A DNA stretch of 64,000 nucleotides from Pseudoclavibacter terrae (GTDB lineage Bacteria > Actinomycetota > Actinomycetes > Actinomycetales > Microbacteriaceae), in the NCBI RefSeq assembly GCF_008831075.1, contig NZ_WBJX01000003.1, positions 1-64,000 of the forward strand, given 5' to 3'. Positions 1-64,000 of the stretch are shown here, one piece after another. The notes below the pieces were generated by a model. It saw nothing but the letters and a program-made list of their open reading frames with translations, was not told the origin of the DNA and did not search any database. The position numbers and the translations under genes are program-made. How positions within the stretch are numbered: the first letter of the stretch is position 1; each line of letters starts with the position of its first letter.

Positions 1-129
1 TTCGGCGACAGCAAGGCCTACGGCCTCCAGGGCTTCCACTTCTACACCCGCGAGAAAGCCGTCACCAGCCGCTGGCTCGACCCCGCCAAGCACGGCGGCA
101 TCAACCTCGGCTTCCCCGAGAACGACTGA
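1..129 (+). CDS. mmsA: methylmalonate-semialdehyde dehydrogenase (CoA-acylating), C-terminal end only
   Basis: Only the last 42 residues are in the window; the gene starts upstream. The tail reads FGDSKAYGLQGFHF then TREKAVTSRW and ends GINLGFPEND, which is the conserved C-terminus of MmsA/IolA. The family oxidises malonate or methylmalonate semialdehyde with NAD and CoA to acetyl- or propionyl-CoA. A PucR regulator and a class III aminotransferase 2.4 kb downstream fit a pathway in which the transaminase makes the semialdehyde from beta-alanine or a related omega-amino acid and MmsA consumes it. That pathway link is inference from context. Confidence 0.85.
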   Translation, partial: FGDSKAYGLQGFHFYTREKAVTSRWLDPAKHGGINLGFPEND

Positions 130-132
130 ACA

Positions 133-227
133 GCCCAGCACGACTGGGCCCCTCGCACGACGGGCCCGGACAGACCTCGGGGTTGTGCATCCGTTTCCAG
201 CATTCCGGATGCGCAAGCCCGAGGTCT
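133..227. terminator. tandem hairpins after mmsA
   Basis: Two inverted repeats follow the mmsA stop codon. A short one pairs GCCCAG (133-138) with CTGGGC (144-149). A long one has 22-bp arms at 172-193 and 206-227 with two mismatches and a 12-nt loop. No T-run follows. Long hairpins of this kind recur after other genes in the window, so I read this as a transcription terminator. Confidence 0.6.
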
Positions 228-296
228 GCGACGCGGGCTCGCGCACCCCGGCCTGAGCCAAGGCGACTTCCGAGGCGGGCAGGCGAGGATGTGCCC

Positions 297-776
297 GTGC
301 GCATCCTCCTGAAACTCGAGCTCGACTGCCCAACCGAACTGCTCGCCGACGCACTTCAGCGCCCGGAAGCCTTCCGCGCAGTTGCGGGGCCCCTCGCCGA
401 GGTGCGCTCGCTCGAACCTGGCGGCTTCCCCGAGCGCTGGTCACCCGACAGCCCGCACCGCGTCGAGATCCGCCTGCTCGGCGTGGTTCCGCTCGGCACG
501 CAGGTCGTCGACGGCCAGTACCGTGATCTGGGAAGCGGGATGCACGAGCTCCGCGACCGCGGGCACCCGGAGTCGGGACTCATGGCCGTCATGACCACGT
601 TCGAGCACCGGATGGTCGTCTCACCGCTGCCCGGCGGCCGCACCCTCTACCGCGATCAGCTGAAGATGGGCGCCGGCCTCCTGACCCCGTTCGTGTGGTT
701 CGGGATGTGGGCCTTCTGGCAGAAGCGCGCCCTCAGCATGCGGCAGCTCGCGGCGAAGCTCCGCGACGAGCGCTGA
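297..776 (+). CDS. SRPBCC/START-like small hypothetical protein
   Basis: A 159-residue protein with no assigned function. I chose the GTG at 297 because AGGCGAGG lies 8 bases ahead; a GTG at 291 would sit too close to that site and longer forms read into the hairpin after mmsA. The protein begins with a beta-strand-like segment and a helix (LADALQRPEAF), has several strands ending in hydrophobic runs, and closes with an aromatic stretch (FVWFGMWAFWQKR) followed by a basic amphipathic helix. This order resembles the SRPBCC/START fold (small ligand-binding proteins), but no signature motif proves it. It stands alone between mmsA and the convergent PucR gene. Confidence 0.65.
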   Translation: MRILLKLELDCPTELLADALQRPEAFRAVAGPLAEVRSLEPGGFPERWSPDSPHRVEIRLLGVVPLGTQVVDGQYRDLGSGMHELRDRGHPESGLMAVMTTFEHRMVVSPLPGGRTLYRDQLKMGAGLLTPFVWFGMWAFWQKRALSMRQLAAKLRDER

Positions 777-823
777 CGGCGCGCCACAGGCCGCCGGCCG
801 AATCACGTCACAGCAGCCGCACC

Positions 824-2467
824 TCAGGCCTCGTCGAGGAGCCGCATCGCCGACCACACCTCGGCGCGCCCGGCGAAGGTCTGCAGGTCGATGCCGAGCA
901 GCTGCTCTGCGGCCGTGACGCGGCTGCGCAGCGTGTGCCGGTGGATGCCAAGCGACTTCGCGACCGGGTCCCACGCACAGTTCCCCTCGGTCCACGCGGC
1001 GAGCGTGTCCAGGAGGAGACGGCCCTGCTCGCCGTGTTCGAGCAGGGGCTGCAGCACGCGGCGTGCCGTGACTCGGCCGTCGGCGGCCTCGAGCGCACCG
1101 AGCATGCCGGTTGTCGCGAGGTCCTCGAACCACACCGAGGGTCTGCTCGGGGTGCTGCGTTCCGCCGCCTTCCGCGCCTCCGCGAGCAGCCGGGGCAGCT
1201 CGGCCCAGTCGCCCGGCGCGGATGCTCCGGCCGAGAAGCCAGCGTCGGCGAGGGCCTCGACGAGGGTCGCCCCGCCGCCAGCGGGCACGATCGCGATGAG
1301 CTCCTGCTCCCTCGCCGCGAAGAACAGCGGTTCGCTGCCAGACCCGGCCAGTCGCTCGAGTCGGTCCAGCAGCGCCTGGCCGGGTTCCCCACCCCTCGCC
1401 TGCACGACGCGGACGGGAGCCGCAGGCAGCTCACCCCAGACCGTCTCCGCGGTGCGTCTCGCCACCTCCATCTCGCCGGCGAGCAGCAGCTCGAGCAGGC
1501 CGACGCGGAGGTGCCCGCGTGCCGCATCCAGTTCCCTGTTCTGCTCGAGCGCAATCGATGCGTGGCCTATGGCGCTCGCCACGAGATCGTTGCCGGCGAG
1601 GTCGAGCGGCGCTCGACCGCCGACGGCGAGCACCCCGCGCAGCTGGCCGTGCTGGCCGACCGTCTGCAGGGTCACGTCGCCGCCATCGCCGTGCAGACGC
1701 GCGCCCGAGCGACCGCCGCGAGCGAGGAGGCTCTGCACCATCCGCTCGACCTCAGGCGCCTCGCTCTCGGGCACGCGGATGCGCGTCGGCGCATCCACAC
1801 GCAGCCCGGTCGAGTCGTAGAGCGCGACCCAGCTCTCGAGCTGCCGCTCGAGCTCGACAAGAATCGCGCCGAGCCCGCCCGGCCTGAGCGCCGCCCGCGC
1901 GAGCTTTCGCTGCGCCTGCAGGGACCACTCGAGACGAGCCCGCTGCTCCAGGGCTCGCTGGTCGGCGAGGTAGCGGATGATGCCGATGAACGGGGTCCGC
2001 TCGGTCACCTCAACCAGCGTCAGGCCGTGACGCCTGCACGCGGAGACGAGGTCGGCGGGCACCTCCGCGTGGATGACCTCCGTCGCGAAGCCGAGCGCAG
2101 CGACGTCGGCTGCCCGCAGCCTCGCCACGTAGGCATCGAAGACGCCCTCGCTCGCGAGCGACTGGAACCGCACGGTGGCAGTCGCCGACACGGGTGAACG
2201 CGAGACTGGTGAACGCGACCCCGCGGCGGGTGCATCCACCGCGGCGCCAGGCCCCGGGGCCTCGGCCATCTCGGGGGCTTCCGGCACGGCGAACTGCATT
2301 CCGTCGGTCAGGAGGAGCTGTCCAGCCTCGAGCCACGGAGTGGGGTCGACCAGGTCAGAGCTGTGCGCCCAGACGACCGCGCGCTCCAGGGCACTGTCGT
2401 CTGCAGCGTGCAGCACCCGCAGCTTGAACTCCGTCTCCTCGACGAGCTCACGCAGCGAGACACTCAT
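824..2467 (-). CDS. PucR family transcriptional regulator
   Basis: This 547-residue protein starts with the PucR domain: VVWAHSSDLVDPTPWLEAGQ at about residues 30-50, followed by LLLTDG. It ends with the family's C-terminal helix-turn-helix, where LGIHRHTLRSRV (about 505-520) is the recognition region. The ATG at 2467 is used because it opens directly on the domain; the longer frame runs into the divergent aminotransferase. An Ala/Pro-rich insert of about 45 residues follows LLLTDG, and part of it is coded by an 11-bp direct repeat (2193-2218). PucR proteins control purine, amine and amino-acid catabolism. The divergent aminotransferase, 108 bp away, is the likely target. Confidence 0.88.
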   Translation of the reverse strand: MSVSLRELVEETEFKLRVLHAADDSALERAVVWAHSSDLVDPTPWLEAGQLLLTDGMQFAVPEAPEMAEAPGPGAAVDAPAAGSRSPVSRSPVSATATVRFQSLASEGVFDAYVARLRAADVAALGFATEVIHAEVPADLVSACRRHGLTLVEVTERTPFIGIIRYLADQRALEQRARLEWSLQAQRKLARAALRPGGLGAILVELERQLESWVALYDSTGLRVDAPTRIRVPESEAPEVERMVQSLLARGGRSGARLHGDGGDVTLQTVGQHGQLRGVLAVGGRAPLDLAGNDLVASAIGHASIALEQNRELDAARGHLRVGLLELLLAGEMEVARRTAETVWGELPAAPVRVVQARGGEPGQALLDRLERLAGSGSEPLFFAAREQELIAIVPAGGGATLVEALADAGFSAGASAPGDWAELPRLLAEARKAAERSTPSRPSVWFEDLATTGMLGALEAADGRVTARRVLQPLLEHGEQGRLLLDTLAAWTEGNCAWDPVAKSLGIHRHTLRSRVTAAEQLLGIDLQTFAGRAEVWSAMRLLDEA

Positions 2468-2575
2468 GACAGCCCCCGCCCTGCCGGGCGAGTCTGACGG
2501 TTTTGTCGAGTCATGCCACCCATTCTCACCGATTTGTTCACCTGCTCGACGCATCCGCGGCCGCAGAGTTGACGC
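2468..2575. promoter_or_regulatory. divergent promoter region, PucR regulator / aminotransferase
   Basis: This 108-bp gap separates the two divergent start codons and must hold both promoters and any PucR site. It is visibly richer in A/T in the middle (GGTTTTGTCGAG, GATTTGTTCACC) than the genes on either side. I cannot pick out a convincing palindrome. Confidence 0.5.
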
Positions 2576-3895
2576 ATGACCGCCCCAACCGTGAGCCGTG
2601 CCGCCAGCAACACCGACGTTCGTGACCGCGACCTCGCGTCCGTGTTCCACTCATGGTCGGCGCAGGGCAAGATCTCCCCGCTCCCCATCGCCCGGGGCGA
2701 GGGCGCCACGCTCTGGGATCACGACGGCAACGAATACCTCGACTTCTCGAGTCAGCTCGTGAACGTCACCATCGGCTACCAGCACCCGAAGGTCATCGCC
2801 GCCATCCAGGAGCAGGCCGCGCAGCTCATCACGATCGCCCCCGCGCACGCCAACGAGACCAGGGCAAGGGCCGCGGAGCTCATCCTGTCGCACGCCCCGG
2901 AAGGCTTCTCGAAGGTGTTCTTCACCAACGGTGGAGCGGATGCCATCGAGAACGCGATCCGCTTGGCCCGCCTCTCCACGGGACGCGACAAGGTCGTCTC
3001 CCTCTACCGCAGCTACCACGGCAACACGGGTGCGGCGATCGTCGCGACCGGCGACTGGCGACGCATCCCCAACGAGTATGCGACCGGGCACGTGCACGCC
3101 TTCGGGCCGTACCTGTACCGCTCGGAGTTCTGGGCTGAGACGCCCGAGCAGGAGAGCGAGCGCGCCCTCCACCACCTCGAACGCGTCATCCAGGCCGAGG
3201 GGCCCGCCTCGGTCGCCGCGATCCTGATCGAGAGCATCCCAGGCACTGCTGGCGTCCTCCTGCCGCCGCCCGGCTACCTGGCGGGTGTCCGCGAGATCGC
3301 CGACCGCTACGGCATGATGCTCATCCTCGACGAGGTCATGGCCGGCTTCGGCCGGACCGGCGAGTGGTTCGCATTCGACGCGTTCGATGTGCGCCCGGAC
3401 CTCATCACCTTCGCGAAGGGCGTCAACTCCGGATACGTCCCCGTCGGCGGCGTCGTCATCTCCGAGGAGATCGCTGCGCGCTTCGACGATGACGTCTTCC
3501 CCGGCGGCCTCACCTACTCCGGGCACCCGCTCGCCGCCGCGTCGATCGTCGCGACGCTCGAGACCATGGCTGAGGAGGGCATCGTCGAGAATGCGGCCCG
3601 CCTCGGCCGGGACGTCATCGGCCCAGCGCTGCGCGAACTCGCCGCGCGCCACGACGTCGTCGGGGAAGTGCGCGGCAAGGGCGTCTTCTGGGCGATCGAG
3701 CTCGTGAGCGACCCAGTCACTCGCGCGCCGCTGGCCGCCGCCGACATGGCCACCATCAAGTCGCAGCTCGTCGCCCGCGGACTCCTGCCATTCATCGCAG
3801 ACAACCGCATCCACGTCGTCCCACCCGCCGTCGTCGCCGACGCGGATGCACGCCGCGGCGTCGCGATCATCGACGAGGTGCTCGGCGGCTTCTAG
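2576..3895 (+). CDS. class III omega-amino acid aminotransferase (PLP)
   Basis: A 439-residue class III (fold type I) aminotransferase. The cofactor site is clear: LILDEVMAGFGRTG with Asp252, and the Schiff-base lysine Lys281 in LITFAKGVNSG. NGGADAIENAIRLAR (118-132) binds the PLP phosphate and RSYHGNTG (145-152) is also typical. Length fits omega-amino acid:pyruvate transaminases. A nearby mmsA end and a divergent PucR regulator favour beta-alanine or a similar omega-amino acid as donor, giving a semialdehyde for MmsA. The donor cannot be read from sequence; taurine, GABA or ureidoglycine-type substrates are alternatives. Confidence 0.85.
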   Translation: MTAPTVSRAASNTDVRDRDLASVFHSWSAQGKISPLPIARGEGATLWDHDGNEYLDFSSQLVNVTIGYQHPKVIAAIQEQAAQLITIAPAHANETRARAAELILSHAPEGFSKVFFTNGGADAIENAIRLARLSTGRDKVVSLYRSYHGNTGAAIVATGDWRRIPNEYATGHVHAFGPYLYRSEFWAETPEQESERALHHLERVIQAEGPASVAAILIESIPGTAGVLLPPPGYLAGVREIADRYGMMLILDEVMAGFGRTGEWFAFDAFDVRPDLITFAKGVNSGYVPVGGVVISEEIAARFDDDVFPGGLTYSGHPLAAASIVATLETMAEEGIVENAARLGRDVIGPALRELAARHDVVGEVRGKGVFWAIELVSDPVTRAPLAAADMATIKSQLVARGLLPFIADNRIHVVPPAVVADADARRGVAIIDEVLGGF

Positions 3896-3902
3896 GCAGC
3901 AA

Positions 3903-3936
3903 CCGCGTGCGTTTCGGGTGCCTTCCGCGCACGCGG
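3903..3936. terminator. hairpin after aminotransferase
   Basis: CCGCGTGCG at 3903-3911 pairs perfectly with CGCACGCGG at 3928-3936, just after the aminotransferase stop. There is no T-run. It is a likely terminator. Confidence 0.5.
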
Positions 3937-4023
3937 ATGCGTTGCAAGCCATCTGCGTGCACGGAAGCCTTCCGGAAACTCGCGTCGGCAAGAGGTTCGC
4001 GCGCGTCGGCCGCGGGATCCGCG

Positions 4024-4590
4024 CTACTTGTCCTTGGGCGCTGGGATGAGCGCGAGGAGCGTCGTGATGCCGCCGATTGCAAGCCCGGTCTTGGTGTGCG
4101 CGGCAGTCACTCCTCGTTCGGCGCGGCGCTCGCCGAACTGGTAGATCCCACGCTCGGCGGCCGCGATTCCGGCGACGGTCGCGAGCGCACCGGCGACGCC
4201 GAGGGCGCTGAGGGCTGCCCGCCTGGCGGGCGTGAGAGAGAGCCAGAACGCGGAGAAGCTGTTCTCCTTCGAGCCGGTGCTGTCCTCATCACGAGATCCT
4301 TCGGCTGGGTGCGGCACGTCGTTCTCTTCGCGCGGACCACCGATGAGCTCACCGGGTGCCTGCGCTGCCGGCTGCACGAGCAGATCCGAGTCCGCGAGGG
4401 GTGTCTGCTTCGCGTCGCGGTACTCGAGAACCGCCAGCCCGGTCACGCCGAGCGTGATCGCGGTCTTCAGGACACCGCGGGCAGCCTTCGAGGGGATGAA
4501 GTCGGGGGTGGCGTAGTAGGCGGCGGTCAGCAGCCCCTGTCCGGTCGAGAGGATCGCGCGCTTGCCGAAGGCCTTGCTCTGGGAAGTCAT
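4024..4590 (-). CDS. hypothetical protein with hydrophobic C-terminal segments
   Basis: I do not recognise this 188-residue protein. The ATG at 4590 is preceded by a GCTCCTC complement, that is a GAGGAGC ribosome site. The N-terminal third holds a hydrophobic amphipathic stretch (AITLGVTGLAVLEY), the middle is acidic and polar (about 70-110), and the end has two hydrophobic segments, around 120-140 (ALSALGVAGALATVAGIAAA) and 165-183 (GLAIGGITTLLALIPAP). It is probably membrane-associated. It lies downstream of the flavin operon but is separated from it by a strong hairpin, so it is probably transcribed alone. Confidence 0.65.
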   Translation of the reverse strand: MTSQSKAFGKRAILSTGQGLLTAAYYATPDFIPSKAARGVLKTAITLGVTGLAVLEYRDAKQTPLADSDLLVQPAAQAPGELIGGPREENDVPHPAEGSRDEDSTGSKENSFSAFWLSLTPARRAALSALGVAGALATVAGIAAAERGIYQFGERRAERGVTAAHTKTGLAIGGITTLLALIPAPKDK

Positions 4591-4685
4591 GAGGAGCAGT
4601 CTCGCGAGTGCACCTGACCAGACCCTCCGCGCCGGCCGGTCGGCGCTGCATCCGCTGTGCATCCACTGACCGCGCAGGCGCCGAT

Positions 4686-4749
4686 TCGGGATGGCGAAGT
4701 CACCTCGTTGCGGGAACTTTCCCGCAACGAGGTGACGTTGCCATCCCGA
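4686..4749. terminator. long hairpin after FMN reductase
   Basis: Arms at 4686-4716 and 4718-4749 pair over about 30 bp with a two-base internal mismatch and almost no loop; the core is GTCACCTCGTTGCGGGAA. It begins 12 bases past the stop codon of the FMN reductase gene on the minus strand and should terminate the flavin operon. Confidence 0.7.
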
Positions 4750-4760
4750 GTCGAGTGGGG

Positions 4761-5438
4761 CTAGCTTGCGCCGCCGCCGGCGGCCATACGCATGAGGTCG
4801 GAGTTGAGCTCGATGCCCAGCTCAGTTCCGCCCGCGCTGCCGAGCTCGTGCTGGTAGCCGCCCCAGTTGTCACCACGGATCGTCTGCTCGACGCCGGCTT
4901 CCATGAGGGCGAGCAGTTCGACGGATGCGCGCTCGATGCGGGACCCGAGGCCCGTGTCCTGCCAGTCCTCGGTGGAGGCGAACAGCGACGTCGGCACGGT
5001 CATGGTGCGCAGGTAGGCGAACATGGACCGCATCTGCTCGTCGACGACCAGCGCGTGGCGTGCGGTGCCCGCCGTGGCGGCGAGGACGACCGGCTTCGCG
5101 ATGAGGAGGTCGTTGTCGAGCGTCTGGAAGAACGAGGTGAAGAGCCCACTGGGCCCGGCCTTGTAGACGGGGGCGGCGGCGATGATGCCGTCGGCGTCGC
5201 GGAGCGCGCTGATGGCGCGCTCGAACTGGGGGCCGAAGCTCTGCGAGCCGAGGGCGGCTGGGAGCTCGGGGAGGAGCATCCGCAGATCGATGTGCGTCGA
5301 TGCGATGTCGCGCCCGCGGGTGGATGCGAGCTTCGCGACGCCGCGCTCGATGCGGTCGGCGAGGAGCTTCGTCGACGACGGGTCGCTGATACCCGCGTTG
5401 ACGACGACGAGCCGGTAGGCGCCTTGTGCGTTGGTCAT
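4761..5438 (-). CDS. NADPH-dependent FMN reductase (CE1759-type)
   Basis: A 225-residue flavodoxin-like reductase. The opening strand RLVVVNAGISDPSSTKLLAD is the FMN phosphate-binding loop of the SsuE/ArsH type, and DADGIIAAAPVYKAGPSGLF at about 80-100 is the second conserved flavin loop (YxxGPSG). The family reduces free FMN for a partner monooxygenase. The gene lies 99 bp downstream of a luciferase-like monooxygenase on the same strand, and the two match the paired CE1758/CE1759 families found side by side in actinomycetes. The pair is therefore a probable two-component flavin monooxygenase with an unknown substrate. Confidence 0.82.
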   Translation of the reverse strand: MTNAQGAYRLVVVNAGISDPSSTKLLADRIERGVAKLASTRGRDIASTHIDLRMLLPELPAALGSQSFGPQFERAISALRDADGIIAAAPVYKAGPSGLFTSFFQTLDNDLLIAKPVVLAATAGTARHALVVDEQMRSMFAYLRTMTVPTSLFASTEDWQDTGLGSRIERASVELLALMEAGVEQTIRGDNWGGYQHELGSAGGTELGIELNSDLMRMAAGGGAS

Positions 5439-5537
5439 GAGAGTCCTTCCGAACGAGTTCGAGTCAAGTGGGTGCTGGGGCGGGCGGATGCGCGGGGCTG
5501 ATGGGGCCGGCCCCGCGCATCCGCTCGACGGCAGCAG

Positions 5538-6704
5538 CTAGGCGACGAGTGCGGTGTCCTGGTAGGGCGAGGAGCCCGTGACGTTGTCGCCGCGGTTCTC
5601 GTTGGGGCGCGGCTGACGCGGGGCGGCGTCTCCGTACTTGGCGAGGACGAGCGACTCGTGGGTGGGGGCGTCCGGCACCTCGGCGGGGCGGAGCGCTTCG
5701 AGTTCGCGACGCAGCACGGGCACGACTTCGGCACCGAGCAGCTCGAGCTGGTCGAGCACCATGCCGAGGGGCAGGCCGGCGTGGTCCATGAGGAACAGCT
5801 GGCGCTGGTAGTCGCCGAAGTACTCGCGGAAGGTCAGGGTCTTGTCGATGACCTCCTGCGGGCTGCCGACGGAGAGCGGGGTCTGCTGCATGAAGTCCTC
5901 CATGCGCGGGCCGTGGCCGTAGACGGGGGCTTCGTTGAAGTAGGGGCGGAACTGGTCCTTCGCGTCCTGCGAGTTCTTGGCGATGAACGCCTGCCCGCCG
6001 AGGCCGACGATCGCCTGCGACGCCTTGCCGTGGCCGTAGTGCTCGTAGCGCTGGCGGTAGAAGTCGATGAGGCGCATGTAGTGCTCCTTCGGCCAGAAGA
6101 TGTTGTTCGCGAAGAACCCGTCGCCGTAGAACGCGGCCTGCTCGGCGATCTCCGGTGTGCGGATGGAGCCGTGCCAGACGAAGGGCGCCACGTCGTCGAG
6201 GGGGCGGGGCGTCGAGGTGAACCCCTGCAGGGGTGTGCGGAACTTGCCTTCCCAGTCGACGACGTCTTCGCGCCAGAGGCGGTGGAGCAGGTTGTAGTTC
6301 TCGAGGGCCAGGGGCAGGCCGGAACGGATGTCCTTGCCGAACCACGGGTAGACGGGGGCGGTGTTGCCGCGGCCGAGCATGAGGTCCATGCGCCCCTTGG
6401 AGAGGTGCTGCAGCATCGCGTATTCCTCGGCGATGCGCACGGGGTCGTTGGTCGTGATGAGCGTCGTGGAGGTGGAGACGCGGAGCGTCTTCGTGAGGGC
6501 GGCGATGTGCGAGAGGAGCACGGCGGGTGATGAGGAGAAGAAGGGCGGGTTGTGGTGCTCGCCGATGGCGAAGACGTCGAGGCCGACTTCTTCGGTCTTC
6601 TGGGCGATCTTGACGATCGCGTCGATGCGCTCGGCCTCGCTCGGCGTCTCGCCGGTGACCGGGTTGCGTGTGATGTCGCTGACGGAGAAGATTCCGAACT
6701 GCAT
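5538..6704 (-). CDS. LLM class flavin-dependent oxidoreductase (CE1758-type)
   Basis: A 388-residue bacterial luciferase-like TIM-barrel monooxygenase. It opens MQFGIFSVSDIT and carries AIGEHHNPPFFSSSPAVLL (about 46-65) and MLGRGNTAPVYPWFG (about 107-122), both typical of the FMN-dependent branch. The ATG at 6704 is the natural domain start; longer frames run into the upstream intergenic region. It would use reduced FMN from the reductase encoded just downstream. Upstream lie two ATGCAT-type palindromes that could bind a regulator. The substrate is not evident. Confidence 0.82.
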   Translation of the reverse strand: MQFGIFSVSDITRNPVTGETPSEAERIDAIVKIAQKTEEVGLDVFAIGEHHNPPFFSSSPAVLLSHIAALTKTLRVSTSTTLITTNDPVRIAEEYAMLQHLSKGRMDLMLGRGNTAPVYPWFGKDIRSGLPLALENYNLLHRLWREDVVDWEGKFRTPLQGFTSTPRPLDDVAPFVWHGSIRTPEIAEQAAFYGDGFFANNIFWPKEHYMRLIDFYRQRYEHYGHGKASQAIVGLGGQAFIAKNSQDAKDQFRPYFNEAPVYGHGPRMEDFMQQTPLSVGSPQEVIDKTLTFREYFGDYQRQLFLMDHAGLPLGMVLDQLELLGAEVVPVLRRELEALRPAEVPDAPTHESLVLAKYGDAAPRQPRPNENRGDNVTGSSPYQDTALVA

Positions 6705-6775
6705 GATCAGCCCTTTCGTTGTGAATGCATGGTGCTGGTCGGTCCGGAAGGGGAAGGATCCTGAGTCCCAACTCC

Positions 6776-6787
6776 ATGCATATGCAT
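6776..6787. promoter_or_regulatory. ATGCAT palindrome upstream of LLM monooxygenase
   Basis: ATGCATATGCAT is a perfect 12-bp palindrome 72 bp upstream of the monooxygenase start. A second ATGCAT (in GAATGCATGG near 6724) lies inside the same gap. The pair is a candidate operator for an unknown regulator. Confidence 0.35.
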
Positions 6788-6807
6788 ACAACGTAGCGCG
6801 GGCGGAA

Positions 6808-7779
6808 CTATTCCCGCGTCTTCGAAACCGCCGGCAGCGCACCGTCAGCAGGCACCCCGACCACACTTCTCCCGCGCATCCCGGGCACGCGACCCTGGCT
6901 GGCGAGCACGCCGAGCACCACGATGAGCCCGCCGAGCGGCTGGTTCCAGTGCACCGATTCGCCGAGCACCACGACGCCGAGGACAACCCCGACAACCGGG
7001 GAGAGATAGGTCACGGTCGATGCGCGCGCCGGCCCCCAGTCGTGCAGGATGCGGTTGTACCAGATGTAGGCGACGCCGGTCCCGAGCACTCCGAGCCCGG
7101 CAACGGCCAGGAGGACCGGCACGTCGAGCGACACCTCGCCCCGTGCGGTGAACGGCGCGAGCAACCACACGATGATCGCGGCCAGGCCGATCTGCACGGT
7201 CGAGAGCGTGATCGTGTCGTAGCCCGAGTCGCTCAGGAAGCGGCGCAGGTAGAGGCCCGCGAAACCGTAGGAGGCGGTCGCCCCGAGGCAGGCGAGCTGG
7301 GCGGGCAGCAGTTCGGGAACCTGATCGACGCCGACGAGCCGCCAGGGAGCAGCAAGCACGACGACGCCGCCCAAGCCGACTCCGAGGCCGACGATCTGCG
7401 TGCGCGTGAGCCGCTGGCCGGCGAGCACGAGCGGCATGAGGAGCAGCGTCATGATGGGCGTCGTCGCGTTGTAGATGCTCGAGAGACTGCTCGGCAGGTA
7501 CTGCCCGGCCCACGCGAAGAGCGAGTAGGGGATGACCGCGAGCGCGAGCGACACGACCAGCATGTGCATCCAGATCGCCCGCCCCCTCGGCCAGCGCCGG
7601 CGAGTGGCGACCATGATCGCGACGAGTGCCGCGGCCCCCAGCGTCAGACGCCCGAGCACGAGCTGGGCGGGGCTGAGCCCCTCGAGCCCCACCTTCATGA
7701 AGAGGAAGCTCGCACCCCACACGAGCGACAGGGCGACGAAGACGGCGACGGTGCCGCGGGTGTTGTCGGAAGGACTCAT
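6808..7779 (-). CDS. EamA/DMT family transporter
   Basis: A 323-residue membrane protein with about ten hydrophobic segments in two halves, as expected for two EamA domains. The first half starts VFVALSLVWGASFLFMKVGL, a hallmark of the family, and the second half contains GLGVLGTGVAYIWYNRIL followed by LSPVVGVVLGVVVLGE. EamA proteins export or exchange amino acids, nucleosides and similar metabolites; the substrate here is unknown. A LysR gene is transcribed divergently 70 bp away and probably controls it, the standard arrangement for such exporters. Confidence 0.88.
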   Translation of the reverse strand: MSPSDNTRGTVAVFVALSLVWGASFLFMKVGLEGLSPAQLVLGRLTLGAAALVAIMVATRRRWPRGRAIWMHMLVVSLALAVIPYSLFAWAGQYLPSSLSSIYNATTPIMTLLLMPLVLAGQRLTRTQIVGLGVGLGGVVVLAAPWRLVGVDQVPELLPAQLACLGATASYGFAGLYLRRFLSDSGYDTITLSTVQIGLAAIIVWLLAPFTARGEVSLDVPVLLAVAGLGVLGTGVAYIWYNRILHDWGPARASTVTYLSPVVGVVLGVVVLGESVHWNQPLGGLIVVLGVLASQGRVPGMRGRSVVGVPADGALPAVSKTRE

Positions 7780-7806
7780 GGGGCTTATTGTTGGCCGGAC
7801 CCCAGC

Positions 7807-7830
7807 ATGAGGCAAATGCATTCGCTTCAT
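7807..7830. promoter_or_regulatory. candidate LysR operator between eamA-type gene and lysR
   Basis: ATGAGGC (7807-7813) and GCTTCAT (7824-7830) form an imperfect inverted repeat, six of seven pairs matching, with a 10-bp spacer. It sits between the divergent transporter and LysR start codons, where LysR boxes normally lie. Confidence 0.4.
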
Positions 7831-7849
7831 CCCCACATGAGGAGTTCTC

Positions 7850-8737
7850 ATGAGTGTCACCATCGCCCAGCTTCGGGCTCTTGTCACGGTCGTCGACCGT
7901 GCGTCCTTCACCGAGGCTGCTGTCGAACTCGGCGTCGGGCAGTCTGCGGTCTCACACTCGGTCACCGGCCTCGAGCGGGCCGTGGGCGGGCGCGTCCTCC
8001 GCCGTGACGGCGGGATCGCCCTCACGGCGCTCGGCAGCAGCGTCATCGAGCACGCACGCGCGGCGCTTGCCTCCGTCGCGGCTCTGGAGAGCGCCGTGCG
8101 CAGAGACGACACGCTGACCGGCACCGTCCGCCTCGGTGCCGTGGCGACCGTCTGCCAGGGGCTGGTGCCCGACCTGCTGGCCCTGTGGTCGGCGCGACTC
8201 CCCAACATCGCCGTGTCCATCTACGAGGGAGACGACGACGAGATGCCCGAGTGGCTCGAGGCGGGCCTTGTCGACGCCGCGGTGCTCGTCGAGCCGTCCG
8301 CCGCCCCGCCCGGTGCGCTGCTCGTCGCGACGGACGAGTTCGCGGCCCTCGTGCCCGCCGACCATCCGCTGGCGCAGCAGGAGTCCATCCCGCTCGACGA
8401 ACTCGACGACGACGGGCTCATCGTCTCGACGGGAGGATGCGAGACCCACGTGAAGAGGATGCACGACGAGCTCGGGCTGCCCTATGTCTTCTCCCACCGC
8501 GTGCGGGAGATGAGCACGATGTTCCGCATGGTGCAGCAGGGCATGGGCGTGGCCGTCATCCCGTCGCTCGGTCGCGGCATGCTCCCGGACGATCTCGTGA
8601 TGCGCCCGCTGACGGCCCGCCGGCCGCGGCGGCTGGTGCTGTCCGGGCCGAGCACGCGCCCCTGGCATCCGCTGGTGGACGCCCTCGTCGACGCGACGGG
8701 CGCCGACTTCGCGAGCACGGTGAAGGTCGAGCTCTAG
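7850..8737 (+). CDS. LysR family transcriptional regulator
   Basis: A 295-residue LysR regulator. The N-terminal winged helix-turn-helix reads IAQLRALVTVVDRASFTEAA then GVGQSAVSHSVTGLE (about 5-45), and the remainder is the periplasmic-binding-like effector domain, starting GTVRLGAVATVCQGLVP near 85. The ATG at 7850 has GAGGAG six bases ahead. It is divergent from the EamA exporter, its probable target. Its last four bases overlap the end of the convergent gluconokinase gene. Confidence 0.9.
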   Translation: MSVTIAQLRALVTVVDRASFTEAAVELGVGQSAVSHSVTGLERAVGGRVLRRDGGIALTALGSSVIEHARAALASVAALESAVRRDDTLTGTVRLGAVATVCQGLVPDLLALWSARLPNIAVSIYEGDDDEMPEWLEAGLVDAAVLVEPSAAPPGALLVATDEFAALVPADHPLAQQESIPLDELDDDGLIVSTGGCETHVKRMHDELGLPYVFSHRVREMSTMFRMVQQGMGVAVIPSLGRGMLPDDLVMRPLTARRPRRLVLSGPSTRPWHPLVDALVDATGADFASTVKVEL

Positions 8738-9327
8738 CCGCCGACCGTCCCCGACGCGGTGGGTTCCGCACTCGCGAGGTAGTCGACGACCGCCTCCACG
8801 ATCTCGGCCGGCGTGTCCGCGACGTCGACCACGACGCCCGCCTCCCAGGCGGCGAGCGGCTCGAGCACCTCGAACTGGCTGTCGAGGAGGGTCGTCGGCA
8901 TGTACTCGTGCTGGCGGGTCGCGAGGCGGGAGGCCACGAGGTCTCGCTGGCCGGCGAGGTGGACGAACTGCAGCTCGGGCACGCTCGAGCGCAGCAGCTC
9001 CCGGTACCAGCGCTTGAGTGCCGAGCACGCGACGATCGTCGTGCGCCCCTCCGCCGCGTTGGCGGCGATGGTCGCACCGACGACCTTGAGCCACGGCACT
9101 CGGTCCTCGTCCTCGAGCGGGGTCCCGGCCGCCATCTTCGCCTTGTTGGCGATCGGGTGCAGGTCGTCGCTGTCGATGAAGGTCACGCCGAGCCGCTCCG
9201 CCAGCGCTGAGCCGATCGTCGTCTTGCCCGTGCCCTGCACGCCCATGACGATCATGGGCGGGTGGGTGAGGGCGGGATGCCCGGCTGCGGTCGCGCGCGC
9301 CCGCCGTTCGGCCTGGTCTGAGCTCAC
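8734..9327 (-). CDS. gntK: gluconokinase
   Basis: A 197-residue P-loop kinase that phosphorylates D-gluconate to 6-phosphogluconate. The Walker A loop is GVQGTGKTT at 29-37, and the family signatures IDSDDLHPIANKAKM, GTPLEDEDRVPWL and CSALKRWYRELLR follow in order. The GTG start at 9327 overlaps the stop of the dehydrogenase gene (GTGA), so the two are translationally coupled; it adds about 24 residues before the usual GntK start, and Met25 or Met28 are alternatives. It is the last gene of the sugar-acid operon and links it to the pentose phosphate pathway. Confidence 0.9.
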   Translation of the reverse strand: MSSDQAERRARATAAGHPALTHPPMIVMGVQGTGKTTIGSALAERLGVTFIDSDDLHPIANKAKMAAGTPLEDEDRVPWLKVVGATIAANAAEGRTTIVACSALKRWYRELLRSSVPELQFVHLAGQRDLVASRLATRQHEYMPTTLLDSQFEVLEPLAAWEAGVVVDVADTPAEIVEAVVDYLASAEPTASGTVGG

Positions 9328-10400
9328 GAGGCGCCCCTTTCCTCTGGTGATCCATGGTCCTCGGGGTCGAAGGAGAGCAGCACCTTCGAAGATCGGGAGG
9401 CGTCGCCGGCGACGGCGAACGCGTCGAGTGCCTGCTCGACGGGGAACTCGTGGGTGAGCACGGCATCCACGACGAGCGATCGGTCGGCGAGCGCTTCGAT
9501 GACGGCGTCGATCTCGTCGGCGAAGCGGAAGGAGCCGACCAGGGTCAGCTCTCGGGTGATCGCGAGGGAGAGGAGCGCCGGCACCTCGCCGCTGCGCTGC
9601 AGGCCGAGCATCACGACCCGCCCCCCGCGACCGGCGCCGCGGATGGCGCTCGCGAGTCCTGGCACGGTGCCGGACGATTCGATGACGACGTCGGCGTGCA
9701 CTCCGGCGATCGCGTCGGGATCGCGCGCGTCGATGACGCGGCTGGCTCCGAGCTCGGTCGCGACGGCGAGCGGCAGCTCGTGGAGGTCGCTCGCGATGAT
9801 CTCGCCCGCGCCGTGGTGCTTCAGCACGGCGACCACGAGCGCCCCGATGGGGCCGGCGCCGATGACCAGCACCCGTTTGCCGCGGACGTCGCCGGCCTGC
9901 CCGACGCCGTGCCACGCGACCGCGGCCGGCTCGGCGAGCGACGCCAGCTTGAGGTCGAGGCCCTCTGGCAGGACGCGCAGCATCCGCGACGGGAGGGCGA
10001 CGCGGCGGGCGAAGGCCCCCTGCGTGTGCGGGATGCGCGCGGCCGAGCCGAGGTAGGTGCCGGCGGGCGAGAGGTTCGGTCGATCGTCCGGGAAGGGCGT
10101 CTCTCCGTCGTCGCCGGGCGTGGCCGGGTGGACCGCCACGCGCTGTCCGACGGAGGGGCCGCTGCCGTCGGCGGCGGCGAGGAGGACGGTGCCGACGATC
10201 TCGTGGCCGAGGACCAGCGGGTCGCGGAGGATGGACTCGCCGGCAGCCCCGTGCATCCAGTAGTGCAGGTCGGATCCGCAGACGCCGCCGTAGGCGATCG
10301 CGAGTACCGCCTCGTCAGCGGCCGGCGTGGGCTCGGGCAGCGCGTCGAGCCGCAGGTCGCCCTTGCCGTGGGCGACGACTGCGAGGTTCTCCTGGGTCAC
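9324..10400 (-). CDS. idnD: L-idonate 5-dehydrogenase-like zinc alcohol dehydrogenase
   Basis: A 358-residue medium-chain dehydrogenase. YGGVCGSDLHYW carries the catalytic zinc ligand Cys41, GHE (65-67) the next, and VLVIGAGPIGALV the NAD(P) site. The GTG at 10400 is chosen since AAGGGAGGG lies seven bases ahead; the GTG at 10406 overlaps that site. The segment that normally holds four structural-zinc cysteines is here TPGDDGETPFPDDRPN (about 91-106), with no cysteine at all. The best match is L-idonate 5-dehydrogenase, which makes 5-ketogluconate. With the IdnO-like SDR and gluconokinase it completes a ketogluconate route. Confidence 0.8.
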   Translation of the reverse strand: MTQENLAVVAHGKGDLRLDALPEPTPAADEAVLAIAYGGVCGSDLHYWMHGAAGESILRDPLVLGHEIVGTVLLAAADGSGPSVGQRVAVHPATPGDDGETPFPDDRPNLSPAGTYLGSAARIPHTQGAFARRVALPSRMLRVLPEGLDLKLASLAEPAAVAWHGVGQAGDVRGKRVLVIGAGPIGALVVAVLKHHGAGEIIASDLHELPLAVATELGASRVIDARDPDAIAGVHADVVIESSGTVPGLASAIRGAGRGGRVVMLGLQRSGEVPALLSLAITRELTLVGSFRFADEIDAVIEALADRSLVVDAVLTHEFPVEQALDAFAVAGDASRSSKVLLSFDPEDHGSPEERGAS

Positions 10401-10434
10401 GAGCACCCTCCCTTGGTGTCGGGGCGCGCCTGGT

Positions 10435-11172
10435 TCACACGCACGGGGTGACGAGGGGCACGCCCGCGACGGTGATCTCGACGAGGTCGCCCGGCTCGGC
10501 GGGGAACGCCGACTTCGGGGCGCCCGTCATGATGATGTCGCCGGGGCCGAGTGGCACCCAGCTCGTGACGTAGGCGACGCACTCGGCAACACCGGCGGGC
10601 AGCTCGTGACTGCCGGTGAGCACCGTGCGCTCGCCGTTGATGCGGACCTCGAGCTCGGCGCCCGCAAGGTCGGCGCTCGTCTCGATCCACGGTCCGAGCG
10701 GCGTGTAGCCGACGCCGCCCTTGCCCTCGAAGTTGCGCGGGTCGACGCTGCCGCGCTCGGGGTTGGAGATGTCGTTGACCGCGGTGAGGCCGAGGATGAC
10801 GGTGTGCGCGTCCTCGACGGGCACGTCGAGCGCGTCGCGCCCGATCACGACGCACACCTCCCCCTCGATGACGACCTTGCCGACGTTGCGGCGCAGCTCG
10901 ACGGGGGTGCCGCTCGGCACGACCGTGCGGGGGCTCTTCAGCCAGGCCTGCACGGGTGAGGGATGCTCCGGCCCGTTCTGCGCGATGCCGACGACGATGC
11001 GCGGCTCAGCAGGTGCGAGCAGCGTCGCGTCGGCGATCGGCTCGCCCTGCCGCGTGGGCTCCTCCCCGTGCGCGAACGCCTCGTAGGGGTCACCGCACGG
11101 CACCCACGAGTCACCCTCGGCGAACGCGTGCGTGACCGTTCCGTCACTGGTCTGGATCCTGGAGATTCGCAT
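10435..11172 (-). CDS. fumarylacetoacetate hydrolase (FAH) family enzyme
   Basis: A 245-residue FAH-fold protein. The metal-binding region shows IEGEVCVVIGRDA (about 100-112) and the later conserved block GKGGVGYTPLGPWIET (about 149-165); IIMTGAPK near 217 is another family motif. Members hydrolyse or hydrate acylpyruvates and 2-keto-3-deoxy acids in aromatic and sugar-acid breakdown. The ATG at 11172 shares its first base with the last base of the SDR stop codon (TGATG), so translation is coupled. In this operon a keto-deoxy sugar acid is a reasonable substrate, by inference only. Confidence 0.82.
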   Translation of the reverse strand: MRISRIQTSDGTVTHAFAEGDSWVPCGDPYEAFAHGEEPTRQGEPIADATLLAPAEPRIVVGIAQNGPEHPSPVQAWLKSPRTVVPSGTPVELRRNVGKVVIEGEVCVVIGRDALDVPVEDAHTVILGLTAVNDISNPERGSVDPRNFEGKGGVGYTPLGPWIETSADLAGAELEVRINGERTVLTGSHELPAGVAECVAYVTSWVPLGPGDIIMTGAPKSAFPAEPGDLVEITVAGVPLVTPCV

Positions 11173-11969
11173 CACACAACCGCCGTCATTCCGCCATCGA
11201 CATAGATCGTCTGGCCGTTCACGAACGCCGAAGCGTCACTGGAGAGGAACACGAGCGTACCGACAAGCTCATCCACGTGACCCCAACGCCCGGCCGGGGT
11301 GCGCTGCGCGACCCAGGCCGAGAACTCGGCGTCGTCGACGAGGGCCTTGGTGAGCTCGGTGGCGAAGTAGCCCGGTGCGAGCGCGTTCACCGTGATCCCC
11401 GACGGGGCGAGGTCGGCGCAGAGCCCCTTCGTGAGCATCACGATGGCGCCCTTCGTCGCGCTGTACGGCGCTATGGAGGGGCGGGCGATCTGCGACTGCA
11501 CGCTCCCGATGTTCACGATCTTGCCTGAGCCTCGAGCCTGCATGCCTCGAGCCACTCGCCGTGAGAGGAGGAACGCGCTTGTGAGGTTCGTGGCGAGCAG
11601 CTCGTGCCAGTCGGCGTCGGCGAACTCCGCGATCGGCGCGCGACGCTGGATGCCCGCGTTGTTGACGAGGATGTCGACCGTGCCGATGCTCGCCTCGAGT
11701 TCGCTGATGCCCGCATCCACCGCCGCCGCGTCGGTCACGTCGAAGGTCGAGACGATCGGCTCGGACGCCGTGCCCGCGAGGCCGAGGGTCTCGGCGATGG
11801 ATGCGGCGGTGCGCTCGGCCTTCGCGCGGTCGCGTCCGTGCACCACCACCCGCGCGCCAGCCGCGGCGAGACCGCCCGCGAGCGCCCGGCCGATGCCCTG
11901 GCTCGACCCTGTGACGAGGGCCGTCCGCCCCGTGAGGTCGAAGCTCTTGAGCCCAACCGGCAGGCTCAT
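11172..11969 (-). CDS. idnO: SDR oxidoreductase, gluconate 5-dehydrogenase-like
   Basis: A 265-residue classical short-chain dehydrogenase: cofactor loop TGSSQGIGRAL (about 20-30), VNNAGIQRR (about 93-101), the catalytic tyrosine and lysine in PYSATKG (about 161-167), and GQTIYVDGGMTAVV at the end. Its closest recognisable type is IdnO/GNO, which reduces 5-ketogluconate to gluconate. It overlaps the transporter gene by four bases (ATGA) and the FAH gene by one base. The neighbours idnD and gntK support the IdnO role; the exact sugar acid is not certain. Confidence 0.82.
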   Translation of the reverse strand: MSLPVGLKSFDLTGRTALVTGSSQGIGRALAGGLAAAGARVVVHGRDRAKAERTAASIAETLGLAGTASEPIVSTFDVTDAAAVDAGISELEASIGTVDILVNNAGIQRRAPIAEFADADWHELLATNLTSAFLLSRRVARGMQARGSGKIVNIGSVQSQIARPSIAPYSATKGAIVMLTKGLCADLAPSGITVNALAPGYFATELTKALVDDAEFSAWVAQRTPAGRWGHVDELVGTLVFLSSDASAFVNGQTIYVDGGMTAVV

Positions 11970-13396
11970 CGCCCGCCCCCGGCCGCAACGGGCGCGGCCT
12001 CGTAGACATCCTGCAGATCGATCAAACCGGTGTCCTCTTCGTCGGTGGAGACGCGGATGGCGTCCTCCTTGCGGAGCAGGTCGCGCCCCTTCGTCTCTGG
12101 GACGAGGAACGTCGCTGCAGTGGTGATGGCGGCGAGCGTCGCGAGGTAGAGGCCCATGACCACCCAGTTGCCGCCGGTGAGCGTGAGCAGCCAGGTGCCG
12201 AGCACACCCGCGAGGCCGCCAGCGAGCACTGCAGAGATCTCTCGTGCCATCGCGACACCGAGGTAGCGGTGCTTGTTGCCGAACAGTTCGGGGAGCATGG
12301 CGCACTGCGGTCCGAGCATCGAGTTGACGGCGACGCCGATGCCGACTGCGATGACGGCGATCGTGAGCGGCCCGTTGCCGAGCGAGAGCATCCACCAGGC
12401 TGGGAAGGCGAAGAGCAGCATGAACACCGCTCCGAAGCGGTAGACGGCGCGGCGGCCGAACTTGTCGGAGAGGTGGCCGCTGAGCGGCACCGAGAAGATG
12501 CCGATGAGCGAGCCGATCGTGACACCCCACGTTGCGACGCCACGGTCGACGGGGTTCGCGATGAAGGTGCCTGCCACGAACGCGAGCGACACGTTCTGGA
12601 AGATGTACGAGCCGCCGTTCTCGGCCATGCGGAGGCCGATGCCGGTGATGACGCCTGGCATGCCGCGCGTGAAGATCTCGCGGATGGGGCGGTCGGAGAC
12701 CTGGTCGCTCTTCTCGAGCTCGACGAACGTCGGCGTCTCGCGGAGGCGCATGCGGATGAAGAGCGCGACGAGGATGAGCAGGAATGACGCGAGGAACGGC
12801 ACGCGCCAGCCCCACGCGAGGAAGGCCTCGTCCGGCATGAGGGTCAGGAGGCTGAAGACGACAGCGGCGAGGAGTGTGCCGGCCTGGATGCCCACGAAGG
12901 GCAGCGCGGAGAAGAAGCCGCGGCGCTTGACTGGAGCGTATTCAGCCATGAGCACGGTGGCGCCGGCCTGCTCGGCGCCGGCGCCGAAGCCCTGCGCCAG
13001 GCGAAGCAGCACGAGCAGCGCTGGAGCCCAGAGGCCGATGGTCTCGTAGGTGGGGAGGAGGCCGATGGCGGTTGAGGCGCCGCCCATGAGGAGGATCGTG
13101 ATGACGAGCACGCCCTTGCGGCCGAGGCGGTCGCCCATGGTGCCGAAGAAGAGCCCTCCGAACGGGCGGGCGACGAAGCCGACGCCGTAGATCGCGAAGG
13201 CGCCGATGACGGCGACGGCCGGGTCGCTCTGGTCAAAGAACAGCTTGTTGAAGACGAGCGCTGTCATGAGCCCGTAGAGCGCGAAGTCGAAGTACTCGAG
13301 GGCGGAGCCGATGCTGGAGGCCAGCGTGGCTCGGCGCAGGTTGTCGGCGTACTCCGGGTCGTCGGACGGCACGGGGGGCCGGGGTGTCTCAGTCAC
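11966..13396 (-). CDS. MFS transporter, metabolite:H+ symporter (MHS) type
   Basis: A 476-residue twelve-helix transporter. The first helix begins ATLASSIGSALEYFDFALYG, the MHS hallmark, and the loop motif GDRLGRKGVL (about 100-110) is the MFS signature. The GTG at 13396 is preceded by AAAGGAGATG with good spacing. MHS carriers import organic acids such as citrate, alpha-ketoglutarate, shikimate or aromatic acids. It leads a coupled run ending in gluconokinase, so a sugar acid is the likely cargo. A TTCAA-type palindrome 98 bp upstream is probably the IclR site. Confidence 0.88.
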   Translation of the reverse strand: MTETPRPPVPSDDPEYADNLRRATLASSIGSALEYFDFALYGLMTALVFNKLFFDQSDPAVAVIGAFAIYGVGFVARPFGGLFFGTMGDRLGRKGVLVITILLMGGASTAIGLLPTYETIGLWAPALLVLLRLAQGFGAGAEQAGATVLMAEYAPVKRRGFFSALPFVGIQAGTLLAAVVFSLLTLMPDEAFLAWGWRVPFLASFLLILVALFIRMRLRETPTFVELEKSDQVSDRPIREIFTRGMPGVITGIGLRMAENGGSYIFQNVSLAFVAGTFIANPVDRGVATWGVTIGSLIGIFSVPLSGHLSDKFGRRAVYRFGAVFMLLFAFPAWWMLSLGNGPLTIAVIAVGIGVAVNSMLGPQCAMLPELFGNKHRYLGVAMAREISAVLAGGLAGVLGTWLLTLTGGNWVVMGLYLATLAAITTAATFLVPETKGRDLLRKEDAIRVSTDEEDTGLIDLQDVYEAAPVAAGGGR

Positions 13397-13493
13397 GGAA
13401 CATCTCCTTTGATGTGCGGTTGCCGCGGCGTGGGTGACCGAGGCGTCCGGTGGTGCATGCTTCTCACCCCAAGCTAACACTCCACTGGACGAC

Positions 13494-13509
13494 GTTCAAC
13501 ACTTTGAAC
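13494..13509. promoter_or_regulatory. candidate IclR operator ahead of MHS transporter operon
   Basis: GTTCAACACTTTGAAC is a palindrome with perfect 6-bp arms (GTTCAA, TTGAAC). A closely related sequence lies at 15514-15530 between two other genes of the locus. Two matching palindromes around one IclR gene suggest its binding sites. Confidence 0.6.
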
Positions 13510-13535
13510 GCGACGGTTTCGCGAGACCTGGGGAA

Positions 13536-14348
13536 CTACCTCCCGGCGAGCGGGTTCGTGAGCTCCTTGGCGGCCTCGATGAGCGCCTCGCCGACCCTCG
13601 CGACGTGCTCTTCACTCGCGAGCTCCGTCGGCAGCGCGGCCCCGAGCGCGAACGGAGGATCGCTCGGCGACCAGGACGCGAGCGGGACCGCGACCCCCGT
13701 CACCCCGCCGACGGAGCCGTTCGCGTCGATCGAGTAGCCGCGCTCACGCGCGACCGCGAGACAGTCGAGCAGCTCCCGCGTCGTGCCGATGCTCTGCGGC
13801 GTCAGCTTCGGGAAGGGTGCGGATGCGCCCACGAGGTCGACAACCTCCTCGTCGTCCAGGCGCATGAGCAATGCCCGGCCGGACGCGGTGAGAGCCGCTG
13901 GCAGGCGCGACCCGAGCGGCGTGCCCAGCTGATAGCGTCGCCGCCCCTCGTGCCGGGCGAGGTAGACCGTGTCAGGCCCGTCGAGCATGACCACCTGCAC
14001 CAGCTCGCTGCGCAGCACAAGAGAAGCGTCGCACACCCCGAAGAACTCGCGGATCTGGTTGAACTGCTGCGCGTAGGCTCCGCCGAGCTCGGCCGTGCGC
14101 CTGCCGAGCTGGTACCCCTGCGGCACGCGCTGCAGCATCCGCCCCTCCTCGAGCACGGTCACGAGGTTCGCCGTCGAGGACTTCGCGATGCCGAGGGCTC
14201 TCGCGATATCGCTGAGCGTCATGGGCGCACCGTCCGCCTCGGCGAGCAGCGTCAGGATGCGCAGCGAGCGCGTGACCGCGGGCGCCAGGTCGCGCTCCGG
14301 TGCGTCCTGCGCGCCGGTCTTCGGTGATGCATCCGTTGCGTCTGGCAC
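13536..14348 (-). CDS. IclR family transcriptional regulator
   Basis: A 270-residue IclR protein. The winged helix region is AVTRSLRILTLLAEA followed by MTLSDIARALGIAKSSTANL (about 25-65), then the effector domain with DTVYLARHEGRRRYQLGTPL (about 127-146) and VTGVAVPL near 221. The GTG at 14348 is taken because GAGGGGCGG precedes it. It lies inside the sugar-acid locus, 64 bp after the 2-hydroxyacid dehydrogenase gene on the same strand and ahead of the transporter. It probably represses the whole locus through the two similar palindromes at 13494 and 15514. Confidence 0.88.
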   Translation of the reverse strand: MPDATDASPKTGAQDAPERDLAPAVTRSLRILTLLAEADGAPMTLSDIARALGIAKSSTANLVTVLEEGRMLQRVPQGYQLGRRTAELGGAYAQQFNQIREFFGVCDASLVLRSELVQVVMLDGPDTVYLARHEGRRRYQLGTPLGSRLPAALTASGRALLMRLDDEEVVDLVGASAPFPKLTPQSIGTTRELLDCLAVARERGYSIDANGSVGGVTGVAVPLASWSPSDPPFALGAALPTELASEEHVARVGEALIEAAKELTNPLAGR

Positions 14349-14412
14349 GGCGCCGCCCCTCGTGTCGAAACGTCCGGTGCTCGTCACGCTGCGACGAGCA
14401 CCGGCCGTGGAA

Positions 14413-15471
14413 TCAGTAGAACTCGACGATATCGACAACGTTCTTGAGCGGCTCGCCGTCGAGGAGCCTGCGCGCGTTCTCGGCGAAGAGCTTCGCGATG
14501 CGCGGCTCCTCGGCGCTCGAGAGAGCGGCCGTGTGCGGGCTGACGAGCACGTTCGGATGCGACCACAGCGGACTCTCGGCCGGCAACGGCTCGACCTCGA
14601 AGACGTCGAGCGCGGCGAAGCCGACTCTGCCGTCATCGAGCGCCTCGAGCAGCGCGGACTCGTCGATGACCGTGCCACGACCCACGTTCGAGACGATGAC
14701 GCCTGGCTTCACGTTCGCGAGCACCTCCGCGCTGAGCAGACCGGTCGTGGCGTCGGTGCCGGGGAGGGTGACGACGATCGCGTCAGCTTCGGACACGGCG
14801 GAGGCCAGCTCATCGATGGGCACGAGCCGGTCGACGCCCTCGACGGCCTCGCCGCTGCGCGTCGTGCCGAGCACGGTTGCGCCGAGCGCCGAGAACTTCG
14901 CCGCGGCCGCCTTCCCGATGCCGCCGAGCCCGACGATGAGCACGGTCATCTCGTCGAGCTGGCGCATCTCCCAGCGGTCGGTCCACTGCTTGGCCGCCTG
15001 CTGCTGCTGGAGGCGGGGGAGGTCCTTCGCCCCGGCGAGGACGCCGAAGAGCGCGAACTCCGCGAGGGTTCCTCCGTGGACGCCGGCGCTCGTCGTGAAG
15101 ACGATGCGCTCGAGTGCATCCTGGTCGAGACCGGCGGCCTTCACCTGCCCGCCGCCGCCGGCGGCAGTCGCGTGCACCCAGCGGAGTCGCGGGTTCGCGG
15201 CGACGGTGCGCGCAAGGGAGGCGGGGTCGATATCGGGAAGCCCGAACAGGACATCCGCCGAGTCGACGAGCTCATCGAATGCCGCCTGCTGCTCGGGGGT
15301 GCGCGTGACGCTCGGGTCGCCGGACCAGTCGGCGGGCCCGCGCATCGGGCGGTAGAAGGAGTGGTCGCGCACGACCTCGAGGCGGGGCTCGAGACGCTCG
15401 ACGAGCTGGCACAGCTCTTCGCTCAGGTCGACGGCGACGACCGCGCGCAATGTCTGGGGGCTGTCAGTCAT
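14413..15471 (-). CDS. D-isomer-specific 2-hydroxyacid dehydrogenase
   Basis: A 352-residue NAD(P)-dependent enzyme. The Rossmann motif is VLIVGLGGIGKAAA (about 178-191), the substrate arginine lies in NVGRGTVIDE (about 260-269) and the catalytic histidine in VSPHTAAL (about 310-317). The family reduces glyoxylate, hydroxypyruvate or 2-ketogluconate. An ATG at 15471 with AGGATC ahead is a good start. It is divergent from the HIBADH-type reductase across a 97-bp gap that holds a candidate IclR operator. In this locus a keto-sugar acid is the likely substrate. Confidence 0.87.
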   Translation of the reverse strand: MTDSPQTLRAVVAVDLSEELCQLVERLEPRLEVVRDHSFYRPMRGPADWSGDPSVTRTPEQQAAFDELVDSADVLFGLPDIDPASLARTVAANPRLRWVHATAAGGGGQVKAAGLDQDALERIVFTTSAGVHGGTLAEFALFGVLAGAKDLPRLQQQQAAKQWTDRWEMRQLDEMTVLIVGLGGIGKAAAAKFSALGATVLGTTRSGEAVEGVDRLVPIDELASAVSEADAIVVTLPGTDATTGLLSAEVLANVKPGVIVSNVGRGTVIDESALLEALDDGRVGFAALDVFEVEPLPAESPLWSHPNVLVSPHTAALSSAEEPRIAKLFAENARRLLDGEPLKNVVDIVEFY

Positions 15472-15513
15472 AGGATCCTCTTCGATTCGGTGGCGACAGG
15501 GAGAGCTTACGCT

Positions 15514-15530
15514 GATTCAACACTGTGAAC
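15514..15530. promoter_or_regulatory. candidate IclR operator between divergent dehydrogenases
   Basis: GATTCAACACTGTGAAC contains the inverted repeat TTCA/TGAA and matches the palindrome at 13494 in TTCAACACT and TGAAC. A further GAACA/TGTTC pair (15527-15547) overlaps it. It lies midway between two divergent start codons. Confidence 0.55.
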
Positions 15531-15568
15531 ACTGTCCTACACAATGTTCTCCGGGCTAGGGTGTGCTC

Positions 15569-16468
15569 ATGACCACTGCTGCTCACTCCCCTCGCTTCGG
15601 CGTCGGCGTCGGCGTCCTCGGCCTCGGCGCCATGGGCCTGCCGATGGCGGGCCACCTGCTCTCTGCGCACGGCACGCTGCACCTGACCGGCCGACGCCCC
15701 GAGCGAGCGGCCGACCTCGTCTCCGCCGGGGCCACCTGGCACCAGACACCGCGCGAGCTGGCCGCCGCCAGCGACGCGGTCCTCGTCATGCTGCCCGACC
15801 TGCCAGAGCTCGAGGCCGTGCTCGGCGGCGAAGACGGGCTCCTCGCCGGTACCGGCGAGCTGCTCATCATGGTCGGATCGACCGTGTCGCCGACCGGGCT
15901 CCGCGAGCTGGCCGACCGCCTCGCCGCGGAGACCGACGGCCGCGTGCGCGTTATCGACTCCCCGGTTTCCGGCGGGGAGGACGGCGCGAAGGCCGGCACC
16001 CTCTCCATCATGCTCGGCGGCCCGGACGACGACGTCGCCACGGCCGCGAGCATCCTGCGCGCCTGCGGTCGCCCCGTGCACCTCGGCCCGCTCGGCGCGG
16101 GCGAGGTCGCGAAAGCCTGCAACCAGATGATCGTCTCGTCCACGATCCTGGCCCTCGGCGAGGCGAGCGTCCTCGCCGAACGTAGCGGCATCGACCTCGG
16201 CGTGCTCTGGGACCTGCTGGGCGGCGGCTACGCCGGCTCGAACCTGCTCGAGAGCAGGCGGGAGAAGCTCGTCTCTGGCGACGACTCCCCCTCCGGCGTC
16301 GCGAAGTACATGGTCAAGGACCTCACCTTCGCCGCCGACGTGGCGTCGGCCACCGGCACGAACCCCGTGCTTCTCCCAACCCTCCGGGCCGCCTTCGACG
16401 AGCTCGTGGATGCTGGCCTCGGCGACCGGGACATCGCCGTCACGAGGCGGTTCGTCGCCGACCGGTGA
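15569..16468 (+). CDS. NAD(P)-dependent beta-hydroxyacid dehydrogenase (HIBADH family)
   Basis: A 299-residue enzyme of the 3-hydroxyisobutyrate/tartronate semialdehyde reductase family. GVLGLGAMGLPMAGHLL (about 15-31) is the cofactor motif, DSPVSGGEDGAKAGTLSIM (about 131-149) the substrate signature, and the catalytic lysine is in GEVAKACNQM (about 176-185). The ATG at 15569 is favoured since AGGG lies seven bases ahead; a GTG two codons earlier is possible. It is divergent from the 2-hydroxyacid dehydrogenase and shares its control region, so it probably belongs to the same sugar-acid pathway, for example as a tartronate semialdehyde reductase. Confidence 0.86.
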   Translation: MTTAAHSPRFGVGVGVLGLGAMGLPMAGHLLSAHGTLHLTGRRPERAADLVSAGATWHQTPRELAAASDAVLVMLPDLPELEAVLGGEDGLLAGTGELLIMVGSTVSPTGLRELADRLAAETDGRVRVIDSPVSGGEDGAKAGTLSIMLGGPDDDVATAASILRACGRPVHLGPLGAGEVAKACNQMIVSSTILALGEASVLAERSGIDLGVLWDLLGGGYAGSNLLESRREKLVSGDDSPSGVAKYMVKDLTFAADVASATGTNPVLLPTLRAAFDELVDAGLGDRDIAVTRRFVADR

Positions 16469-16489
16469 GGGCTCTCACGCCCGTCGAGC

Positions 16490-16882
16490 TCAGGCGAACG
16501 GCACCGCCGCGAGGACGGTCACGCGCTGCCGCCCCGCCGGGGGCGTGAAGGTCACGGTACTGCCGACGGTGTTGCCGACGAGCGCCCTGCCCAGAGGCGA
16601 GTCGGCTGAGTAGACATCGACCTCGACCGTGGGATCCAGCCCGGCGAGCGCTCGACTGCCGAGCAGGAACGTCGCCTCCCGACCGGTGCTCTCGAAGCGC
16701 ACGCTCACCTGCATGCCCGGCTCGACTCGGCCGTCGTCGGGCTTCGACGCGACCTCGGCGTGCTCGACGAGTCCACGCAGCTCGCGGGCTCGCGCCGACG
16801 ACTGGGCGCCTCCGCGCGTCAATTCGGCGAGCTCATCCTGAAGTCGCTGCAATGCCGTCGGCGTCATCCAGATCTTTTCCAC
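16490..16882 (-). CDS. GreA/GreB-family C-terminal domain protein
   Basis: A 130-residue protein related to transcript-cleavage factors. The short N-terminus (MTPTALQRLQDELAEL) looks like the first helix of the GreA coiled coil, and the second half is the GreA/B C-terminal FKBP-like domain, ending SPLGRALVGNTVGSTVTFTP. It lacks most of the coiled coil (GreA is about 158 residues), so it may bind RNA polymerase without stimulating cleavage, as Rnk-type proteins do. The GTG at 16882 has GGAGG five bases ahead; an ATG at 16894 is the alternative. Confidence 0.78.
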   Translation of the reverse strand: MEKIWMTPTALQRLQDELAELTRGGAQSSARARELRGLVEHAEVASKPDDGRVEPGMQVSVRFESTGREATFLLGSRALAGLDPTVEVDVYSADSPLGRALVGNTVGSTVTFTPPAGRQRVTVLAAVPFA

Positions 16883-17044
16883 GACGTCCTCCATGTGATG
16901 CCGCTTGGCGGCGCGGATAAAACCCCAAGCCTAGCCCAGAAAGCGTCGGCGCAAACGATTGGTGACGGCCCGAGATATCTTCCCGGAAATGGGCTATGGT
17001 CATCCGGATACCGCCAGCTGAAGAAAAGGGAAGCGAGTATTTCG

Positions 17045-17164
17045 ATGGCAGAGAGAAAATCCAGGGAAAGCGCGAAGAAAGCACCGCAGCTCACCCTGAA
17101 GGAACGCCGGGCGCAGAAGCGCGAGAAGACCCAGGCCACCGACCCGTTCAAGCGGAAGAGCTAG
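17045..17164 (+). CDS. small basic protein, 39 residues
   Basis: MAERKSRESAKKAP followed by LTLKERRAQKREK and ending TDPFKRKS: a short, strongly basic, Lys/Arg-rich peptide with no hydrophobic segment. The ATG at 17045 has AAGGGAAGCGAG upstream. I do not know its role; the charge suggests binding to nucleic acid or ribosome. It stands alone between the divergent GreA-like gene and the next hypothetical gene, with its own upstream region. Confidence 0.6.
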   Translation: MAERKSRESAKKAPQLTLKERRAQKREKTQATDPFKRKS

Positions 17165-17316
17165 CCTGCTGGGCGGACGCAGTCTCGGGACGACTGCGTC
17201 CGCACCACTCCGCGGTCGGCCGCGCCAGAGTTCGAGCCGAGGTGACGGCCAGAGCTCGCCGGAGTCGTCGAGCAATACATTGAGAAGCGCCACAGCTGGG
17301 GACAAGGAGTCACGCA

Positions 17317-17895
17317 ATGACCTCGCCCGAGGCGACCGCGAATTCCGCGGCGATCCCACGCGAACCTCGCCGCCAGGAAATACGCCTCTTTCTCCTCGGC
17401 GACGCCCTGCCGTGCTTTTCCGCATTCTCGGCGACGTATTGCCCCGCCGGATACTCGGCACCGAGTTCCGTGCTTTTCGATAAGCATCCGGCCGCCGCGG
17501 TGATCGGCGTCGACGCATCCGCCGCGCAGACGCGACGTCAGCTCGCGTGGAGGCTGGACTCGGCGATCGAGACGGCGATCGAGCTGTCGTCGCGACTCCC
17601 GAAGCTCCACCACCTGATCGTCGTCTTGGACAACCATGCGCTTCCCTCCCGACTCGTCCTCCGATGCGCTGACCAGGCCGCTCACCGCATCCACGAGCAG
17701 GTTGCTCGCGAGCACGGCGACTACGTCGTCGTCACCTTCCTCGCCGTCACGGACGCCGTCGACCCCACGATGCTCGCCGAGCGCCTCCACGACCGGATCG
17801 TGCAGGCGCCCGCCTCTGACGTCGCGACGGCGCTGAGCTGGGACGAGGTCGAGCACGGTTCGATCGCGCAGGCCGCGATCAACGACTACCTGTGA
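17317..17895 (+). CDS. hypothetical protein
   Basis: An unrecognised 192-residue frame. The part from about residue 55 onward reads like a folded alpha/beta protein (AAVIGVDASAAQTRRQLAWR, then KLHHLIVVLDNHALPSRL and YVVVTFLAVTDAVDP). The first 50 residues have unusual composition, so the true start may be further in. Its 3' end overlaps the convergent WYL regulator gene by 17 bp. No motif tells its function. Confidence 0.5.
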   Translation: MTSPEATANSAAIPREPRRQEIRLFLLGDALPCFSAFSATYCPAGYSAPSSVLFDKHPAAAVIGVDASAAQTRRQLAWRLDSAIETAIELSSRLPKLHHLIVVLDNHALPSRLVLRCADQAAHRIHEQVAREHGDYVVVTFLAVTDAVDPTMLAERLHDRIVQAPASDVATALSWDEVEHGSIAQAAINDYL

Positions 17896-18886
17896 TCCCG
17901 TCTTCCTGCGGGGCCCGATCTGCGCTGCCGCCGGGGCCGACGGCCCGCGAGAGCCGTCGGTGCCAATCGCTGAGCCGGTCGACGAGCTCAGGCGGGCCCG
18001 CGACCTCGCAGGGAGCGTCGAGCCGCGCCAGCAGGTAGACGACGTAGTCGAGCTCGTCGGTGCGCATGCGCACTTCGCTCCAACCACCGTCGAGCTCGCT
18101 GACGTCTCCCCACTGCCCCACCTCAGCCCGGGCCCGATCCACCGGCACTTCCACCCGGACCACCGCCTCGTACCGGGATGGCCGGCTGCGGATGCTCGCC
18201 TGCACGAACGCGTCCGCGTCGCCTCCAGGAATGGGGCGCGACCCGAAGCTCCTCGGCCGCGAGTCCACACCCCGCATCCGGTCGAGCCGGAATGTGCGCC
18301 AGTCACCGGCGCCGCCGTCGAAGGCGACCAGGTACCAGCGCCTGGCGATCGGGACGAGCGCGTGCGGCTCGACGAGGCGAGTCGACGACGCGCCGTCGCG
18401 CTTCTCGTAGTCGAACGCCAGCATCGTGCGGTCCCTGCACGCCGTCGCCACGCTCGCGAGCACGGCCACCTCGACCTGCGGGGCACCTGCTTGAGCCTGG
18501 AGCGGGGCGATGCTCGATCCGATTCCCGCGGCGAGCTTGCGCACGTGCATCGGCAGCACCGGGACGATCTTCGCGAGCGCCCCCACGGCCGCATCCTGAA
18601 CCCCCAGCACCCCGCTCGCGGTGACCGCCCTCAGGCCGAGCACGATCGCGAGCGCCTCCTCATCGCTGACCATGAGCGGCGGCAGGGAACCTCCCGCGCT
18701 GAGCCGGTACCCGCCGCCGACACCGCGCGTGGTCTCCACCGGGTAGCCCAGCTCGCGAAGCTGCTCAACGTCTCGGCGCAGGGTGCGCGGGCTCACTCCG
18801 AGCCTTGCCGCGAGGTCGTCCCCGGCCCAGAACCGGTGATTCTGAAGGAGGGTGAGGAACTGCAGCATCCGGGAGCCGGTGGACAT
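17879..18886 (-). CDS. WYL-domain transcriptional regulator (DeoR-type HTH)
   Basis: A 335-residue regulator. The N-terminal helix-turn-helix is MLQFLTLLQNHRFWAGDDLA then GVSPRTLRRDVEQLRELG (about 7-47), followed by the wing VGGGYRLSAGGSLPPL. The WYL domain shows ARRWYLVAFDGGAGDWRTFR (about 195-215), where the usual WYL triad appears as RWYLVAFD. It ends with a WCX-like domain. The ATG at 18886 faces a divergent MFS gene 141 bp away, and a 23-bp inverted repeat lies between them, so it probably controls that transporter and itself. Confidence 0.88.
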   Translation of the reverse strand: MSTGSRMLQFLTLLQNHRFWAGDDLAARLGVSPRTLRRDVEQLRELGYPVETTRGVGGGYRLSAGGSLPPLMVSDEEALAIVLGLRAVTASGVLGVQDAAVGALAKIVPVLPMHVRKLAAGIGSSIAPLQAQAGAPQVEVAVLASVATACRDRTMLAFDYEKRDGASSTRLVEPHALVPIARRWYLVAFDGGAGDWRTFRLDRMRGVDSRPRSFGSRPIPGGDADAFVQASIRSRPSRYEAVVRVEVPVDRARAEVGQWGDVSELDGGWSEVRMRTDELDYVVYLLARLDAPCEVAGPPELVDRLSDWHRRLSRAVGPGGSADRAPQEDGITGSR

Positions 18887-18904
18887 GAATCCATCGTACG
18901 AACG

Positions 18905-18927
18905 TTGCGGCCAGGAACTGACCGCAA
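18905..18927. promoter_or_regulatory. inverted repeat, candidate WYL regulator operator
   Basis: TTGCGGCCAG-GAA-CTGACCGCAA: 10-bp arms, nine pairs matching, around a 3-bp spacer. It lies 18 bp upstream of the WYL regulator start and 100 bp upstream of the divergent MFS start. Confidence 0.6.
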
Positions 18928-19027
18928 TGCCTGCAAACCTCGGTCTTGCACCATCACCCGAACCGCTTCCGAATGTCGGCGGCCAGGTGAATGATGAGAT
19001 CACCGATTCACGAGACCAGGAACACTC

Positions 19028-20518
19028 ATGACTGAACAGTCGACCCCGCCCGCTCTCCCGCACCAGGACGTGCCGACGCTCGCGACGCTCCGCAGCTTCT
19101 ATCAGGTGCTCGTCAACACGCTCATCGCCAACGTCACGACGAGCTACCTGTGGTTCGCGCTCACCTTCTGGGCCTACCTCGAGACCGGCTCCGTGCTCGC
19201 CACCTCCATCATCGGCGGCAGCTACATGCTGCTCGTCGCGGTCTTCGGCATGATCTTCGGCGCCATCGTCGATCACATGAAGAAGAAGGCCGTCATGCTC
19301 ATCTCGAGTGCGGTCACCCTCATCACGTACCTGCTCGCGGGAGTCCTCTACCTGAGCTTCCCGGAGGAGACCCTCGTCGACTGGAATGGCATCTGGTTCT
19401 GGCTCTTCGCGGGCGTCATCCTCGTCGGCGGCGTGGTCGAGAACCTGCGCAACATCGCCCTCTCGACGACGGTCACGCTGCTCGTGCCAGCCGACCGCCG
19501 AGACAAGGCCAACGGGCTCGTCGGCACGGTGCAGGGCATCGCCTTCATGGTCACGAGCGTGTTCTCTGGACTCTCGGTCGGACTCCTGGGCATGGGACCG
19601 ACCGTCTTCATCGCCATCGTCGCGACTGCCGTGGCGTTCGCGCACCTCCTCTTCGTGTCGATCCCCGAGCGCGGCATCGCGCACGACCCCGCGGCCGGCG
19701 CAGCGAAGGTCAACTTCCGCGGCGCCATCCCGGCCGTCATGCTCGTGCCAGGCCTGCTCGCCCTCATCCTGTTCACGACGCTCAACAACCTCGTCGGCGG
19801 CGTCTTCATGGCGCTCATGGACCCGTACGGCCTGACCCTCTTCTCCGTCGAGATGTGGGGCGTCTGGCTCGGCGTCACGAGCATCGGCTTCATCGTGGGC
19901 GGCGGCCTGGTCGCGAAGTTCGGTCTGGGCAAGAATCCGGTCCGCACCCTGCTGCTCGTGAACATCGGCGTGGCCCTTCTGGGCGCGGCCTTCACGATCC
20001 GCGAGTACGGCTGGCTGTTCATCGTCGGCATGTTCCTGTTCATGGCGATCATGCCCATCGCCGAGGCTGCCGAGCAGACCGTCATCCAGCGGGTGGTTCC
20101 GTTCGAGAAGCAGGGGCGCGTGTTCGGCTTCGCGGCGACCGTCGAGTCGGCATCGACGCCGATCAGCGCGTTCATGATCGGCCCGATCGCCGAGTTCTGG
20201 CTCATCCCGTACATGGAGACGCGCGAGGGTCAGGAGTCGCTCGGGTGGCTGCTCGGCGACGGCGATGCCCGTGGCATCGCCCTGGTCTTCCTGATCGCGA
20301 GCATCCTGCTGCTCGGCCTCGTCTTCGTCGCATTCGCGTCGCCGCAGTACCGGCTGCTCTCGAAGTCGTACGCGGAGACCCCGCCGCCCAACTCGGAGGC
20401 GGCAGGAGCGGATGCAGCGCCCCCGGCGACGGAAACGGAACCCGCACCGATTTCTCCCAAGACGCCCGAGATATCCGGAGGCGCATCTCGGGTCGATCGG
20501 GAAGACTCGCGGTCATGA
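19028..20518 (+). CDS. MFS transporter (multidrug-efflux-like)
   Basis: A 496-residue membrane protein with about twelve hydrophobic segments. IIGGSYMLLVAVFGMIFGAI followed by VDHMKKKAVML (about 58-90) is the MFS loop 2-3 region, in a variant common to efflux-type carriers. The last 50 residues are a polar Pro/Ala/Glu tail outside the membrane. The ATG at 19028 faces the divergent WYL regulator. Its last four bases (ATGA) overlap the start of the PCD-VOC gene, so the two are co-translated. Exported compound unknown. Confidence 0.85.
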   Translation: MTEQSTPPALPHQDVPTLATLRSFYQVLVNTLIANVTTSYLWFALTFWAYLETGSVLATSIIGGSYMLLVAVFGMIFGAIVDHMKKKAVMLISSAVTLITYLLAGVLYLSFPEETLVDWNGIWFWLFAGVILVGGVVENLRNIALSTTVTLLVPADRRDKANGLVGTVQGIAFMVTSVFSGLSVGLLGMGPTVFIAIVATAVAFAHLLFVSIPERGIAHDPAAGAAKVNFRGAIPAVMLVPGLLALILFTTLNNLVGGVFMALMDPYGLTLFSVEMWGVWLGVTSIGFIVGGGLVAKFGLGKNPVRTLLLVNIGVALLGAAFTIREYGWLFIVGMFLFMAIMPIAEAAEQTVIQRVVPFEKQGRVFGFAATVESASTPISAFMIGPIAEFWLIPYMETREGQESLGWLLGDGDARGIALVFLIASILLLGLVFVAFASPQYRLLSKSYAETPPPNSEAAGADAAPPATETEPAPISPKTPEISGGASRVDREDSRS

Positions 20519-21180
20519 GCGATCGAGTCTCCCCTCAGGAATTTCGCCAGGCTGCCGGTACGGCCGACTGGCGGGTCGTCGGCGACGGCGCCCGCGCGAA
20601 CTTCGCGACCGGGAACTTCGCCAAGGGCGCCGCATTCGTCGCGGCGATCGCCGAGGCTGCCGACGACGCAGACCACCATCCCGACGTCGACCTCCGGTAC
20701 GGGTCCGTGATGGTGCGCCTCATCAGTCACGACGTCGGCGACCTCAGCGAACGCGACATCGCCCTGGCGACCCATGTCTCAGAGATCGCGCGCGGGCTGG
20801 GCATCGAAGCCACCCCGGGCACGGTGCAGAGCATCCAGATCGCGATCGATGTGGTGGACCTCGACGCCGTGCTCCCCTTCTGGGAGGCGGTCCTCGCCTA
20901 CGAACGGCGAGGTGGTGAAGACCTGGCCGACCCCATCGCCGTCGGCCCCAACGTCTGGCTCCAGCAGATCGACGCGCCCCGCACCGAGCGGAACACGATG
21001 CACGTCGACGTCTACGTTCCGCGCGACCACGTCGATGCGCGCCTGGAAGCGGCCCTCGCCGCCGGGGGGCGGGTCATCAACGACACCTCCACCCCCGAGT
21101 ACTGGACGCTCGCCGATCCCGAAGGCAACGAGGTCGACCTCGCCCCCTGGCGAGACGACAGCGCCTGGAAACCCGAGTAG
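20515..21180 (+). CDS. fusion of pterin-4a-carbinolamine dehydratase-like and VOC (glyoxalase-like) domains
   Basis: A 221-residue two-domain protein. Residues 1-95 match 4a-hydroxytetrahydrobiopterin dehydratase, with the active-site stretch DDADHHPDVDLRYGSVMVRL (about 45-65) and SHDVGDLSERDIALA. Residues 105-221 are a VOC domain (IQIAIDVVDLDAVLPFWEAV through WTLADPEGNEVDLAPW). Actinomycetes have such fusions, usually annotated only as VOC proteins. It is coupled to the efflux-type MFS gene by an ATGA overlap. Whether the dehydratase half is active, or acts as a binding or dimerisation module, is unknown. Confidence 0.82.
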   Translation: MSDRVSPQEFRQAAGTADWRVVGDGARANFATGNFAKGAAFVAAIAEAADDADHHPDVDLRYGSVMVRLISHDVGDLSERDIALATHVSEIARGLGIEATPGTVQSIQIAIDVVDLDAVLPFWEAVLAYERRGGEDLADPIAVGPNVWLQQIDAPRTERNTMHVDVYVPRDHVDARLEAALAAGGRVINDTSTPEYWTLADPEGNEVDLAPWRDDSAWKPE

Positions 21181-21515
21181 CCCACGCGTCCCAGTGGGTG
21201 CGCCACCACGTGCACCTCCGCTGACTGCAGAATTACTCCGCGATCGACCGGGCCGCGCATCCGCTGGGTGACTACCTCGTCGGCGCGGCGTTCGCCGGAT
21301 CGGTCCAGGCCCTTGCTCCGCAGGGGCAGGCGAAGGTGTAGCGGGCCGACGTCGTCAGGGCGGTGGACGACGCGAGATGCTTTCGCTACTCCATCGGCTT
21401 CAAGGCAGCCGGTGCCAGGCGCTTGCACGCCTGGCGCCTCCCTGACGGGCGACTGGAACTCTGCCCGGTCGTCCCCCACGGCGACATGTCTCCGTGAGCC
21501 TGCCCCGGTGCCTGC
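21181..21515. other. 335-bp gap; possible remnant reading frame at 21363-21497
   Basis: Most of this gap shows nothing convincing. One plus-strand frame, 21363-21497, has a protein-like composition: CFRYSIGFKAAGARRLHAW then RLPDGRLELCPVVPHG, ending at a TGA. It could be a 44-residue gene starting at the GTG or the C-terminal remnant of a longer one, since a stop codon lies 15 codons upstream. No good ribosome site is present. Confidence 0.25.
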
Positions 21516-21977
21516 TCAGGCGGCCACGGCCACGTCCAGCACCCAGGTCACGCCGAACCGGTCGCGCAGCATCCCGAAACCGGGTGACCAGGCGGATGCG
21601 GCCAGCGGTTCGATGACGGTGGCCCCGGCTGACAGCGCTTCCCAGTAGCCCGTGACCTCGTCGAGGCTCTCGCCGCTCGCCGCGAGGAAGAACGACGCGC
21701 TTGTGACAGTGCTGCCCTGCTCGCGCCGCGTCTCCCCCGCAGTGCCGGCGAGCCCCTGCCCTGGCTGGCCCGGGGTGTCGTAGGCGAGGACGCGGAAGCC
21801 GTTCGGCGCGTCCACTCGCCCGAACACGACGTTGGATGCGCCGGGCAGTTCGGCGGGCGTCCCGAACTGTGCGTAGGTGGCGATGGAGACCTCGCCGCCG
21901 AAGACCTCGGCGTAGAACTCGAGCGCGGCCCGGGCCGCGCCGGTGAAGTTGAGGTGGGTTGTCGTGGTGATGCTCAT
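21516..21977 (-). CDS. VOC family protein (PhnB-like)
   Basis: A 153-residue glyoxalase/PhnB-like protein. It starts ITTTTHLNFTGAARAALEFY then AEVFGGEVSIATYAQFG and ends FGMLRDRFGVTWVLDVAVAA, both standard for the PhnB/DUF3479-type VOC group. Metal ligands are not complete, so an enzymatic role is uncertain; many of these proteins bind small molecules. It is divergent from a WYL regulator across a 105-bp region that holds a large palindrome, an arrangement repeated often for this protein type, and is probably under that regulator's control. Confidence 0.85.
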   Translation of the reverse strand: MSITTTTHLNFTGAARAALEFYAEVFGGEVSIATYAQFGTPAELPGASNVVFGRVDAPNGFRVLAYDTPGQPGQGLAGTAGETRREQGSTVTSASFFLAASGESLDEVTGYWEALSAGATVIEPLAASAWSPGFGMLRDRFGVTWVLDVAVAA

Positions 21978-22030
21978 GGGGTTCCCGCTTCCTTGGTGTG
22001 CTGACCGCGGCACTTGCCGCTGCGGTGAGC

Positions 22031-22073
22031 CTTCCAGCAGTAGAGGACGCGTTCGGTCCGCTACTGCTGGAAG
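22031..22073. promoter_or_regulatory. 43-bp palindrome, candidate WYL regulator operator
   Basis: CTTCCAGCAGTAG (22031-22043) and CTACTGCTGGAAG (22061-22073) are exact complements. Within the 17-bp spacer GGAC and GTCC continue the symmetry. It ends 9 bp before the WYL regulator start and 54 bp from the divergent VOC start. Confidence 0.7.
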
Positions 22074-22082
22074 ACTGGGCGC

Positions 22083-23081
22083 ATGACCTCGGCTACCTCT
22101 TCGCGCATCCTGACGCTGCTGTCGCTGTTGCAGACTCGGCGCGACTGGTCTGGGCAGGAGCTCGCCGACCGCCTCGACGTGACGCCCCGCACGGTGCGCC
22201 GCGACATCGACCGGCTGCGGGAGCTCGACTACCGGATCGAGGCGTGGAAGGGGCCGGCCGGCGGGTACCGCCTGGCTGCGGGCTCTGAGCTGCCACCGCT
22301 GCGGTTCGATGACGAGCAGGCCGTTGCGATCGCCGTGGCCCTGCGAGGCGCACCAGCTCTGGGCGTCGACATCGACGAGGCGGCGGCGCGGGCCCTCCAG
22401 ACGGTGCGGCAGGTCATGCCGTCGCGGTTGCGGCACCGGGTCGACGGCATCCAATTCACTGGGTCAACGGCTGCGATGGTCGAGAGGCGCGTGGACCCTG
22501 AGGTCCTCGAGATCGTGAGCACGGCGACCCGCGGTCGCCTCGTTCTCCGGTTCGACTACACCGCGGCGCCGGCCGAATCAGCTGCCCCGACCGCTGTCCC
22601 CACGCCGGTCGACCCTCGCCGGGTCGAGCCGCACGCCGTCATCGCCCGCGCCGGGCGCTGGTACCTGGTCGCGTGGGACCTTGACCGCGCCGAGTGGCGC
22701 GTCTACCGCCTCGACCGCATCACCCCCAAGGAGCCCCTCGGGGCGCCATTCGAGGAACGCAGCATGCCGACCGGCGATGCGCGCACGTTCCTCGAAGCCC
22801 GTTTCAAGGGCGCGAGTCACGCCAACGAGTGGCCGTGCACGGGCGACGTGCTGCTGCGCGTGCCCGCACTCGAAGCGGCAAGCTGGTTGCCGGATGCGAC
22901 GGTCGCCGAAGTGGACGAGACATCCTGCCGCGTGCGTCTGGGCTCGTGGTCGTGGACCGGGCTGCTGGCGTCGATCGCGAGGTTCGACGCCGACTTCGAG
23001 GTGGTCGGGCCTCCGGAGCTGGCCGAGGCCGCCGCCGCTCTCGCCGCGCGCTTCGCCGCGGCCTCCGGCGGTGCTCCCTGA
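22083..23081 (+). CDS. WYL-domain transcriptional regulator (DeoR-type HTH)
   Basis: A 332-residue protein of the same architecture as the one at 17879: helix-turn-helix SRILTLLSLLQTRRDWSGQE then VTPRTVRRDIDRLRELDY (about 7-50), a PAGGYRLAAGSELPPL wing, and a WYL domain with ARAGRWYLVAWDLDRAEWRV (about 187-207). The ATG at 22083 is unambiguous. It is divergent from the VOC gene and followed, 35 bp later, by a quinone-reductase-like gene on the same strand that may share its transcript. The strong palindrome just upstream implies autoregulation. Confidence 0.88.
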   Translation: MTSATSSRILTLLSLLQTRRDWSGQELADRLDVTPRTVRRDIDRLRELDYRIEAWKGPAGGYRLAAGSELPPLRFDDEQAVAIAVALRGAPALGVDIDEAAARALQTVRQVMPSRLRHRVDGIQFTGSTAAMVERRVDPEVLEIVSTATRGRLVLRFDYTAAPAESAAPTAVPTPVDPRRVEPHAVIARAGRWYLVAWDLDRAEWRVYRLDRITPKEPLGAPFEERSMPTGDARTFLEARFKGASHANEWPCTGDVLLRVPALEAASWLPDATVAEVDETSCRVRLGSWSWTGLLASIARFDADFEVVGPPELAEAAAALAARFAAASGGAP

Positions 23082-23116
23082 GCGTAGCTCCAAGGTCTCC
23101 CGCGCAGAATCTCCTG

Positions 23117-23716
23117 GTGCCTACTCTCATCGTCACCGCGCATCCCGACCTGGACTCCTTGACGCACACGGCCGCGCAGCAGCTGCGCGAACGCCTCGAA
23201 GCGGAGGGCGTCGAGGTCGACGTGGCCCACCTCGCGCAGGAGGGTTTCGACCCGCGCTTCTCGGCAAACGACCGGGCCGACTACAAGGGCGGTTCGATCA
23301 CCGGGCCCGACGTGCTCGCGGAGCAGGCTCGCCTCGACCGTGCCACCGATGTGGTGCTCGTGTTCCCCGTCTTCTGGTGGTCGATGCCCGCGCTGCTGAA
23401 GGGGTGGATCGACCGCGTCTTCATCACCGGTTGGGCGTTCGAGCTCGGCGAGAACGGCCGGGTCGTGCCGAAGCTGGGAGATCTGACCGCGCACCTGCTG
23501 CCCGTGTCCGGCTTCTCGGAGGCGTCGTTCGCGCGGCACGGATATGAGGAGTCGTTCAGCACGCAGATCGAGCATGGGGTCTTCGACTACTGCGGCATGC
23601 CCCGCGGGGCGAAGGCGTTCATCCGCGAGTCGGAAGACCCGGATGCGGCGAAGGCTGGACTCGAGGCCGCCGTCGCACGGGTCGCGGCCGCCGTCACGAC
23701 CCCTCGCGGCGACTGA
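23117..23716 (+). CDS. NAD(P)H dehydrogenase (quinone)-like flavodoxin-fold oxidoreductase
   Basis: A 199-residue protein of the MdaB/KefF/NQO1 type. It opens LIVTAHPDLDSLTHTAAQQL, the FMN/FAD-binding P-loop with the characteristic HP, and has VFPVFWWSMPALLKGWIDR (about 80-98), the family signature, then VFITGWAFELGENG. The GTG at 23117 starts directly at the first strand; the ribosome site is weak. Such enzymes reduce quinones or partner with efflux channels. It follows the WYL regulator and could be part of the same response. Confidence 0.85.
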   Translation: MPTLIVTAHPDLDSLTHTAAQQLRERLEAEGVEVDVAHLAQEGFDPRFSANDRADYKGGSITGPDVLAEQARLDRATDVVLVFPVFWWSMPALLKGWIDRVFITGWAFELGENGRVVPKLGDLTAHLLPVSGFSEASFARHGYEESFSTQIEHGVFDYCGMPRGAKAFIRESEDPDAAKAGLEAAVARVAAAVTTPRGD

Positions 23717-23739
23717 GGCAACGCCGCTACGCTCGCCTC

Positions 23740-24012
23740 ATGACTGACAAGCTCGTCTTCACCGGTGAAATCGTCAACCCCGAATGGATGCCGTCGTGGT
23801 CCGTCATCGAGGTGCCCGGTTCCAAGGACTTCTTCGGAACCGGCAAGTCGGTGAAAGCCGACACGACCGTCGACGGCGTCGTCGTGACGTCCGCGCTCAT
23901 GCCGACGGGCCAGGGCGACCACTTCATCTCGGTCAGCGCGGCGCTGCGGAAGAAGCTCAAGAAGGACGTCGGTGACAGCGTCGACGTGGTGATCGGGCGC
24001 TTGGACGCCTGA
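23740..24012 (+). CDS. DUF1905 domain protein
   Basis: A 90-residue protein starting MTDKLVFTGEIV, with PSWSVIEVPGSKDFFGTG (about 18-35) and ALMPTGQGDHFISVSAALRK (about 52-71), the conserved pattern of the DUF1905 beta-barrel family. Function is unknown; in other proteins the domain is often joined to a YdeI-like domain. It starts 23 bp after the quinone-reductase-like gene on the same strand. Confidence 0.85.
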   Translation: MTDKLVFTGEIVNPEWMPSWSVIEVPGSKDFFGTGKSVKADTTVDGVVVTSALMPTGQGDHFISVSAALRKKLKKDVGDSVDVVIGRLDA

Positions 24013-24038
24013 CGGCTGGGGTCCCGCGCGGACGCAGG

Positions 24039-24329
24039 TCAGCGTCGGCGCGCATCCAGCAGGAGATCGAGCTGCTGCTGCGCAGCTGACCGCACCCCGA
24101 CGAGCACACACGCGACCATGAGCATGGCGAGTCCGACCAGGAACAGGACCGCGCCCACCATGGTGGGTGTCTCCGCGAGGTCGAAAGTGGCGCGGGTCGT
24201 CCCGGCGACCGTCAGGCCGCCGAAGAGCATCAGCAGCGGAGCGACGATGAAGAACGCCACGGCGAGCCAGTGGAGGCGCACGCGAGGGTGGTCGGGAGCG
24301 GCGGTGTTCGAGGATGCTGGGTTTGTCAC
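24039..24329 (-). CDS. small membrane protein, two transmembrane segments
   Basis: A 96-residue protein with two clear hydrophobic helices, LHWLAVAFFIVAPLLMLFGG (about 19-38) and TMVGAVLFLVGLAMLMVACV (about 56-75), and a basic end (LLLDARRR). The GTG at 24329 has AGGGTGG eight bases ahead. I do not recognise it. It is convergent with the DUF1905 gene. Confidence 0.7.
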   Translation of the reverse strand: MTNPASSNTAAPDHPRVRLHWLAVAFFIVAPLLMLFGGLTVAGTTRATFDLAETPTMVGAVLFLVGLAMLMVACVLVGVRSAAQQQLDLLLDARRR

Positions 24330-24578
24330 GCAGCCACCCTACCGACGCGCACGCCTCGCTCGACCTCGGCTGAGACGGCGCACGCGGGATCGCTCTGCTG
24401 AGCCAACACCCGATGCACATTTCCACTCACGAGCTCGTCCAGCGCGAGCCTTCACGCATACGCTTGCACCGGGCAGTCGTTGTCGCTCGCTGCCAGCCAC
24501 GCTCCGCTCGACAGATTCGGTCACCGACCGGTCAGCAGCGCAGCACGGGCCCGATTCACGTCGAGTGAGGAAATCCGC

Positions 24579-26009
24579 ATGCACGAGATCACCTGCCCCC
24601 ACTGCCACAAGGCGTTCACGATCGATGAGGCCGGTTACGCGGACATCCTGAAGCAGGTGCGGGACGGCGAGTTCGAGAAGGACCTCCACGAGCGGCTCGA
24701 ACTGGCCGAGGCGGCCAAGCGGGCCGAGATCGAGCTGGCACAGGCGAAGGTCGCGCAGGAGTTCGAGGCGGCCGCGGCGAAGCGGAACATCGAGCTGCAG
24801 GAGCTGAAGGCGAAGCTCGAGGCCGGCGAGGTCACCCGGAAGCTTGCCGTCAGCGAGGCGCTGCAGTCGGTGGAGAAGGAGCGCGACACGCTCGCGAACG
24901 AGCTCGAGCAGGCCCGCCACGACAAGATCGCGGCGGAGGAACTCGCGGCGGCCAAGCGTGTGAGCGACCTGCAGAAGGCTGCAGCAGAGAGGGAAGCCGA
25001 GGTTCAGGCCCTCAAGTCGAAGCTCGACAGCCTCGAGATCACGCAGAAGCTCGCCGTCAACGAAGCCGTCGGGAAGATCGAGAAGGAGCGCGACGAGCTG
25101 AAGGGCACCCTCGAGCGCGCCGCCCTGGAACGGCAGCTCGTCGAGACGTCGCTGAAGGACAAGTACGAGACGCAGCTCCGTGACCGCGACGACGCCATCG
25201 AGCGCCTCAAGGACATGAAGGCTCGCCTCTCGACGAAGATGCTCGGTGAGACCCTCGAACAGCACTGCGAGACGGTCTTCAACCAGATCCGCGCCACCGC
25301 GTTCCCCACCGCCTACTTCGAGAAGGACAACGACGCGCGCACCGGCAGCAAGGGCGACTACATCTTCCGCGACTCCGACACGGGCGGCACCGAGATCACC
25401 TCGATCATGTTCGAGATGAAGAACGAAGCGGACACGACGGCCACCAAGAAGAAGAACGAGGACTTCCTCAAGGAGCTCGACAAGGACCGGCAGGAGAAGG
25501 GCTGCGAGTACGCCGTCCTCGTCACGCTCCTCGAGCCCGACAGCGAGCTCTACAACTCCGGCATCGTCGACGTCTCGCACCGCTTCCCGAAGATGTACGT
25601 CATCCGGCCGCAGTTCTTCATCCCCATGATCACGCTGCTCCGCAACGGGTCCATGAACGCGCTCAAGTACAAGACCGAGCTGGCGTCCGTGAAGGCGCAG
25701 AACGTCGACATCACCGACTTCGAAGAGCGCCTCGACGAGTTCCAGAACGCGTTCGGCCGCAACTACGAGCTCGCCTCTCGCCGCTTCGGGGAGGCCATCG
25801 ACGAGATCGACAAGGCCATCGTGCGACTCCAGAAGGTGAAGGATGCGCTGCTCGGGTCCGAACGCAACCTTCGCCTCGCGAACGACAAGGCGCAGGACGT
25901 GACCATCAAGAAGCTCACCCGCGGCAACCCCACCATGGCGCGCAAGTTCGCCGAGTTGGCGAGCGGCGACGCCGAGCGCTCTCAGGACGACGACTCCGCG
26001 AGCGCATAG
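24579..26009 (+). CDS. DUF2130 protein: zinc knuckle, coiled coil, PD-(D/E)xK-like domain
   Basis: A 476-residue protein. It begins with CPHC at 6-9, which looks like half a zinc ribbon, continues as a long charged coiled coil (about 25-245), and ends in the DUF2130 domain. In that domain GSKGDYIF places Asp260, and FEMKNE places Glu279 and Lys281, a D...ExK spacing expected of PD-(D/E)xK nucleases; the fold assignment is inference. The ATG at 24579 has GTGAGG ahead. A GTPase gene follows after 66 bp on the same strand, then two unknown genes. DUF2130 proteins have no established function. Confidence 0.82.
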
Positions 26010-26075
26010 GCTCCGGCGCAGCGCATCCGCCAGCACCGGCGGATGGTCGAACACCCACAGGCAGGAGACGTGCCC

Positions 26076-27263
26076 ATGGCAGCGACGAAGAGCAGAACCC
26101 GTGAGCAGCACATCGCGGTCTTCGGGGGCAGCGGAAGCGGGAAGACCGTGCTCGTCTCCTCGTTCTACGGCCCCACGCAGGAGCCGCAGTTCGCGAAGGA
26201 CAACCTGTACGAGGTCGTCGCGGACGACACCGGGCAGAGCGACAAGCTCTACCAGAGCTACCTCGGCATGAAGAACGCCGCGAAGGTGCCCGCATCCACC
26301 CGCTTCACGCACACCGCCTACTCATTCCTGGTGAGGCCCAAGGCCTGGTCGGAGGAGCGCGCGAAGAACTCGAAGCCGTTCGACGCGCTCCGCCTCGTGT
26401 GGCACGACTACCCCGGTGAGTGGTTCGAGGAGTCCGCGGAGGGCGAGGAGGAGAGCCGCAGGCGCGTCGAGACGTTCACAGCGCTCCTGAGCTCCGACGT
26501 CGCGCTCCTGCTCGTCGATGGCCAGCTGCTCCGCGACAACGCGGGCTCCGAGGAGCTGTACCTGAAGTCGCTGCTGACGAACATCCGCTCCGAACTCCTC
26601 CGTCTGAAGCCGCAGCTCCTGAAGAACGGCAAGCCCCTCGCGCAGTTCCCGCGCATCTGGGTGCTCGCCCTCTCGAAGTCCGACCTCCTTCCCGAGATGG
26701 ATGCGCACGGTTTCAAGGCGCTGCTCGTCGAGAAGGTCAGCGACGAGCTCGATCAGCTGCGTCAGGAGCTTCGCGGTTTCGTTCAGGTGCCGGAGGCGAT
26801 GTCATTCGCTGAGGACTTCATCCTGCTGTCCTCCGCGAAGTTCGAGCCGGGCAAGATCGAGGTGACGGAGCGCGTCGGCGTCGACGCCGTCCTCCCGCTC
26901 GCCGCGATCCTCCCCTTCGAACGCCACGTCAGCTGGGCGAAGAAGCTGCACGATGGCGGGAAGGTCGCGGAGAAGATCTTCAGCAAGGCGGGCGGGATGG
27001 CCGGCCTCGCCGCGATGGGGGCGCTGTTCGTCGTCAAGAAAATCAAACTGCCCGGTCCCCTTGGACTCGTTGCCGGGTTCGCGGCGTCACTCGTCTCGAA
27101 GGACTCCATCGAGCGGGGAGCCGCACTCGCCGGCGAGAAGCTCAAGACCGTCAACGCGGAGGCGCTCGCCAAGCGCGACTACCTGACCGCGATGCTCACC
27201 CGCTTCAAACTCGACCTCGAAGAGGCAGAACGCAAGGGGATCCTCGTCAGGAGCAAGAAGTGA
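26076..27263 (+). CDS. TRAFAC-type GTPase, double-GTPase-like
   Basis: A 395-residue GTPase in which all five motifs can be seen: G1 GGSGSGKT (17-24), a possible G2 threonine in PASTRFT (72-78), G3 DYPG (111-114), G4 SKSD (200-203) and G5 SSAK (251-254). The last quarter holds a glycine-rich hydrophobic stretch (AGLAAMGALFVVKK and GPLGLVAGFAASLVS, about 305-350) that could contact a membrane, then a charged helix. SKSD in place of NKxD still supports guanine binding. It sits between the DUF2130 gene and a coupled 115-residue gene. Similar GTPases occur in predicted conflict and stress systems of actinomycetes; the role here is unknown. Confidence 0.8.
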   Translation: MAATKSRTREQHIAVFGGSGSGKTVLVSSFYGPTQEPQFAKDNLYEVVADDTGQSDKLYQSYLGMKNAAKVPASTRFTHTAYSFLVRPKAWSEERAKNSKPFDALRLVWHDYPGEWFEESAEGEEESRRRVETFTALLSSDVALLLVDGQLLRDNAGSEELYLKSLLTNIRSELLRLKPQLLKNGKPLAQFPRIWVLALSKSDLLPEMDAHGFKALLVEKVSDELDQLRQELRGFVQVPEAMSFAEDFILLSSAKFEPGKIEVTERVGVDAVLPLAAILPFERHVSWAKKLHDGGKVAEKIFSKAGGMAGLAAMGALFVVKKIKLPGPLGLVAGFAASLVSKDSIERGAALAGEKLKTVNAEALAKRDYLTAMLTRFKLDLEEAERKGILVRSKK

Positions 27264-27607
27264 AGCTCATCTGGGCGACCCGGGGGCGCACCTGGGGGCA
27301 CCGGTTCCTCCTCGATGGCGGTTTCGCAGACCCGCTCCCCGAATACGACAGGGCCTTCGCGCAGCTCGGCGACGACTCGGAGCTCTGGCACCTCGGCGAT
27401 GACCGGGCGGCGCTGCGCTTCCCAGACCCGGAAGGACGCACAGATCGCGCCGGCAGGCCCATCACTCACGAGTTCGTGGTGTTCACGCCCGAGCTGCACG
27501 AGATCTCGTCCGTTGCCACCGGACTCTCCCTGATCTGGGCCCAACCGATCGTCTCGACCCGATTCGCCGACATCTGGGACCTGCCGAAGCCTCCGGCGCG
27601 TTCCTGA
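27260..27607 (+). CDS. 115-residue protein coupled to the GTPase
   Basis: The GTG start lies inside the last codons of the GTPase gene (GTGA overlap), so translation is coupled and the product is probably a direct partner. It begins KLIWATRGRTWGHRFLLDGG and is rich in aromatic residues and Asp/Arg. A central DRAALRFPDPEGR and ITHEFVVFTPE suggest a compact beta-rich domain. No catalytic motif is evident. A GTPase effector, adaptor or activating protein is a reasonable guess from position alone. Confidence 0.75.
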   Translation: MKLIWATRGRTWGHRFLLDGGFADPLPEYDRAFAQLGDDSELWHLGDDRAALRFPDPEGRTDRAGRPITHEFVVFTPELHEISSVATGLSLIWAQPIVSTRFADIWDLPKPPARS

Positions 27608-27659
27608 AGCGCGAGCCGACCGCCCCTCCCCAGTTGCACGAACGGACGAAAGAACCCCC

Positions 27660-28721
27660 ATGACCCACCACGTTCTGGAACCAGAAGCCACAGGAACCGT
27701 CGGCGACGGCGCCGTATGGACGCAGGACGCATCCGGATCGAGGACCCAGGCGGACCCGCTTCGGTGCGAGTTCGCGGGCTGGCTCGGCGACGAGCTCGTC
27801 GGCGTCCATCCGGACTTCATCGTGGCCGGTTCACTCGCCGATGCACTGCGCGCTTCGGACCTCACGGGGTTCGAGTTGCGCGAGGCGGTCGTCACGACGT
27901 CGCCGGAGTTCGTCTCCTACGCTGGCGGTCTCCCTCAGCGCTGGGAGCGGCTCGACCCGACCGGCCGCGCAGACGGGAACGACGACTTCGCGCAGCGGGA
28001 CGGGATGCTGCTGGTCAGCGAACGCGCCCTCGCACTCCTCAACGAGCACCGCATCGTCGAAGCATCCGTCACCGGTGCGGAAGACACCGACCAGACCGCC
28101 CGATTCATCCGGCAGCGCGACGCGGCACGCACGAAAGTGCAAGAACGCGCACGCGCCGAACGCGAAGCAGAAGCCGACGCAGGTGCACAAGAAGCGGCCC
28201 GAGTCACCGAGCTCCTCGCATCCCGCCGCGGCACGCTGACGGAACCACCGACGATGCGCGCCAACGCGGACCCCAAGCGTCGAATTTCGGGGGACGTGAC
28301 CCTTGCGGCGGCCGCCCTGGGTGGCACCATCGACGACGACTCGACGCTCGCCGTGCTGAACCTCATCGACGGGTCCCTTGTCGTCAACGGCTTCGGCACG
28401 AAGTACTGCAGCTACGAAAGCGCCGACCGCTCCCTCCAGGTGCACCTCGACAGGGGCGTTGTGAAATACATCGAGTACGTCATCAAGCCGCACTACAACG
28501 CCCCCAAAGCCAACTACCGGCGCACTGGCCACATCATCGACGGCTTGGAAATGTTCACGCGGGAGGCCGTCCTCGAACGGCTCGGCGAACCCAAGGCGGT
28601 TCGCACCGGAAAACGAACCGCGAAGACCGCCGACGAGTACCGCCTCGGACGGAAGCTCGTGTTCTTCCTCTGGGACGGCGAAGAACATCGGGCCGCCACA
28701 GTCCGCGTGGGACGAAAGTGA
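27660..28721 (+). CDS. unknown 353-residue protein of the GTPase cluster
   Basis: It starts 52 bp after the 115-residue gene on the same strand. The N-terminal half (1-140) contains DDFAQRDGMLLVSERALALL, a pattern reminiscent of Imm11-like immunity domains (acidic residue, then hydrophobic LLVSxxAL), which I offer only as a likeness. A highly charged linker (about 150-200, RDAARTKVQERARAEREAEA) joins it to a C-terminal domain (about 210-353) with alternating strands. No membrane segment or signal peptide is seen. It completes the DUF2130-GTPase gene set. Confidence 0.75.
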   Translation: MTHHVLEPEATGTVGDGAVWTQDASGSRTQADPLRCEFAGWLGDELVGVHPDFIVAGSLADALRASDLTGFELREAVVTTSPEFVSYAGGLPQRWERLDPTGRADGNDDFAQRDGMLLVSERALALLNEHRIVEASVTGAEDTDQTARFIRQRDAARTKVQERARAEREAEADAGAQEAARVTELLASRRGTLTEPPTMRANADPKRRISGDVTLAAAALGGTIDDDSTLAVLNLIDGSLVVNGFGTKYCSYESADRSLQVHLDRGVVKYIEYVIKPHYNAPKANYRRTGHIIDGLEMFTREAVLERLGEPKAVRTGKRTAKTADEYRLGRKLVFFLWDGEEHRAATVRVGRK

Positions 28722-29127
28722 GCGAAGGTGCGCGGGTCCTGCTGACCTGCTGACCTGCGGTCCTGCGGTCAGCGCACGGAGGCCCGGCACTCCCTCTGAG
28801 TCATCCACAGTCTGGATACTGCGCGCAGCGTGGCTTCCACCCCGTGCCCGTGCGGGTTTCTCGCGACGCTGATGGGTTTAGCGGATGCCCGTGCGGGGTT
28901 TCCGTGGACGGCGATGGGTAAAAACCCATCACGCGCACGAGAAGCCCGCAGGCCTCTACGAACGCAGATCCCGAGGTGAATATCTCTGGTTCGTGCTCGC
29001 CACTCAGCCACGCGACTTATCCCCAGGCAGACGGATGGTCCGATTTCCTGCAGCACGGAGGGACAGACTGGGGTCTCGCATGAGTCGCCGGCCGGGGATG
29101 CCGCGCGGAGAGCACAGGGAGATCGAC
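28722..29127. other. 406-bp intergenic region carrying repeat copy A
   Basis: No credible gene lies here. The frames on the minus strand are created by the repeat at 28846-28954. The first 120 bp hold a short ctgctgacctgctgacctg duplication near 28739-28760 and a stretch resembling sequences around other gene ends. The last 150 bp should contain the promoter for the HicB-like gene. Confidence 0.6.
28846..28954 (+). repeat. dispersed structured repeat, copy A
   Basis: One of three 109-110 bp copies in the window (others at 30915-31024, same strand, and 55484-55593, opposite strand) that align without gaps apart from one base. A and B agree at 86 of the first 100 positions. Each copy has an inner palindrome GATGGG-TAAAAA-CCCATC, outer complementary arms (TGCGGG-TTTCTCG with CGAGAA-GCCCGCA), and two related half units. 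It could be a REP-like element or a structured RNA. Confidence 0.75.
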
Positions 29128-29511
29128 ATGTCAGTGGTGCACGTAGTTGCCAAGAGGTGGCGCGGCGGATGGGAGTTCCGCCTTGGGCCTGAGGACGTGA
29201 CGCAAGGAGCGACGCTCGGTGACGTTGCGCGGCAGGTCTTCGACTACCTCGAGACACGCGAGCCCGGGCTTGACCACAGTGCGACCAGCCTCAGCGTCAC
29301 CTTCGACCTCGGCACGGTCACAGAAGCGGTCGACACGGCGAAGAAAGCGATCGAGAGAGCGGAGCATGCGCACCTCGTGGCCGACACGCGCCTCAGAGCT
29401 GCCGTCGCCGCGATGCACCGCGAACGGTACGCGAGCCGCGACATCGCGTTGCTCCTCGAGATCGACCGCGATCGCGTGGACGAACTGCTCCGAAGCACAG
29501 ACTCTCGCTGA
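29128..29511 (+). CDS. HicB-like protein with C-terminal helix-turn-helix
   Basis: A 127-residue protein. The N-terminus, VHVVAKRWRGGWEFRLGPED followed by LGDVARQVFDYLE, looks like the degenerate RNase H-like fold of HicB antitoxins. A helical linker rich in Ala and Glu (about 65-95) leads to RYASRDIALLLEIDRDRVDE (about 98-118), a short helix-turn-helix. Actinomycetes have many such stand-alone proteins. No HicA toxin lies next to it, so an antitoxin role is unproven. The ATG at 29128 has AGGGAG nine bases upstream. Confidence 0.65.
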   Translation: MSVVHVVAKRWRGGWEFRLGPEDVTQGATLGDVARQVFDYLETREPGLDHSATSLSVTFDLGTVTEAVDTAKKAIERAEHAHLVADTRLRAAVAAMHRERYASRDIALLLEIDRDRVDELLRSTDSR

Positions 29512-29692
29512 GCACGTCTGCTGCGCGGGACTCAGCACATCGCGGACGTGGAAAGAACCGGACGTGCCGGTCGGGGCCTTCGGCCTCCTCCTCAAGGCGA
29601 ACAATCACCCCGTCCGGACGAGAGCAATCGAAGAGCCCGCCACGCGTCCGATCAGACGGAGCCTGGTGTCTGACATAGTCGAGCCGCATGAA

Positions 29693-30664
29693 TCATGGCC
29701 CTCCGCCGTCCGTGGCCCTGCTCAACGCCGCACGCACCTGCTCGACGAAACGCGTCGGCGTCGGCCACAGCTGCACGGTGGTCGCGCGGATGGCCAACCA
29801 GTCGATTTCCTGCAGACGGTTCACGCGCCCGATGTCCTTGCGCCATTGGCGCTTGTCGGTGCGGTGATGGTCCCCTTCGTACTCGATGGCGATCTTCTGA
29901 GCCCGATACGCGAGGTCGACACGCCCCACGAACTCCGACCCGTTCCAGACCTCGACGCCGACCTCCGGTTCCGGAAGCCCGCCAGCGACGATCACCAGCC
30001 GCGTCCAGGTCTCCATCGGTGATTCGACACCGGCCCGGATCCGTGTGACGGCAATCCTCAGGGCGGCTCCCCCACGTCGACTCCCCCAAGCATCCGCGAT
30101 CTCAACAAGCTCCTCGAGCGTCGCAAGGGGCGGCGCAGTGCGCGCGCCCTCAATCGGAGGCTCGGGCCGGACCAACCCTTCGTAGTTCGTCGAGGTCGCG
30201 ACGAGCGCGTCACCCATCACGACAAGCTCGGAGACTTCGAGCTCCTTCGCAGCAGTCGCCCACGTAAGGCTCGGCGAGGCGACCGGGACGCCATGCAGTT
30301 CGCGCGCCTCCCACAGTCGATCGTGGATGCTCCTCGACTGGATACCGCGCCCCACGGGGCGGTTCCGTCCTGTTGGAACAAGGACGTGCACCGTGGAGTC
30401 GCCGTCGAAGCGCCGCGGGACCGGCAGCCCCCAGACGCGGGCTGCCGTCACCCCACCGAGCACGGCGCGCCAGCCGAGGCGTGGGACGAACGCTCGCGCG
30501 ATCTCGAGCGGAGTGGTCGCGGCTCCGCGCATCCGGACACCTCGATGTGGCCTCGTGAACTCCGCTGAGTTCAGCTGACCCGTCGTGAAGCCGGCTCGCA
30601 GCCCGTCACCCACGCTGAACGGCCTCTCCCCAGCGCCGTGCAGCAGGTCCTCAGGTCCAGACAT
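29693..30664 (-). CDS. DUF559 / endonuclease-like domain protein
   Basis: A 323-residue protein. The C-terminal part has the very-short-patch-repair-like nuclease pattern: Glu214 and Glu218 in VESPMETWTR, Asp250 in FVGRVDLAY, then IAIEYEGDHH (258-267) and a basic stretch, ending with VRATTVQLW-like strand residues. The N-terminal half resembles AbiEi-type antitoxin domains that often precede DUF559. It is common in Microbacteriaceae in many copies, with unknown role. The gene is convergent with the HicB-like gene. Confidence 0.8.
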   Translation of the reverse strand: MSGPEDLLHGAGERPFSVGDGLRAGFTTGQLNSAEFTRPHRGVRMRGAATTPLEIARAFVPRLGWRAVLGGVTAARVWGLPVPRRFDGDSTVHVLVPTGRNRPVGRGIQSRSIHDRLWEARELHGVPVASPSLTWATAAKELEVSELVVMGDALVATSTNYEGLVRPEPPIEGARTAPPLATLEELVEIADAWGSRRGGAALRIAVTRIRAGVESPMETWTRLVIVAGGLPEPEVGVEVWNGSEFVGRVDLAYRAQKIAIEYEGDHHRTDKRQWRKDIGRVNRLQEIDWLAIRATTVQLWPTPTRFVEQVRAALSRATDGGGP

Positions 30665-30810
30665 GCGGCCAGAGTACGGACCAGGGCTGCCTCCTCCGCG
30701 TTATCCACAGTCGGGATGCCGCCGGTGTCACCTCGTCAGTCGTCACCCGTCGCCGCGGGGCCGCCGAGCCCAACGCCACAGCACCCCCACCGCCCCTGCC
30801 TCGCTACCGC

Positions 30811-30890
30811 GGTGCCGCGGTGCCGCGGTGCCGCGGTGCCGCGGTGCCCCGAAGCCACGAAGCCGCACTGCCGCGAAGCCACGAAGCCGC
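30811..30890. repeat. GGTGCCGC tandem array and adjoining 17-bp direct repeat
   Basis: Four full GGTGCCGC units and a partial fifth run from 30811 to 30848. They are followed by CGAAGCCACGAAGCCGC at 30850-30866 and again at 30874-30890. The array is prone to slippage and may vary in copy number between strains. Confidence 0.8.
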
Positions 30891-30914
30891 GGTCGCCCGA
30901 TCCGGAACACGAAG

Positions 30915-31024
30915 GCCCGTGCGGGGTTTTCGCGACGCTGATGGGTTTCTCGGGTACGCGTGCGGGGTTTCGGTGGACAGTGATGGGTAACAACCCATCA
31001 CGCTCACGAAAAGTCCGCACGGCC
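30915..31024 (+). repeat. dispersed structured repeat, copy B
   Basis: Same element as at 28846. Its inner palindrome is GTGATGGG-TAACAA-CCCATCAC and its ends pair as GTGCGG with CCGCAC. At the outer arm, C15-G96 of copy A is T15-A96 here, a compensatory change that favours a conserved secondary structure. Confidence 0.75.
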
Positions 31025-31155
31025 TCGTGGGTGCGATGGTCGCAGGTGGGAGAGCCATACCGCCAGGAGAGAGCCAGGACAGCGGGAGAGCCAGACCACC
31101 CGCTGAGGTAGACGGAGGCCTGGCAAGGCGCAGGCCTGTCCTGGACGCGCGGTGT

Positions 31156-31572
31156 CTAGCTCCCGCCCTCCACGACGTACAGCTTCCGCAGGGGTGCTCC
31201 GGTGACGGTCCACCGGGTGCGCATCCCTTCGCCGAGGCGCACGATGGAGCCAGGTTCGAGGTCGATCGATGGCAGTTCAGGCTCGAGGAACTCGACCGTC
31301 GCAGTGCCACTGATGACGAGGAACACCTCGTCGGCTTCGACGTCGAGCATCGACCCGGCCGACATCTCCCACAGCCCGAACTCCGTGCCGGCGAAGGCGC
31401 CGAGCTCGTGCGCGGCGGTCGTGGGCTCGCCGCTCACCTTCTGCCATCCCTCGACGGGTTCGTGCGGGAGGGATGCGGCCCGCGCGTGCACGACCGATCC
31501 TGGCTGCATCCCGGTCACACCGCCGGCACCCGTCAGGGCCTCATCCGCTCCGCCCGCAACGCTGGCGCTCAC
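31156..31572 (-). CDS. cupin domain protein
   Basis: A 138-residue single-domain cupin. FGLWEMSAGSMLDVEADEVF then LVISGTATVEFLEPE (about 72-107) is cupin motif 1, in which one of the usual histidines is replaced, and the second motif is LEPGSIVRLGEGMRTRWTV. The GTG at 31572 overlaps the stop of the oxidase gene (GTGA), so it is translated with it. Such cupins often accompany PuuB-like oxidases in amine catabolism operons; the exact role, binding or isomerase-like, is unknown. Confidence 0.82.
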   Translation of the reverse strand: MSASVAGGADEALTGAGGVTGMQPGSVVHARAASLPHEPVEGWQKVSGEPTTAAHELGAFAGTEFGLWEMSAGSMLDVEADEVFLVISGTATVEFLEPELPSIDLEPGSIVRLGEGMRTRWTVTGAPLRKLYVVEGGS

Positions 31573-33002
31573 GAGTCGAACCCCAGGCCGACCGCGTCCA
31601 TGGTCTTCAACCACAGTCCGCGCTTGCCCTCGTTGCGGTCGGCGCGCGCCATTTCGGCGAGCGACACCTTGGCACCGATCGACGCGAAGGGTTCCGGCGG
31701 GAACGGCAGCGGCTTCTTCTTCACGAAGTCCATGCGCGTGCGCTCCGTCTCCTCACCGCTGAGCAGGTCGAGGAGCACGTTCGCCGCGTACCTGGTCGCG
31801 CCGACGCCGAGCCCTGTGAAGCCGGCCGCGTGCGCGACCCTGCCGTCGAACTCCGTGTCGAAGAAGGAGAAGAAGCGTGTGCACGTGTCGATGACGCCGC
31901 CCCACTTGTGCGAGAAGCCGAGGCCCTCGAGCTGCGGGTAGGTGGCGATGAAGTGCGCCGCGAGCTTCTCGAACGTCTCAGGCCGCTGGTCGTACTCCTT
32001 CTTGATGCGCCCGCCGTAGTTGTAGACGGCGTCGTACCCGCCGTAGAGGATGCGGGTGCGGCCGTCGGCGTCCGTGACGAGCCGCGAGTAGTGGAAGCGG
32101 TTGTTGAGGTCCGTGATGCCCTGCCTCCGCTTCCAGCCGATCGATTCGAGCTGCTCGTCGCTCAACGGGTTCGTCATGAGCACGTAGTCGTAGACGGGCA
32201 CCGTGTAGAAGCGGTCGCGTTTGATGAGCGCCGGGAAGGCGTTCGTGCCGAGTGCCACCCGCTGCGCGTAGATGCTGCCCTGGTCCGTCGTCACCGTGAT
32301 GCCGCCGCTGTCAGCGTCGAGCGACCGGACCGGCGTGTTCTCGAAGATCGCGACCCCCATGCTGAGCACGACGCGGCGCAGCTCCCACACGAGCTTCGCG
32401 GGGTTCACGAGGGAGGTGCCCTCGCGTTCGTAGGCGCCTGCCAGGTACAGCGGCGAGGCCACCTCCGCCTGCACCTGCCGGCGGTCGAGGAACTCGACCC
32501 CGGAGTCGCTGATGGCGTCCTGCTCGAGCTCCGTGACCTGGTGCGGCTCGGTGGCGACCCGCAGCACTCCGGTTTCCTCGTAGTCGCAGTCCATGCTGTA
32601 GCGCTTGACGGTGTCGCCGATCTCCCGCAGGTTCTCGAGGCCGAGTGCGTGCAGTCTCGCGAATTCGTGAGGGAGGCGGTCCTTGCCGTTGGAGTCCCCG
32701 TGCGTGAGGCTTGCTTCGCAGAATCCACCGTTGCGACCGGATGCGGCCCAGCCGACGCGCTGCCCTTCGAGGAGCACGATCTTTCGCTTCGGGTCGCGCT
32801 CTTTCGCGATGAGGGCGGTCCACAGCCCCGTGTATCCGCCGCCGACGATGACGAGATCGGCGGTGTGCTTGGCGCGGAGCGGTGGGAGGGCCGGGGGGCG
32901 CCCTGGGTCGTCGAGCCAGTAGGTCGCCGCTTTTGCACCGGCGAGGCTCGCGGCGACGCGCTCTTCGCTGATCTCGGCTTCTGCTCGATCGAACGTGGTC
33001 AT
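31569..33002 (-). CDS. FAD-dependent amine oxidoreductase (PuuB/DAO-like)
   Basis: A 477-residue flavoprotein of the D-amino-acid-oxidase/glycine-oxidase superfamily. LVIVGGGYTGLWTALIAKER (about 50-69) binds FAD, VGWAASGRNGGFCEA (about 83-97) is the signature of gamma-glutamylputrescine oxidase-like enzymes, and GFTGLGVGATRYAANVL near 412 is the closing flavin contact. The ATG at 33002 has GGAGGACA ahead. With the permease, cupin and divergent aldehyde dehydrogenase it probably oxidises an amine or gamma-glutamyl amine to an aldehyde. No PuuA ligase or PuuD hydrolase is in the window. Confidence 0.84.
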   Translation of the reverse strand: MTTFDRAEAEISEERVAASLAGAKAATYWLDDPGRPPALPPLRAKHTADLVIVGGGYTGLWTALIAKERDPKRKIVLLEGQRVGWAASGRNGGFCEASLTHGDSNGKDRLPHEFARLHALGLENLREIGDTVKRYSMDCDYEETGVLRVATEPHQVTELEQDAISDSGVEFLDRRQVQAEVASPLYLAGAYEREGTSLVNPAKLVWELRRVVLSMGVAIFENTPVRSLDADSGGITVTTDQGSIYAQRVALGTNAFPALIKRDRFYTVPVYDYVLMTNPLSDEQLESIGWKRRQGITDLNNRFHYSRLVTDADGRTRILYGGYDAVYNYGGRIKKEYDQRPETFEKLAAHFIATYPQLEGLGFSHKWGGVIDTCTRFFSFFDTEFDGRVAHAAGFTGLGVGATRYAANVLLDLLSGEETERTRMDFVKKKPLPFPPEPFASIGAKVSLAEMARADRNEGKRGLWLKTMDAVGLGFDS

Positions 33003-33046
33003 TGGTGTCCTCCGATTGGGGGTGATGGCCATCTGTCTGCTGGTGC

Positions 33047-34507
33047 CTAGTCGTGTCTACCCTGCGTACCTACCGTTTGGGTGGACGCTCCGTCGGGTGT
33101 TGGCGGAAGCGTTCGACGGTCCGTCCCCCGCTGCACGAAGACCCAGATGACGACGCCGAGCGCGAGCAGTCCGAGTGCGATGGCGAGCTCGAGGAAGCCT
33201 CCGTATCCGGTGACGGAGAAGCCCGTGGCACCGACCACGAGGATGATCGCGAGAATCACGGAGAGGACGATCGAGAGTGGGACGAAGAAACGGGGCAGCT
33301 TGATGGGCCGGTCGGCGTCGGGGCGGTCCTTGCGGAGCAGGAAGAAACCTGAGACTGCGAGCAGGTGCGTGAGTATGTAGCCGAGGTTGCCCGTGACGAT
33401 GATCGCGAGCGGGTTCTGCAGCACGACGAGGATGACGACGTTCATGACGAGCATCACGTTGAGGGAGCGCAGCGGCACGCCGCGCTTGTTGAGCACACCC
33501 AGCCCCCGGACGGTCACGCCCTCCTTGCCCATGTTGAAGAGCACTCGCGAGGCGTCCGCGACAGAGGTCGTCATGATGAGCAGGAGCGACGCGATGAGGC
33601 ACACGACCATGAAGTCGGATGCGCCGCCGACCAGGTTCGCGAAACTCGCGACGAAGAACGTGGCTGGGTCTTCGGCGATCGCGGCCTCGCCGGCGTACCC
33701 GCCGAGTGTGAGCGGAACGAGGAAGAAGACGCCGAGGCAGAACAGCACGGAGGCCTTGATGGCGCGCGTCGTGTCCTTCACGGAGTCTCGGTACTCGGGT
33801 GCGAAGGTCGCGCAGACCTCGATGCCGAACGTCGTCCAGGCCATGATGTAGAGCCAGACGATCGCCGTGTGGAGGCCCTCTATGCCGTGCAGGTTCCAGG
33901 TGAGCTCCATGGGGGCCCAGTCCGACTGGAACAGCGGGAAGACGATGAAGACGAAGAGCGGGATCATGAGGATGGCCGCGGTCACGTAGACGAACGTCAT
34001 GGTGACGCGAACGCCGATGACGTTGATCAGGTACATGACGCCGATCACGATGAGGCCGATCATGACGGGGAACGTGATCGAGATGGGTCCGAGCTGCAGC
34101 ACCCAGTCCTGGTCGGGGAACCATTGAGCCATGACGAGGGATCCGGTGACGGCGCCGTAGGTGGCGAGGTTCGTTCCCCACGGCAGCCAGTAGCCGACCC
34201 CGGCGAGCGGAGCGACCCACGGCGCCCGCTTCTTCCACGCTTCTGCCGCGTAGTGGGCGATGCCACCCGAGGACTCCGGGAACATGGTCGCCAGCTCCGT
34301 GTAGATCCAGTTGACGCCCATCGCGAGCAGCATGGAGATCGCCCAGAGCACAGCGGCGCCCCACCCGCCAAGTCCTGCGATGGATGCTCCGAGCGTGGCG
34401 ATGAGTGCGGCCGGCATGGTCATCGCCATGGCGAAGCCGTCGAACCAGCGCATGCGCTTGGGGAGGTGCTCGGCTTGGGCGGCGGCAGTGATCTGTTCTG
34501 TCGACAT
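33047..34507 (-). CDS. APC family amino acid/amine permease
   Basis: A 486-residue permease with about twelve hydrophobic segments. The first helix shows FDGFAMAMTMPAALIATLGA then IAGLGGWGAAVLWAI, the APC entry motif, and PESSGGIAHYAAEAWKKR (about 76-93) is a typical loop. I use the ATG at 34507, with GGAG six to seven bases upstream, rather than the one four codons earlier. It precedes the oxidase gene by 44 bp on the same strand and should import the amine that the oxidase and dehydrogenase break down. Confidence 0.86.
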   Translation of the reverse strand: MSTEQITAAAQAEHLPKRMRWFDGFAMAMTMPAALIATLGASIAGLGGWGAAVLWAISMLLAMGVNWIYTELATMFPESSGGIAHYAAEAWKKRAPWVAPLAGVGYWLPWGTNLATYGAVTGSLVMAQWFPDQDWVLQLGPISITFPVMIGLIVIGVMYLINVIGVRVTMTFVYVTAAILMIPLFVFIVFPLFQSDWAPMELTWNLHGIEGLHTAIVWLYIMAWTTFGIEVCATFAPEYRDSVKDTTRAIKASVLFCLGVFFLVPLTLGGYAGEAAIAEDPATFFVASFANLVGGASDFMVVCLIASLLLIMTTSVADASRVLFNMGKEGVTVRGLGVLNKRGVPLRSLNVMLVMNVVILVVLQNPLAIIVTGNLGYILTHLLAVSGFFLLRKDRPDADRPIKLPRFFVPLSIVLSVILAIILVVGATGFSVTGYGGFLELAIALGLLALGVVIWVFVQRGTDRRTLPPTPDGASTQTVGTQGRHD

Positions 34508-34704
34508 GCGTGACTCCATAGGTTCGGGGGCGGCGATGCTCTCGCCGTCGCAGTGCGCCTAATCTGACCGTGACTTCTTCGTCAGCGCAAGATATTGACG
34601 CTCAACTTGCTGAAAACGTAACTGCTGCGAAACATAACTGCTTGTTCGTCAGAAAGCAACGTCGTATGGTGAAGGGGATCGTTCACCACACAAGGAGGTG
34701 CGGA
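34508..34704. promoter_or_regulatory. divergent promoter region, permease / aldehyde dehydrogenase
   Basis: The 197-bp gap is much richer in A/T than its flanks. It holds TAACTGCT twice (34619-34626 and 34635-34642, 16 bp apart), a TTGACG hexamer at 34595 that could be a -35 element, and the hairpin-forming TGGTGAA/TTCACCA pair at 34667-34688, just ahead of the AAGGAGG ribosome site. The Lrp-type protein encoded at 36288 is the obvious candidate regulator. Confidence 0.5.
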
Positions 34705-36165
34705 GTGACAACTCTGCCTGCAGCAACCCGTACCCAGCTCTTCCTCGCTGGAGACTTCGTCGATGGCTCCACCGGGGAGCAGACCGACGTCGTGAGTCCC
34801 GTGACCGGCCAGATCATCGCGTCCATAGCGGTGCCGGGCCAGGCTGATCTCGACAAGGCCGTCGAGAAGGCACGGGTCGCGCAGAAGGCGTGGCGCAAGC
34901 TCGGCGTCTTCGAGCGCGCCAAGGTCTGCCACCGCATCGGCGACGCAATCGAGCGACGCGTCGACGAACTCGCACGACTCCAGACACTCGAGCAGGGCAA
35001 GCCGGTCGCCGAGTCGATCGCGGACATCAAGGAGGCGGCACAGCTCTTCCACCTGCACGCCGAGGACGCACTGCGCCTCTACGGCGAGACGCTCCCATCG
35101 AGCGACGTCGACAAGCGGATGTTCACCTACCGCGCCCCAGTCGGCACGTGGGGCATCATCACCCCCTGGAACTTCCCGCTCCTCATGTTCACGGAGTTCG
35201 TAGCCCCCGGCCTCGCGACCGGCAACGCCTGCATCGTCAAGCCACCGAGCAACACGCCCCTCGCCGTCCTGGCCGCTATGGACTGCCTCCTCGAAGCCGG
35301 GGTTCCAGACGGACTCGTGAGCGTGCTTCCCGGTGACGGCGCGTTCGGCTCGCAGCTGGTCTCGCATCCCGGCATCGACGCGATCGGCTTCATCGGCTCC
35401 TCGGCCACCGGCGCGAAGATCGTCCAGACCGCCGGCCTCAAGCGCTCGCTCATGGAGTGCTCCGGCAATGGGCCCATCGTCGTTCTCGAAGACGCGAACA
35501 TCGAACGCGCCGCGAAAGCAGCCGTCGACTCGGCGTTCTACTGCGGTGGACAGGTGTGCTGCGCGACCGAGCGACTCATCGTGCACCACCGCGTGCACGA
35601 CGCGTTCGTCGAATCGGCGCTCGCCTACGCGAGCTCGCACGTCGTGCTCGGCAACCCGTTCGACGCATCCGTCAACCTCGGCCCGCTCAACAACGAGGGT
35701 GTCGCCGCGAAGATGGACCGCCACCTCGACGAGGCTCGCCGCCTCGGCTTCGACGTGCTCCTCGGCGGAGGGCGATCCGCGGGTCACCCCACCGACCTCT
35801 ACTACGACTTCACGATCGTCGACGGGGTCAGCGAAGCCAGCCTCCTCTCGCAGGAGGAGTCGTTCGGGCCGGTGCTGCCGATCCTCACCGCGCAGGACGA
35901 CGACGACGCGCTCCGGATCGCGAACGCAGACCGCCTCGGCCTGCAGTCGGCAGTCTTCACGGAGAGCCTCAGCAAGGCGTACCGCTTCATCGAGGAGCTC
36001 GAGACGGGTCAGGTGATCGTCAACGATTCCAACGGCTGGTGGGACATCAACATGCCGTTCGGTGGCGCGGGCGGCAAGGGAACCGGATGGGGACGCATCG
36101 GCGGCATGTACACGCTCCACGACATGACCGACCTCCGCACCGGCGCCATCCACGTCGGCTCCTAG
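34705..36165 (+). CDS. NAD(P)-dependent aldehyde dehydrogenase
   Basis: A 486-residue aldehyde dehydrogenase. TPWNFPLLMF and IVKPPSNTP (about 156-187) form the cofactor site, the general base is in LMECSGNGP (about 250-258, replacing the commoner LELGGK), and the nucleophile cysteine is in GGQVCCATERL (about 284-294). The GTG at 34705 has AAGGAGG six bases ahead; the upstream frame is intergenic. It faces the permease-oxidase operon and is followed by an Lrp regulator, so it most likely oxidises the aldehyde from amine oxidation, such as an aminobutyraldehyde. Specificity is not fixed by the sequence. Confidence 0.86.
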   Translation: MTTLPAATRTQLFLAGDFVDGSTGEQTDVVSPVTGQIIASIAVPGQADLDKAVEKARVAQKAWRKLGVFERAKVCHRIGDAIERRVDELARLQTLEQGKPVAESIADIKEAAQLFHLHAEDALRLYGETLPSSDVDKRMFTYRAPVGTWGIITPWNFPLLMFTEFVAPGLATGNACIVKPPSNTPLAVLAAMDCLLEAGVPDGLVSVLPGDGAFGSQLVSHPGIDAIGFIGSSATGAKIVQTAGLKRSLMECSGNGPIVVLEDANIERAAKAAVDSAFYCGGQVCCATERLIVHHRVHDAFVESALAYASSHVVLGNPFDASVNLGPLNNEGVAAKMDRHLDEARRLGFDVLLGGGRSAGHPTDLYYDFTIVDGVSEASLLSQEESFGPVLPILTAQDDDDALRIANADRLGLQSAVFTESLSKAYRFIEELETGQVIVNDSNGWWDINMPFGGAGGKGTGWGRIGGMYTLHDMTDLRTGAIHVGS

Positions 36166-36180
36166 GCGGATCCCAGCGGT

Positions 36181-36218
36181 CGGGTCCTGCCGCGGCGTGC
36201 ACGCTGCGACAGGACCCG
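36181..36218. terminator. hairpin after aldehyde dehydrogenase
   Basis: CGGGTCCTGCCGC (36181-36193) pairs with GCGACAGGACCCG (36206-36218) with one mismatch. It lies 15 bp past the aldehyde dehydrogenase stop and ahead of the Lrp gene. Confidence 0.6.
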
Positions 36219-36287
36219 CCCCGTCGTGCGAGCATGAAAGCAGGTCAGAACGTGATGAGACCGCAGCAAAGAAATCGAGGAGCGGCC

Positions 36288-36740
36288 GTGAACGAACTTG
36301 ACGACATTGATCGGCAGCTCATCGCGATCCTCCAGAAGGATGGGCGGCGCTCGTTCAAGGACATCGCCGACGAGACAGGCCATCCCGCGTCGTCGGTCAG
36401 ATACCGCGTTCAACGCCTCGAGGACTCGGGCATCCTGCAGATCGTGGGCATCGCGAATCCGCTCTCGATCGGCTTCGACCACCTCGCCATGGTGGGGATC
36501 CACTGTGAGCCCGGATATGCCCGCAGCGTCTGCGAAGCGCTCTCCGCGCTCCCCGAGACCAGCTACGTCGTGCTGACGAGCGGGGGCTTCGACGTCATGG
36601 TCGAGGTCATCTGCCGGGACATGGAGCACTACAAGGAGCTGCTCCTCGAACGCCTGCAGACCACCGAGGGGGTGCGGCGCACGGAGACCTTCTTCGTCCT
36701 CGAAGCCCACAAGCTCGCCTACGGGTGGGGTGTCGGATAG
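36288..36740 (+). CDS. Lrp/AsnC family transcriptional regulator
   Basis: A 150-residue regulator. LDDIDRQLIAILQKDGRRSF then KDIADETGHPASSVRYRVQR (about 3-42) is the AsnC-type helix-turn-helix, followed by a RAM ligand-binding domain (YVVLTSGGFDVMVEVICRD about 92-110). The GTG at 36288 has GAGGAGC six to seven bases ahead. It follows the aldehyde dehydrogenase on the same strand, beyond a hairpin, and is the likely regulator of the amine catabolism genes. Confidence 0.87.
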   Translation: MNELDDIDRQLIAILQKDGRRSFKDIADETGHPASSVRYRVQRLEDSGILQIVGIANPLSIGFDHLAMVGIHCEPGYARSVCEALSALPETSYVVLTSGGFDVMVEVICRDMEHYKELLLERLQTTEGVRRTETFFVLEAHKLAYGWGVG

Positions 36741-36843
36741 CCGCAACCTCGGCGACACTTGCGGTGGATGCACCACCCTCAGCGCTACCCTCGTGGTCAC
36801 GCGGCCCCATGATCGGTGTCGCGTCATCGAACAAGGGGAGATC

Positions 36844-37500
36844 ATGACCGACATCTCAGAACTGCTCAAGCTCATTCCCGTCGACGACATCGCCAGCCAG
36901 CTGGGTGTCGACAAGCAGACCGCCGAGCAGGGGATCCAGGCAGCGTTGCCGACCCTCATCGGTGGTCTCCGGGCGAACGCGGCCGACCCCGCTGGTGCCG
37001 CGTCGCTCGAGCACGCGCTCGAGAAGAAGGACACATCCCTCGTCGAGGGCCGCGTCTCCCTCGCAGACATCGACACGAACGACGGCGAGAAGATCGTCAA
37101 GAACGTCTTCGGCAACAACACCGACCAGGTCGCGGCGGCCCTCGGCTCAGCGCCGGGCGGACAGACCTCGGGGCTCGTGCAGAAGCTGCTCCCGATTCTT
37201 GCCCCGATCGTGCTCGCGTGGCTCGCGAAGAAGTTCCTCGGCGGCCAGCAGGGCGCATCCACGACCGCGGGCTCGGGTTCGGGCGGCGGGCTCGAGGACC
37301 TGCTCGGCGGGATCCTGGGCGGTGGGTCCGGGTCCTCGGCCGGGGCGACCAACGCCGGTGGTGGAGCGGGCGGCGGGCTCGGCGACATCCTCGGGCAGGT
37401 GCTCGGCGGCGCGAGCGGTTCCGGCAAGCCAGCAGGTGGAGGACTCGGCGGCGGCCTAGGAGACATTCTCGGCGGGCTGCTCGGCGGCGGCAAGCGCTGA
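36844..37500 (+). CDS. DUF937 (YidB-like) protein with Gly-rich tail
   Basis: A 218-residue protein. The DUF937 domain spans about 1-130: ELLKLIPVDDIASQLGVDKQ, then ALPTLIGGLRANAADPAGAA, then a hydrophobic VQKLLPILAPIVLAWLAKKF. The rest is a low-complexity Gly/Ser tail with three repeats of the form GGGLGDILGxxLGG. The tail may be a flexible or self-associating segment. Function of the family is unknown. It is monocistronic, with a bulged hairpin after it. Confidence 0.85.
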   Translation: MTDISELLKLIPVDDIASQLGVDKQTAEQGIQAALPTLIGGLRANAADPAGAASLEHALEKKDTSLVEGRVSLADIDTNDGEKIVKNVFGNNTDQVAAALGSAPGGQTSGLVQKLLPILAPIVLAWLAKKFLGGQQGASTTAGSGSGGGLEDLLGGILGGGSGSSAGATNAGGGAGGGLGDILGQVLGGASGSGKPAGGGLGGGLGDILGGLLGGGKR

Positions 37501-37513
37501 CCCGTCGGGCAGC

Positions 37514-37572
37514 GGATGCGCGCGGGAGGGAGTGCCGGCCGAGCAGTACCGGCCCGCCCCTCCCCCGCATCC
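37514..37572. terminator. imperfect hairpin after DUF937 gene
   Basis: GGATGCG...GGGAGGG...GCCGG pairs, with bulges, to CCGGC...CCCCTCCC...CGCATCC (37514-37572). It begins 13 bp after the DUF937 stop. Confidence 0.45.
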
Positions 37573-37669
37573 CGAAACGCACCAGACGGCCGAGCACCCA
37601 GCGGACCTGACCGCCCCTACCGCCTCGTGAAATGAGTCCCGTATCTTCGACCCCGCCTCCGAGACCTTC

Positions 37670-38659
37670 GTGGCCGCCCTCGCTCTCGTGGCGTTCGCGC
37701 TCGTCACCGTCGGCGCGATCGCGCTCCTCCTCACGAGACTGCCGGTCTGGCCCAGCTCGCGACTGCTGCTCACGCCGCTCGCAGCGCAGCACCGCCTGAC
37801 CCGCCTCGACGACGACAGCCGTGGCTGGGAGACGGCGCTCGCGGGCGAACTCGTGTGGCTCGCCCATCGCGGCGCTCTGCGCATCCACGAGACAGAGGAC
37901 GCGGGCGCCGCGCAACGGATCACCGACGCCGGCTACCGCGCCCCGCGCTCGACCGGATGGGAGATCGAATGGCTCGGTGCGGACCCGCTGCTCCCCGCAT
38001 GGTCCAGCGCCGTCATCGACGCCTGCTTCCCTGGCGGCAGGCGCGCCCGCGGCAACCGCGCACGAGTCGACCGCACTGGAGCAGACGACTCCGCCCGCCG
38101 CGCCGCCATGAAGTCCGCGGTGGTCGCCGAGCTCGACCGCGCCCGGGTCGACCGCACTGACCGCGACGGCTGGGTCTCGCGGCTGCTCGCCAGCCCCTAC
38201 AGTCGCGCGTTCGCCGGACTCCTCATCGTGCCGATCGGGTTGCTCCTGCTCACCCCGTGGCTCCCCGCATGGGCGGTTCCGATCTTCCTCGTCGCACTCG
38301 CCGCGGTCGTCGTGCTCACGTTCATCCGCCCACCGTTGCAGCGACGCTGGACGAAGCTCTGGGAGCGGTACCGGACCGAGAGCCAGCACCTGCACGAGCT
38401 CCCCCTCGACGAGCGCGGCACCGGAGCCACCCGAATCGTCTACCTCGACGCGTTCGCCGAGAACCTCGGCTTCGCAGACCTCGTCGCCTACGGGTCCTCA
38501 GAGGACATGGCACGCGGCTACGCGCAGCAAGCCGATGCGATGGTGCGCGAGGGACTCCTCCACGACATCCGTCCCGAATGGCTGCTGCCGGCCCGCGAAC
38601 GGCCGACCCAGAAACACCTCACCGACCTCATCGACGGGTTCCTCTTCACCGTGCGCTGA
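37670..38659 (+). CDS. hypothetical membrane protein, DUF2207-like
   Basis: A 329-residue protein with one N-terminal hydrophobic helix (ALVAFALVTVGAIALLL) and a central pair (FAGLLIVPIGLLLLTPWL and VPIFLVALAAVVVLTF, about 184-220). The last 100 residues are soluble and include YLDAFAENLGFADLVAYGS and MVREGLLHDIRPEWLL. The layout recalls the C-terminal part of DUF2207 predicted membrane proteins. The GTG at 37670 has only a weak ribosome site, so the start is uncertain. Confidence 0.65.
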   Translation: MAALALVAFALVTVGAIALLLTRLPVWPSSRLLLTPLAAQHRLTRLDDDSRGWETALAGELVWLAHRGALRIHETEDAGAAQRITDAGYRAPRSTGWEIEWLGADPLLPAWSSAVIDACFPGGRRARGNRARVDRTGADDSARRAAMKSAVVAELDRARVDRTDRDGWVSRLLASPYSRAFAGLLIVPIGLLLLTPWLPAWAVPIFLVALAAVVVLTFIRPPLQRRWTKLWERYRTESQHLHELPLDERGTGATRIVYLDAFAENLGFADLVAYGSSEDMARGYAQQADAMVREGLLHDIRPEWLLPARERPTQKHLTDLIDGFLFTVR

Positions 38660-38691
38660 AGCCGACGCCGGGCATACGCGGATGCTCGCGG

Positions 38692-38733
38692 TGCGCGGAC
38701 CCTCCTGCCCGCGCCGTGGGGCGGGCCCGCGCA
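38692..38733. terminator. hairpin between convergent genes
   Basis: TGCGCGG (38692-38698) pairs with CCGCGCA (38727-38733), with further GC-rich pairing inside. It lies between the convergent membrane protein and NTF2-like genes and could serve both. Confidence 0.4.
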
Positions 38734-38742
38734 TCCACACCC

Positions 38743-39075
38743 CTAGCGGTGCGACGGGATGTGGAACGTCTTCACCTTGTCGCCCTCGACCGTGACGAAT
38801 GCGCGCGACGTGCCATTGAAGCGGTTGCTGCGCCAGTCGAAGAACAGCTCAGTCGTGTCTCCCTCGGTGGTGGCATCCTTGATCACCATCTGAGCGCTCT
38901 GCCCGATGGCGTCGCTCTGCGACCAGCTGCTGACGCCCTCACGACCCTCGAGCACGCGACCCCAGTCGTCGACCGAGCCATCCTCCGCGAACGCGTCGAC
39001 GAACGCCTGCTCGTCTCCGCTGTTGATCGCGTCGACAAGAGCCTGCACCGGCGCAGGCACTGTGAAATCAGTCAT
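38743..39075 (-). CDS. NTF2-like (SnoaL-like) small protein
   Basis: A 110-residue NTF2-fold protein: LVDAINSGDEQAFVDAFAED (about 13-32), GSVDDWGRVLEG, then strand FFDWRSNRFNGTSRAFVTVE and a final KVKTFHIPSHR. Such proteins bind or convert small hydrophobic ligands, or are merely scaffolds; no catalytic pair can be named here. The ATG at 39075 is divergent from the diaminobutyrate transaminase gene. Confidence 0.8.
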   Translation of the reverse strand: MTDFTVPAPVQALVDAINSGDEQAFVDAFAEDGSVDDWGRVLEGREGVSSWSQSDAIGQSAQMVIKDATTEGDTTELFFDWRSNRFNGTSRAFVTVEGDKVKTFHIPSHR

Positions 39076-39278
39076 GGAACCCCCATCTCTCCGCGGGCGA
39101 AGGCCGCCCGAACGGCCACAATGTAGCAAGCCAGCCTCCGGATTCCCGGGCATGGCCGTAAGCTCGGAATCTCAGGATGCGCGGCAACCCGCCCTGCGCT
39201 TCCGACCTCCGCCTCTTTCCAAGGCAAGCCCGGCTCGTCAAAAACAGGCCACGTCAACAAGCAGAAGGTGAATTGAGC

Positions 39279-40604
39279 ATGAGCGACTTCTCGCCCCTTG
39301 AAGTATTCGACCGTCGCGAGTCAGAAGTCCGCGGATACATCCGCTCGTTCCCCGTGGTCTTCGACCGCGCGTCCGGCTCCACCCTGGTGACCGCGGACGG
39401 CGACGAGTACCTGGACTTCTTCGCCGGCGCCGGCGTGCTCAACTACGGGCACAACAACCCGCTCTTCACGAAGGCCCTCGTCGAGTACATCGAGCACGGC
39501 GGCATCCTGCACGGGCTCGACATGGCGACGTCCGCGAAGCGCGCCTTCATCGAAGCGTTCGAGCAGTACGTGCTCGAGCCCCGCGGCTACGACTACAAGA
39601 TCCAGTTCACCGGCCCGACCGGCGCGAACGCCGTCGAGGCCGCCCTCAAGGTCGCCCGCCAGGCGACCGGCCGCACCAATGTGGTCGCGTTCACGAACGG
39701 CTTCCACGGCCTCAGCCTCGGCGCCGTCGCCGTCACCGGCAACAAGAAGTACCGCGACGCCGCCGGCACCACCCTCGGCGATGTCACGCGCCTCCCCTTC
39801 GAGGGCTACCTGGGCGACAAGCTCGACACGCTCGACCTGTTCGAGAAGATGCTCGACGACACCGGCAGCGGACTCGACCTGCCCGCCGCTGTCATCGTCG
39901 AAGCCATCCAGGGCGAGGGCGGCATCAACGTCGCGAGCCCGGAGTGGCTGCGACGCCTCCGCACGATCACGGAGGAACGCGGTATCCTCCTCATCCTCGA
40001 CGAGATCCAGGCCGGCATCGGCCGCAGCGGCTCCTTCTTCGCGTTCGAGGAGTCCGGCATCGTGCCCGACCTCGTCACCGTGTCGAAGTCGATCTCCGCG
40101 TCCGGCCTGCCCATGTCGCTGGTGCTGCTCCGCCCGGCCGTGGATGTGTGGAAGCCGGGCGCCCACACGGGCACCTTCCGCGGCAACAACCTCGCGTTCG
40201 TCACCGCACGCGTCGCCCTCGAGGAGTACTGGGCCGACGACGCCTTCATGACGCAGGTCGCCGAGCGCTCCGCTGAGCTCCGCGCGGGCCTCGACGCGAT
40301 CGCCGCCGACTACCCGCAGCTCGACTTCACGGTCCGCGGCCGTGGCCTCATGTACGGCATCGTCAGCCTCCGTGACCGCGACCTCCCCTCGCGCGTCTCA
40401 GCCGAGGCGTTCCAGCGCGGGCTCGTCATCGAGACCGCAGGCGCCTTCGAGGAAGTCCTCAAATTCCTCCCCGCGCTCACGCTCACGAGCGAGGAGCTGC
40501 AGACGGGCCTCCGCATCGTGCGCGAAAGCCTCGACGCCGTCATCGCGGGTGACGACTCCGAGGCAGAGCACGCCGTCGAAGACCACGTCGCCTCGCACGC
40601 GTAG
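39279..40604 (+). CDS. ectB: diaminobutyrate-2-oxoglutarate transaminase
   Basis: A 441-residue class III transaminase of the EctB type. It opens FDRRESEVRGYIRSFPVVFD, the EctB N-terminal signature, has FTGPTGANAVEAALKVAR (about 110-127), LILDEIQAGIGRSG with Asp241, and the PLP lysine Lys270 in VTVSKSISASG. It moves an amino group from glutamate to aspartate semialdehyde, giving 2,4-diaminobutyrate. Neither ectA nor ectC lies beside it, so ectoine is unlikely to be its local purpose. Many Microbacteriaceae have diaminobutyrate in their B-type peptidoglycan, which would explain a stand-alone gene. Confidence 0.87.
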   Translation: MSDFSPLEVFDRRESEVRGYIRSFPVVFDRASGSTLVTADGDEYLDFFAGAGVLNYGHNNPLFTKALVEYIEHGGILHGLDMATSAKRAFIEAFEQYVLEPRGYDYKIQFTGPTGANAVEAALKVARQATGRTNVVAFTNGFHGLSLGAVAVTGNKKYRDAAGTTLGDVTRLPFEGYLGDKLDTLDLFEKMLDDTGSGLDLPAAVIVEAIQGEGGINVASPEWLRRLRTITEERGILLILDEIQAGIGRSGSFFAFEESGIVPDLVTVSKSISASGLPMSLVLLRPAVDVWKPGAHTGTFRGNNLAFVTARVALEEYWADDAFMTQVAERSAELRAGLDAIAADYPQLDFTVRGRGLMYGIVSLRDRDLPSRVSAEAFQRGLVIETAGAFEEVLKFLPALTLTSEELQTGLRIVRESLDAVIAGDDSEAEHAVEDHVASHA

Positions 40605-40660
40605 AGCCCCTGGCCGGGTGGCTGGGCCGCCAGGCGCATCCACCCCGCCTCGGTGTGGAA

Positions 40661-40718
40661 CATCCACACGAGAGATGCCTGTTCCTGAGCAAGGGAACAG
40701 GCATTTCTCGTGTGGATG
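40661..40718. terminator. long hairpin between convergent genes
   Basis: Arms of 25 bp at 40661-40685 and 40694-40718 differ at one position, around an 8-nt loop (tgagcaag). The core is GATGCCTGTTCC / GGAACAGGCAT. It lies between the convergent ectB and a membrane protein gene and could stop transcription from both sides. Confidence 0.7.
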
Positions 40719-40760
40719 CGGATGTGGAAGCGAGCTGGTGCAGGCGCGGCCACGGGCGGG

Positions 40761-41558
40761 TCAATGCTTGCGGGTGCCGCCTCCGGAGAACGTCGAGCCG
40801 TAGGAGTGCGGCGCCGGCGCGTGTCCGAGATCGTGGTGTCGCGGCGTCGGCTCGGCTCCCCCGGCCGGTGTCGGATCGGTGCGCTCCGCCGGTGTCGGAT
40901 CGGTGCGCTCCGCCGGTGACGGAGCCCGTTGCGCCTGCTCAGACGGTGCCGATTCGACGTGTCGTGGTGTCGGACGCGGAGCCGGATACGACGCCAGACT
41001 GGACTGCGACACAGGAGCAGGAGTTTGCGAGGCAGGCACGTACGCCGCAGGCGTTTGCGAGTCAGGCGAGTACGCCGCAGGCGCGGACGAGGCAGGCGCA
41101 GGCGAGTACGCCGCAGGCGCGGACGGGGCGGGCGCAGGCACGTATGGCGCAGGAGCGGGAGGTGCGTGTGGCACGGGCGAGTGGGACGCGGAAGCCTGCG
41201 ATCCCGAGGCCTGCTGCACCGACGCGGGGAGCCACGACGCTGGCCGCTCGGTCCGTCGAGGCGCGGCGGCCCATGGCGAGGGAGCGCTGGGCGAGCTGGG
41301 AGCCGCATCCGGGATCGCCTGCTGCACCGACAGCCCGAGAAGCGAGATGCCGCCGCTGGTGTCGGTGTCTTCGTGCAGGCCTGCGACCCCCGCTTCTCCC
41401 GCCCTGCGGCGTTCGGCCTTGCGGAGCTCCGACGCGGCCTTGGCTTTCTTCGTTCGGCGACGCTGCACGAGGATCGCCACGAGCAGGCCGAGGCCGAGCA
41501 CGAGTACGACAAGCAGTGCGAAGGCGACGATGGTGAAGATCTGATTGGTGCCGGCCAT
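40761..41558 (-). CDS. single-pass membrane protein with Ala/Pro/Ser-rich tail
   Basis: A 265-residue protein. One transmembrane helix (FTIVAFALLVVLVLGLGLLV, about 8-27) is followed by a basic stop-transfer region (QRRRTKKAKAASELRKAERR) and a long low-complexity tail. The tail contains repeats such as PAAYSPAP/PAAYVPAS and PAERTDPT twice in tandem, coded by a 24-bp DNA duplication at 40867-40914. The positive charge places the tail in the cytoplasm. Function unknown. It follows the SDR gene by 12 bp on the downstream side and may be separately transcribed. Confidence 0.7.
   Translation of the reverse strand: MAGTNQIFTIVAFALLVVLVLGLGLLVAILVQRRRTKKAKAASELRKAERRRAGEAGVAGLHEDTDTSGGISLLGLSVQQAIPDAAPSSPSAPSPWAAAPRRTERPASWLPASVQQASGSQASASHSPVPHAPPAPAPYVPAPAPSAPAAYSPAPASSAPAAYSPDSQTPAAYVPASQTPAPVSQSSLASYPAPRPTPRHVESAPSEQAQRAPSPAERTDPTPAERTDPTPAGGAEPTPRHHDLGHAPAPHSYGSTFSGGGTRKH
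40867..40914. repeat. 24-bp tandem duplication inside a coding region
   Basis: GGTGTCGGATCGGTGCGCTC plus CGCC occurs twice in tandem (40867-40890, 40891-40914) in the tail of the membrane protein gene, giving PAERTDPT twice on the minus strand. The perfect copies suggest recent duplication. Confidence 0.85.
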
Positions 41559-41570
41559 GACTGCGTCAGC

Positions 41571-42311
41571 TCATCGCATCGGTCGGATCTTGAGCTCGTC
41601 GACCGCCCCACCAGCCGGGGTGTCGACGGCCAGACGCACCGCTTGCGCGACCGCCTGCGGCGAGAGGTAGCGCTCGCGCTCGTAGCTGCCCTGCTCGAGC
41701 TGCCGCAGCTCGCGCTGCATGTCCGTGTCGACGCGGCCCGGGTGGATGCTGGACACGCGCACGCCGTGCTCGCGTTCTTCCTCGCGGAGCGCGTCCGTCA
41801 GCGCGCGCAGGGCGAACTTCGTGCCGCTGTACACGCTGGTGCCCGCGCCGCTCGCGTAGCCGGAACCCGAGTTGATCATGACGACCGTGCCCTCGCTCGT
41901 TCGAAGCAGCGGCAGCAGGAGGCGGGTGAGGTCGGCCACGGCGAACACGTTGAGCTCGAAGGCGCGACGGAATCGCTCACGGGAGCTCTCCGCGATGGCG
42001 TCGTGCCCGCCGAGCACGGCCGCCGAATGCACGAGCACGTCGAGGCGGCGGATGCTGCGGGCCGCCTCTGCGAGCTGGCGCTCGTCGGTGAGGTCTGCGA
42101 CGAACGGCGTCGCGCCCGGGATGCGCGCGGCGGCCTCGGCGACTGCGCGCGGTTCGCGCCCACCGACCAGGACGTGGTGGGTGCGGCTCAGCTCGTGGGC
42201 GATGGCTTCGCCGATGCCGCGAGTCGCTCCCGTGACGAGTGCGACCGGCCGTCGGCGTTCGCCGTCGCGCTCATCGTCGACAGGTGAGGCGGCGTGGCCT
42301 GCTTCGGTCAT
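41571..42311 (-). CDS. SDR family oxidoreductase
   Basis: A 246-residue short-chain dehydrogenase: VALVTGATRGIGEAIAHEL (about 23-41), LDVLVHSAAVLGG (about 89-101, HSAA where NNAG is usual) and the catalytic VYSGTKFALRAL (about 146-157). It matches the small NADP-dependent SDRs annotated as clavaldehyde or sepiapterin reductase-like. The ATG at 42311 has GGGGGAAC ahead. Substrate unknown. The next gene on the strand, a membrane protein, is unrelated by sequence. Confidence 0.85.
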   Translation of the reverse strand: MTEAGHAASPVDDERDGERRRPVALVTGATRGIGEAIAHELSRTHHVLVGGREPRAVAEAAARIPGATPFVADLTDERQLAEAARSIRRLDVLVHSAAVLGGHDAIAESSRERFRRAFELNVFAVADLTRLLLPLLRTSEGTVVMINSGSGYASGAGTSVYSGTKFALRALTDALREEEREHGVRVSSIHPGRVDTDMQRELRQLEQGSYERERYLSPQAVAQAVRLAVDTPAGGAVDELKIRPMR

Positions 42312-42489
42312 GGATGTTCCCCCGGGATTCTGCGGTGCGTGACGGCGGACAGCCGCGGCTTCCACATTCTGCCACCGTCAGACCGCACACTGCCTCCGAA
42401 CCCGTCCCCCTGTGGACGGTATCCGCCTCGCGTCCGACGGCTGGCCGTATGGCAGTCTGGTGCGGCCGACCCGCTCGAGAAAGTTCCCA

Positions 42490-43275
42490 GTGCTTCCCTT
42501 TCCTGCATCCGCTCACGCCGCCGCCACCAGACGATCAAGACGCCGCACGCTCGCAGCGGTCGCGGTCGCCGGTGTCGCGACCCTGCTGGTGGGGTGCACG
42601 CCCCTGGGCACGCAGTCCGCGCCGGCCGAGAGCGCCGCGTCGCCCGAGGCCAGCCAGCTGGTGGCGCTGACCGACGAGGTGGAGGCGGCTACCACGTACG
42701 GCGAGGCGTCGACCTCGTTCGCCGACGATGCGCTCGACGTGCTCGGCAAGCTCGACATCGCGCCGCGCGATGAGTGGGAGGAGTTCGACCGCGAGGGGTC
42801 GTTCGGCGAGGGCTGGCAGGACCCGGACGGCAACGGGTGCGATGCACGCAATGACGCCCTGGCCGCATCCATGACCGACGTCGACCTGAACCGCGACGGC
42901 TGCCGCGTCGACACGGGCGTCTTCGTCGACCCGTACTCGGGCGACGAGATCGACTTCGAGCGCGGCCCCGACACGAGTCCGCTCGTGCAGATCGACCATG
43001 TGGTGGCGCTCGCGAACGCGTGGAGGACGGGCGCGAAGGAGCTGACGTTCGTGGAGCGGGTCGAGCTGTCGAACGACCCAATGAACTTGCAGGCGACGGC
43101 CGGCTGGGTGAATGACGACAAGAAGAGCCAGGATGCGGCGAACTGGCTGCCCCCGCAGGAGTCGTACCACTGCACCTACGTGGCCCGGCAGATCGTGGTG
43201 AAGGCCACCTACGACCTGTGGGTCACGCAGGCTGAGCACGACGCGATGCGCGACGTGCTCGAGGGCTGCGCGTAA
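42490..43275 (+). CDS. secreted HNH-type nuclease lipoprotein (DUF1524-like)
   Basis: A 261-residue protein with a twin of arginine-rich residues (RRSRRR), a hydrophobic signal segment (LAAVAVAGVATLLVGC) and a lipidation cysteine at about residue 36. The nuclease region holds QIDHVVALANAWRTGAKEL (His of the HNH core) and NDPMNLQATAGWVNDDKKSQ (Asn/His position), the pattern of secreted actinobacterial DUF1524/HNH proteins. It probably degrades DNA outside the cell. The GTG at 42490 is a guess; GTG 42460 and TTG/ATG further up are possible, with no clear ribosome site. Confidence 0.8.
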   Translation: MLPFPASAHAAATRRSRRRTLAAVAVAGVATLLVGCTPLGTQSAPAESAASPEASQLVALTDEVEAATTYGEASTSFADDALDVLGKLDIAPRDEWEEFDREGSFGEGWQDPDGNGCDARNDALAASMTDVDLNRDGCRVDTGVFVDPYSGDEIDFERGPDTSPLVQIDHVVALANAWRTGAKELTFVERVELSNDPMNLQATAGWVNDDKKSQDAANWLPPQESYHCTYVARQIVVKATYDLWVTQAEHDAMRDVLEGCA

Positions 43276-43361
43276 CCGGTCCTCTCGCAGAGCGAGCGGG
43301 AGCAGTCACGTCGTCGGACGGCCACCGCCCCTCACAACGGGTGCCCACTGACCTACCGAGA

Positions 43362-44966
43362 TCACACGACCAGCAGCGTCGCCACGAGGATCACGAGCAC
43401 TGCGACGAGGCCGACCCAGCTGAGCCACGCCCACCTCTTGGGCTGGAACCGGAGAGTCGGGGAGCGCAGCACGCCGACCGCGACCGCCGCGAGCGCGGGA
43501 GCGAGGGCCAGCCCGAAGGCCCAGCCGCCGACGCTCGCCCAGGGGCCGGCGAACCAGAGGCTCACGAGCCCGGATGCTGCGAGCAGCAGCCAGTTCACGA
43601 TCGGCAGGGCGGCCTTCGAGCGGAACGCGAACAGCAGCGCGAGAACGGACGCGATGAGGGCGAACCCGAACGTCACCCACAGGAGCAGCGCCCCCTGGGC
43701 GCCGAGGTCGGGAACGTCCGCCTCGGTCAGGAGCGAGACGGCGATGGGGTCGACGATCTGCTGCGTGTTGCCGAGCACCACGACCGCTTTGTCGGCCTCG
43801 CGGTCGAGCATGACGACGGACGCGAATCCACCGGTTCCGCCGCTGTGCCAGGTGAGACTCGGGTTCGACGTCGCCGTCGGGTTGGTGACCTGCGTCGTCT
43901 GCCAGATCCAGCCGATGTCGCTGCCTTCAGCGAACTGCGCCGTCGGTTCGAGTGATGCGACGCCGGGGGCTGTGCCATCGAGGTTCGCGGACGCCCAGGC
44001 GGCGAGGTCGGCGACCGTGGTGGTCGTCGAGCTGCCGGTGGGCGCGTACCCCTCGCCCCACCAGTCGTCGGTCGGGATGCCGTTCGTCAGGAATCCGGGC
44101 GTCGTGTCCGCAGGAACTTCGGCCTCGGCCGTCGCGATGCTCGTCGACTCCATGCCGACGGGCCGGAGCACCCGCTCCTCGAGGAGAACCGGGTAGCTGT
44201 CGGCGCCCGCCGCGTTCGTGAGCGCCGTGCCGAGCAGCGCGACGCCGAGGTTCGAGTAGATGGGCCCCTGCGCGGGGTCGACGGGCGCGGCCGCCGCATC
44301 CTGGACCATGACCTCGGTGGTCTGCGGCCCGTACGGGTTGCCGCCGGAGATCGACGCCGCGAGCGACTCGACGGCGAAGGTCGGCCCGAGGCGCGGGAGG
44401 CCCGAGCTGTGCTGCGCGAGGCTCGCGAGCGTGACCTCACCGGCCGGGGTTCCCTCGAGCTCCGGGATGTGCGCCGAGAGCGGGTCTTCCGCGGTCACTT
44501 CGCCGCGGTCGATGGCGTCCGCGAACAGCGACGCCGTGAAGGTCTTCGTGACGGAGCCGAGCTCGTACAGCGTCTCGTCCGTGGGCGCCGGGCCGTCTCG
44601 GCCCTCGCCTGCCTTGCCGACACCGGCCCAGGTCGTGCCCTCAGGCGTGACCTCGGCGACGACCACCGAGCGGAAGCCGCCATGGCCGCCCACCGCATCC
44701 ACGACCCGCGCCGCGAGGGCCTCATCACCCGAGGTCTGCGTGCCGAGCGCCTGTCGCTGCGGGCCCACGAGCATCCCGAGCACGACCGCGGCGAGCCCCG
44801 CGACGAGTGCGGCGATGACGAGGATGCGCTTGGCCGGGCCGCGCGGAGTCTCGTCACCAACCGGGGCGGGTGCGCCGGTCGCCGCGCTCGTCGCGGGGGG
44901 AGGCGAAGCCGGCGACTGCGGATGCTGCGCCCCCGCCGGGTTCTGCGGCTGGCGTTCGTGTGTCAT
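43362..44966 (-). CDS. membrane-anchored serine hydrolase (beta-lactamase/DD-peptidase family)
   Basis: A 534-residue protein. After a Pro/Ala-rich cytoplasmic start, a transmembrane anchor (ILVIAALVAGLAAVVLGML, about 48-66) leads to a class C-like serine hydrolase domain: SVTK at 138-141 (nucleophile and lysine), YSN near 245, and HSGG near 375. Four further hydrophobic segments occupy about 400-534. Membership covers DD-peptidases, esterases and beta-lactamases; with such an anchor a cell-wall role is plausible. Monocistronic, ATG at 44966 with CAAGGGGAAG ahead. Confidence 0.82.
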   Translation of the reverse strand: MTHERQPQNPAGAQHPQSPASPPPATSAATGAPAPVGDETPRGPAKRILVIAALVAGLAAVVLGMLVGPQRQALGTQTSGDEALAARVVDAVGGHGGFRSVVVAEVTPEGTTWAGVGKAGEGRDGPAPTDETLYELGSVTKTFTASLFADAIDRGEVTAEDPLSAHIPELEGTPAGEVTLASLAQHSSGLPRLGPTFAVESLAASISGGNPYGPQTTEVMVQDAAAAPVDPAQGPIYSNLGVALLGTALTNAAGADSYPVLLEERVLRPVGMESTSIATAEAEVPADTTPGFLTNGIPTDDWWGEGYAPTGSSTTTTVADLAAWASANLDGTAPGVASLEPTAQFAEGSDIGWIWQTTQVTNPTATSNPSLTWHSGGTGGFASVVMLDREADKAVVVLGNTQQIVDPIAVSLLTEADVPDLGAQGALLLWVTFGFALIASVLALLFAFRSKAALPIVNWLLLAASGLVSLWFAGPWASVGGWAFGLALAPALAAVAVGVLRSPTLRFQPKRWAWLSWVGLVAVLVILVATLLVV

Positions 44967-45164
44967 GCGCTTCCCCTTGCTCTCGACCTGCGCTCGCCGC
45001 GGTCTTTCGTTGTTCCCTCCAACGCTACGAGCGACCACCGACACCGGCCTCCACCGTGGGCGGGAGATGTCTCCCCCGCCCGCCGGAGATGCCGAACGGA
45101 GCGCGCATCCGTCGCACGGCGTCGTCCGGCGGCAAGGCCGGGCTCGGCGTGGGAAGATCGAGGG

Positions 45165-46016
45165 ATGAAGATCCTGTCGATCCAGTCGTCGGTCGCCTTC
45201 GGGCACGTGGGCAACTCGGCTGCGGTGTTCCCGCTGCAGCGTCTCGGACACGAGGTGTGGCCGGTCTCGACCGTCGTGTTCTCGAACCACACGGGCTATG
45301 GCGCTTGGCGCGGCCCGCTCCTCCCGGCCTCCGACGTGCGCGACGTGATCCTCGGCGTGGAGGAGCGCGGTGCGCTCGCGCAGGTGGATGCGGTGCTGTC
45401 CGGCTACCTGGGCGGCGAGGAGATCGTCGACGTCGTCGTCGACGCGGTGAAGCGCACGAAGGAGCTCAACCCCGCCGCGACCTACACGTGCGACCCCGTC
45501 ATGGGCAACGCGAAGTCCGGCTGCTTCGTCGCCCCCGCCATCCCGGAGCTCATCCGCGAGCGGGTCGTGCCGGTCGCCGACATCCTCACGCCGAACCAGT
45601 TCGAGCTCGGCTTCCTCACGCGCACGACGCCCGCGACGATCGACGAGACCCTCGATTCGGTTGACCTGGCCCGCGACCTCGGCCCGCGCACGGTGCTCGT
45701 CACGAGCGTCGAGCGCCCAGACCGCCCGGAAGGCACCATCGAGATGATGGCGGTGGACGACAGGGGCGCCTGGATCGTGCAGACCCCGTACCTGCCGTTC
45801 AAGGCGAACGGCTCCGGCGACGTCACCTCAGCGCTCTTCACGGCGCACTACCGCACGTCCGGTTCGGCGTCCGAGGCGCTCGCCGCGACTGTCTCCAGCG
45901 TCTTCGACCTGCTGCAGATCACGCTCGACTCGGGTGAGCGTGAGCTGCAGATCGTCGCGGCTCAGGACGCGTTCGCGAACCCCCGCATGCAGTTCCAGGT
46001 GCGCCAGATCCGCTAG
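45165..46016 (+). CDS. pdxY: pyridoxal kinase
   Basis: A 283-residue PdxY-type kinase of the ribokinase fold. It begins MKILSIQSSVAFGHVGNSAA, holds TYTCDPVMGNAKSGCFVAP (about 105-123), ILTPNQFELGFLT (about 138-150), and the catalytic aspartate in ANGSGDVTSALF (about 214-225). It phosphorylates pyridoxal to PLP, the cofactor of the several transaminases in this window. The ATG at 45165 has a GGGA site close by. It is followed by a perfect hairpin at 46059. Confidence 0.9.
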   Translation: MKILSIQSSVAFGHVGNSAAVFPLQRLGHEVWPVSTVVFSNHTGYGAWRGPLLPASDVRDVILGVEERGALAQVDAVLSGYLGGEEIVDVVVDAVKRTKELNPAATYTCDPVMGNAKSGCFVAPAIPELIRERVVPVADILTPNQFELGFLTRTTPATIDETLDSVDLARDLGPRTVLVTSVERPDRPEGTIEMMAVDDRGAWIVQTPYLPFKANGSGDVTSALFTAHYRTSGSASEALAATVSSVFDLLQITLDSGERELQIVAAQDAFANPRMQFQVRQIR

Positions 46017-46058
46017 CGACTGCACTGCGCAGCGCCGTCCCTTCGCCGTCGTGCCCAA

Positions 46059-46110
46059 GGTTGTGGCGAAGTGCTGTCCGATCACGCCCAGACAGCACTT
46101 CGCCACAACC
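46059..46110. terminator. perfect 20-bp hairpin between convergent genes
   Basis: GGTTGTGGCGAAGTGCTGTC (46059-46078) and its exact complement at 46091-46110, around a 12-nt loop. It stands between pdxY and the convergent amidohydrolase gene. The stem core is shared with the hairpin at 54083. Confidence 0.75.
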
Positions 46111-46192
46111 CTGTCGGGGGCTGACCGGAGCAGGGGCGTTGAGCGCCAGCTCGCGACCGCACCGCCCCCGCACCCGCACCGCCCCCGCACCG

Positions 46193-47401
46193 TTAGACGA
46201 GCACCCCGCCCTGCATGACCCAGTCGAGGCGCGACTCGGCGAGCACGCTCACGTCGTCGAGCGGGTCGGCGGATGCGGCGATGAGGTCGGCGTGCGCGCC
46301 CGGCGCGATCACGCCAAGTTCCCCTTCGCGCTGCAGCAGGCGAGCCGCGGTGGTCGTGGCGCTGCGGACGATGTCGAGGACGGGCATGAACTCGGCGCGC
46401 ACCTCGAACTCGCGGGCCTGGTGGCGCTGCATGCCGCCGAGCAGGTCGCTGCCGTAGCAGAGGTTCACGCCACCCTTGTGGGCTTTCTCGAGCGCGACCT
46501 TGCCACCCTCGAGCACGTCGGAGACCTTCTCCCAATTGTCCTGCGGCAGCCCGTGCTCGCGTCCCTCCTCCATGAGCGCCCAGTAGGTGACGAGGTTCAT
46601 GGTGAGGAACGCGTCGTGCTCGAGGAACAGCTTGATCGACTCGTCGTCGAGCAGGTTGCCGTGCTCGATGCCGCGCACGCCTGCCCGCAGGGCGCGGTTG
46701 ATGGCGCGGGCCGTGTACGCGTGCGCCGTGACGTAGCGGTTCGCGGCCGTCGCCTCCTCGACGACGGCCTCGATCTCCTCGACGGAGAACTGCGTGGAGT
46801 CGACGCGGTCGGTGGGCGAGGCGACGCCTCCGCCCGCCATGATCTTGATGTGGTGGGCGCCGCGGCGGATTTCGTCGCGGGCCGCGTGGCGGACGGCGGA
46901 GATGCCGTCGACGACCCGGCCGATGTGCGAGCACGTGTACTCGCCGTCGTGGCTGTCGCGTCCACGCGAGCGGGGATCGCCGTGCCCGCCGGTCTGCGAG
47001 AGCGCCTTCCCGCCGAAGAAGAGGCGCGGGCCGCGCACGAGTCCGTCGACCTGCGCGTCGTGCAGGCCGAAGTCGGCGCCGGCGACGTCGCGGACCGTCG
47101 TGAAGCCCCGGCTGAGCATGTCGCCCATGAGCTTCGCGGCCTGCAGCGCCACGTAGTTCGGCGACTCCTCGCCGATGGATGCCAGGTCGGCCGTGTGCGC
47201 GGTGACGTGCACGTGGCAGTCGATGAGGCCGGGCAGGAGGTAGCGACCGGATGCATCCAGTTCCTCGACCCCGTCGGCGGCGGCGACCTCGCCGCCGACC
47301 TGCTCGAAGCGACCGCCTCGGATCGACAGGTCGCCGGTGCGGTACTCCCCCGCGTCGACGTCGAGCCAGGTGGCGTTGCGGATGATGAGGTCTCCGGTCA
47401 T
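46193..47401 (-). CDS. metal-dependent amidohydrolase (imidazolonepropionase-like)
   Basis: A 402-residue TIM-barrel amidohydrolase. GLIDCHVHVTAHT (about 58-70) is the HxH metal pair, HHIKIMAGGGVAS (about 178-190) carries the lysine ligand, TAHAYTARAI and RGIEHGNLL the two histidines, and CYGSDLLGGM the aspartate. Family members cleave dipeptides, cyclic amides and similar bonds; the substrate is not readable. The gene overlaps the GAF-protein gene by four bases and is last in an MFS-GAF-amidohydrolase operon next to an RpiR-type regulator, which suggests a catabolic path for an imported compound. Confidence 0.85.
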   Translation of the reverse strand: MTGDLIIRNATWLDVDAGEYRTGDLSIRGGRFEQVGGEVAAADGVEELDASGRYLLPGLIDCHVHVTAHTADLASIGEESPNYVALQAAKLMGDMLSRGFTTVRDVAGADFGLHDAQVDGLVRGPRLFFGGKALSQTGGHGDPRSRGRDSHDGEYTCSHIGRVVDGISAVRHAARDEIRRGAHHIKIMAGGGVASPTDRVDSTQFSVEEIEAVVEEATAANRYVTAHAYTARAINRALRAGVRGIEHGNLLDDESIKLFLEHDAFLTMNLVTYWALMEEGREHGLPQDNWEKVSDVLEGGKVALEKAHKGGVNLCYGSDLLGGMQRHQAREFEVRAEFMPVLDIVRSATTTAARLLQREGELGVIAPGAHADLIAASADPLDDVSVLAESRLDWVMQGGVLV

Positions 47402-47916
47402 GCGGATGCTCCCTGCTGCTTGGCGCTCTCCACGCCGGTGTCGATGATCTGAACGGCGCGCTCCTGCGCCGTCGGGGTGTAGGTGCCCTCTGGTGCGCAC
47501 ATGTTGACGGTCGCGAGCGGCACCCCGTCTGGCCCGGGGATGGGCACGTTGAGGATCGACCCGCAGCCGAGCGCCTTGATGGTGCTGGCGTCGTCGAAGA
47601 TCCGGTCGAGGTCGGCCGGGGTCGACCCGAGGAACGGCTCACCGGAGTCGCGGCAGGCGGCGACCCAGTCGGGCGAGACCTGCGTGGCGACCTGCTTGGT
47701 CCCGCCGACGGGGTACTCGTCGGCGTGCGAGCTGTAGATGCGCTCCATCACCTCGCCGCCTTGGGTGAAGCGCAGCACCGTGAACAGCACGACCCCGACT
47801 TCCTCCTCGATGGTGTGGTGGATGCTCGCCCAGTCGACCGCATCCAGCGCCGTCTCACCGCCCTGCTCGCTCTGGCCCTGCTGTCCGCCTCGCACTCGTT
47901 CGCCGTTGGGGGTCAT
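47398..47916 (-). CDS. GAF-like domain protein
   Basis: A 172-residue protein. Residues 40-165 look like a free GAF domain: VGVVLFTVLRFTQGGEVMER, LGCGSILNVPIPGPDGVPLA then TVNMCAPEGTYTPTAQER. GAF domains bind small molecules. The N-terminus (1-25) is polar and Gln/Gly-rich. It overlaps both neighbours by four bases (ATGA on each side), so it is co-translated with the transporter and amidohydrolase. It could sense or bind the substrate of the pathway; that is inference. Confidence 0.8.
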   Translation of the reverse strand: MTPNGERVRGGQQGQSEQGGETALDAVDWASIHHTIEEEVGVVLFTVLRFTQGGEVMERIYSSHADEYPVGGTKQVATQVSPDWVAACRDSGEPFLGSTPADLDRIFDDASTIKALGCGSILNVPIPGPDGVPLATVNMCAPEGTYTPTAQERAVQIIDTGVESAKQQGASA

Positions 47917-49313
47917 GCGTTGCTGCCTTCCTTGTCGATGGTCGTGGTGATGGCGCCCTTGCCGCTGTTGGTGATGTCCTCGAGGGAGCGTCCTGCTGTG
48001 CGCACCGCGAAGAGCAGCGTGCAGGCGACGCCGATGACCAGCACCGTCGTGGTCATGCCGAAGACGCCCACGAAGCCCCACTGGGCGGCGAAGGTGCCGA
48101 TGATGATGGGCGCGGTGATCGATCCGATGCGGCCGAACGAGGAGCTCATGCCGACGCCCGTGGCGCGCAGCCAGGTCGGGAAGACCTCTGGCGTGTAGGC
48201 GTAGACGCCTGCGTAGGTGCCGTTGAGGAAGAAGGAGAGCACGATGCCGGCGATGGTGACCATGATGGGGTCGTTGGCCTGGCTCATCCACAGCGCGGCC
48301 CCGGCGGAGCCGATCAGGTAGAGCGCGATCGTGAACTTCCTGTCGAGCTTCTCGTTGAGGTAGGCGGCGCTGAAGTAGCCGGGGATCTGCGCGAGGTAGA
48401 TGTAGAGCGAGTACGTGAAGCTCGTGGTGACGTCGATGCCTCGGTCGACGAGCAGCGTCGGGATCCAGGTGAAGAAGCCGTAGTACGAGAACGTGATGAC
48501 GAACCAGATGAGCCAGGTGGTCGCCGTGATGCGCCACATCGTGCGGCCCCAGAGGAACTTCACGGCCTTGATGAAGCCGAACTTGACGGGCGCTTCCTCT
48601 TCCGGCGCGTTCGGGTCGACTGCGGGCAGGTCGTTGCCCGTGGATGCTCGCACCCGGTCTTCGAAGCTCGCCACGACGGCCTCGGCTTCCGCGTGCCTGC
48701 CGACGCTCGCGAGGTAGCGCGGCGACTCGGGGAGCGAGCGCCGCCACCACAGCAGCATGACGATGGGGAGGAAGGTGAGGACCTGCGCCCAGCGCCAGCC
48801 GTCGTCGGAGGCGGGGACGACGAAGCGGCCGATGAGGGCTGCGGCGACGAAGCCGAACGAGAAGAACCCGGCGAGGGTGCCGACGAACCAGCCGCGGCGG
48901 TGCTTCGGGACGAACTCGGAGAGGAAGGGCGCGATGATGGCGCTCTCGGCCCCGGCGCCCATGCCGGCGATGATGCGCATGAAGAGGAAGACCTCGAAGT
49001 TCCACGAGAGCGCCGCGACGAGGGAGGCGACCGCGTAGAGCACGAGCGACCACATCATGACCTTCTTGCGGCCGATCTTGTCGCCGAGGTAGCCCGCGAG
49101 GAGCGCGCCGAAGAGGAAGCCGAACGGTGCGGCCGAGCCGACGAGGCCCAGCTGCGCGGCCTCCAGGCCGAACACGTCGCGGACGCTCGGCATGAGGAAG
49201 GCGACGATCGCGCCGTCCATGCCGTCGAACGTGTAGCCGAGCCCGCCTATGAGGAGTAGCGCGTAGTGGGGTTTGCTGATCGGCAGGCGATCGAGCCGTG
49301 CGGTGAGTGACAA
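47913..49313 (-). CDS. MFS transporter (sugar/aromatic acid-type)
   Basis: A 466-residue MFS carrier with about twelve helices. It shows LIGGLGYTFDGMDGAIVAFL (about 23-42), GDKIGRKKVMMWSLVLY (about 78-94) and PESPRYLASVGRHAEAEAVV (about 190-209), the signatures of the sugar-porter/AAHS group. I use the TTG at 49313 because AGGAGACTCCG precedes it; the longer frame has no ribosome site. It leads the three-gene operon and is divergent from an RpiR-type regulator. Confidence 0.85.
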   Translation of the reverse strand: MSLTARLDRLPISKPHYALLLIGGLGYTFDGMDGAIVAFLMPSVRDVFGLEAAQLGLVGSAAPFGFLFGALLAGYLGDKIGRKKVMMWSLVLYAVASLVAALSWNFEVFLFMRIIAGMGAGAESAIIAPFLSEFVPKHRRGWFVGTLAGFFSFGFVAAALIGRFVVPASDDGWRWAQVLTFLPIVMLLWWRRSLPESPRYLASVGRHAEAEAVVASFEDRVRASTGNDLPAVDPNAPEEEAPVKFGFIKAVKFLWGRTMWRITATTWLIWFVITFSYYGFFTWIPTLLVDRGIDVTTSFTYSLYIYLAQIPGYFSAAYLNEKLDRKFTIALYLIGSAGAALWMSQANDPIMVTIAGIVLSFFLNGTYAGVYAYTPEVFPTWLRATGVGMSSSFGRIGSITAPIIIGTFAAQWGFVGVFGMTTTVLVIGVACTLLFAVRTAGRSLEDITNSGKGAITTTIDKEGSNA

Positions 49314-49377
49314 CGGAGTCTCCTGGGGGATCGGGAACGTCGGTGTTCGAGAAAGCTTGATCCAGCAACCCCCATCA

Positions 49378-49428
49378 TGCAATACAGATTGCAGAAATGT
49401 AACCCGCGCGAAATCTCTTGCAGAAACG
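49378..49428. promoter_or_regulatory. candidate RpiR operator region
   Basis: TGCAAT-ACAG-ATTGCA (49378-49393) is a perfect inverted repeat. TTGCAGAAATG (49389-49399) and TTGCAGAAACG (49418-49428) form a direct repeat 29 bp apart. They lie between the divergent MFS and RpiR starts. Confidence 0.5.
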
Positions 49429-49485
49429 CACTCGTCTCGTGCCCGTCACGAGCATCCACGAGCCGATCCGTGCTGAAATGAGAGC

Positions 49486-50382
49486 ATGTCCGCCGCCGAG
49501 CAGCCCACCGCAGACGAGACGCGACTCTCCCCCGACGCCTGGCTGCGCGGGATGCTCGCGGCCCGGAATCTGGGCCCCACCAGCCAGAAGCTCGCGAACT
49601 ACCTCGTGACGAACATCAACGCGGTCAGCTACGCGCAGGCGTCGGAGATCTCCGCGTCCGCCCAGGTGAGCGCATCCACGACCACGCGCCTCGCGCAGCA
49701 GCTCGGTTTCAAGGGGTGGCCGGACCTGCAGCAGGCGCTGCGCACCCGCTACCTCGCGCAGCTCTCCATGGTCGATATCGCCGAGATCCACGGTCTCACC
49801 GACACCCCGTTCCAGAACGCGCTCCGCAACGACTCCGAGCTGCTGGCCGCGACGATGCGCGACGTCGACGACGTGGCCATCGCCCGCGTCGCGGCGGCCG
49901 TGCAGTCAGCGAAGCGGGTGCACGTGACCGCGATGGGCAGCTTCGCCGCGGTCGGGCAGGCGCTCGTCCACAACCTGCAGATCGCCGGCTACCACGTGCA
50001 CGCGCTCCTCGACCGCGACAGCGCGCTCTCCAACAGCGTCGCGCAGATGGGCGACGGCGATCTGCTCATCGTCTGCAGCTACTGGCGGCATTACCGCACC
50101 ATCGTCGCGGCCGCCAACGCCGCGCACCGGCAGGGCGCGACGGTCGTGGCCCTCACCGACTACCTGCCGCCTCAGCTCGAGGGCGCAGTGGATGACCTCA
50201 TCATGATCCCCGCGGAGGGCACGTCGTTCTTCCCGTCGCTCACCGTGCCCATGGCCGTGCAGCAGGGGCTCGTCGCGACGCTCGCCCAGCTCGACCCGGA
50301 GGCCACCAAGGTGCGCATCGACGCCGCCGAGCGGCTGTGGAACGAGCTCGACATCCTCATCGACCCGCGCGCGACGGAGTAG
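49486..50382 (+). CDS. MurR/RpiR family transcriptional regulator
   Basis: A 298-residue regulator. The HTH_6 domain is ARNLGPTSQKLANYLVTNIN then SYAQASEISASAQVSASTTT (about 26-68), followed by a SIS phosphosugar-binding domain (VHVTAMGSFAAVGQALVHNL near 145-164, and LIVCSYWRHYRTIVAAANAA near 194-213). SIS domains sense sugar phosphates or related ligands. It is divergent from the MFS-GAF-amidohydrolase operon and most likely controls it. Confidence 0.88.
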   Translation: MSAAEQPTADETRLSPDAWLRGMLAARNLGPTSQKLANYLVTNINAVSYAQASEISASAQVSASTTTRLAQQLGFKGWPDLQQALRTRYLAQLSMVDIAEIHGLTDTPFQNALRNDSELLAATMRDVDDVAIARVAAAVQSAKRVHVTAMGSFAAVGQALVHNLQIAGYHVHALLDRDSALSNSVAQMGDGDLLIVCSYWRHYRTIVAAANAAHRQGATVVALTDYLPPQLEGAVDDLIMIPAEGTSFFPSLTVPMAVQQGLVATLAQLDPEATKVRIDAAERLWNELDILIDPRATE

Positions 50383-50458
50383 CCCCGACCCCTTCGTAGG
50401 TCGCACTCACACGGTCGCCGATCCGACCCGCTGCCCAGGCGCTTCCGCGTGTGTTTGT

Positions 50459-51202
50459 ATGACGCGCATGACCAGCAATCCCGCGCCTCCCCCGGGCGCA
50501 CACGTCGGCGAACCGCACAACGCCTCCATCCACAGCCGACTGAACTGGCTGCGCGCGGGGGTGCTCGGCGCAAACGACGGCATCGTGTCCGTCGCTGCGC
50601 TTGTCGTCGGCGTGGCCGGAGCGACGACCGCGACCCCGGTGATCCTCACGGCGGGCGCAGCGGGACTCGTCGGCGGCGCCATCTCGATGGCGCTCGGCGA
50701 GTACGTGTCCGTCAGCAGCCAGAGCGACAGTCAGCGGGCGCTCATCGCCAAGGAGTGGCGCGAGCTCGAAGAGGAGCCGGAAGAAGAGCTCGCCGAGCTT
50801 GCCGGGCTCTACGAGCAGAAGGGCCTGACACCAGAGACCGCCAGGCGCGTCGCCACCGAGCTCACCGCGCGCAACGCGCTCGCGGCTCACCTCGAGACAG
50901 AGCTCGGGCTCAGCGAGGAAGCCGTCGCGAGCCCGCTCGCCGCAGCGGGCGCATCCGCCCTCGCCTTCACGATGGGCGCACTGCTGCCGCTGCTCTCGAT
51001 CCTGCTGATGCCCGCCGACTTCCGGGTTCCCGCCACCTTCGCCGTGGTGCTGCTCGCTCTCGCCGCGACCGGCTACGTGAGCGCACGGATCGGGCAGAGC
51101 CCGCCGCTGCGTCCAACGATCCGCGTCGTCGTCGGCGGTGCGCTCGCGCTCGCAGCGACGTTCCTGATCGGGTCGCTGCTCGGGACGTCCGGCGTGGTCT
51201 GA
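50459..51202 (+). CDS. VIT family iron/manganese transporter
   Basis: A 247-residue protein of the CCC1/VIT1 family. NWLRAGVLGANDGIVSVAAL (about 29-48) is the first conserved helix, ISMALGEYVSVSSQSDSQRA (about 75-94) the signature after helix 2, then an acidic cytoplasmic domain rich in Glu (EELEEEPEEELAELAGLYEQ) that would bind metal, then three C-terminal helices. Two ATGs (50459 and 50468) are possible. It moves Fe2+ or Mn2+ out of the cytoplasm or into a compartment. It stands alone. Confidence 0.88.
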   Translation: MTRMTSNPAPPPGAHVGEPHNASIHSRLNWLRAGVLGANDGIVSVAALVVGVAGATTATPVILTAGAAGLVGGAISMALGEYVSVSSQSDSQRALIAKEWRELEEEPEEELAELAGLYEQKGLTPETARRVATELTARNALAAHLETELGLSEEAVASPLAAAGASALAFTMGALLPLLSILLMPADFRVPATFAVVLLALAATGYVSARIGQSPPLRPTIRVVVGGALALAATFLIGSLLGTSGVV

Positions 51203-51232
51203 GTGGCGCACGTGGCCTGCGCGGCGCGAGCC

Positions 51233-51604
51233 TCAGAACATGGGGTGGTCGTGCACGCTTGTGTCCGGCACCGCCTGGAGCACGTCCCAGTGCTCGACGA
51301 TGCGGCCGTCCTCGAAACGGTAGATGTCAGCGACCGCCGCATCGGCCGCACCCGGACGGGATGCACGCACGTGCACCATCGCGAGGTCCCCGTCCACGAT
51401 GATCCGCTCCACGCTGAAGCTCGCATCCGGAGACCCGTCGAACTTCGGCATGAGGGCCTCGACGGCGGCGGCCGGCCCGTCCGCGATGTTCGGATTGTGC
51501 TGGCGATAGTCGGCTGCGACCAGAACGTCGAACGCCTCGGCCACGCGCTTGCGCGTGTAGAACAGCTCGACGAAGTGCTCGAACGCGGCACGGTTATCCG
51601 TCAT
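51233..51604 (-). CDS. SnoaL-like/NTF2 small protein
   Basis: A 123-residue SnoaL-like protein: AFEHFVELFYTRKRVAEAFD, YRQHNPNIADGPAAAVEALM (about 33-52), then VDGDLAMVHVRASRP and FEDGRIVEHWDVLQAVPD. The HNP and HWDVLQ blocks are those of the predicted SnoaL-like polyketide cyclase group. No partner genes suggest a pathway. It is convergent with the VIT gene, 30 bp away. Confidence 0.85.
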   Translation of the reverse strand: MTDNRAAFEHFVELFYTRKRVAEAFDVLVAADYRQHNPNIADGPAAAVEALMPKFDGSPDASFSVERIIVDGDLAMVHVRASRPGAADAAVADIYRFEDGRIVEHWDVLQAVPDTSVHDHPMF

Positions 51605-51826
51605 CGATGGGTCTCGACTCTCACTCGGCAGGGCGCGCCGGTGCCGACGCTGACGTCTCCAGCTTGGCCGCGACCATCCCGAAGCACACATCACGAGTGC
51701 GGATGCGGGGTATCAGCCAAGGAGGCGAGGGCTGGCCCGTCTGCCGCTCACCACTTCGGATGAAAGGAGGCGCCGGACGCTCGCTTGAGGCGCTCCGCGC
51801 ACGGAATCGCCCCTAGCTTGGGGAGC

Positions 51827-53308
51827 ATGCTCCGACTGCGTGATCGCCTCCCATCCGCCGCCGCACTACGCTGGCTCCTCGAGCCGGCGGCTGGGGCGCT
51901 GTTCATCACCATGTGGTGCTTCGGCGAGGTCGGACGGTGGGGCAGCTACCTGCCCTTCTACGCCGCCCCTGTGCTCTACGGCGTCGCTATCGGCCTCTCG
52001 CGGCGCTTCCCGCGGACAGCGATCGGCGTCGGTCTCCTCGCCCCGGTCCTGCAACTGCTGTGGGCGATCCCAATGGTGTCGGCGAACGACTGGCCGGTTC
52101 ATCTGGGAATGGCGCTCATCGTGTTCCTCGTTGCGCTCAACAGCCGCGGCGCGACTCGCTGGATCGCACTGGCGGGAGGCATTGTGCACGGCATCGGGAT
52201 CGCGTTCCTCTTCGTCTACGCCGGACAGTGGCTCCTCTGGTCTGGGCCGCTCGGCGGTAGCACGATGGGGTATCTCTCCGGTGTCAACAACTACACCCCG
52301 AGCGGCGAGCTCGTCTACCAAGAGGGGTGGGACGGCCCGACGGACGGGAACAACGTCGTCCAGATCATGTTCGACGACCAGGGCAGCATGCAGTTCATGA
52401 GCGTCGGCGGCCCCATGTCCGAGCTCATGCTCCAGACGGCTGCGCAGCTGGCCTTCATCTTCGCGCTCGTGGCCGCAGCGGCCTGGGTTCTCGGTGTCGC
52501 CATCCAGTACGCGATCAAGCGGCGGCGCGACCAGGCGATTCGCGCCGCCCTCGCTGGCGAGCTCTCGGCGTCCTCCGCGGAAGTGCTCGTCCTCCAGGAG
52601 CGCTCCCGCATCGCCCGCGAGGTCCACGACGTGCTCGCCCACTCGCTGACCGTGACGATCTCGATGGCGGACGGCTCTCGACTGCTGCGAGAGTCACGCG
52701 GCGAACCTGCAGACGACCTGCAGAAGATCGCCGACAACGCCCGCAGCACGCTGCTCGAGCTGCAGGGCCTGCTCGAGGGCATAGGAGGCGAGGGGTCCGC
52801 ACCGCAGCCGAAGCTCGACGAGCTGGACGCCCTCGTGGAGCAAGCATCAGAGACCGGATTGAACGTCGAGCTGCGCAACCTCGGAGAACGCAAGCGCCTC
52901 TCTCAGGTGCAGGAGCTGAGCGTGTTCCGCATCGTGCAGGAGAGCCTCACGAACGCGATGAAGCACGCCGGTTCCGAAGCATCGGCGACCGTCTCGCTCG
53001 ACTGGCGCGGGGCCGGGCTGTCGCTCAACATCGTCAGCATGGGAGTGGGCGACGACGACTCCAAGGCCGAGCCCTCCGAGCGCTCTGGCCTCGGCGTGGC
53101 CGGGATGCGCGAGCGCGCTCGCCTCGCGGGCGGTTGGCTGACCGCCGGGGCAGAGCCTTCCGTGAACCAGACCAGCGGCCACCAGACGTTCGTGGTGACG
53201 GCGTTCATCCCGACGCAGGACATCATGCCGAAGGTAACCGGCACCGAGAACGCTCAGAGCGCGAGCCCAGTCACGGTTGAGACCGCATCCGATGAGGACA
53301 AGCAGTGA
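51827..53308 (+). CDS. sensor histidine kinase (HisKA_3 type)
   Basis: A 493-residue NarL-family kinase. The first 250 residues contain about six hydrophobic segments with an extracellular loop around residues 140-190 (VNNYTPSGELVYQEGWDGPT). The HisKA_3 box is ERSRIAREVHDVLAHSLTVT (about 262-281, His270), and the ATPase domain has VFRIVQESLTNAMKHAG (about 365-381, N-box) and GLGVAGMRERARLAGG (G-box). The ATG at 51827 has GGGGAGC ahead. Its stop overlaps the response regulator start (GTGA). Signal unknown. Confidence 0.88.
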   Translation: MLRLRDRLPSAAALRWLLEPAAGALFITMWCFGEVGRWGSYLPFYAAPVLYGVAIGLSRRFPRTAIGVGLLAPVLQLLWAIPMVSANDWPVHLGMALIVFLVALNSRGATRWIALAGGIVHGIGIAFLFVYAGQWLLWSGPLGGSTMGYLSGVNNYTPSGELVYQEGWDGPTDGNNVVQIMFDDQGSMQFMSVGGPMSELMLQTAAQLAFIFALVAAAAWVLGVAIQYAIKRRRDQAIRAALAGELSASSAEVLVLQERSRIAREVHDVLAHSLTVTISMADGSRLLRESRGEPADDLQKIADNARSTLLELQGLLEGIGGEGSAPQPKLDELDALVEQASETGLNVELRNLGERKRLSQVQELSVFRIVQESLTNAMKHAGSEASATVSLDWRGAGLSLNIVSMGVGDDDSKAEPSERSGLGVAGMRERARLAGGWLTAGAEPSVNQTSGHQTFVVTAFIPTQDIMPKVTGTENAQSASPVTVETASDEDKQ

Positions 53309-54042
53309 TCGACGACACCGACACCCAGCCCATTGCAGTCGCGACGGCGCAGCCGGACCCGGCCCCGCGCATCCGCATCGCCCTCGTCGACGACCAGGAG
53401 CTGTTCGTCTACGGCATGCGGATGCTCGTCGAGTCGCAGCCGGACCTCGAGCTGATCGGCACCGCGGCGGACGGCGAGGAAGCCATCGAACTCGTCGTCG
53501 CCGAGCGCCCTGACGTGGTGCTCATGGACATCCGCATGCCCGGCCTCAACGGCATCGCCGCGACGAGGCGCATCCTGGAGGCCGCCCCGTACGCCGACGA
53601 GACCGGGCCTCGCCCGCGCATCGTCATGCTGACCACGTTCCGGCAGGATGAAGCGGTGCTGCAGGCCATGCACAACGGCGCGAGCGCCTATGTGACGAAG
53701 GATGCGACGCCCGAGATGCTGCTCGACACGATCCGCGCCGTGCACGCGGGCGACGCCCCGGCCATGCCGGTCGGGCGCATCGCGCGCGGTGCCGCCCCGG
53801 CCGTGGCGCCCGCCGAGATCGCCCCTCGCCCTGACCTCGCGATCGCCGCCCTCTCACCCCGTGAGCGCGAGATCTTCCTCCTCGCGGCGAAGGGGCTGCG
53901 CAACAGCGAGATCGCGGCGGCCGCGTTCGTGAGCGAGGCGACCGTGAAGACGCACGTGCGCAACGTGCTCGCGAAGCTGGAGCTGTCGAGTCGCGCGCAG
54001 ATCGTCGTGTTCGCCTACGAGCACCGCCTCGTCACGGGCTGA
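53305..54042 (+). CDS. response regulator, NarL/FixJ family
   Basis: A 245-residue regulator, translationally coupled to the kinase. REC domain: VDDQELFVYG, the phosphorylation aspartate in VVLMDIRMPG (about 70-79), LTTF and YVTKDAT. A long Ala/Pro linker (about 150-175) joins the LuxR helix-turn-helix LSPREREIFLLAAKGLRNSE then SEATVKTHVRNVLAKL. Its gene targets are not evident. It is followed by a hairpin and the nag genes, which are not obviously related. Confidence 0.9.
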   Translation: MIDDTDTQPIAVATAQPDPAPRIRIALVDDQELFVYGMRMLVESQPDLELIGTAADGEEAIELVVAERPDVVLMDIRMPGLNGIAATRRILEAAPYADETGPRPRIVMLTTFRQDEAVLQAMHNGASAYVTKDATPEMLLDTIRAVHAGDAPAMPVGRIARGAAPAVAPAEIAPRPDLAIAALSPREREIFLLAAKGLRNSEIAAAAFVSEATVKTHVRNVLAKLELSSRAQIVVFAYEHRLVTG

Positions 54043-54082
54043 GCCGCTTCCCGACGCACGCCCGCGGCGGCCCTCCCCGAGC

Positions 54083-54142
54083 GCAGAGTTGTGGCGAAGC
54101 GCTGGCGGCTATCTCGCTGGCAGCACTTCGCCACAACTCTGC
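54083..54142. terminator. 21-bp hairpin after response regulator
   Basis: Arms 54083-54103 and 54122-54142, one mismatch. The core GTTGTGGCGAAG...CTTCGCCACAAC matches the hairpin at 46059. It lies 40 bp past the response regulator stop. Confidence 0.75.
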
Positions 54143-54210
54143 AAGCTTGGGCTCGGCCCGGCGTCGCGCGAGGCCGAGCCCGCGGTGCTACTTCCCCCCC
54201 CCACCTCGAC

Positions 54211-54258
54211 TTGACACCGCTGTCCTCACGGACAAAAGTACAACTGGTACAGACCAGT
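54211..54258 (+). promoter_or_regulatory. nagA promoter with DasR-type operator
   Basis: A perfect -35 TTGACA lies at 54211-54216. The operator ACTGGTACAGACCAGT (54243-54258), a dre-type palindrome of DasR/NagR regulators (consensus ACTGGTCTAGACCAGT), starts 30 bp upstream of the nagA start and would overlap or follow the -10 region. A C9 run (54194-54202) is just upstream. Confidence 0.7.
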
Positions 54259-54287
54259 GAGTCATCTCGAGAAGCGGAGCCCGCAGA

Positions 54288-55415
54288 ATGATCGTCAGCG
54301 CCGCGAACGTCATCACTCCGGAACGTCACCTCTCGCCCGGTTGGGTGGAGATCGACGGGGATTCCCTGCTCAGCGTTGCCGCGGGGCGCCCCCCGGCCGA
54401 CCGGGGCGACGTCGTCGACCTCGGCGACGCGACGATCGCGCCCGGCTTCGTGGACGTGCACGTGCACGGCGGCGGCGGCGCTTCGTTCGATGGCGGCGAT
54501 CGGGATTCCGCCGCGACGGCGGCCCGCACGCACCTCGAGCACGGCACGACCTCGATCGTCGCGAGCCTCGTCACGGACGCGGTCCCGGCGATGTGCGAGT
54601 CGATCTCCGGTCTGGCGACGCTCGTCGAAGAGGGGACGCTCGCGGGCATCCACCTCGAAGGGCCGTGGCTCAGCACCCTGCACCCGGGCGCCCACGCGCA
54701 GCAGCACCTCATCGCCCCGAACGGCGAGGATGTCGTCACCCTCCTGGAAGCCGGGCGTGGTCACGTGCGGATGGTCACGCTCGCGCCAGAGCTGCCAGGT
54801 GGCCTCGACGCCATCCGCGCGCTCACCGAGGCCGGAGTCGTCGCCGCGATCGGGCACACGGACGCGACGTACGACGTCGTCCGTGACGCGCTCGACAGCG
54901 GCGCCACCGTCGGCACGCACCTGTTCAACGCGATGCGGACGTTGCACCACCGCGAGCCCGGTCCGGTCGCGGCGCTCCTCGAGCATCCCGACGCGGTGAT
55001 CGAGCTCATCGCGGATGGCACGCATCTGCATCCCGCGGCCCTCCGCCTCGCCGCGGTCGCGAAGCCGCACCAGTTCATGCTCGTCACCGATGCCATGTCG
55101 GCGGCGTGCATGCATGATGGCGACTACGTGCTCGGCTCGCTGGATGTCGAGGTGCGGGGCGGCGTCGCCCGCCTCACGGAGGGCGGCGCCATCGCCGGGT
55201 CGACGCTCACGATGGCCCAGGCCGTGCAGTACGCCGTCGGCGTTGCCGGCCTGCCACTGGTGGACGTCGTGCGCGCAGCGACCACGACGCCCGCCGCGAC
55301 CCTCGGGCTCGAGAGAGTCGGTGCGCTGATCGCCGGGAACTCCGCCGACCTCGTCGTCCTGGATGCGTCGCTCGGCGTGCAGCGCGTCATGCGGCGCGGC
55401 GAGTGGGTGCGCTGA
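54288..55415 (+). CDS. nagA: N-acetylglucosamine-6-phosphate deacetylase
   Basis: A 375-residue amidohydrolase that removes acetate from GlcNAc-6-phosphate. FVDVHVHGGGGASFDGGD (about 56-73) carries the metal histidines, GIHLEGPWLS (about 124-133) the glutamate, AAIGHTDAT (about 186-194) and THLFNAM further histidines, and VTDAMSAA (about 265-272) the catalytic aspartate. A DasR-type site lies 30 bp upstream. nagB, nagE and the regulator lie beyond a repeat element on the opposite strand. Confidence 0.92.
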   Translation: MIVSAANVITPERHLSPGWVEIDGDSLLSVAAGRPPADRGDVVDLGDATIAPGFVDVHVHGGGGASFDGGDRDSAATAARTHLEHGTTSIVASLVTDAVPAMCESISGLATLVEEGTLAGIHLEGPWLSTLHPGAHAQQHLIAPNGEDVVTLLEAGRGHVRMVTLAPELPGGLDAIRALTEAGVVAAIGHTDATYDVVRDALDSGATVGTHLFNAMRTLHHREPGPVAALLEHPDAVIELIADGTHLHPAALRLAAVAKPHQFMLVTDAMSAACMHDGDYVLGSLDVEVRGGVARLTEGGAIAGSTLTMAQAVQYAVGVAGLPLVDVVRAATTTPAATLGLERVGALIAGNSADLVVLDASLGVQRVMRRGEWVR

Positions 55416-55483
55416 GCGCCACCCGCTCGGCCGCGGCCGCTGAGGCCGCTTCCACTCCCGGCGTCGAACCGCCTCGGCCGTTG

Positions 55484-55593
55484 GACCGTGTTGGCTTTTG
55501 CTCACCCTGATGGGTTTTTACCCATCACCGTTCGCCGAAACCCAGCACGAGCATCCCAGAAACCCATCAGGGCTGCGGGAACCCCGCACGGTC
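55484..55593 (-). repeat. dispersed structured repeat, copy C
   Basis: Read on the minus strand it aligns without gaps over 110 positions to copy B, 86 of them identical. The inner palindrome is GTGATGGG-TAAAAA-CCCATCA, and its ends pair as GACCGTG with CACGGTC. It lies between the convergent ends of nagA and nagB. Confidence 0.75.
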
Positions 55594-55660
55594 AGCCTCG
55601 AACACGGCGTCGGAATGATCACCGATCGGCCGAGGATGCTGCCTCCTGCTTCTGCCCCGC

Positions 55661-56443
55661 CTACGCCTGCGGCTGCACCCCGGCGCGGTGTTTGACCGTG
55701 TACCGGTAGTAGTCGGCCATGGTGAGCTCGGATGCTGCGGCTTCGTCGATGACGATCGTCGCGCGGCGGTGCAGCTGGAGCACGGAGCCGGGCCACATCG
55801 AGGAGACGGGGCCCTCGATCATGGCTGCGACGGCGCGCGCCTTCGACGCGCCTTGGGCGACGAGCACGACGCTTCTCGCGTCGAGGATGGTGCCGAGCCC
55901 TTGCGTGAGGCAGTGCACGGGCACATCCTCTGCCTTGTCGAAGAAGCGGGCGTTGTCGTCGCGGGTCTTCGGGGCGAGCGTCTTGACGCGGGTGCGCGAG
56001 GAGAGGGAGGAGGTGGGCTCGTTGAAGCCGATGTGTCCGTTGGCGCCGATGCCGAGGAGCTGCACGTCGACGCCTCCCGCGGCGAGGATCTTGGCCTCGT
56101 AGTCGGCGCAGGCCGCGTCGAGGTCGGATGCGAGGCCGTCCGGCACGTGCACGCGTGAGGGGTTCAGTCCGAGCGGTTCGACGACCTCGCGCCCGACCAC
56201 TGCGTGGTAGGACTCCGGATGCGATCGGGGGATGCCGACGTACTCGTCGAGCGCGAAGGCGGTCACGCGACTGAAGTCGAGCCCCGCATCCCGTCGCGCG
56301 GCGAGCGCGCGGTACGTCTCCAGGGGGCTCGAGCCGGTGGCGACTCCCAGCACTGCTTCCGGGTTGCCCGCGACGACGTCCGCGATGCGGCCGCCGGCGA
56401 AGGCGCCGACTTCCGTCGGCCCGGCCATGATGACAACTTCCAT
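55661..56443 (-). CDS. nagB: glucosamine-6-phosphate deaminase
   Basis: A 260-residue NagB. FALDEYVGIPRSHPESYHAV (about 67-86) and GIGANGHIGFNEP (about 132-144) are the family hallmarks, and SKARAVAAMIEGPVSSMWPG the closing region. It converts glucosamine-6-phosphate to fructose-6-phosphate and ammonia, the step after NagA. The ATG at 56443 opens EVVIMAGPTEVG. A DasR-type site is 109 bp upstream. Convergent with nagA. Confidence 0.92.
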   Translation of the reverse strand: MEVVIMAGPTEVGAFAGGRIADVVAGNPEAVLGVATGSSPLETYRALAARRDAGLDFSRVTAFALDEYVGIPRSHPESYHAVVGREVVEPLGLNPSRVHVPDGLASDLDAACADYEAKILAAGGVDVQLLGIGANGHIGFNEPTSSLSSRTRVKTLAPKTRDDNARFFDKAEDVPVHCLTQGLGTILDARSVVLVAQGASKARAVAAMIEGPVSSMWPGSVLQLHRRATIVIDEAAASELTMADYYRYTVKHRAGVQPQA

Positions 56444-56551
56444 GCGCTGCTCCTAGAGATCGACGACGATCGGTGTGCCTCAGCCCAGTCTTGTGGAGGT
56501 CCGGCGTGATCGGCGAGGCGTGTTGCGCATCACCTTACCGGCAAAGCCCTG

Positions 56552-56567
56552 AGTGGTCTAGTCCACA
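56552..56567. promoter_or_regulatory. DasR-type operator upstream of nagB
   Basis: AGTGGTCTAGTCCACA matches the dre consensus AGTGGTCTAGACCACT at all but two positions. It lies between the nagE stop and the nagB start. Confidence 0.7.
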
Positions 56568-56571
56568 AGCA

Positions 56572-56609
56572 CGAGGGGTGAGCCGCCGAACCCGGCAACT
56601 CACCCCTCG
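56572..56609. terminator. hairpin after nagE
   Basis: CGAGGGGTGAG (56572-56582) and its complement CTCACCCCTCG (56599-56609), 16-nt loop. It starts 18 bp past the nagE stop. Confidence 0.7.
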
Positions 56610-56627
56610 ACTCGGTGTGGAGCAGCG

Positions 56628-58553
56628 TCAGCGCAGCTTCAGCTCGACATCCGTGCCTCCGAGCACGATGACCGGCGTCACGACCGGGTGCCCAGCGGCG
56701 CGGATGGCCTCGAGATCGAACCGCAGCAGCGGGGTACCCTCGGTGACCACATCCCCGACCGAGACGAGCGTCTCGAACCCCTGACCCTTCATCTCCACGG
56801 TGTCCACGCCGACGTGGACGAGCACCTCGGTGCCATCCTCGAGCCTCATCGCGACCGCGTGGCTCGTCGGGAAGACGTGGGCGACGGTGCCGTCAGCTGG
56901 AGCCCACACGGTGTCACCCGTCGGCTCGACTGCGACACCTGGCCCCATGATGCCCTCGGAGAAGGTCGCATCCGGAACCTCGGAGAGCGGCACGACGCGA
57001 CCCGCGACCGGCTGACGCAGCGTGAGCACCGTCTTCGTGGCGACACCGCCCTGCGGGCCGTCACCTGCGCCTGCATCAGCAGCAACGACCGGCGCGGCGA
57101 CTGCCGCAGCTGGAGCTTCGACGCGGCCGGCGATGAGGTCCTCCATCGCGTCCTTCACGAACTGCACCTCGAGGCCGTAGATGACCTGCACGGACTTCCC
57201 GCCCGGCTTCATGATGCCAGCGGCGCCAGCGCGACGGATCGCCGCGTCGTCCACCTTCGAGACGTCGGCGATCTCCATGCGGAGCCGCGTGGCGCAGTTG
57301 TCGAGCTCGAGCACGTTGTCCTTGCCGCCGAGTCCCTTGAGGATCGCGGAGGCCTGGCTCAGGAACTTCGACGACCCCGTCGACGTCTCATCCACCTCGA
57401 CTTCCTCGTCTTCGCGACCCGGCGTCTTCAGGTCGAAGCGCTTGATGATGAAGTAGAAGGACACGAAGTAGATGACGAACCAGACGGCGCCGGCCAGGAA
57501 GATCGCCCACGGGTTCTGCGCCAGCGGGTTGACCCAGCCGAGCATGAGGTCGATGAACCCGCCGGAGAACCCGAAGCCCATGCGCACCGGCAGCAGCGCC
57601 ATGATGAACATCGAGATGCCCGTGAAGATCGCGTGGACGACGTACAGCGCCGGCGCGAGGAACATGAAGGCGAACTCGAGTGGCTCCGTCACGCCCACGA
57701 AGAACGAGGCGAAGGCGCCGGACAGCAGGATGCCCGCGGTGACCTTGCGACGGTTGGTCTTGGCCGTGAGGTACATGGCGAGGGCGGCACCCGGGAGGCC
57801 GAACATCATGATCGGGAAGTAGCCGGTCATGTACTGGCCGGTGACGCCTGCCGTGCCCGTGCCGTTGAGGAAGTTGCCGAGGTCGTTGATGCCGGCGACG
57901 TCGAACCAGAACACCGCGTTGAGCGCGTGGTGCAGGCCGAGCGGGATGAGCAGGCGGTTGAAGAAGCCGTAGAGGCCAGCGCCGACCGGGCCGAGCCCGA
58001 CCATCCACTCACCGAACGAGACGAGGCCGCCGAACAGGACCGGCCACACGAAGTAGAGGACGAGCGCGACGACGAGGGATGCGCCCGTCGTGACGATCGC
58101 GACGGAGCGCTTGCCGGAGAAGAACGACAGGGCGGCCGGCAGCTGGACGTCCTTGAACTTGTCGTAGCAGTACGCGCCGATGAGGCCGCAGATGATGCCG
58201 ACGAACGCGTTCTCGATGCGACCGAAGCCGATGTTCACGTCCTCGACGGCGATGCCCTGCAGGGTCGCGACCGTCTCGGGGCTCAGGAGTCGCGTGACGA
58301 CGAGCCACGACACGAGTCCCGCGAGCGCGGCGGTACCGTCTGGCTTCGATGCCATGCCGATTGCCACGCCGAGCGCGAAGAGCAGGGGCAGGTTGTCGAG
58401 GAGCGCGCCTCCCGCTGCAGTGAAGAAGGCCTGGACGAAGTTCTCGCCGGCCGTGTTGAGGATCCAGTACCCGATACCGGACAGGATGGCCGCTACCGGC
58501 AGGACAGCCACCGGCAGCATGAGCGACTTGCCGAGTTTCTGGAGATATTTCAT
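56628..58553 (-). CDS. nagE: PTS N-acetylglucosamine (or glucose) transporter EIICBA
   Basis: A 641-residue PTS permease. The EIIC part (1-370) starts YLQKLGKSLMLPVAVLPVAA and contains GLPGAALAMYLTAKTNRRKV and VGVTEPLEFAFMFLAP. The EIIB domain has the phosphocysteine in NVLELDNCATRLRMEI (about 415-430). The C-terminal EIIA domain, about 500-641, has the His in VLVHVGVDTVEMKGQGF (about 580-596). The gene lies in the nag regulon with a dre site upstream, favouring GlcNAc over glucose. It would yield GlcNAc-6-phosphate for NagA. Confidence 0.9.
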   Translation of the reverse strand: MKYLQKLGKSLMLPVAVLPVAAILSGIGYWILNTAGENFVQAFFTAAGGALLDNLPLLFALGVAIGMASKPDGTAALAGLVSWLVVTRLLSPETVATLQGIAVEDVNIGFGRIENAFVGIICGLIGAYCYDKFKDVQLPAALSFFSGKRSVAIVTTGASLVVALVLYFVWPVLFGGLVSFGEWMVGLGPVGAGLYGFFNRLLIPLGLHHALNAVFWFDVAGINDLGNFLNGTGTAGVTGQYMTGYFPIMMFGLPGAALAMYLTAKTNRRKVTAGILLSGAFASFFVGVTEPLEFAFMFLAPALYVVHAIFTGISMFIMALLPVRMGFGFSGGFIDLMLGWVNPLAQNPWAIFLAGAVWFVIYFVSFYFIIKRFDLKTPGREDEEVEVDETSTGSSKFLSQASAILKGLGGKDNVLELDNCATRLRMEIADVSKVDDAAIRRAGAAGIMKPGGKSVQVIYGLEVQFVKDAMEDLIAGRVEAPAAAVAAPVVAADAGAGDGPQGGVATKTVLTLRQPVAGRVVPLSEVPDATFSEGIMGPGVAVEPTGDTVWAPADGTVAHVFPTSHAVAMRLEDGTEVLVHVGVDTVEMKGQGFETLVSVGDVVTEGTPLLRFDLEAIRAAGHPVVTPVIVLGGTDVELKLR

Positions 58554-58609
58554 GACGAGACTCCGTGGTCAAAGGAAAAGTTAGGGGGACTCTACTTGGA
58601 AAATCCGCC

Positions 58610-58623
58610 CTGGTATAGACCAG
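58610..58623. promoter_or_regulatory. DasR-type operator upstream of nagE
   Basis: CTGGTATAGACCAG is a dre-type palindrome, 57 bp upstream of the nagE start and 25 bp before the end of the regulator gene on the same strand. A TATACC element inside it may be part of the -10 region. Confidence 0.7.
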
Positions 58624-58647
58624 AGTTCGTCGGTGGTGCGGTTTACT

Positions 58648-59364
58648 TCACGAGAAGGGCAGCGTGAGGCGCTCCTGCAGGGGGAAGGTGAGCTCGAAAC
58701 GATCCGCGGGGAACGTCGCCCGCGAGTACGACATGGGCAGGCCGCGGGCGATCGCGGCTCGCGTGAGGCGCAGAACCGGGTAGCTCGCGGCGATGCCGAG
58801 CACCTCGATCTCCTCGGGGCTCGGCAGCGTGGCCGTGACCACCTCGACGCCCTCTGTCGGCAGCAGATCGAGCGTCTCGAGCATCTCGTAGAGACTCCCC
58901 TTCGCCGTCTCCTCGTTGAGCTGGGGAACCAGCGCCGCGGGAAGCCACTCGTCCTCGAGCGCGAGGGGCCGGTCGTCGCCGAGGCGCAGCCGGCGCAGGT
59001 GGATGGTCTCGGCGTCCGGTGGGAGCTGCAGGTGCTCGTCCACTTCGGCGGGGCGGTCGGTGCTCCGCACGAACGACAGCACCTGCGTCTCTGCGTGCAT
59101 CCCGTGCTCGCGGACCGCGCTCGCGAACGACCGCAGCCGAACCTGGAGGGAGACGGGCGGGGCGAGCTTCTCCGTGCCGATGCCGCGCTTGGTGCGGACG
59201 AGGCCCTCGCGTTCGAGGACGTCGATCGCGGCACGCACCGTCATCCGTGCCACTCCGAGCTCCGCTGCGAGCGTGCGCTCCGAGGGCAGCAGCTCGCCCG
59301 GCGAGAGTGATGCGGCGAGGGCGCGAACACCCTGGAGAGCTGTTGAACCACTGACCCTTGCCAT
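58648..59364 (-). CDS. nagR: GntR family regulator of amino-sugar genes (DasR/NagR-like)
   Basis: A 238-residue GntR/HutC regulator. The winged helix is LPSERTLAAELGVARMTVRA followed by AIDVLEREGLV (about 26-56), and the UTRA ligand domain spans about 90-238 (VSLQVRLRSFASAVREHGMH to the end). The ATG at 59364 gives a start close to the usual family N-terminus. Three dre-like palindromes stand before nagA, nagB and nagE, which fits a repressor relieved by an amino-sugar phosphate. A GntR of this type alone would not name the ligand; the regulon does. Confidence 0.85.
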   Translation of the reverse strand: MARVSGSTALQGVRALAASLSPGELLPSERTLAAELGVARMTVRAAIDVLEREGLVRTKRGIGTEKLAPPVSLQVRLRSFASAVREHGMHAETQVLSFVRSTDRPAEVDEHLQLPPDAETIHLRRLRLGDDRPLALEDEWLPAALVPQLNEETAKGSLYEMLETLDLLPTEGVEVVTATLPSPEEIEVLGIAASYPVLRLTRAAIARGLPMSYSRATFPADRFELTFPLQERLTLPFS

Positions 59365-59541
59365 GTCGCAAGTATCCCACCGTGTCCGGACCCGGGCGCG
59401 GTCATCCGGCTCGCGATCGCCGCCCCGCGTGCGCCGATAGGTCACTTGACGCCCGTTCGCGGCCTCGGGAAGGGCTGAAAGTGACCCGACGAACGGCGCG
59501 GGATGCATGGGCGGCAAGGGCCGCGGCAGTTCGGAGGCGCC

Positions 59542-60519
59542 TCACCCCAGCTCGCTGCGGCTCGGCCCTCGGCCTCCGTACCGGCGGTAGGCGAGGAGCG
59601 CGGCTCCGACACCGAGAAGGCCAATGGCCAGGCGTCGCGCCTGCGAGGCTCTCCATCCACCCGTGACGGCACCCTCGTCGGCGACGGGGTGCAGGACGGT
59701 TCCGTCGGTGTCGTCGGCGGGACCGCGAAGTCCGACGAGCTCCATCGTGGCGCGGATTCCACGATCGTAGGCGCCCGGGAAGAGCGTGAAGAGCGGGATG
59801 CCCGCCGACTGCATGCGGCCGACGGTTCTCGAGTTGCGGGCCCCGGGGCGCGTGGCGCGAACGACAGCCGCGGCAACTCGATGCGGGGACACGGCCGGGG
59901 GGATCGCTCGGGGTTGCCGACCGGTCCTGTTGCCCGCCCGCTGATAGCCGGGGGTATCGATGGTGGCTGGCGACACGACGCGCACGTTGATGCGCGGCTC
60001 GGACAGGAGCTCCTGTCGAAGGGAGTGCGCGAACCCCTGCACACCGAATTTGCTCGCCACGTACGACGAGACGTACGGGGCCGAGACGTGCCCGAACACG
60101 GAGGCGATGAGCACGAACGTCCCGCGGCCCTGCGCACGGAACACGGGCAACGCGGAGCGCACGCCGTTGACCTGGCCGAGGAGGTTGGTGGCCACCACCT
60201 GGTCGAAGAGCTCCGGCGGGACTTCCTCGACACGGCCGTAGGCGAGCACTCCCGCGGCTCCCACCCACACGTCGATGCGGTCGAACCTGTCGATCGCCGC
60301 GCGGACGAGGCCGTCGACCTCGGATGCCCGCGAGACGTCGGTCGGCACGATGAGCGTCTGCGCTCCGAGCGCCGCGCATTCGGCGGCGGTCGCCCGGAGC
60401 GCCATCTCGTCGCGGGCTGCGAGGACGAGGTTGTCGCCTCGCCTCGCGAAGGCGAGGGCCGTCGCGCGGCCAGCGCCCCGCGACCCGCCGGTCACCACGA
60501 TGGTGCGCGCCCGGCTCAC
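59542..60519 (-). CDS. SDR family oxidoreductase with C-terminal hydrophobic tail
   Basis: A 325-residue short-chain dehydrogenase: TIVVTGGSRGAGRATALAFA (about 6-25), the VGAAGVLAYG segment where NNAG is usual, and catalytic VSSYVASKFGVQGF (about 151-164). After the core (about 1-250) a tail with a hydrophobic run ARRLAIGLLGVGAALLAYRR (about 294-313) suggests membrane attachment. The GTG at 60519 is used. Such tailed SDRs are common in actinomycetes; substrate unknown. Confidence 0.84.
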   Translation of the reverse strand: MSRARTIVVTGGSRGAGRATALAFARRGDNLVLAARDEMALRATAAECAALGAQTLIVPTDVSRASEVDGLVRAAIDRFDRIDVWVGAAGVLAYGRVEEVPPELFDQVVATNLLGQVNGVRSALPVFRAQGRGTFVLIASVFGHVSAPYVSSYVASKFGVQGFAHSLRQELLSEPRINVRVVSPATIDTPGYQRAGNRTGRQPRAIPPAVSPHRVAAAVVRATRPGARNSRTVGRMQSAGIPLFTLFPGAYDRGIRATMELVGLRGPADDTDGTVLHPVADEGAVTGGWRASQARRLAIGLLGVGAALLAYRRYGGRGPSRSELG

Positions 60520-60643
60520 GGCTGCTCGTCTGCTGCGGCGGGGATGGGGGAACGGGGATTGGGGCTCGACACGTCCCCGAAGCTACGCGGCGGCTCCGTC
60601 GTCTTGCACGGCCTTGACTTCCCAGGCTGCCGGCGTCACTCGG

Positions 60644-60946
60644 TCAGCCGATGCTGACCTGCGACTTGTCGAAGGCGACGTAGCCGGCGAAGTCGTGGCC
60701 GACCTTCTCGGCCGCACCGGCGAAGGGCTCCGGGTAGCTCCACGCGGCGTCGCGGTGCGTCTCGCCGTCCGTCACCACGTCCCAGTACTGCGCGTGGCCC
60801 TTCCACGGGCACGTGTACTGCGTTGCGCTCTCGGTGAATGCTCCCGACGTGAGCGAGGACGGCGGGAAGTAGTGGTTGCCCTCGATGCCGACGAGCTCGG
60901 ACTCGGGCGCCTCGGCGACGACGGTTCCGTTGACAGTTGCCTTCAT
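60644..60946 (-). CDS. DUF427 domain protein
   Basis: A 100-residue protein with the full DUF427 pattern: MKATVNGTVVAEAPESELVG, NHYFPPSSL, then TQYTCPWKGHAQYWDV and AAWSYPEPFAGAAEKVGHDF. DUF427 proteins form small beta-rich folds of unknown function. The ATG at 60946 has GGAGGAAGC ahead. It is divergent from glgX. Confidence 0.9.
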   Translation of the reverse strand: MKATVNGTVVAEAPESELVGIEGNHYFPPSSLTSGAFTESATQYTCPWKGHAQYWDVVTDGETHRDAAWSYPEPFAGAAEKVGHDFAGYVAFDKSQVSIG

Positions 60947-61139
60947 GATGCTTCCTCCAAGGGGTAGCGAGTGGGGAGACGGGAAGCGTCGCCCCACAGG
61001 CTGGGAGAACGGTGATGCCCGTGGATGCGCGCCGCGCGTACCTGGGAGAACGTCGGCAGAGGCACGGGCCGGCTGCCCTACTCTCAACGGCGGGGTTCCG
61101 CGCCGGGGCTCCGCTCCCCCGCCCCTGGAAGGCCTGCCG

Positions 61140-63185
<2,046 letters not shown>

Positions 63186-64000
63186 CCGCGCTGGTCTGCG
63201 TGGCCTCTCCGGCGGGCAGCCGACGGAGAGGTCCACGCGTGCCCCACGTGCCCCAGCGCCAGAGCCATTCGAGTGGGCCCTGTGTGAAGGACCGGAGCCA
63301 GAGCGTGCTCGCGACCCACTGCAGCGCGAGGATGCCGACGACGATGCTCAGCAGCAGCGTCCACGAGGTGCTGTGGGGCAGGTCGAACAGCACGCCGGCC
63401 GCGAGCATCAGCGGGGCACCGGCGACGTAGTTGGTGAGCGCCATCTTGCCGAGGGGCGCGAACGCGAGCTGGAGGCCGGGCGCGGCTGGGGTTGTCAGGA
63501 GCAGCGACAGCAGTGCGACGTAGGCGCCGGCCATCGCGAATCCGGCGAGCCCGGAGGCCAGGTCGAAGCCGGACATCCGAAGGTCGCTCGCCTGCCAGAG
63601 CGCGAGCGGGATCGAGGCGGCGGTGAAGGCGAGCAGCGCGACGACCGAGCCGGCGCGCGACCGGCCGATCCCCTGCACGATGCCGTAGCGGGTGAGGGCC
63701 GCTCCGAGGAGGAAGACACCGGGGATCAGCGTGATGCCGCCACCCGTGAGCGCGAAGCTCGCGGCGATGAGGACCGCGGCGCCCGCGGCGACGGCCCAGC
63801 GCGGCAGCCAGGTGCTGGGGAGCAGCACGATGAGGCCGGCGATCGCGTACGGCCACAGCGCCGAGCCGCCCTGCAGGAGCTCGAAGGGGATGCCGATGGC
63901 CAGCAGGAGCAGGAGGCGCCTGAGCAGGACCAGCCTCGGCCGTCGGGAGCGGCGCTTCGCCGATTCGAAGAAGAGCGCGAAGCCGATGCCGAAGAGCAGC

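Follow-up and report, generated by a model that had tools for sequence, protein, structure and literature searches.

DO-GTPases and their GAP1 partners form systems whose role in biological conflict was predicted on the basis of gene neighbourhoods (Kaur et al. 2020, PMC7159879); a Walker B glutamate is given there as typical of the GTPases, and zinc ribbons as occurring on about 60% of the family. In the literature that we searched, no paper on these systems was found beyond the 2020 prediction. A second described arrangement is MglA/MglB: one operon encodes both a small Ras-like GTPase and its own small partner of longin/roadblock-like type. According to two publications (PMC11016934, PMC10933270), roadblock and longin proteins serve as platforms for GTPases.

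The locus described here lies in a 64,000-nucleotide stretch of Pseudoclavibacter terrae DNA (the window). An earlier note had listed four close genes on one strand, and an ORF check of the window recovered all of them with their coordinates (24579-28721, plus strand, as for all features below). The four genes are real but do not form a single module; what is conserved is a unit of two, a GTPase and the 115-residue protein p115. This pair probably constitutes a two-gene switch, composed of a DO-GTPase2-related GTPase and a small, longin-like, dedicated regulator.

A constant pair of genes

The GTPase gene (395 aa; 26076..27263) starts at ATG 26076, with an in-frame GTG at 26070 as a possible alternative. 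Its TGA is overlapped by 4 nt by the GTG of p115 (115 aa; 27260..27607), as had been noticed before. p115 is found directly 3′ of the GTPase in 84/84 loci examined, which spread over at least eight orders, and the gap between matched domain edges is 0-39 nt. A second census located p115 behind the GTPase in 18/18 strong Micrococcales matches beyond the window's own genome. Being present in every relative examined, the pairing is far beyond chance. Thus the proposal that the genes are kept together stands for the GTPase and p115, but fails for the other two: the DUF2130 protein adjoins the pair in 3/84 loci (the window, L032 and L033), and p353 in 4/84, all within the genus. Because both so rarely adjoin the GTPase, there is neither a conserved GTPase-nuclease system nor a McrBC-like pairing of the kind that the note had been reminded of. 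Variation in the GTPase parallels that in p115 (Mantel r 0.66 against a maximum of 0.22 in 500 permutations, n=81), a correlation that shared ancestry alone would also yield. Any third gene family near the pair was limited to at most 10 of the 84 loci and no conserved effector partner was found, on crude gene calls that recovered p115 itself in just 48/84 loci, so that small genes are under-counted in this census.

A divergent DO-GTPase2 relative

Judged by its sequence, the GTPase belongs to the TRAFAC class and is a divergent relative of DO-GTPase2. The window protein matches PF19993 above the curated cut-off (E 3e-8), and 69/69 GTPase relatives match this family at E up to 0.01. The motifs G1, G3, G4 and G5, which had been read from the window alone, are borne out by conservation, with ten positions (S21, G22, K23, D111, P113, G114, S200, K201, D203 and S252) identical in 69/69 relatives. 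G1 is the P-loop GGSGSGKT (26124..26147; T24 97%). G3 (26406..26420) reads DYPGE, with Y112 also at 100% and with E115, kept in 97% of the 69, as the Walker B glutamate conserved in DO-GTPases. G4 is of the SKxD and not the NKxD type (SKSD; 26673..26684), and G5 is SSA (SSAK in the window; 26829..26837; S253 97%, A254 99%). Moreover, the GTPase profile aligned collinearly with 26 P-loop ORFs encoded upstream of GAP1-N2 (hhalign score 38.8, pairwise E 2e-4), the best of 30 column shuffles reaching 21.3. A C-terminal hydrophobic stretch, residues 301-319 (26976..27032), has the highest 19-residue Kyte-Doolittle mean of the window protein, 1.49; this mean is at least 1.2 in 54/69 relatives and at least 1.6 in 16/69, and the region may contact the membrane. 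Unlike many DO-GTPases of GAP1 systems, the GTPase lacks zinc ribbons, none being matched on the window protein in a Pfam scan; in seven aligned members, no more than about 25 residues precede the P-loop.

A longin-like predicted fold for p115

Two motifs mark p115. In the first, WATRGRTWGHRFL (27272..27310; consensus WATRGRxWGFRFL), W5, R8, G9, W12 and G13 are invariant among 83 members; in the second, RFPDPEGRTDRAGRPITH (27416..27469; consensus RFPDPxGRxDxAGRVIPH), this holds for P57, D62 and R66, and R53, D56, R60, G65, I68 and H70 are conserved in at least 90%. No Pfam family is matched by more than two of the 83 members, and the 12 families matched by any of them at E up to 10 include no GAP1 model. 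The AF2 model is confident (pLDDT 94.7, pTM 0.88), with secondary structure elements in the order bb-a-bbb-aaa by DSSP. Longin and roadblock domains have the order b-b-a-b-b-b-a(-a), which the p115 model follows. Of 50 Foldseek rows listed against the PDB, 32 are longin/roadblock-type entries, 30 of them classed by title and the other two being rows of 5x6u, a Ragulator entry. These listed neighbours comprise GATOR1/SEA, FLCN-FNIP, Ragulator, MglB, VAMP7, Sec22b, BLOC-3 and Rag-like proteins. No listed match reaches E 0.001 (best E 0.033), and among the listed rows TM to longin-type chains peaks at 0.43, with matches given per chain and not per region. The model of this stand-alone protein thus suggests a longin-like fold, whose solved neighbours are mostly longin/roadblock GTPase regulators, none of them significant.

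Like MglA/MglB, the pair combines a GTPase with a small longin/roadblock-like partner in one operon, and the MglB chains 3t1r and 3t1s are among the listed fold neighbours of p115. In contrast to the small MglA, the GTPase here has 395 residues with a C-terminal region of its own, and no sequence relation between p115 and roadblock families was detected.

With DO-GTPase/GAP1-N2 systems (PF19993, PF20013), the pair has in common a DO-GTPase2-type GTPase with Walker B glutamate and a partner encoded directly downstream. Of 31 GAP1-N2 loci tried, 26 have a P-loop ORF whose end lies -1 to 192 nt upstream of the GAP1-N2 domain; this domain's slot is filled by p115 here. The GAP1-N2 model (pLDDT 94.4) displays the p115 element order (bb-a-bbb) plus one helix, and four of its five longin-type Foldseek rows (9v0j_A, 6ulg_N, 7t3a_B and 7t3b_B) also appear in the p115 list; by Foldseek E-value GAP1-N2 is nearer to PAS/LOV domains. 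By eye, both proteins show GF(R/Q)F in the second strand and a loop of the form D..GR....H. Comparison of their hhalign profiles was not significant, the score of 15.6 being reached by 5/60 column shuffles. According to the models, p115 therefore appears to resemble GAP1-N2 in layout and fold neighbours, but homology is not demonstrated by profile comparison. Unlike the three-domain GAP1 proteins (N, M, C), the downstream partner here is a single 115-aa domain. No FNIII, tubulin, HSP70 or GASH gene was recognized in the unit, and a scan of seven window proteins revealed neither an FNIII or GASH component nor a variable effector. Since the regulator domain stands alone, lacking GAP1-M, GAP1-C and fused effectors, the pair would represent a stripped-down DO-GTPase/GAP1 switch.

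Proposed mechanism and genomic setting

In the switch that we propose, the GTPase would bind GTP and sit at the membrane or a larger complex, perhaps via its hydrophobic C-terminal region. p115 would bind the switch face, where an invariant arginine could set the GTP/GDP state; its part, whether as GAP, GEF or dimer platform, may correspond to that of MglB toward MglA and to the one supposed for GAP1 toward DO-GTPases. A signal from an invader or the envelope would shift the GTP/GDP state and elicit an output presumably encoded outside the pair. With one small, well-modelled partner, the two-gene version renders GAP1 action on the GTPase directly testable in vitro.

Some actinobacteria carry the pair, whose distribution is patchy: its location varies from genome to genome, and synteny is rare. 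There are 19 strong matches in 396 Micrococcales genomes, the window's own included, and matches in 5/10 genomes of the genus. A similar flank within 4 kb is found in 16/88 same-genus locus pairs (14/88 under our first flank criteria), and on both sides in none. Occurrences include three Curtobacterium plasmid records, and one plasmid copy is followed by a type ISP R-M gene and, a few kb on, by SAVED and CD-NTase genes. Membership of the GTPase in the DO-GTPase2 family, together with the scattered and rarely syntenic occurrence of the pair, keeps conflict biology plausible, and a defence role is inferred; given the differing genome sites and a p115 relative in a few phages, the pair may have a part in bacterium-phage conflict. 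Alternatively, and we regard this as a real if lesser possibility, the same GTPase-regulator pair might serve ordinary cell biology, such as polarity, envelope or growth control, with no phage role. MglA/MglB and the Streptomyces conservons are comparison cases for such a function, and work on motility and polarity has described longin/roadblock partners of bacterial GTPases. In agreement, no effector domain was recognized near the pair, PADLOC/Pfam counts in sampled flanks gave no clear defence-gene gradient near versus far from it, and local order is partly kept in some lineages, for example in Brachybacterium L071 and L088 with their common downstream flank. The patchiness, the few shared flanks and the R-M, SAVED and CD-NTase genes near the plasmid copy argue against it.

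p353, a lineage-specific neighbour

The 353-codon ORF p353 (27660-28721 in the ORF listing) encodes an immunity-protein-like N-domain (residues 1-135; 27660..28064) and a C-domain (residues 206-353; 28275..28718) that is replaced between strains: compared with its nearest relative, the window protein agrees at 94% in the former and 51% in the latter, while the other three C-domains share 81-90%. In 4/4 genomes with the close GTPase type, p353 lies beside p115 on the same strand, 35-62 nt apart. Both observations would suit a third working component in the genus that confers target specificity through its variable C-domain, but we consider this unlikely, given that the other 80 loci lack p353, among them that of a congener with the pair (G002). 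The N-domain has relatives in a bacteriocin immunity array (L124; match 29%, E 1e-4), in a Vibrio cassette-like array and, judged by eye, beside a toxin-like gene (L126); one Paraburkholderia copy has no toxin/immunity setting, and the plasmid records carrying N-domain relatives gave no GTPase match. In these immunity-type arrays and the replaced C-domain, p353 is like polymorphic-toxin/bacteriocin immunity proteins, from which it differs in joining two domains by a linker; no toxin gene was recognized next to it in the window. We judge p353, like the DUF2130 protein, to be a neighbour and not a working part of the switch.

The p115 domain in phages

Gp8 of Arthrobacter phage Nightmare (phrog_38171) ends in a domain homologous to p115 (33.6% identity, E 2e-11; BFVD fold match E 3e-8, TM 0.86). 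Gp8 resembles an IMG/VR protein in which, as in gp8 itself, the p115-like domain follows a hydrophobic segment and, close to the N-terminus, an HYGVKGMKWG stretch; gp8 lies with four other tagged genes in a run flanked by terminase and portal. Unlike p115, the gp8 domain is fused to a tagged N-terminus and a hydrophobic segment that precede it, and it is encoded in a structural-gene region. Such domains occur in phages without the GTPase, and none of the pair's family was found in Nightmare. Together with the charged residues of p115, of which R8, D62 and R66 are invariant, these proteins could point to p115 as the effector, a small toxin or enzyme that phages use inside the host, with the GTPase as sensor or inhibitor in toxin-antitoxin style. 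We judge this very unlikely, as the predicted fold suggests a binding platform and no known catalytic fold, and the constant GTPase-then-p115 order matches DO-GTPase/GAP1 and not a fast-changing effector.

Extending the proposed switch, p115 might exemplify an undescribed family of longin-fold regulators that, as stand-alone proteins, partner a mobile DO-GTPase-like switch in actinobacteria; with the same fold in GAP1-N2, GAP1/DO-GTPase immunity and eukaryotic longin GTPase control (GATOR1, FLCN, Rag) would use one kind of regulator, and the phage copy would be a decoy disarming the host GTPase. This extension is fairly unlikely in our estimation. Independently of it, a regulator of longin-like type within a constant bacterial operon would bear on the origin of eukaryotic longin-type GTPase control, and the phage copy suggests a specific counter-defence experiment.

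The DUF2130 protein and degraded copies

The DUF2130 protein (24579..26009; PF09903, E 1.4e-90) combines a coiled coil with a PD-(D/E)xK-like motif. The D260...E279xK281 pattern reported earlier holds up, with E279 and K281 invariant in seven sequences and an acidic residue at or beside D260, and the motif is compatible with PD-(D/E)xK; the supposed zinc knuckle reduces to a single CxxC (C6, C9), with ribbon models below cut-offs. In one congener (G006) the GTPase is present and DUF2130 absent, in G001 and G008 the reverse applies, and in G002 the two lie more than 1 Mb apart. To a McrBC-like arrangement in which the GTPase drives a DUF2130 nuclease and p115 and p353 are accessories, we give almost no credence: the common strand and short distances seen in the window, L007 and L008 and the retained ExK motif speak for it, but the rare adjacency and the G006/G001/G008 pattern refute a conserved DUF2130-GTPase module.

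Some copies of the GTPase are broken, being read in at least two pieces at four loci. A Curtobacterium plasmid (L183) carries a disrupted p115 remnant, one p115 copy with no adjoining GTPase, which begins at the start of the similarity to L012.

A conserved pair of genes

All four open reading frames proposed by the earlier note were recovered at its positions on the forward strand: the DUF2130 gene (24579-26009; Pfam match to DUF2130, E 1.4e-90), the GTPase gene (start ATG at 26076, end at 27263), the gene of the 115-residue protein p115 (27260-27607), whose GTG start codon at 27260 gives a 4-nt overlap with the GTPase TGA, and that of the 353-residue protein p353 (27660-28721). The source genome is actinobacterial, and its closest counterparts among the named genomes are the Pseudoclavibacter strains RFBB5, AY1H1 and AY1F1.

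The named genomes hold 166 relatives of the GTPase, and the best 80 of these 166 loci were examined together with the window, two relatives (L010 and L011) and a Curtobacterium plasmid locus (L012); in this set of 84, L032-L034 derive from the same genomes as L007-L009. p115 lies directly downstream of the GTPase in every one of the 84 loci, with 0 to 39 nt separating the matched domain edges. A census of 396 Micrococcales genomes, whose overlap with the genomes behind the 80 loci was left in both counts, placed the GTPase in 21 genomes, with strong matches in 19 (own genome counted); p115 adjoins the GTPase in 18 of the 18 strong matches other than our own, and the two weak matches (E 5.7e-5 and 8.5e-5) have no p115 alongside. 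By crude gene calls, every other family near the pair was limited to at most 10 of the 84 loci. Since these calls found p115 itself in only 48/84, small genes near the pair are under-counted.

The earlier note had joined all four genes into a possible GTPase-nuclease module recalling McrBC, which was to stand or fall with their conservation. The DUF2130 family retains ExK in seven diverse sequences, a motif that appears compatible with PD-(D/E)xK. Near the pair, however, the same crude calls found DUF2130 in 3 of the 84 loci, which leaves a nuclease partner unsupported, and p353 in 4, so that the neighbourhood expected of the GTPase and the 115- and 353-residue families was confirmed for p115 and not for p353; all of these loci belong to the window's genus. 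Across ten genomes of the genus, the GTPase and p115 occur in the same five, p353 in four and DUF2130 in six, and DUF2130 and the GTPase part company in three congeners (DUF2130 without GTPase in G001 and G008, GTPase without DUF2130 in G006). By the note's own condition the module of four genes therefore does not hold, and what is left is a unit of two.

In L047, L062, L072 and L180 the GTPase is split into two or more pieces. One exception to the pairing is L183, on plasmid D40 of Curtobacterium sp. MCBD17_040 (NZ_CP126274.1), where a disrupted p115 remnant at 2477-2910 has no GTPase beside it; its identity with the Curtobacterium plasmid locus L012 is 90.6% over a stretch that begins at the p115 start and runs on into a type ISP restriction-modification gene. 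The remnant is a decayed copy of the pair. At 6001-6183 of a Frondihabitans plasmid locus (L013), a short fragment of the GTPase, spanning 15% of the query, lies beside an IS3-family transposase and is probably another decayed copy.

The GTPase belongs with the DO-GTPases

The GTPase matches Pfam DO-GTPase2 with an E of 3e-8, which exceeds the curated cut-off, and all 69 aligned relatives match the same family at E up to 0.01. The P-loop lysine and the DYPGE, SKxD and SSA motifs are 97-100% conserved in these 69 sequences. Kaur et al. 2020 (PMC7159879) describe the DO-GTPase family and its Walker B glutamate, place the GAP1 gene directly after the DO-GTPase gene, and give the family's role in conflict as itself a prediction. 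Against a profile made from 26 ORFs that were recognised by a P-loop and immediately precede GAP1-N2 domains (L119 and L136 being left out), GAP1-N2 being the N-terminal domain type of GAP1, the GTPase aligned collinearly with an hhalign score of 38.8 (probability 46.9, pairwise E 2e-4); the best of 30 column shuffles reached 21.3. Because most members carry a moderately hydrophobic C-terminal stretch (Kyte-Doolittle at least 1.2 in 54 of 69 and at least 1.6 in 16), contact of this region with the membrane is possible as judged from sequence.

p115 has a longin-like predicted fold

p115 has no Pfam match and matches one unnamed phage family (phrog_38171, E 2.3e-10); its invariant residues concentrate in WATRGRxWGFRFL and RFPDPxGRxDxAGRVIPH. 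The AlphaFold2 model built from 82 sequences (pLDDT 94.7, pTM 0.88) comprises strands 3-7 and 15-19, helix 26-33, strands 42-45, 49-55 and 69-75, and helices thereafter, the element order of a longin domain. Searching the PDB with this model by Foldseek gave no match at E 0.001. Among the 50 rows listed, 32 are longin or roadblock entries, 30 of them by title and two being 5x6u rows that we take to belong with them; they include GATOR1, SEA, FLCN-FNIP, Ragulator, MglB, VAMP7, Sec22b, BLOC-3 and Rag-like GTPases, at low TM scores (at most 0.43) that do not reveal which part of each chain matches. Roadblock and longin domains are presented as GTPase platforms in two papers (PMC10933270 and PMC11016934). 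A sequence search of solved structures with the GTPase, p115 and p353 profiles gave nothing credible.

Of 394 genomes from the class, 49 match GAP1-N2; 31 sequences of this domain were aligned and one was modelled (pLDDT 94.4; strands 2-9 and 18-24, helices 30-39 and 50-55, strands 59-66, 69-79 and 88-96). The element order agrees with that of p115, except that GAP1-N2 has one extra helix. By eye, both share G-F-(R/Q)-F in strand 2 and D..GR....H ahead of strand 5. Four longin-type rows are common to the two fold lists (7t3b_B, 9v0j_A, 7t3a_B and 6ulg_N), the GAP1-N2 model matching 7t3b_B with a TM score of 0.51 and a probability of 0.91, and 9v0j_A (0.96); most of the GAP1-N2 list consists of PAS and LOV domains, with longin-type entries in just 5 of the 50 listed rows. 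Sequence comparison did not establish that p115 is a member of GAP1-N2: hhalign runs against 7 GAP1-N2 sequences and later against 31, under several settings and with one reversed and 60 column-shuffled controls, were all non-significant (score 15.6, reached by 5 of the 60 shuffles), and the likeness is retained as structural resemblance only. p115 probably functions like a stand-alone GAP1-N2-type regulator, and may be one.

Having weighed McrBC-like, toxin-antitoxin and housekeeping readings as rivals, we consider it fairly likely that the pair constitutes a conserved two-gene GTPase-regulator switch, a variant within the DO-GTPase/GAP1 kind whose longin-like partner is minimal.

Distribution and genomic context

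The pair is rare and scattered: in a sample of 396 genomes of the phylum, p115 was present in 2, own genome counted. Three Curtobacterium plasmid records, nearly equal in length, carry the whole pair. In synteny counts based on 66 loci, 16 of the 88 same-genus locus pairs with enough flank have any similar flank in common within 4 kb (14 under the first criteria) and none shares both sides, so that the location of the pair usually differs; for different genera, 43 of 2057 locus pairs share flank, and an initial count from crude gene calls had given 8 of 93 same-genus pairs. On the GTPase tree, which spans 8 orders, the order changes 14 times (minimum 7), which is mild evidence for transfer.

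Downstream of the pair on the Curtobacterium plasmid comes a type ISP restriction-modification gene, with SAVED and CD-NTase genes a few kb beyond it, and in congener G007 genes resembling type I restriction-modification (by eye) lie immediately upstream. PADLOC and Pfam revealed no clear difference between near and far flanking genes at 77 loci (top 25 families of each scan; 137 of 220 near and 148 of 178 far genes, randomly chosen from crude calls), the far genes being a weak control because they come from the same loci. On this comparison we make no claim of a defence island. PADLOC on the four window proteins gave nothing meaningful, and searches for promoters, terminators and Rfam families around the genes gave nothing beyond chance. 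A role of the pair in the conflict between bacteria and phages is plausible, though unproven.

A p115-like domain in phages

In Arthrobacter phage Nightmare, the p115 domain makes up the C-terminal end of gp8 (33.6% identity, E 2e-11; fold match at TM 0.86), p115 also matches phage Tokki, and a protein similar to gp8 is encoded on an IMG/VR contig. The phage domain may be read in two ways, as a putative decoy against the host switch or as a putative effector domain. gp8 carries HYGVKGMKWG close to its start, followed by a hydrophobic segment, and gp8 to gp12 (L127, 1-2961, considered together with L128) are five consecutive genes between terminase and portal, each with a stretch of this type near its start and with C-terminal parts that differ from gene to gene, which suggests a common packaging or targeting signal; a literature search for this phage tag motif returned nothing relevant. 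In IMG/VR, the profiles gave 42 pattern matches for p115 and 69 for p353, of which not one was confirmed, and a search for p353 in phages gave no match.

One "phage" carrying the pair, MT835574, was discarded: it is 96% identical to the Brachybacterium locus L071 over 5.6 kb, and the stretch is therefore taken as bacterial and is no evidence of phage carriage. In this record, a GenBank "Bacteriophage sp." entry from human stool (L125, MT835574.1 74-10409), the matching stretch is probably mislabelled bacterial DNA.

Neighbouring genes and repeats

p353 has no Pfam match and matches one unnamed phage family (phrog_32682, E 4.8e-9). Among the plasmid matches viewed, its N-domain (residues 1-135) has three annotated relatives, each a separate gene of 134-141 residues. 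The first lies in an array of bacteriocin and immunity genes on a Vibrio campbellii plasmid (29% identity, E 1e-4), the second in a Vibrio cassette-like array (E 6e-10) and the third on a Paraburkholderia megaplasmid in neither kind of setting. A fourth, in an actinobacterium (L126), accompanies a toxin-like gene that has two immunity-like genes, similar to each other, downstream of it (by eye). The N-domain of the window protein is 94% identical to that of its nearest relative (127/135), whereas the C-domains of the two (residues 206-353) are 51% identical (76/148); the other three genomes share 81-90% in this domain. The C-domain has therefore been replaced abruptly between close strains. 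This fits a polymorphic immunity protein, without being proof of one.

In G001 (L155, around 8123-9628), transposase-like genes lie near the DUF2130 gene on both sides (by eye), on one side with one other gene between, so the DUF2130 gene may itself move.

An array of the 8-nt unit TGCCGCGG and variants occupies 30789-30892, between the DUF559 gene and a cupin-like gene. A 105-nt near-palindromic repeat with the core GATGGGTAAAAACCCATC is present at 28846-28950 and 30915-31019, two copies that are 87% identical and lie on either side of the HicB-like and DUF559 genes, and as a distant partial copy at 55508-55591 (minus strand). Three further copies occur in the congener locus L008, and the repeat resembles a small palindromic element of the interspersed kind.
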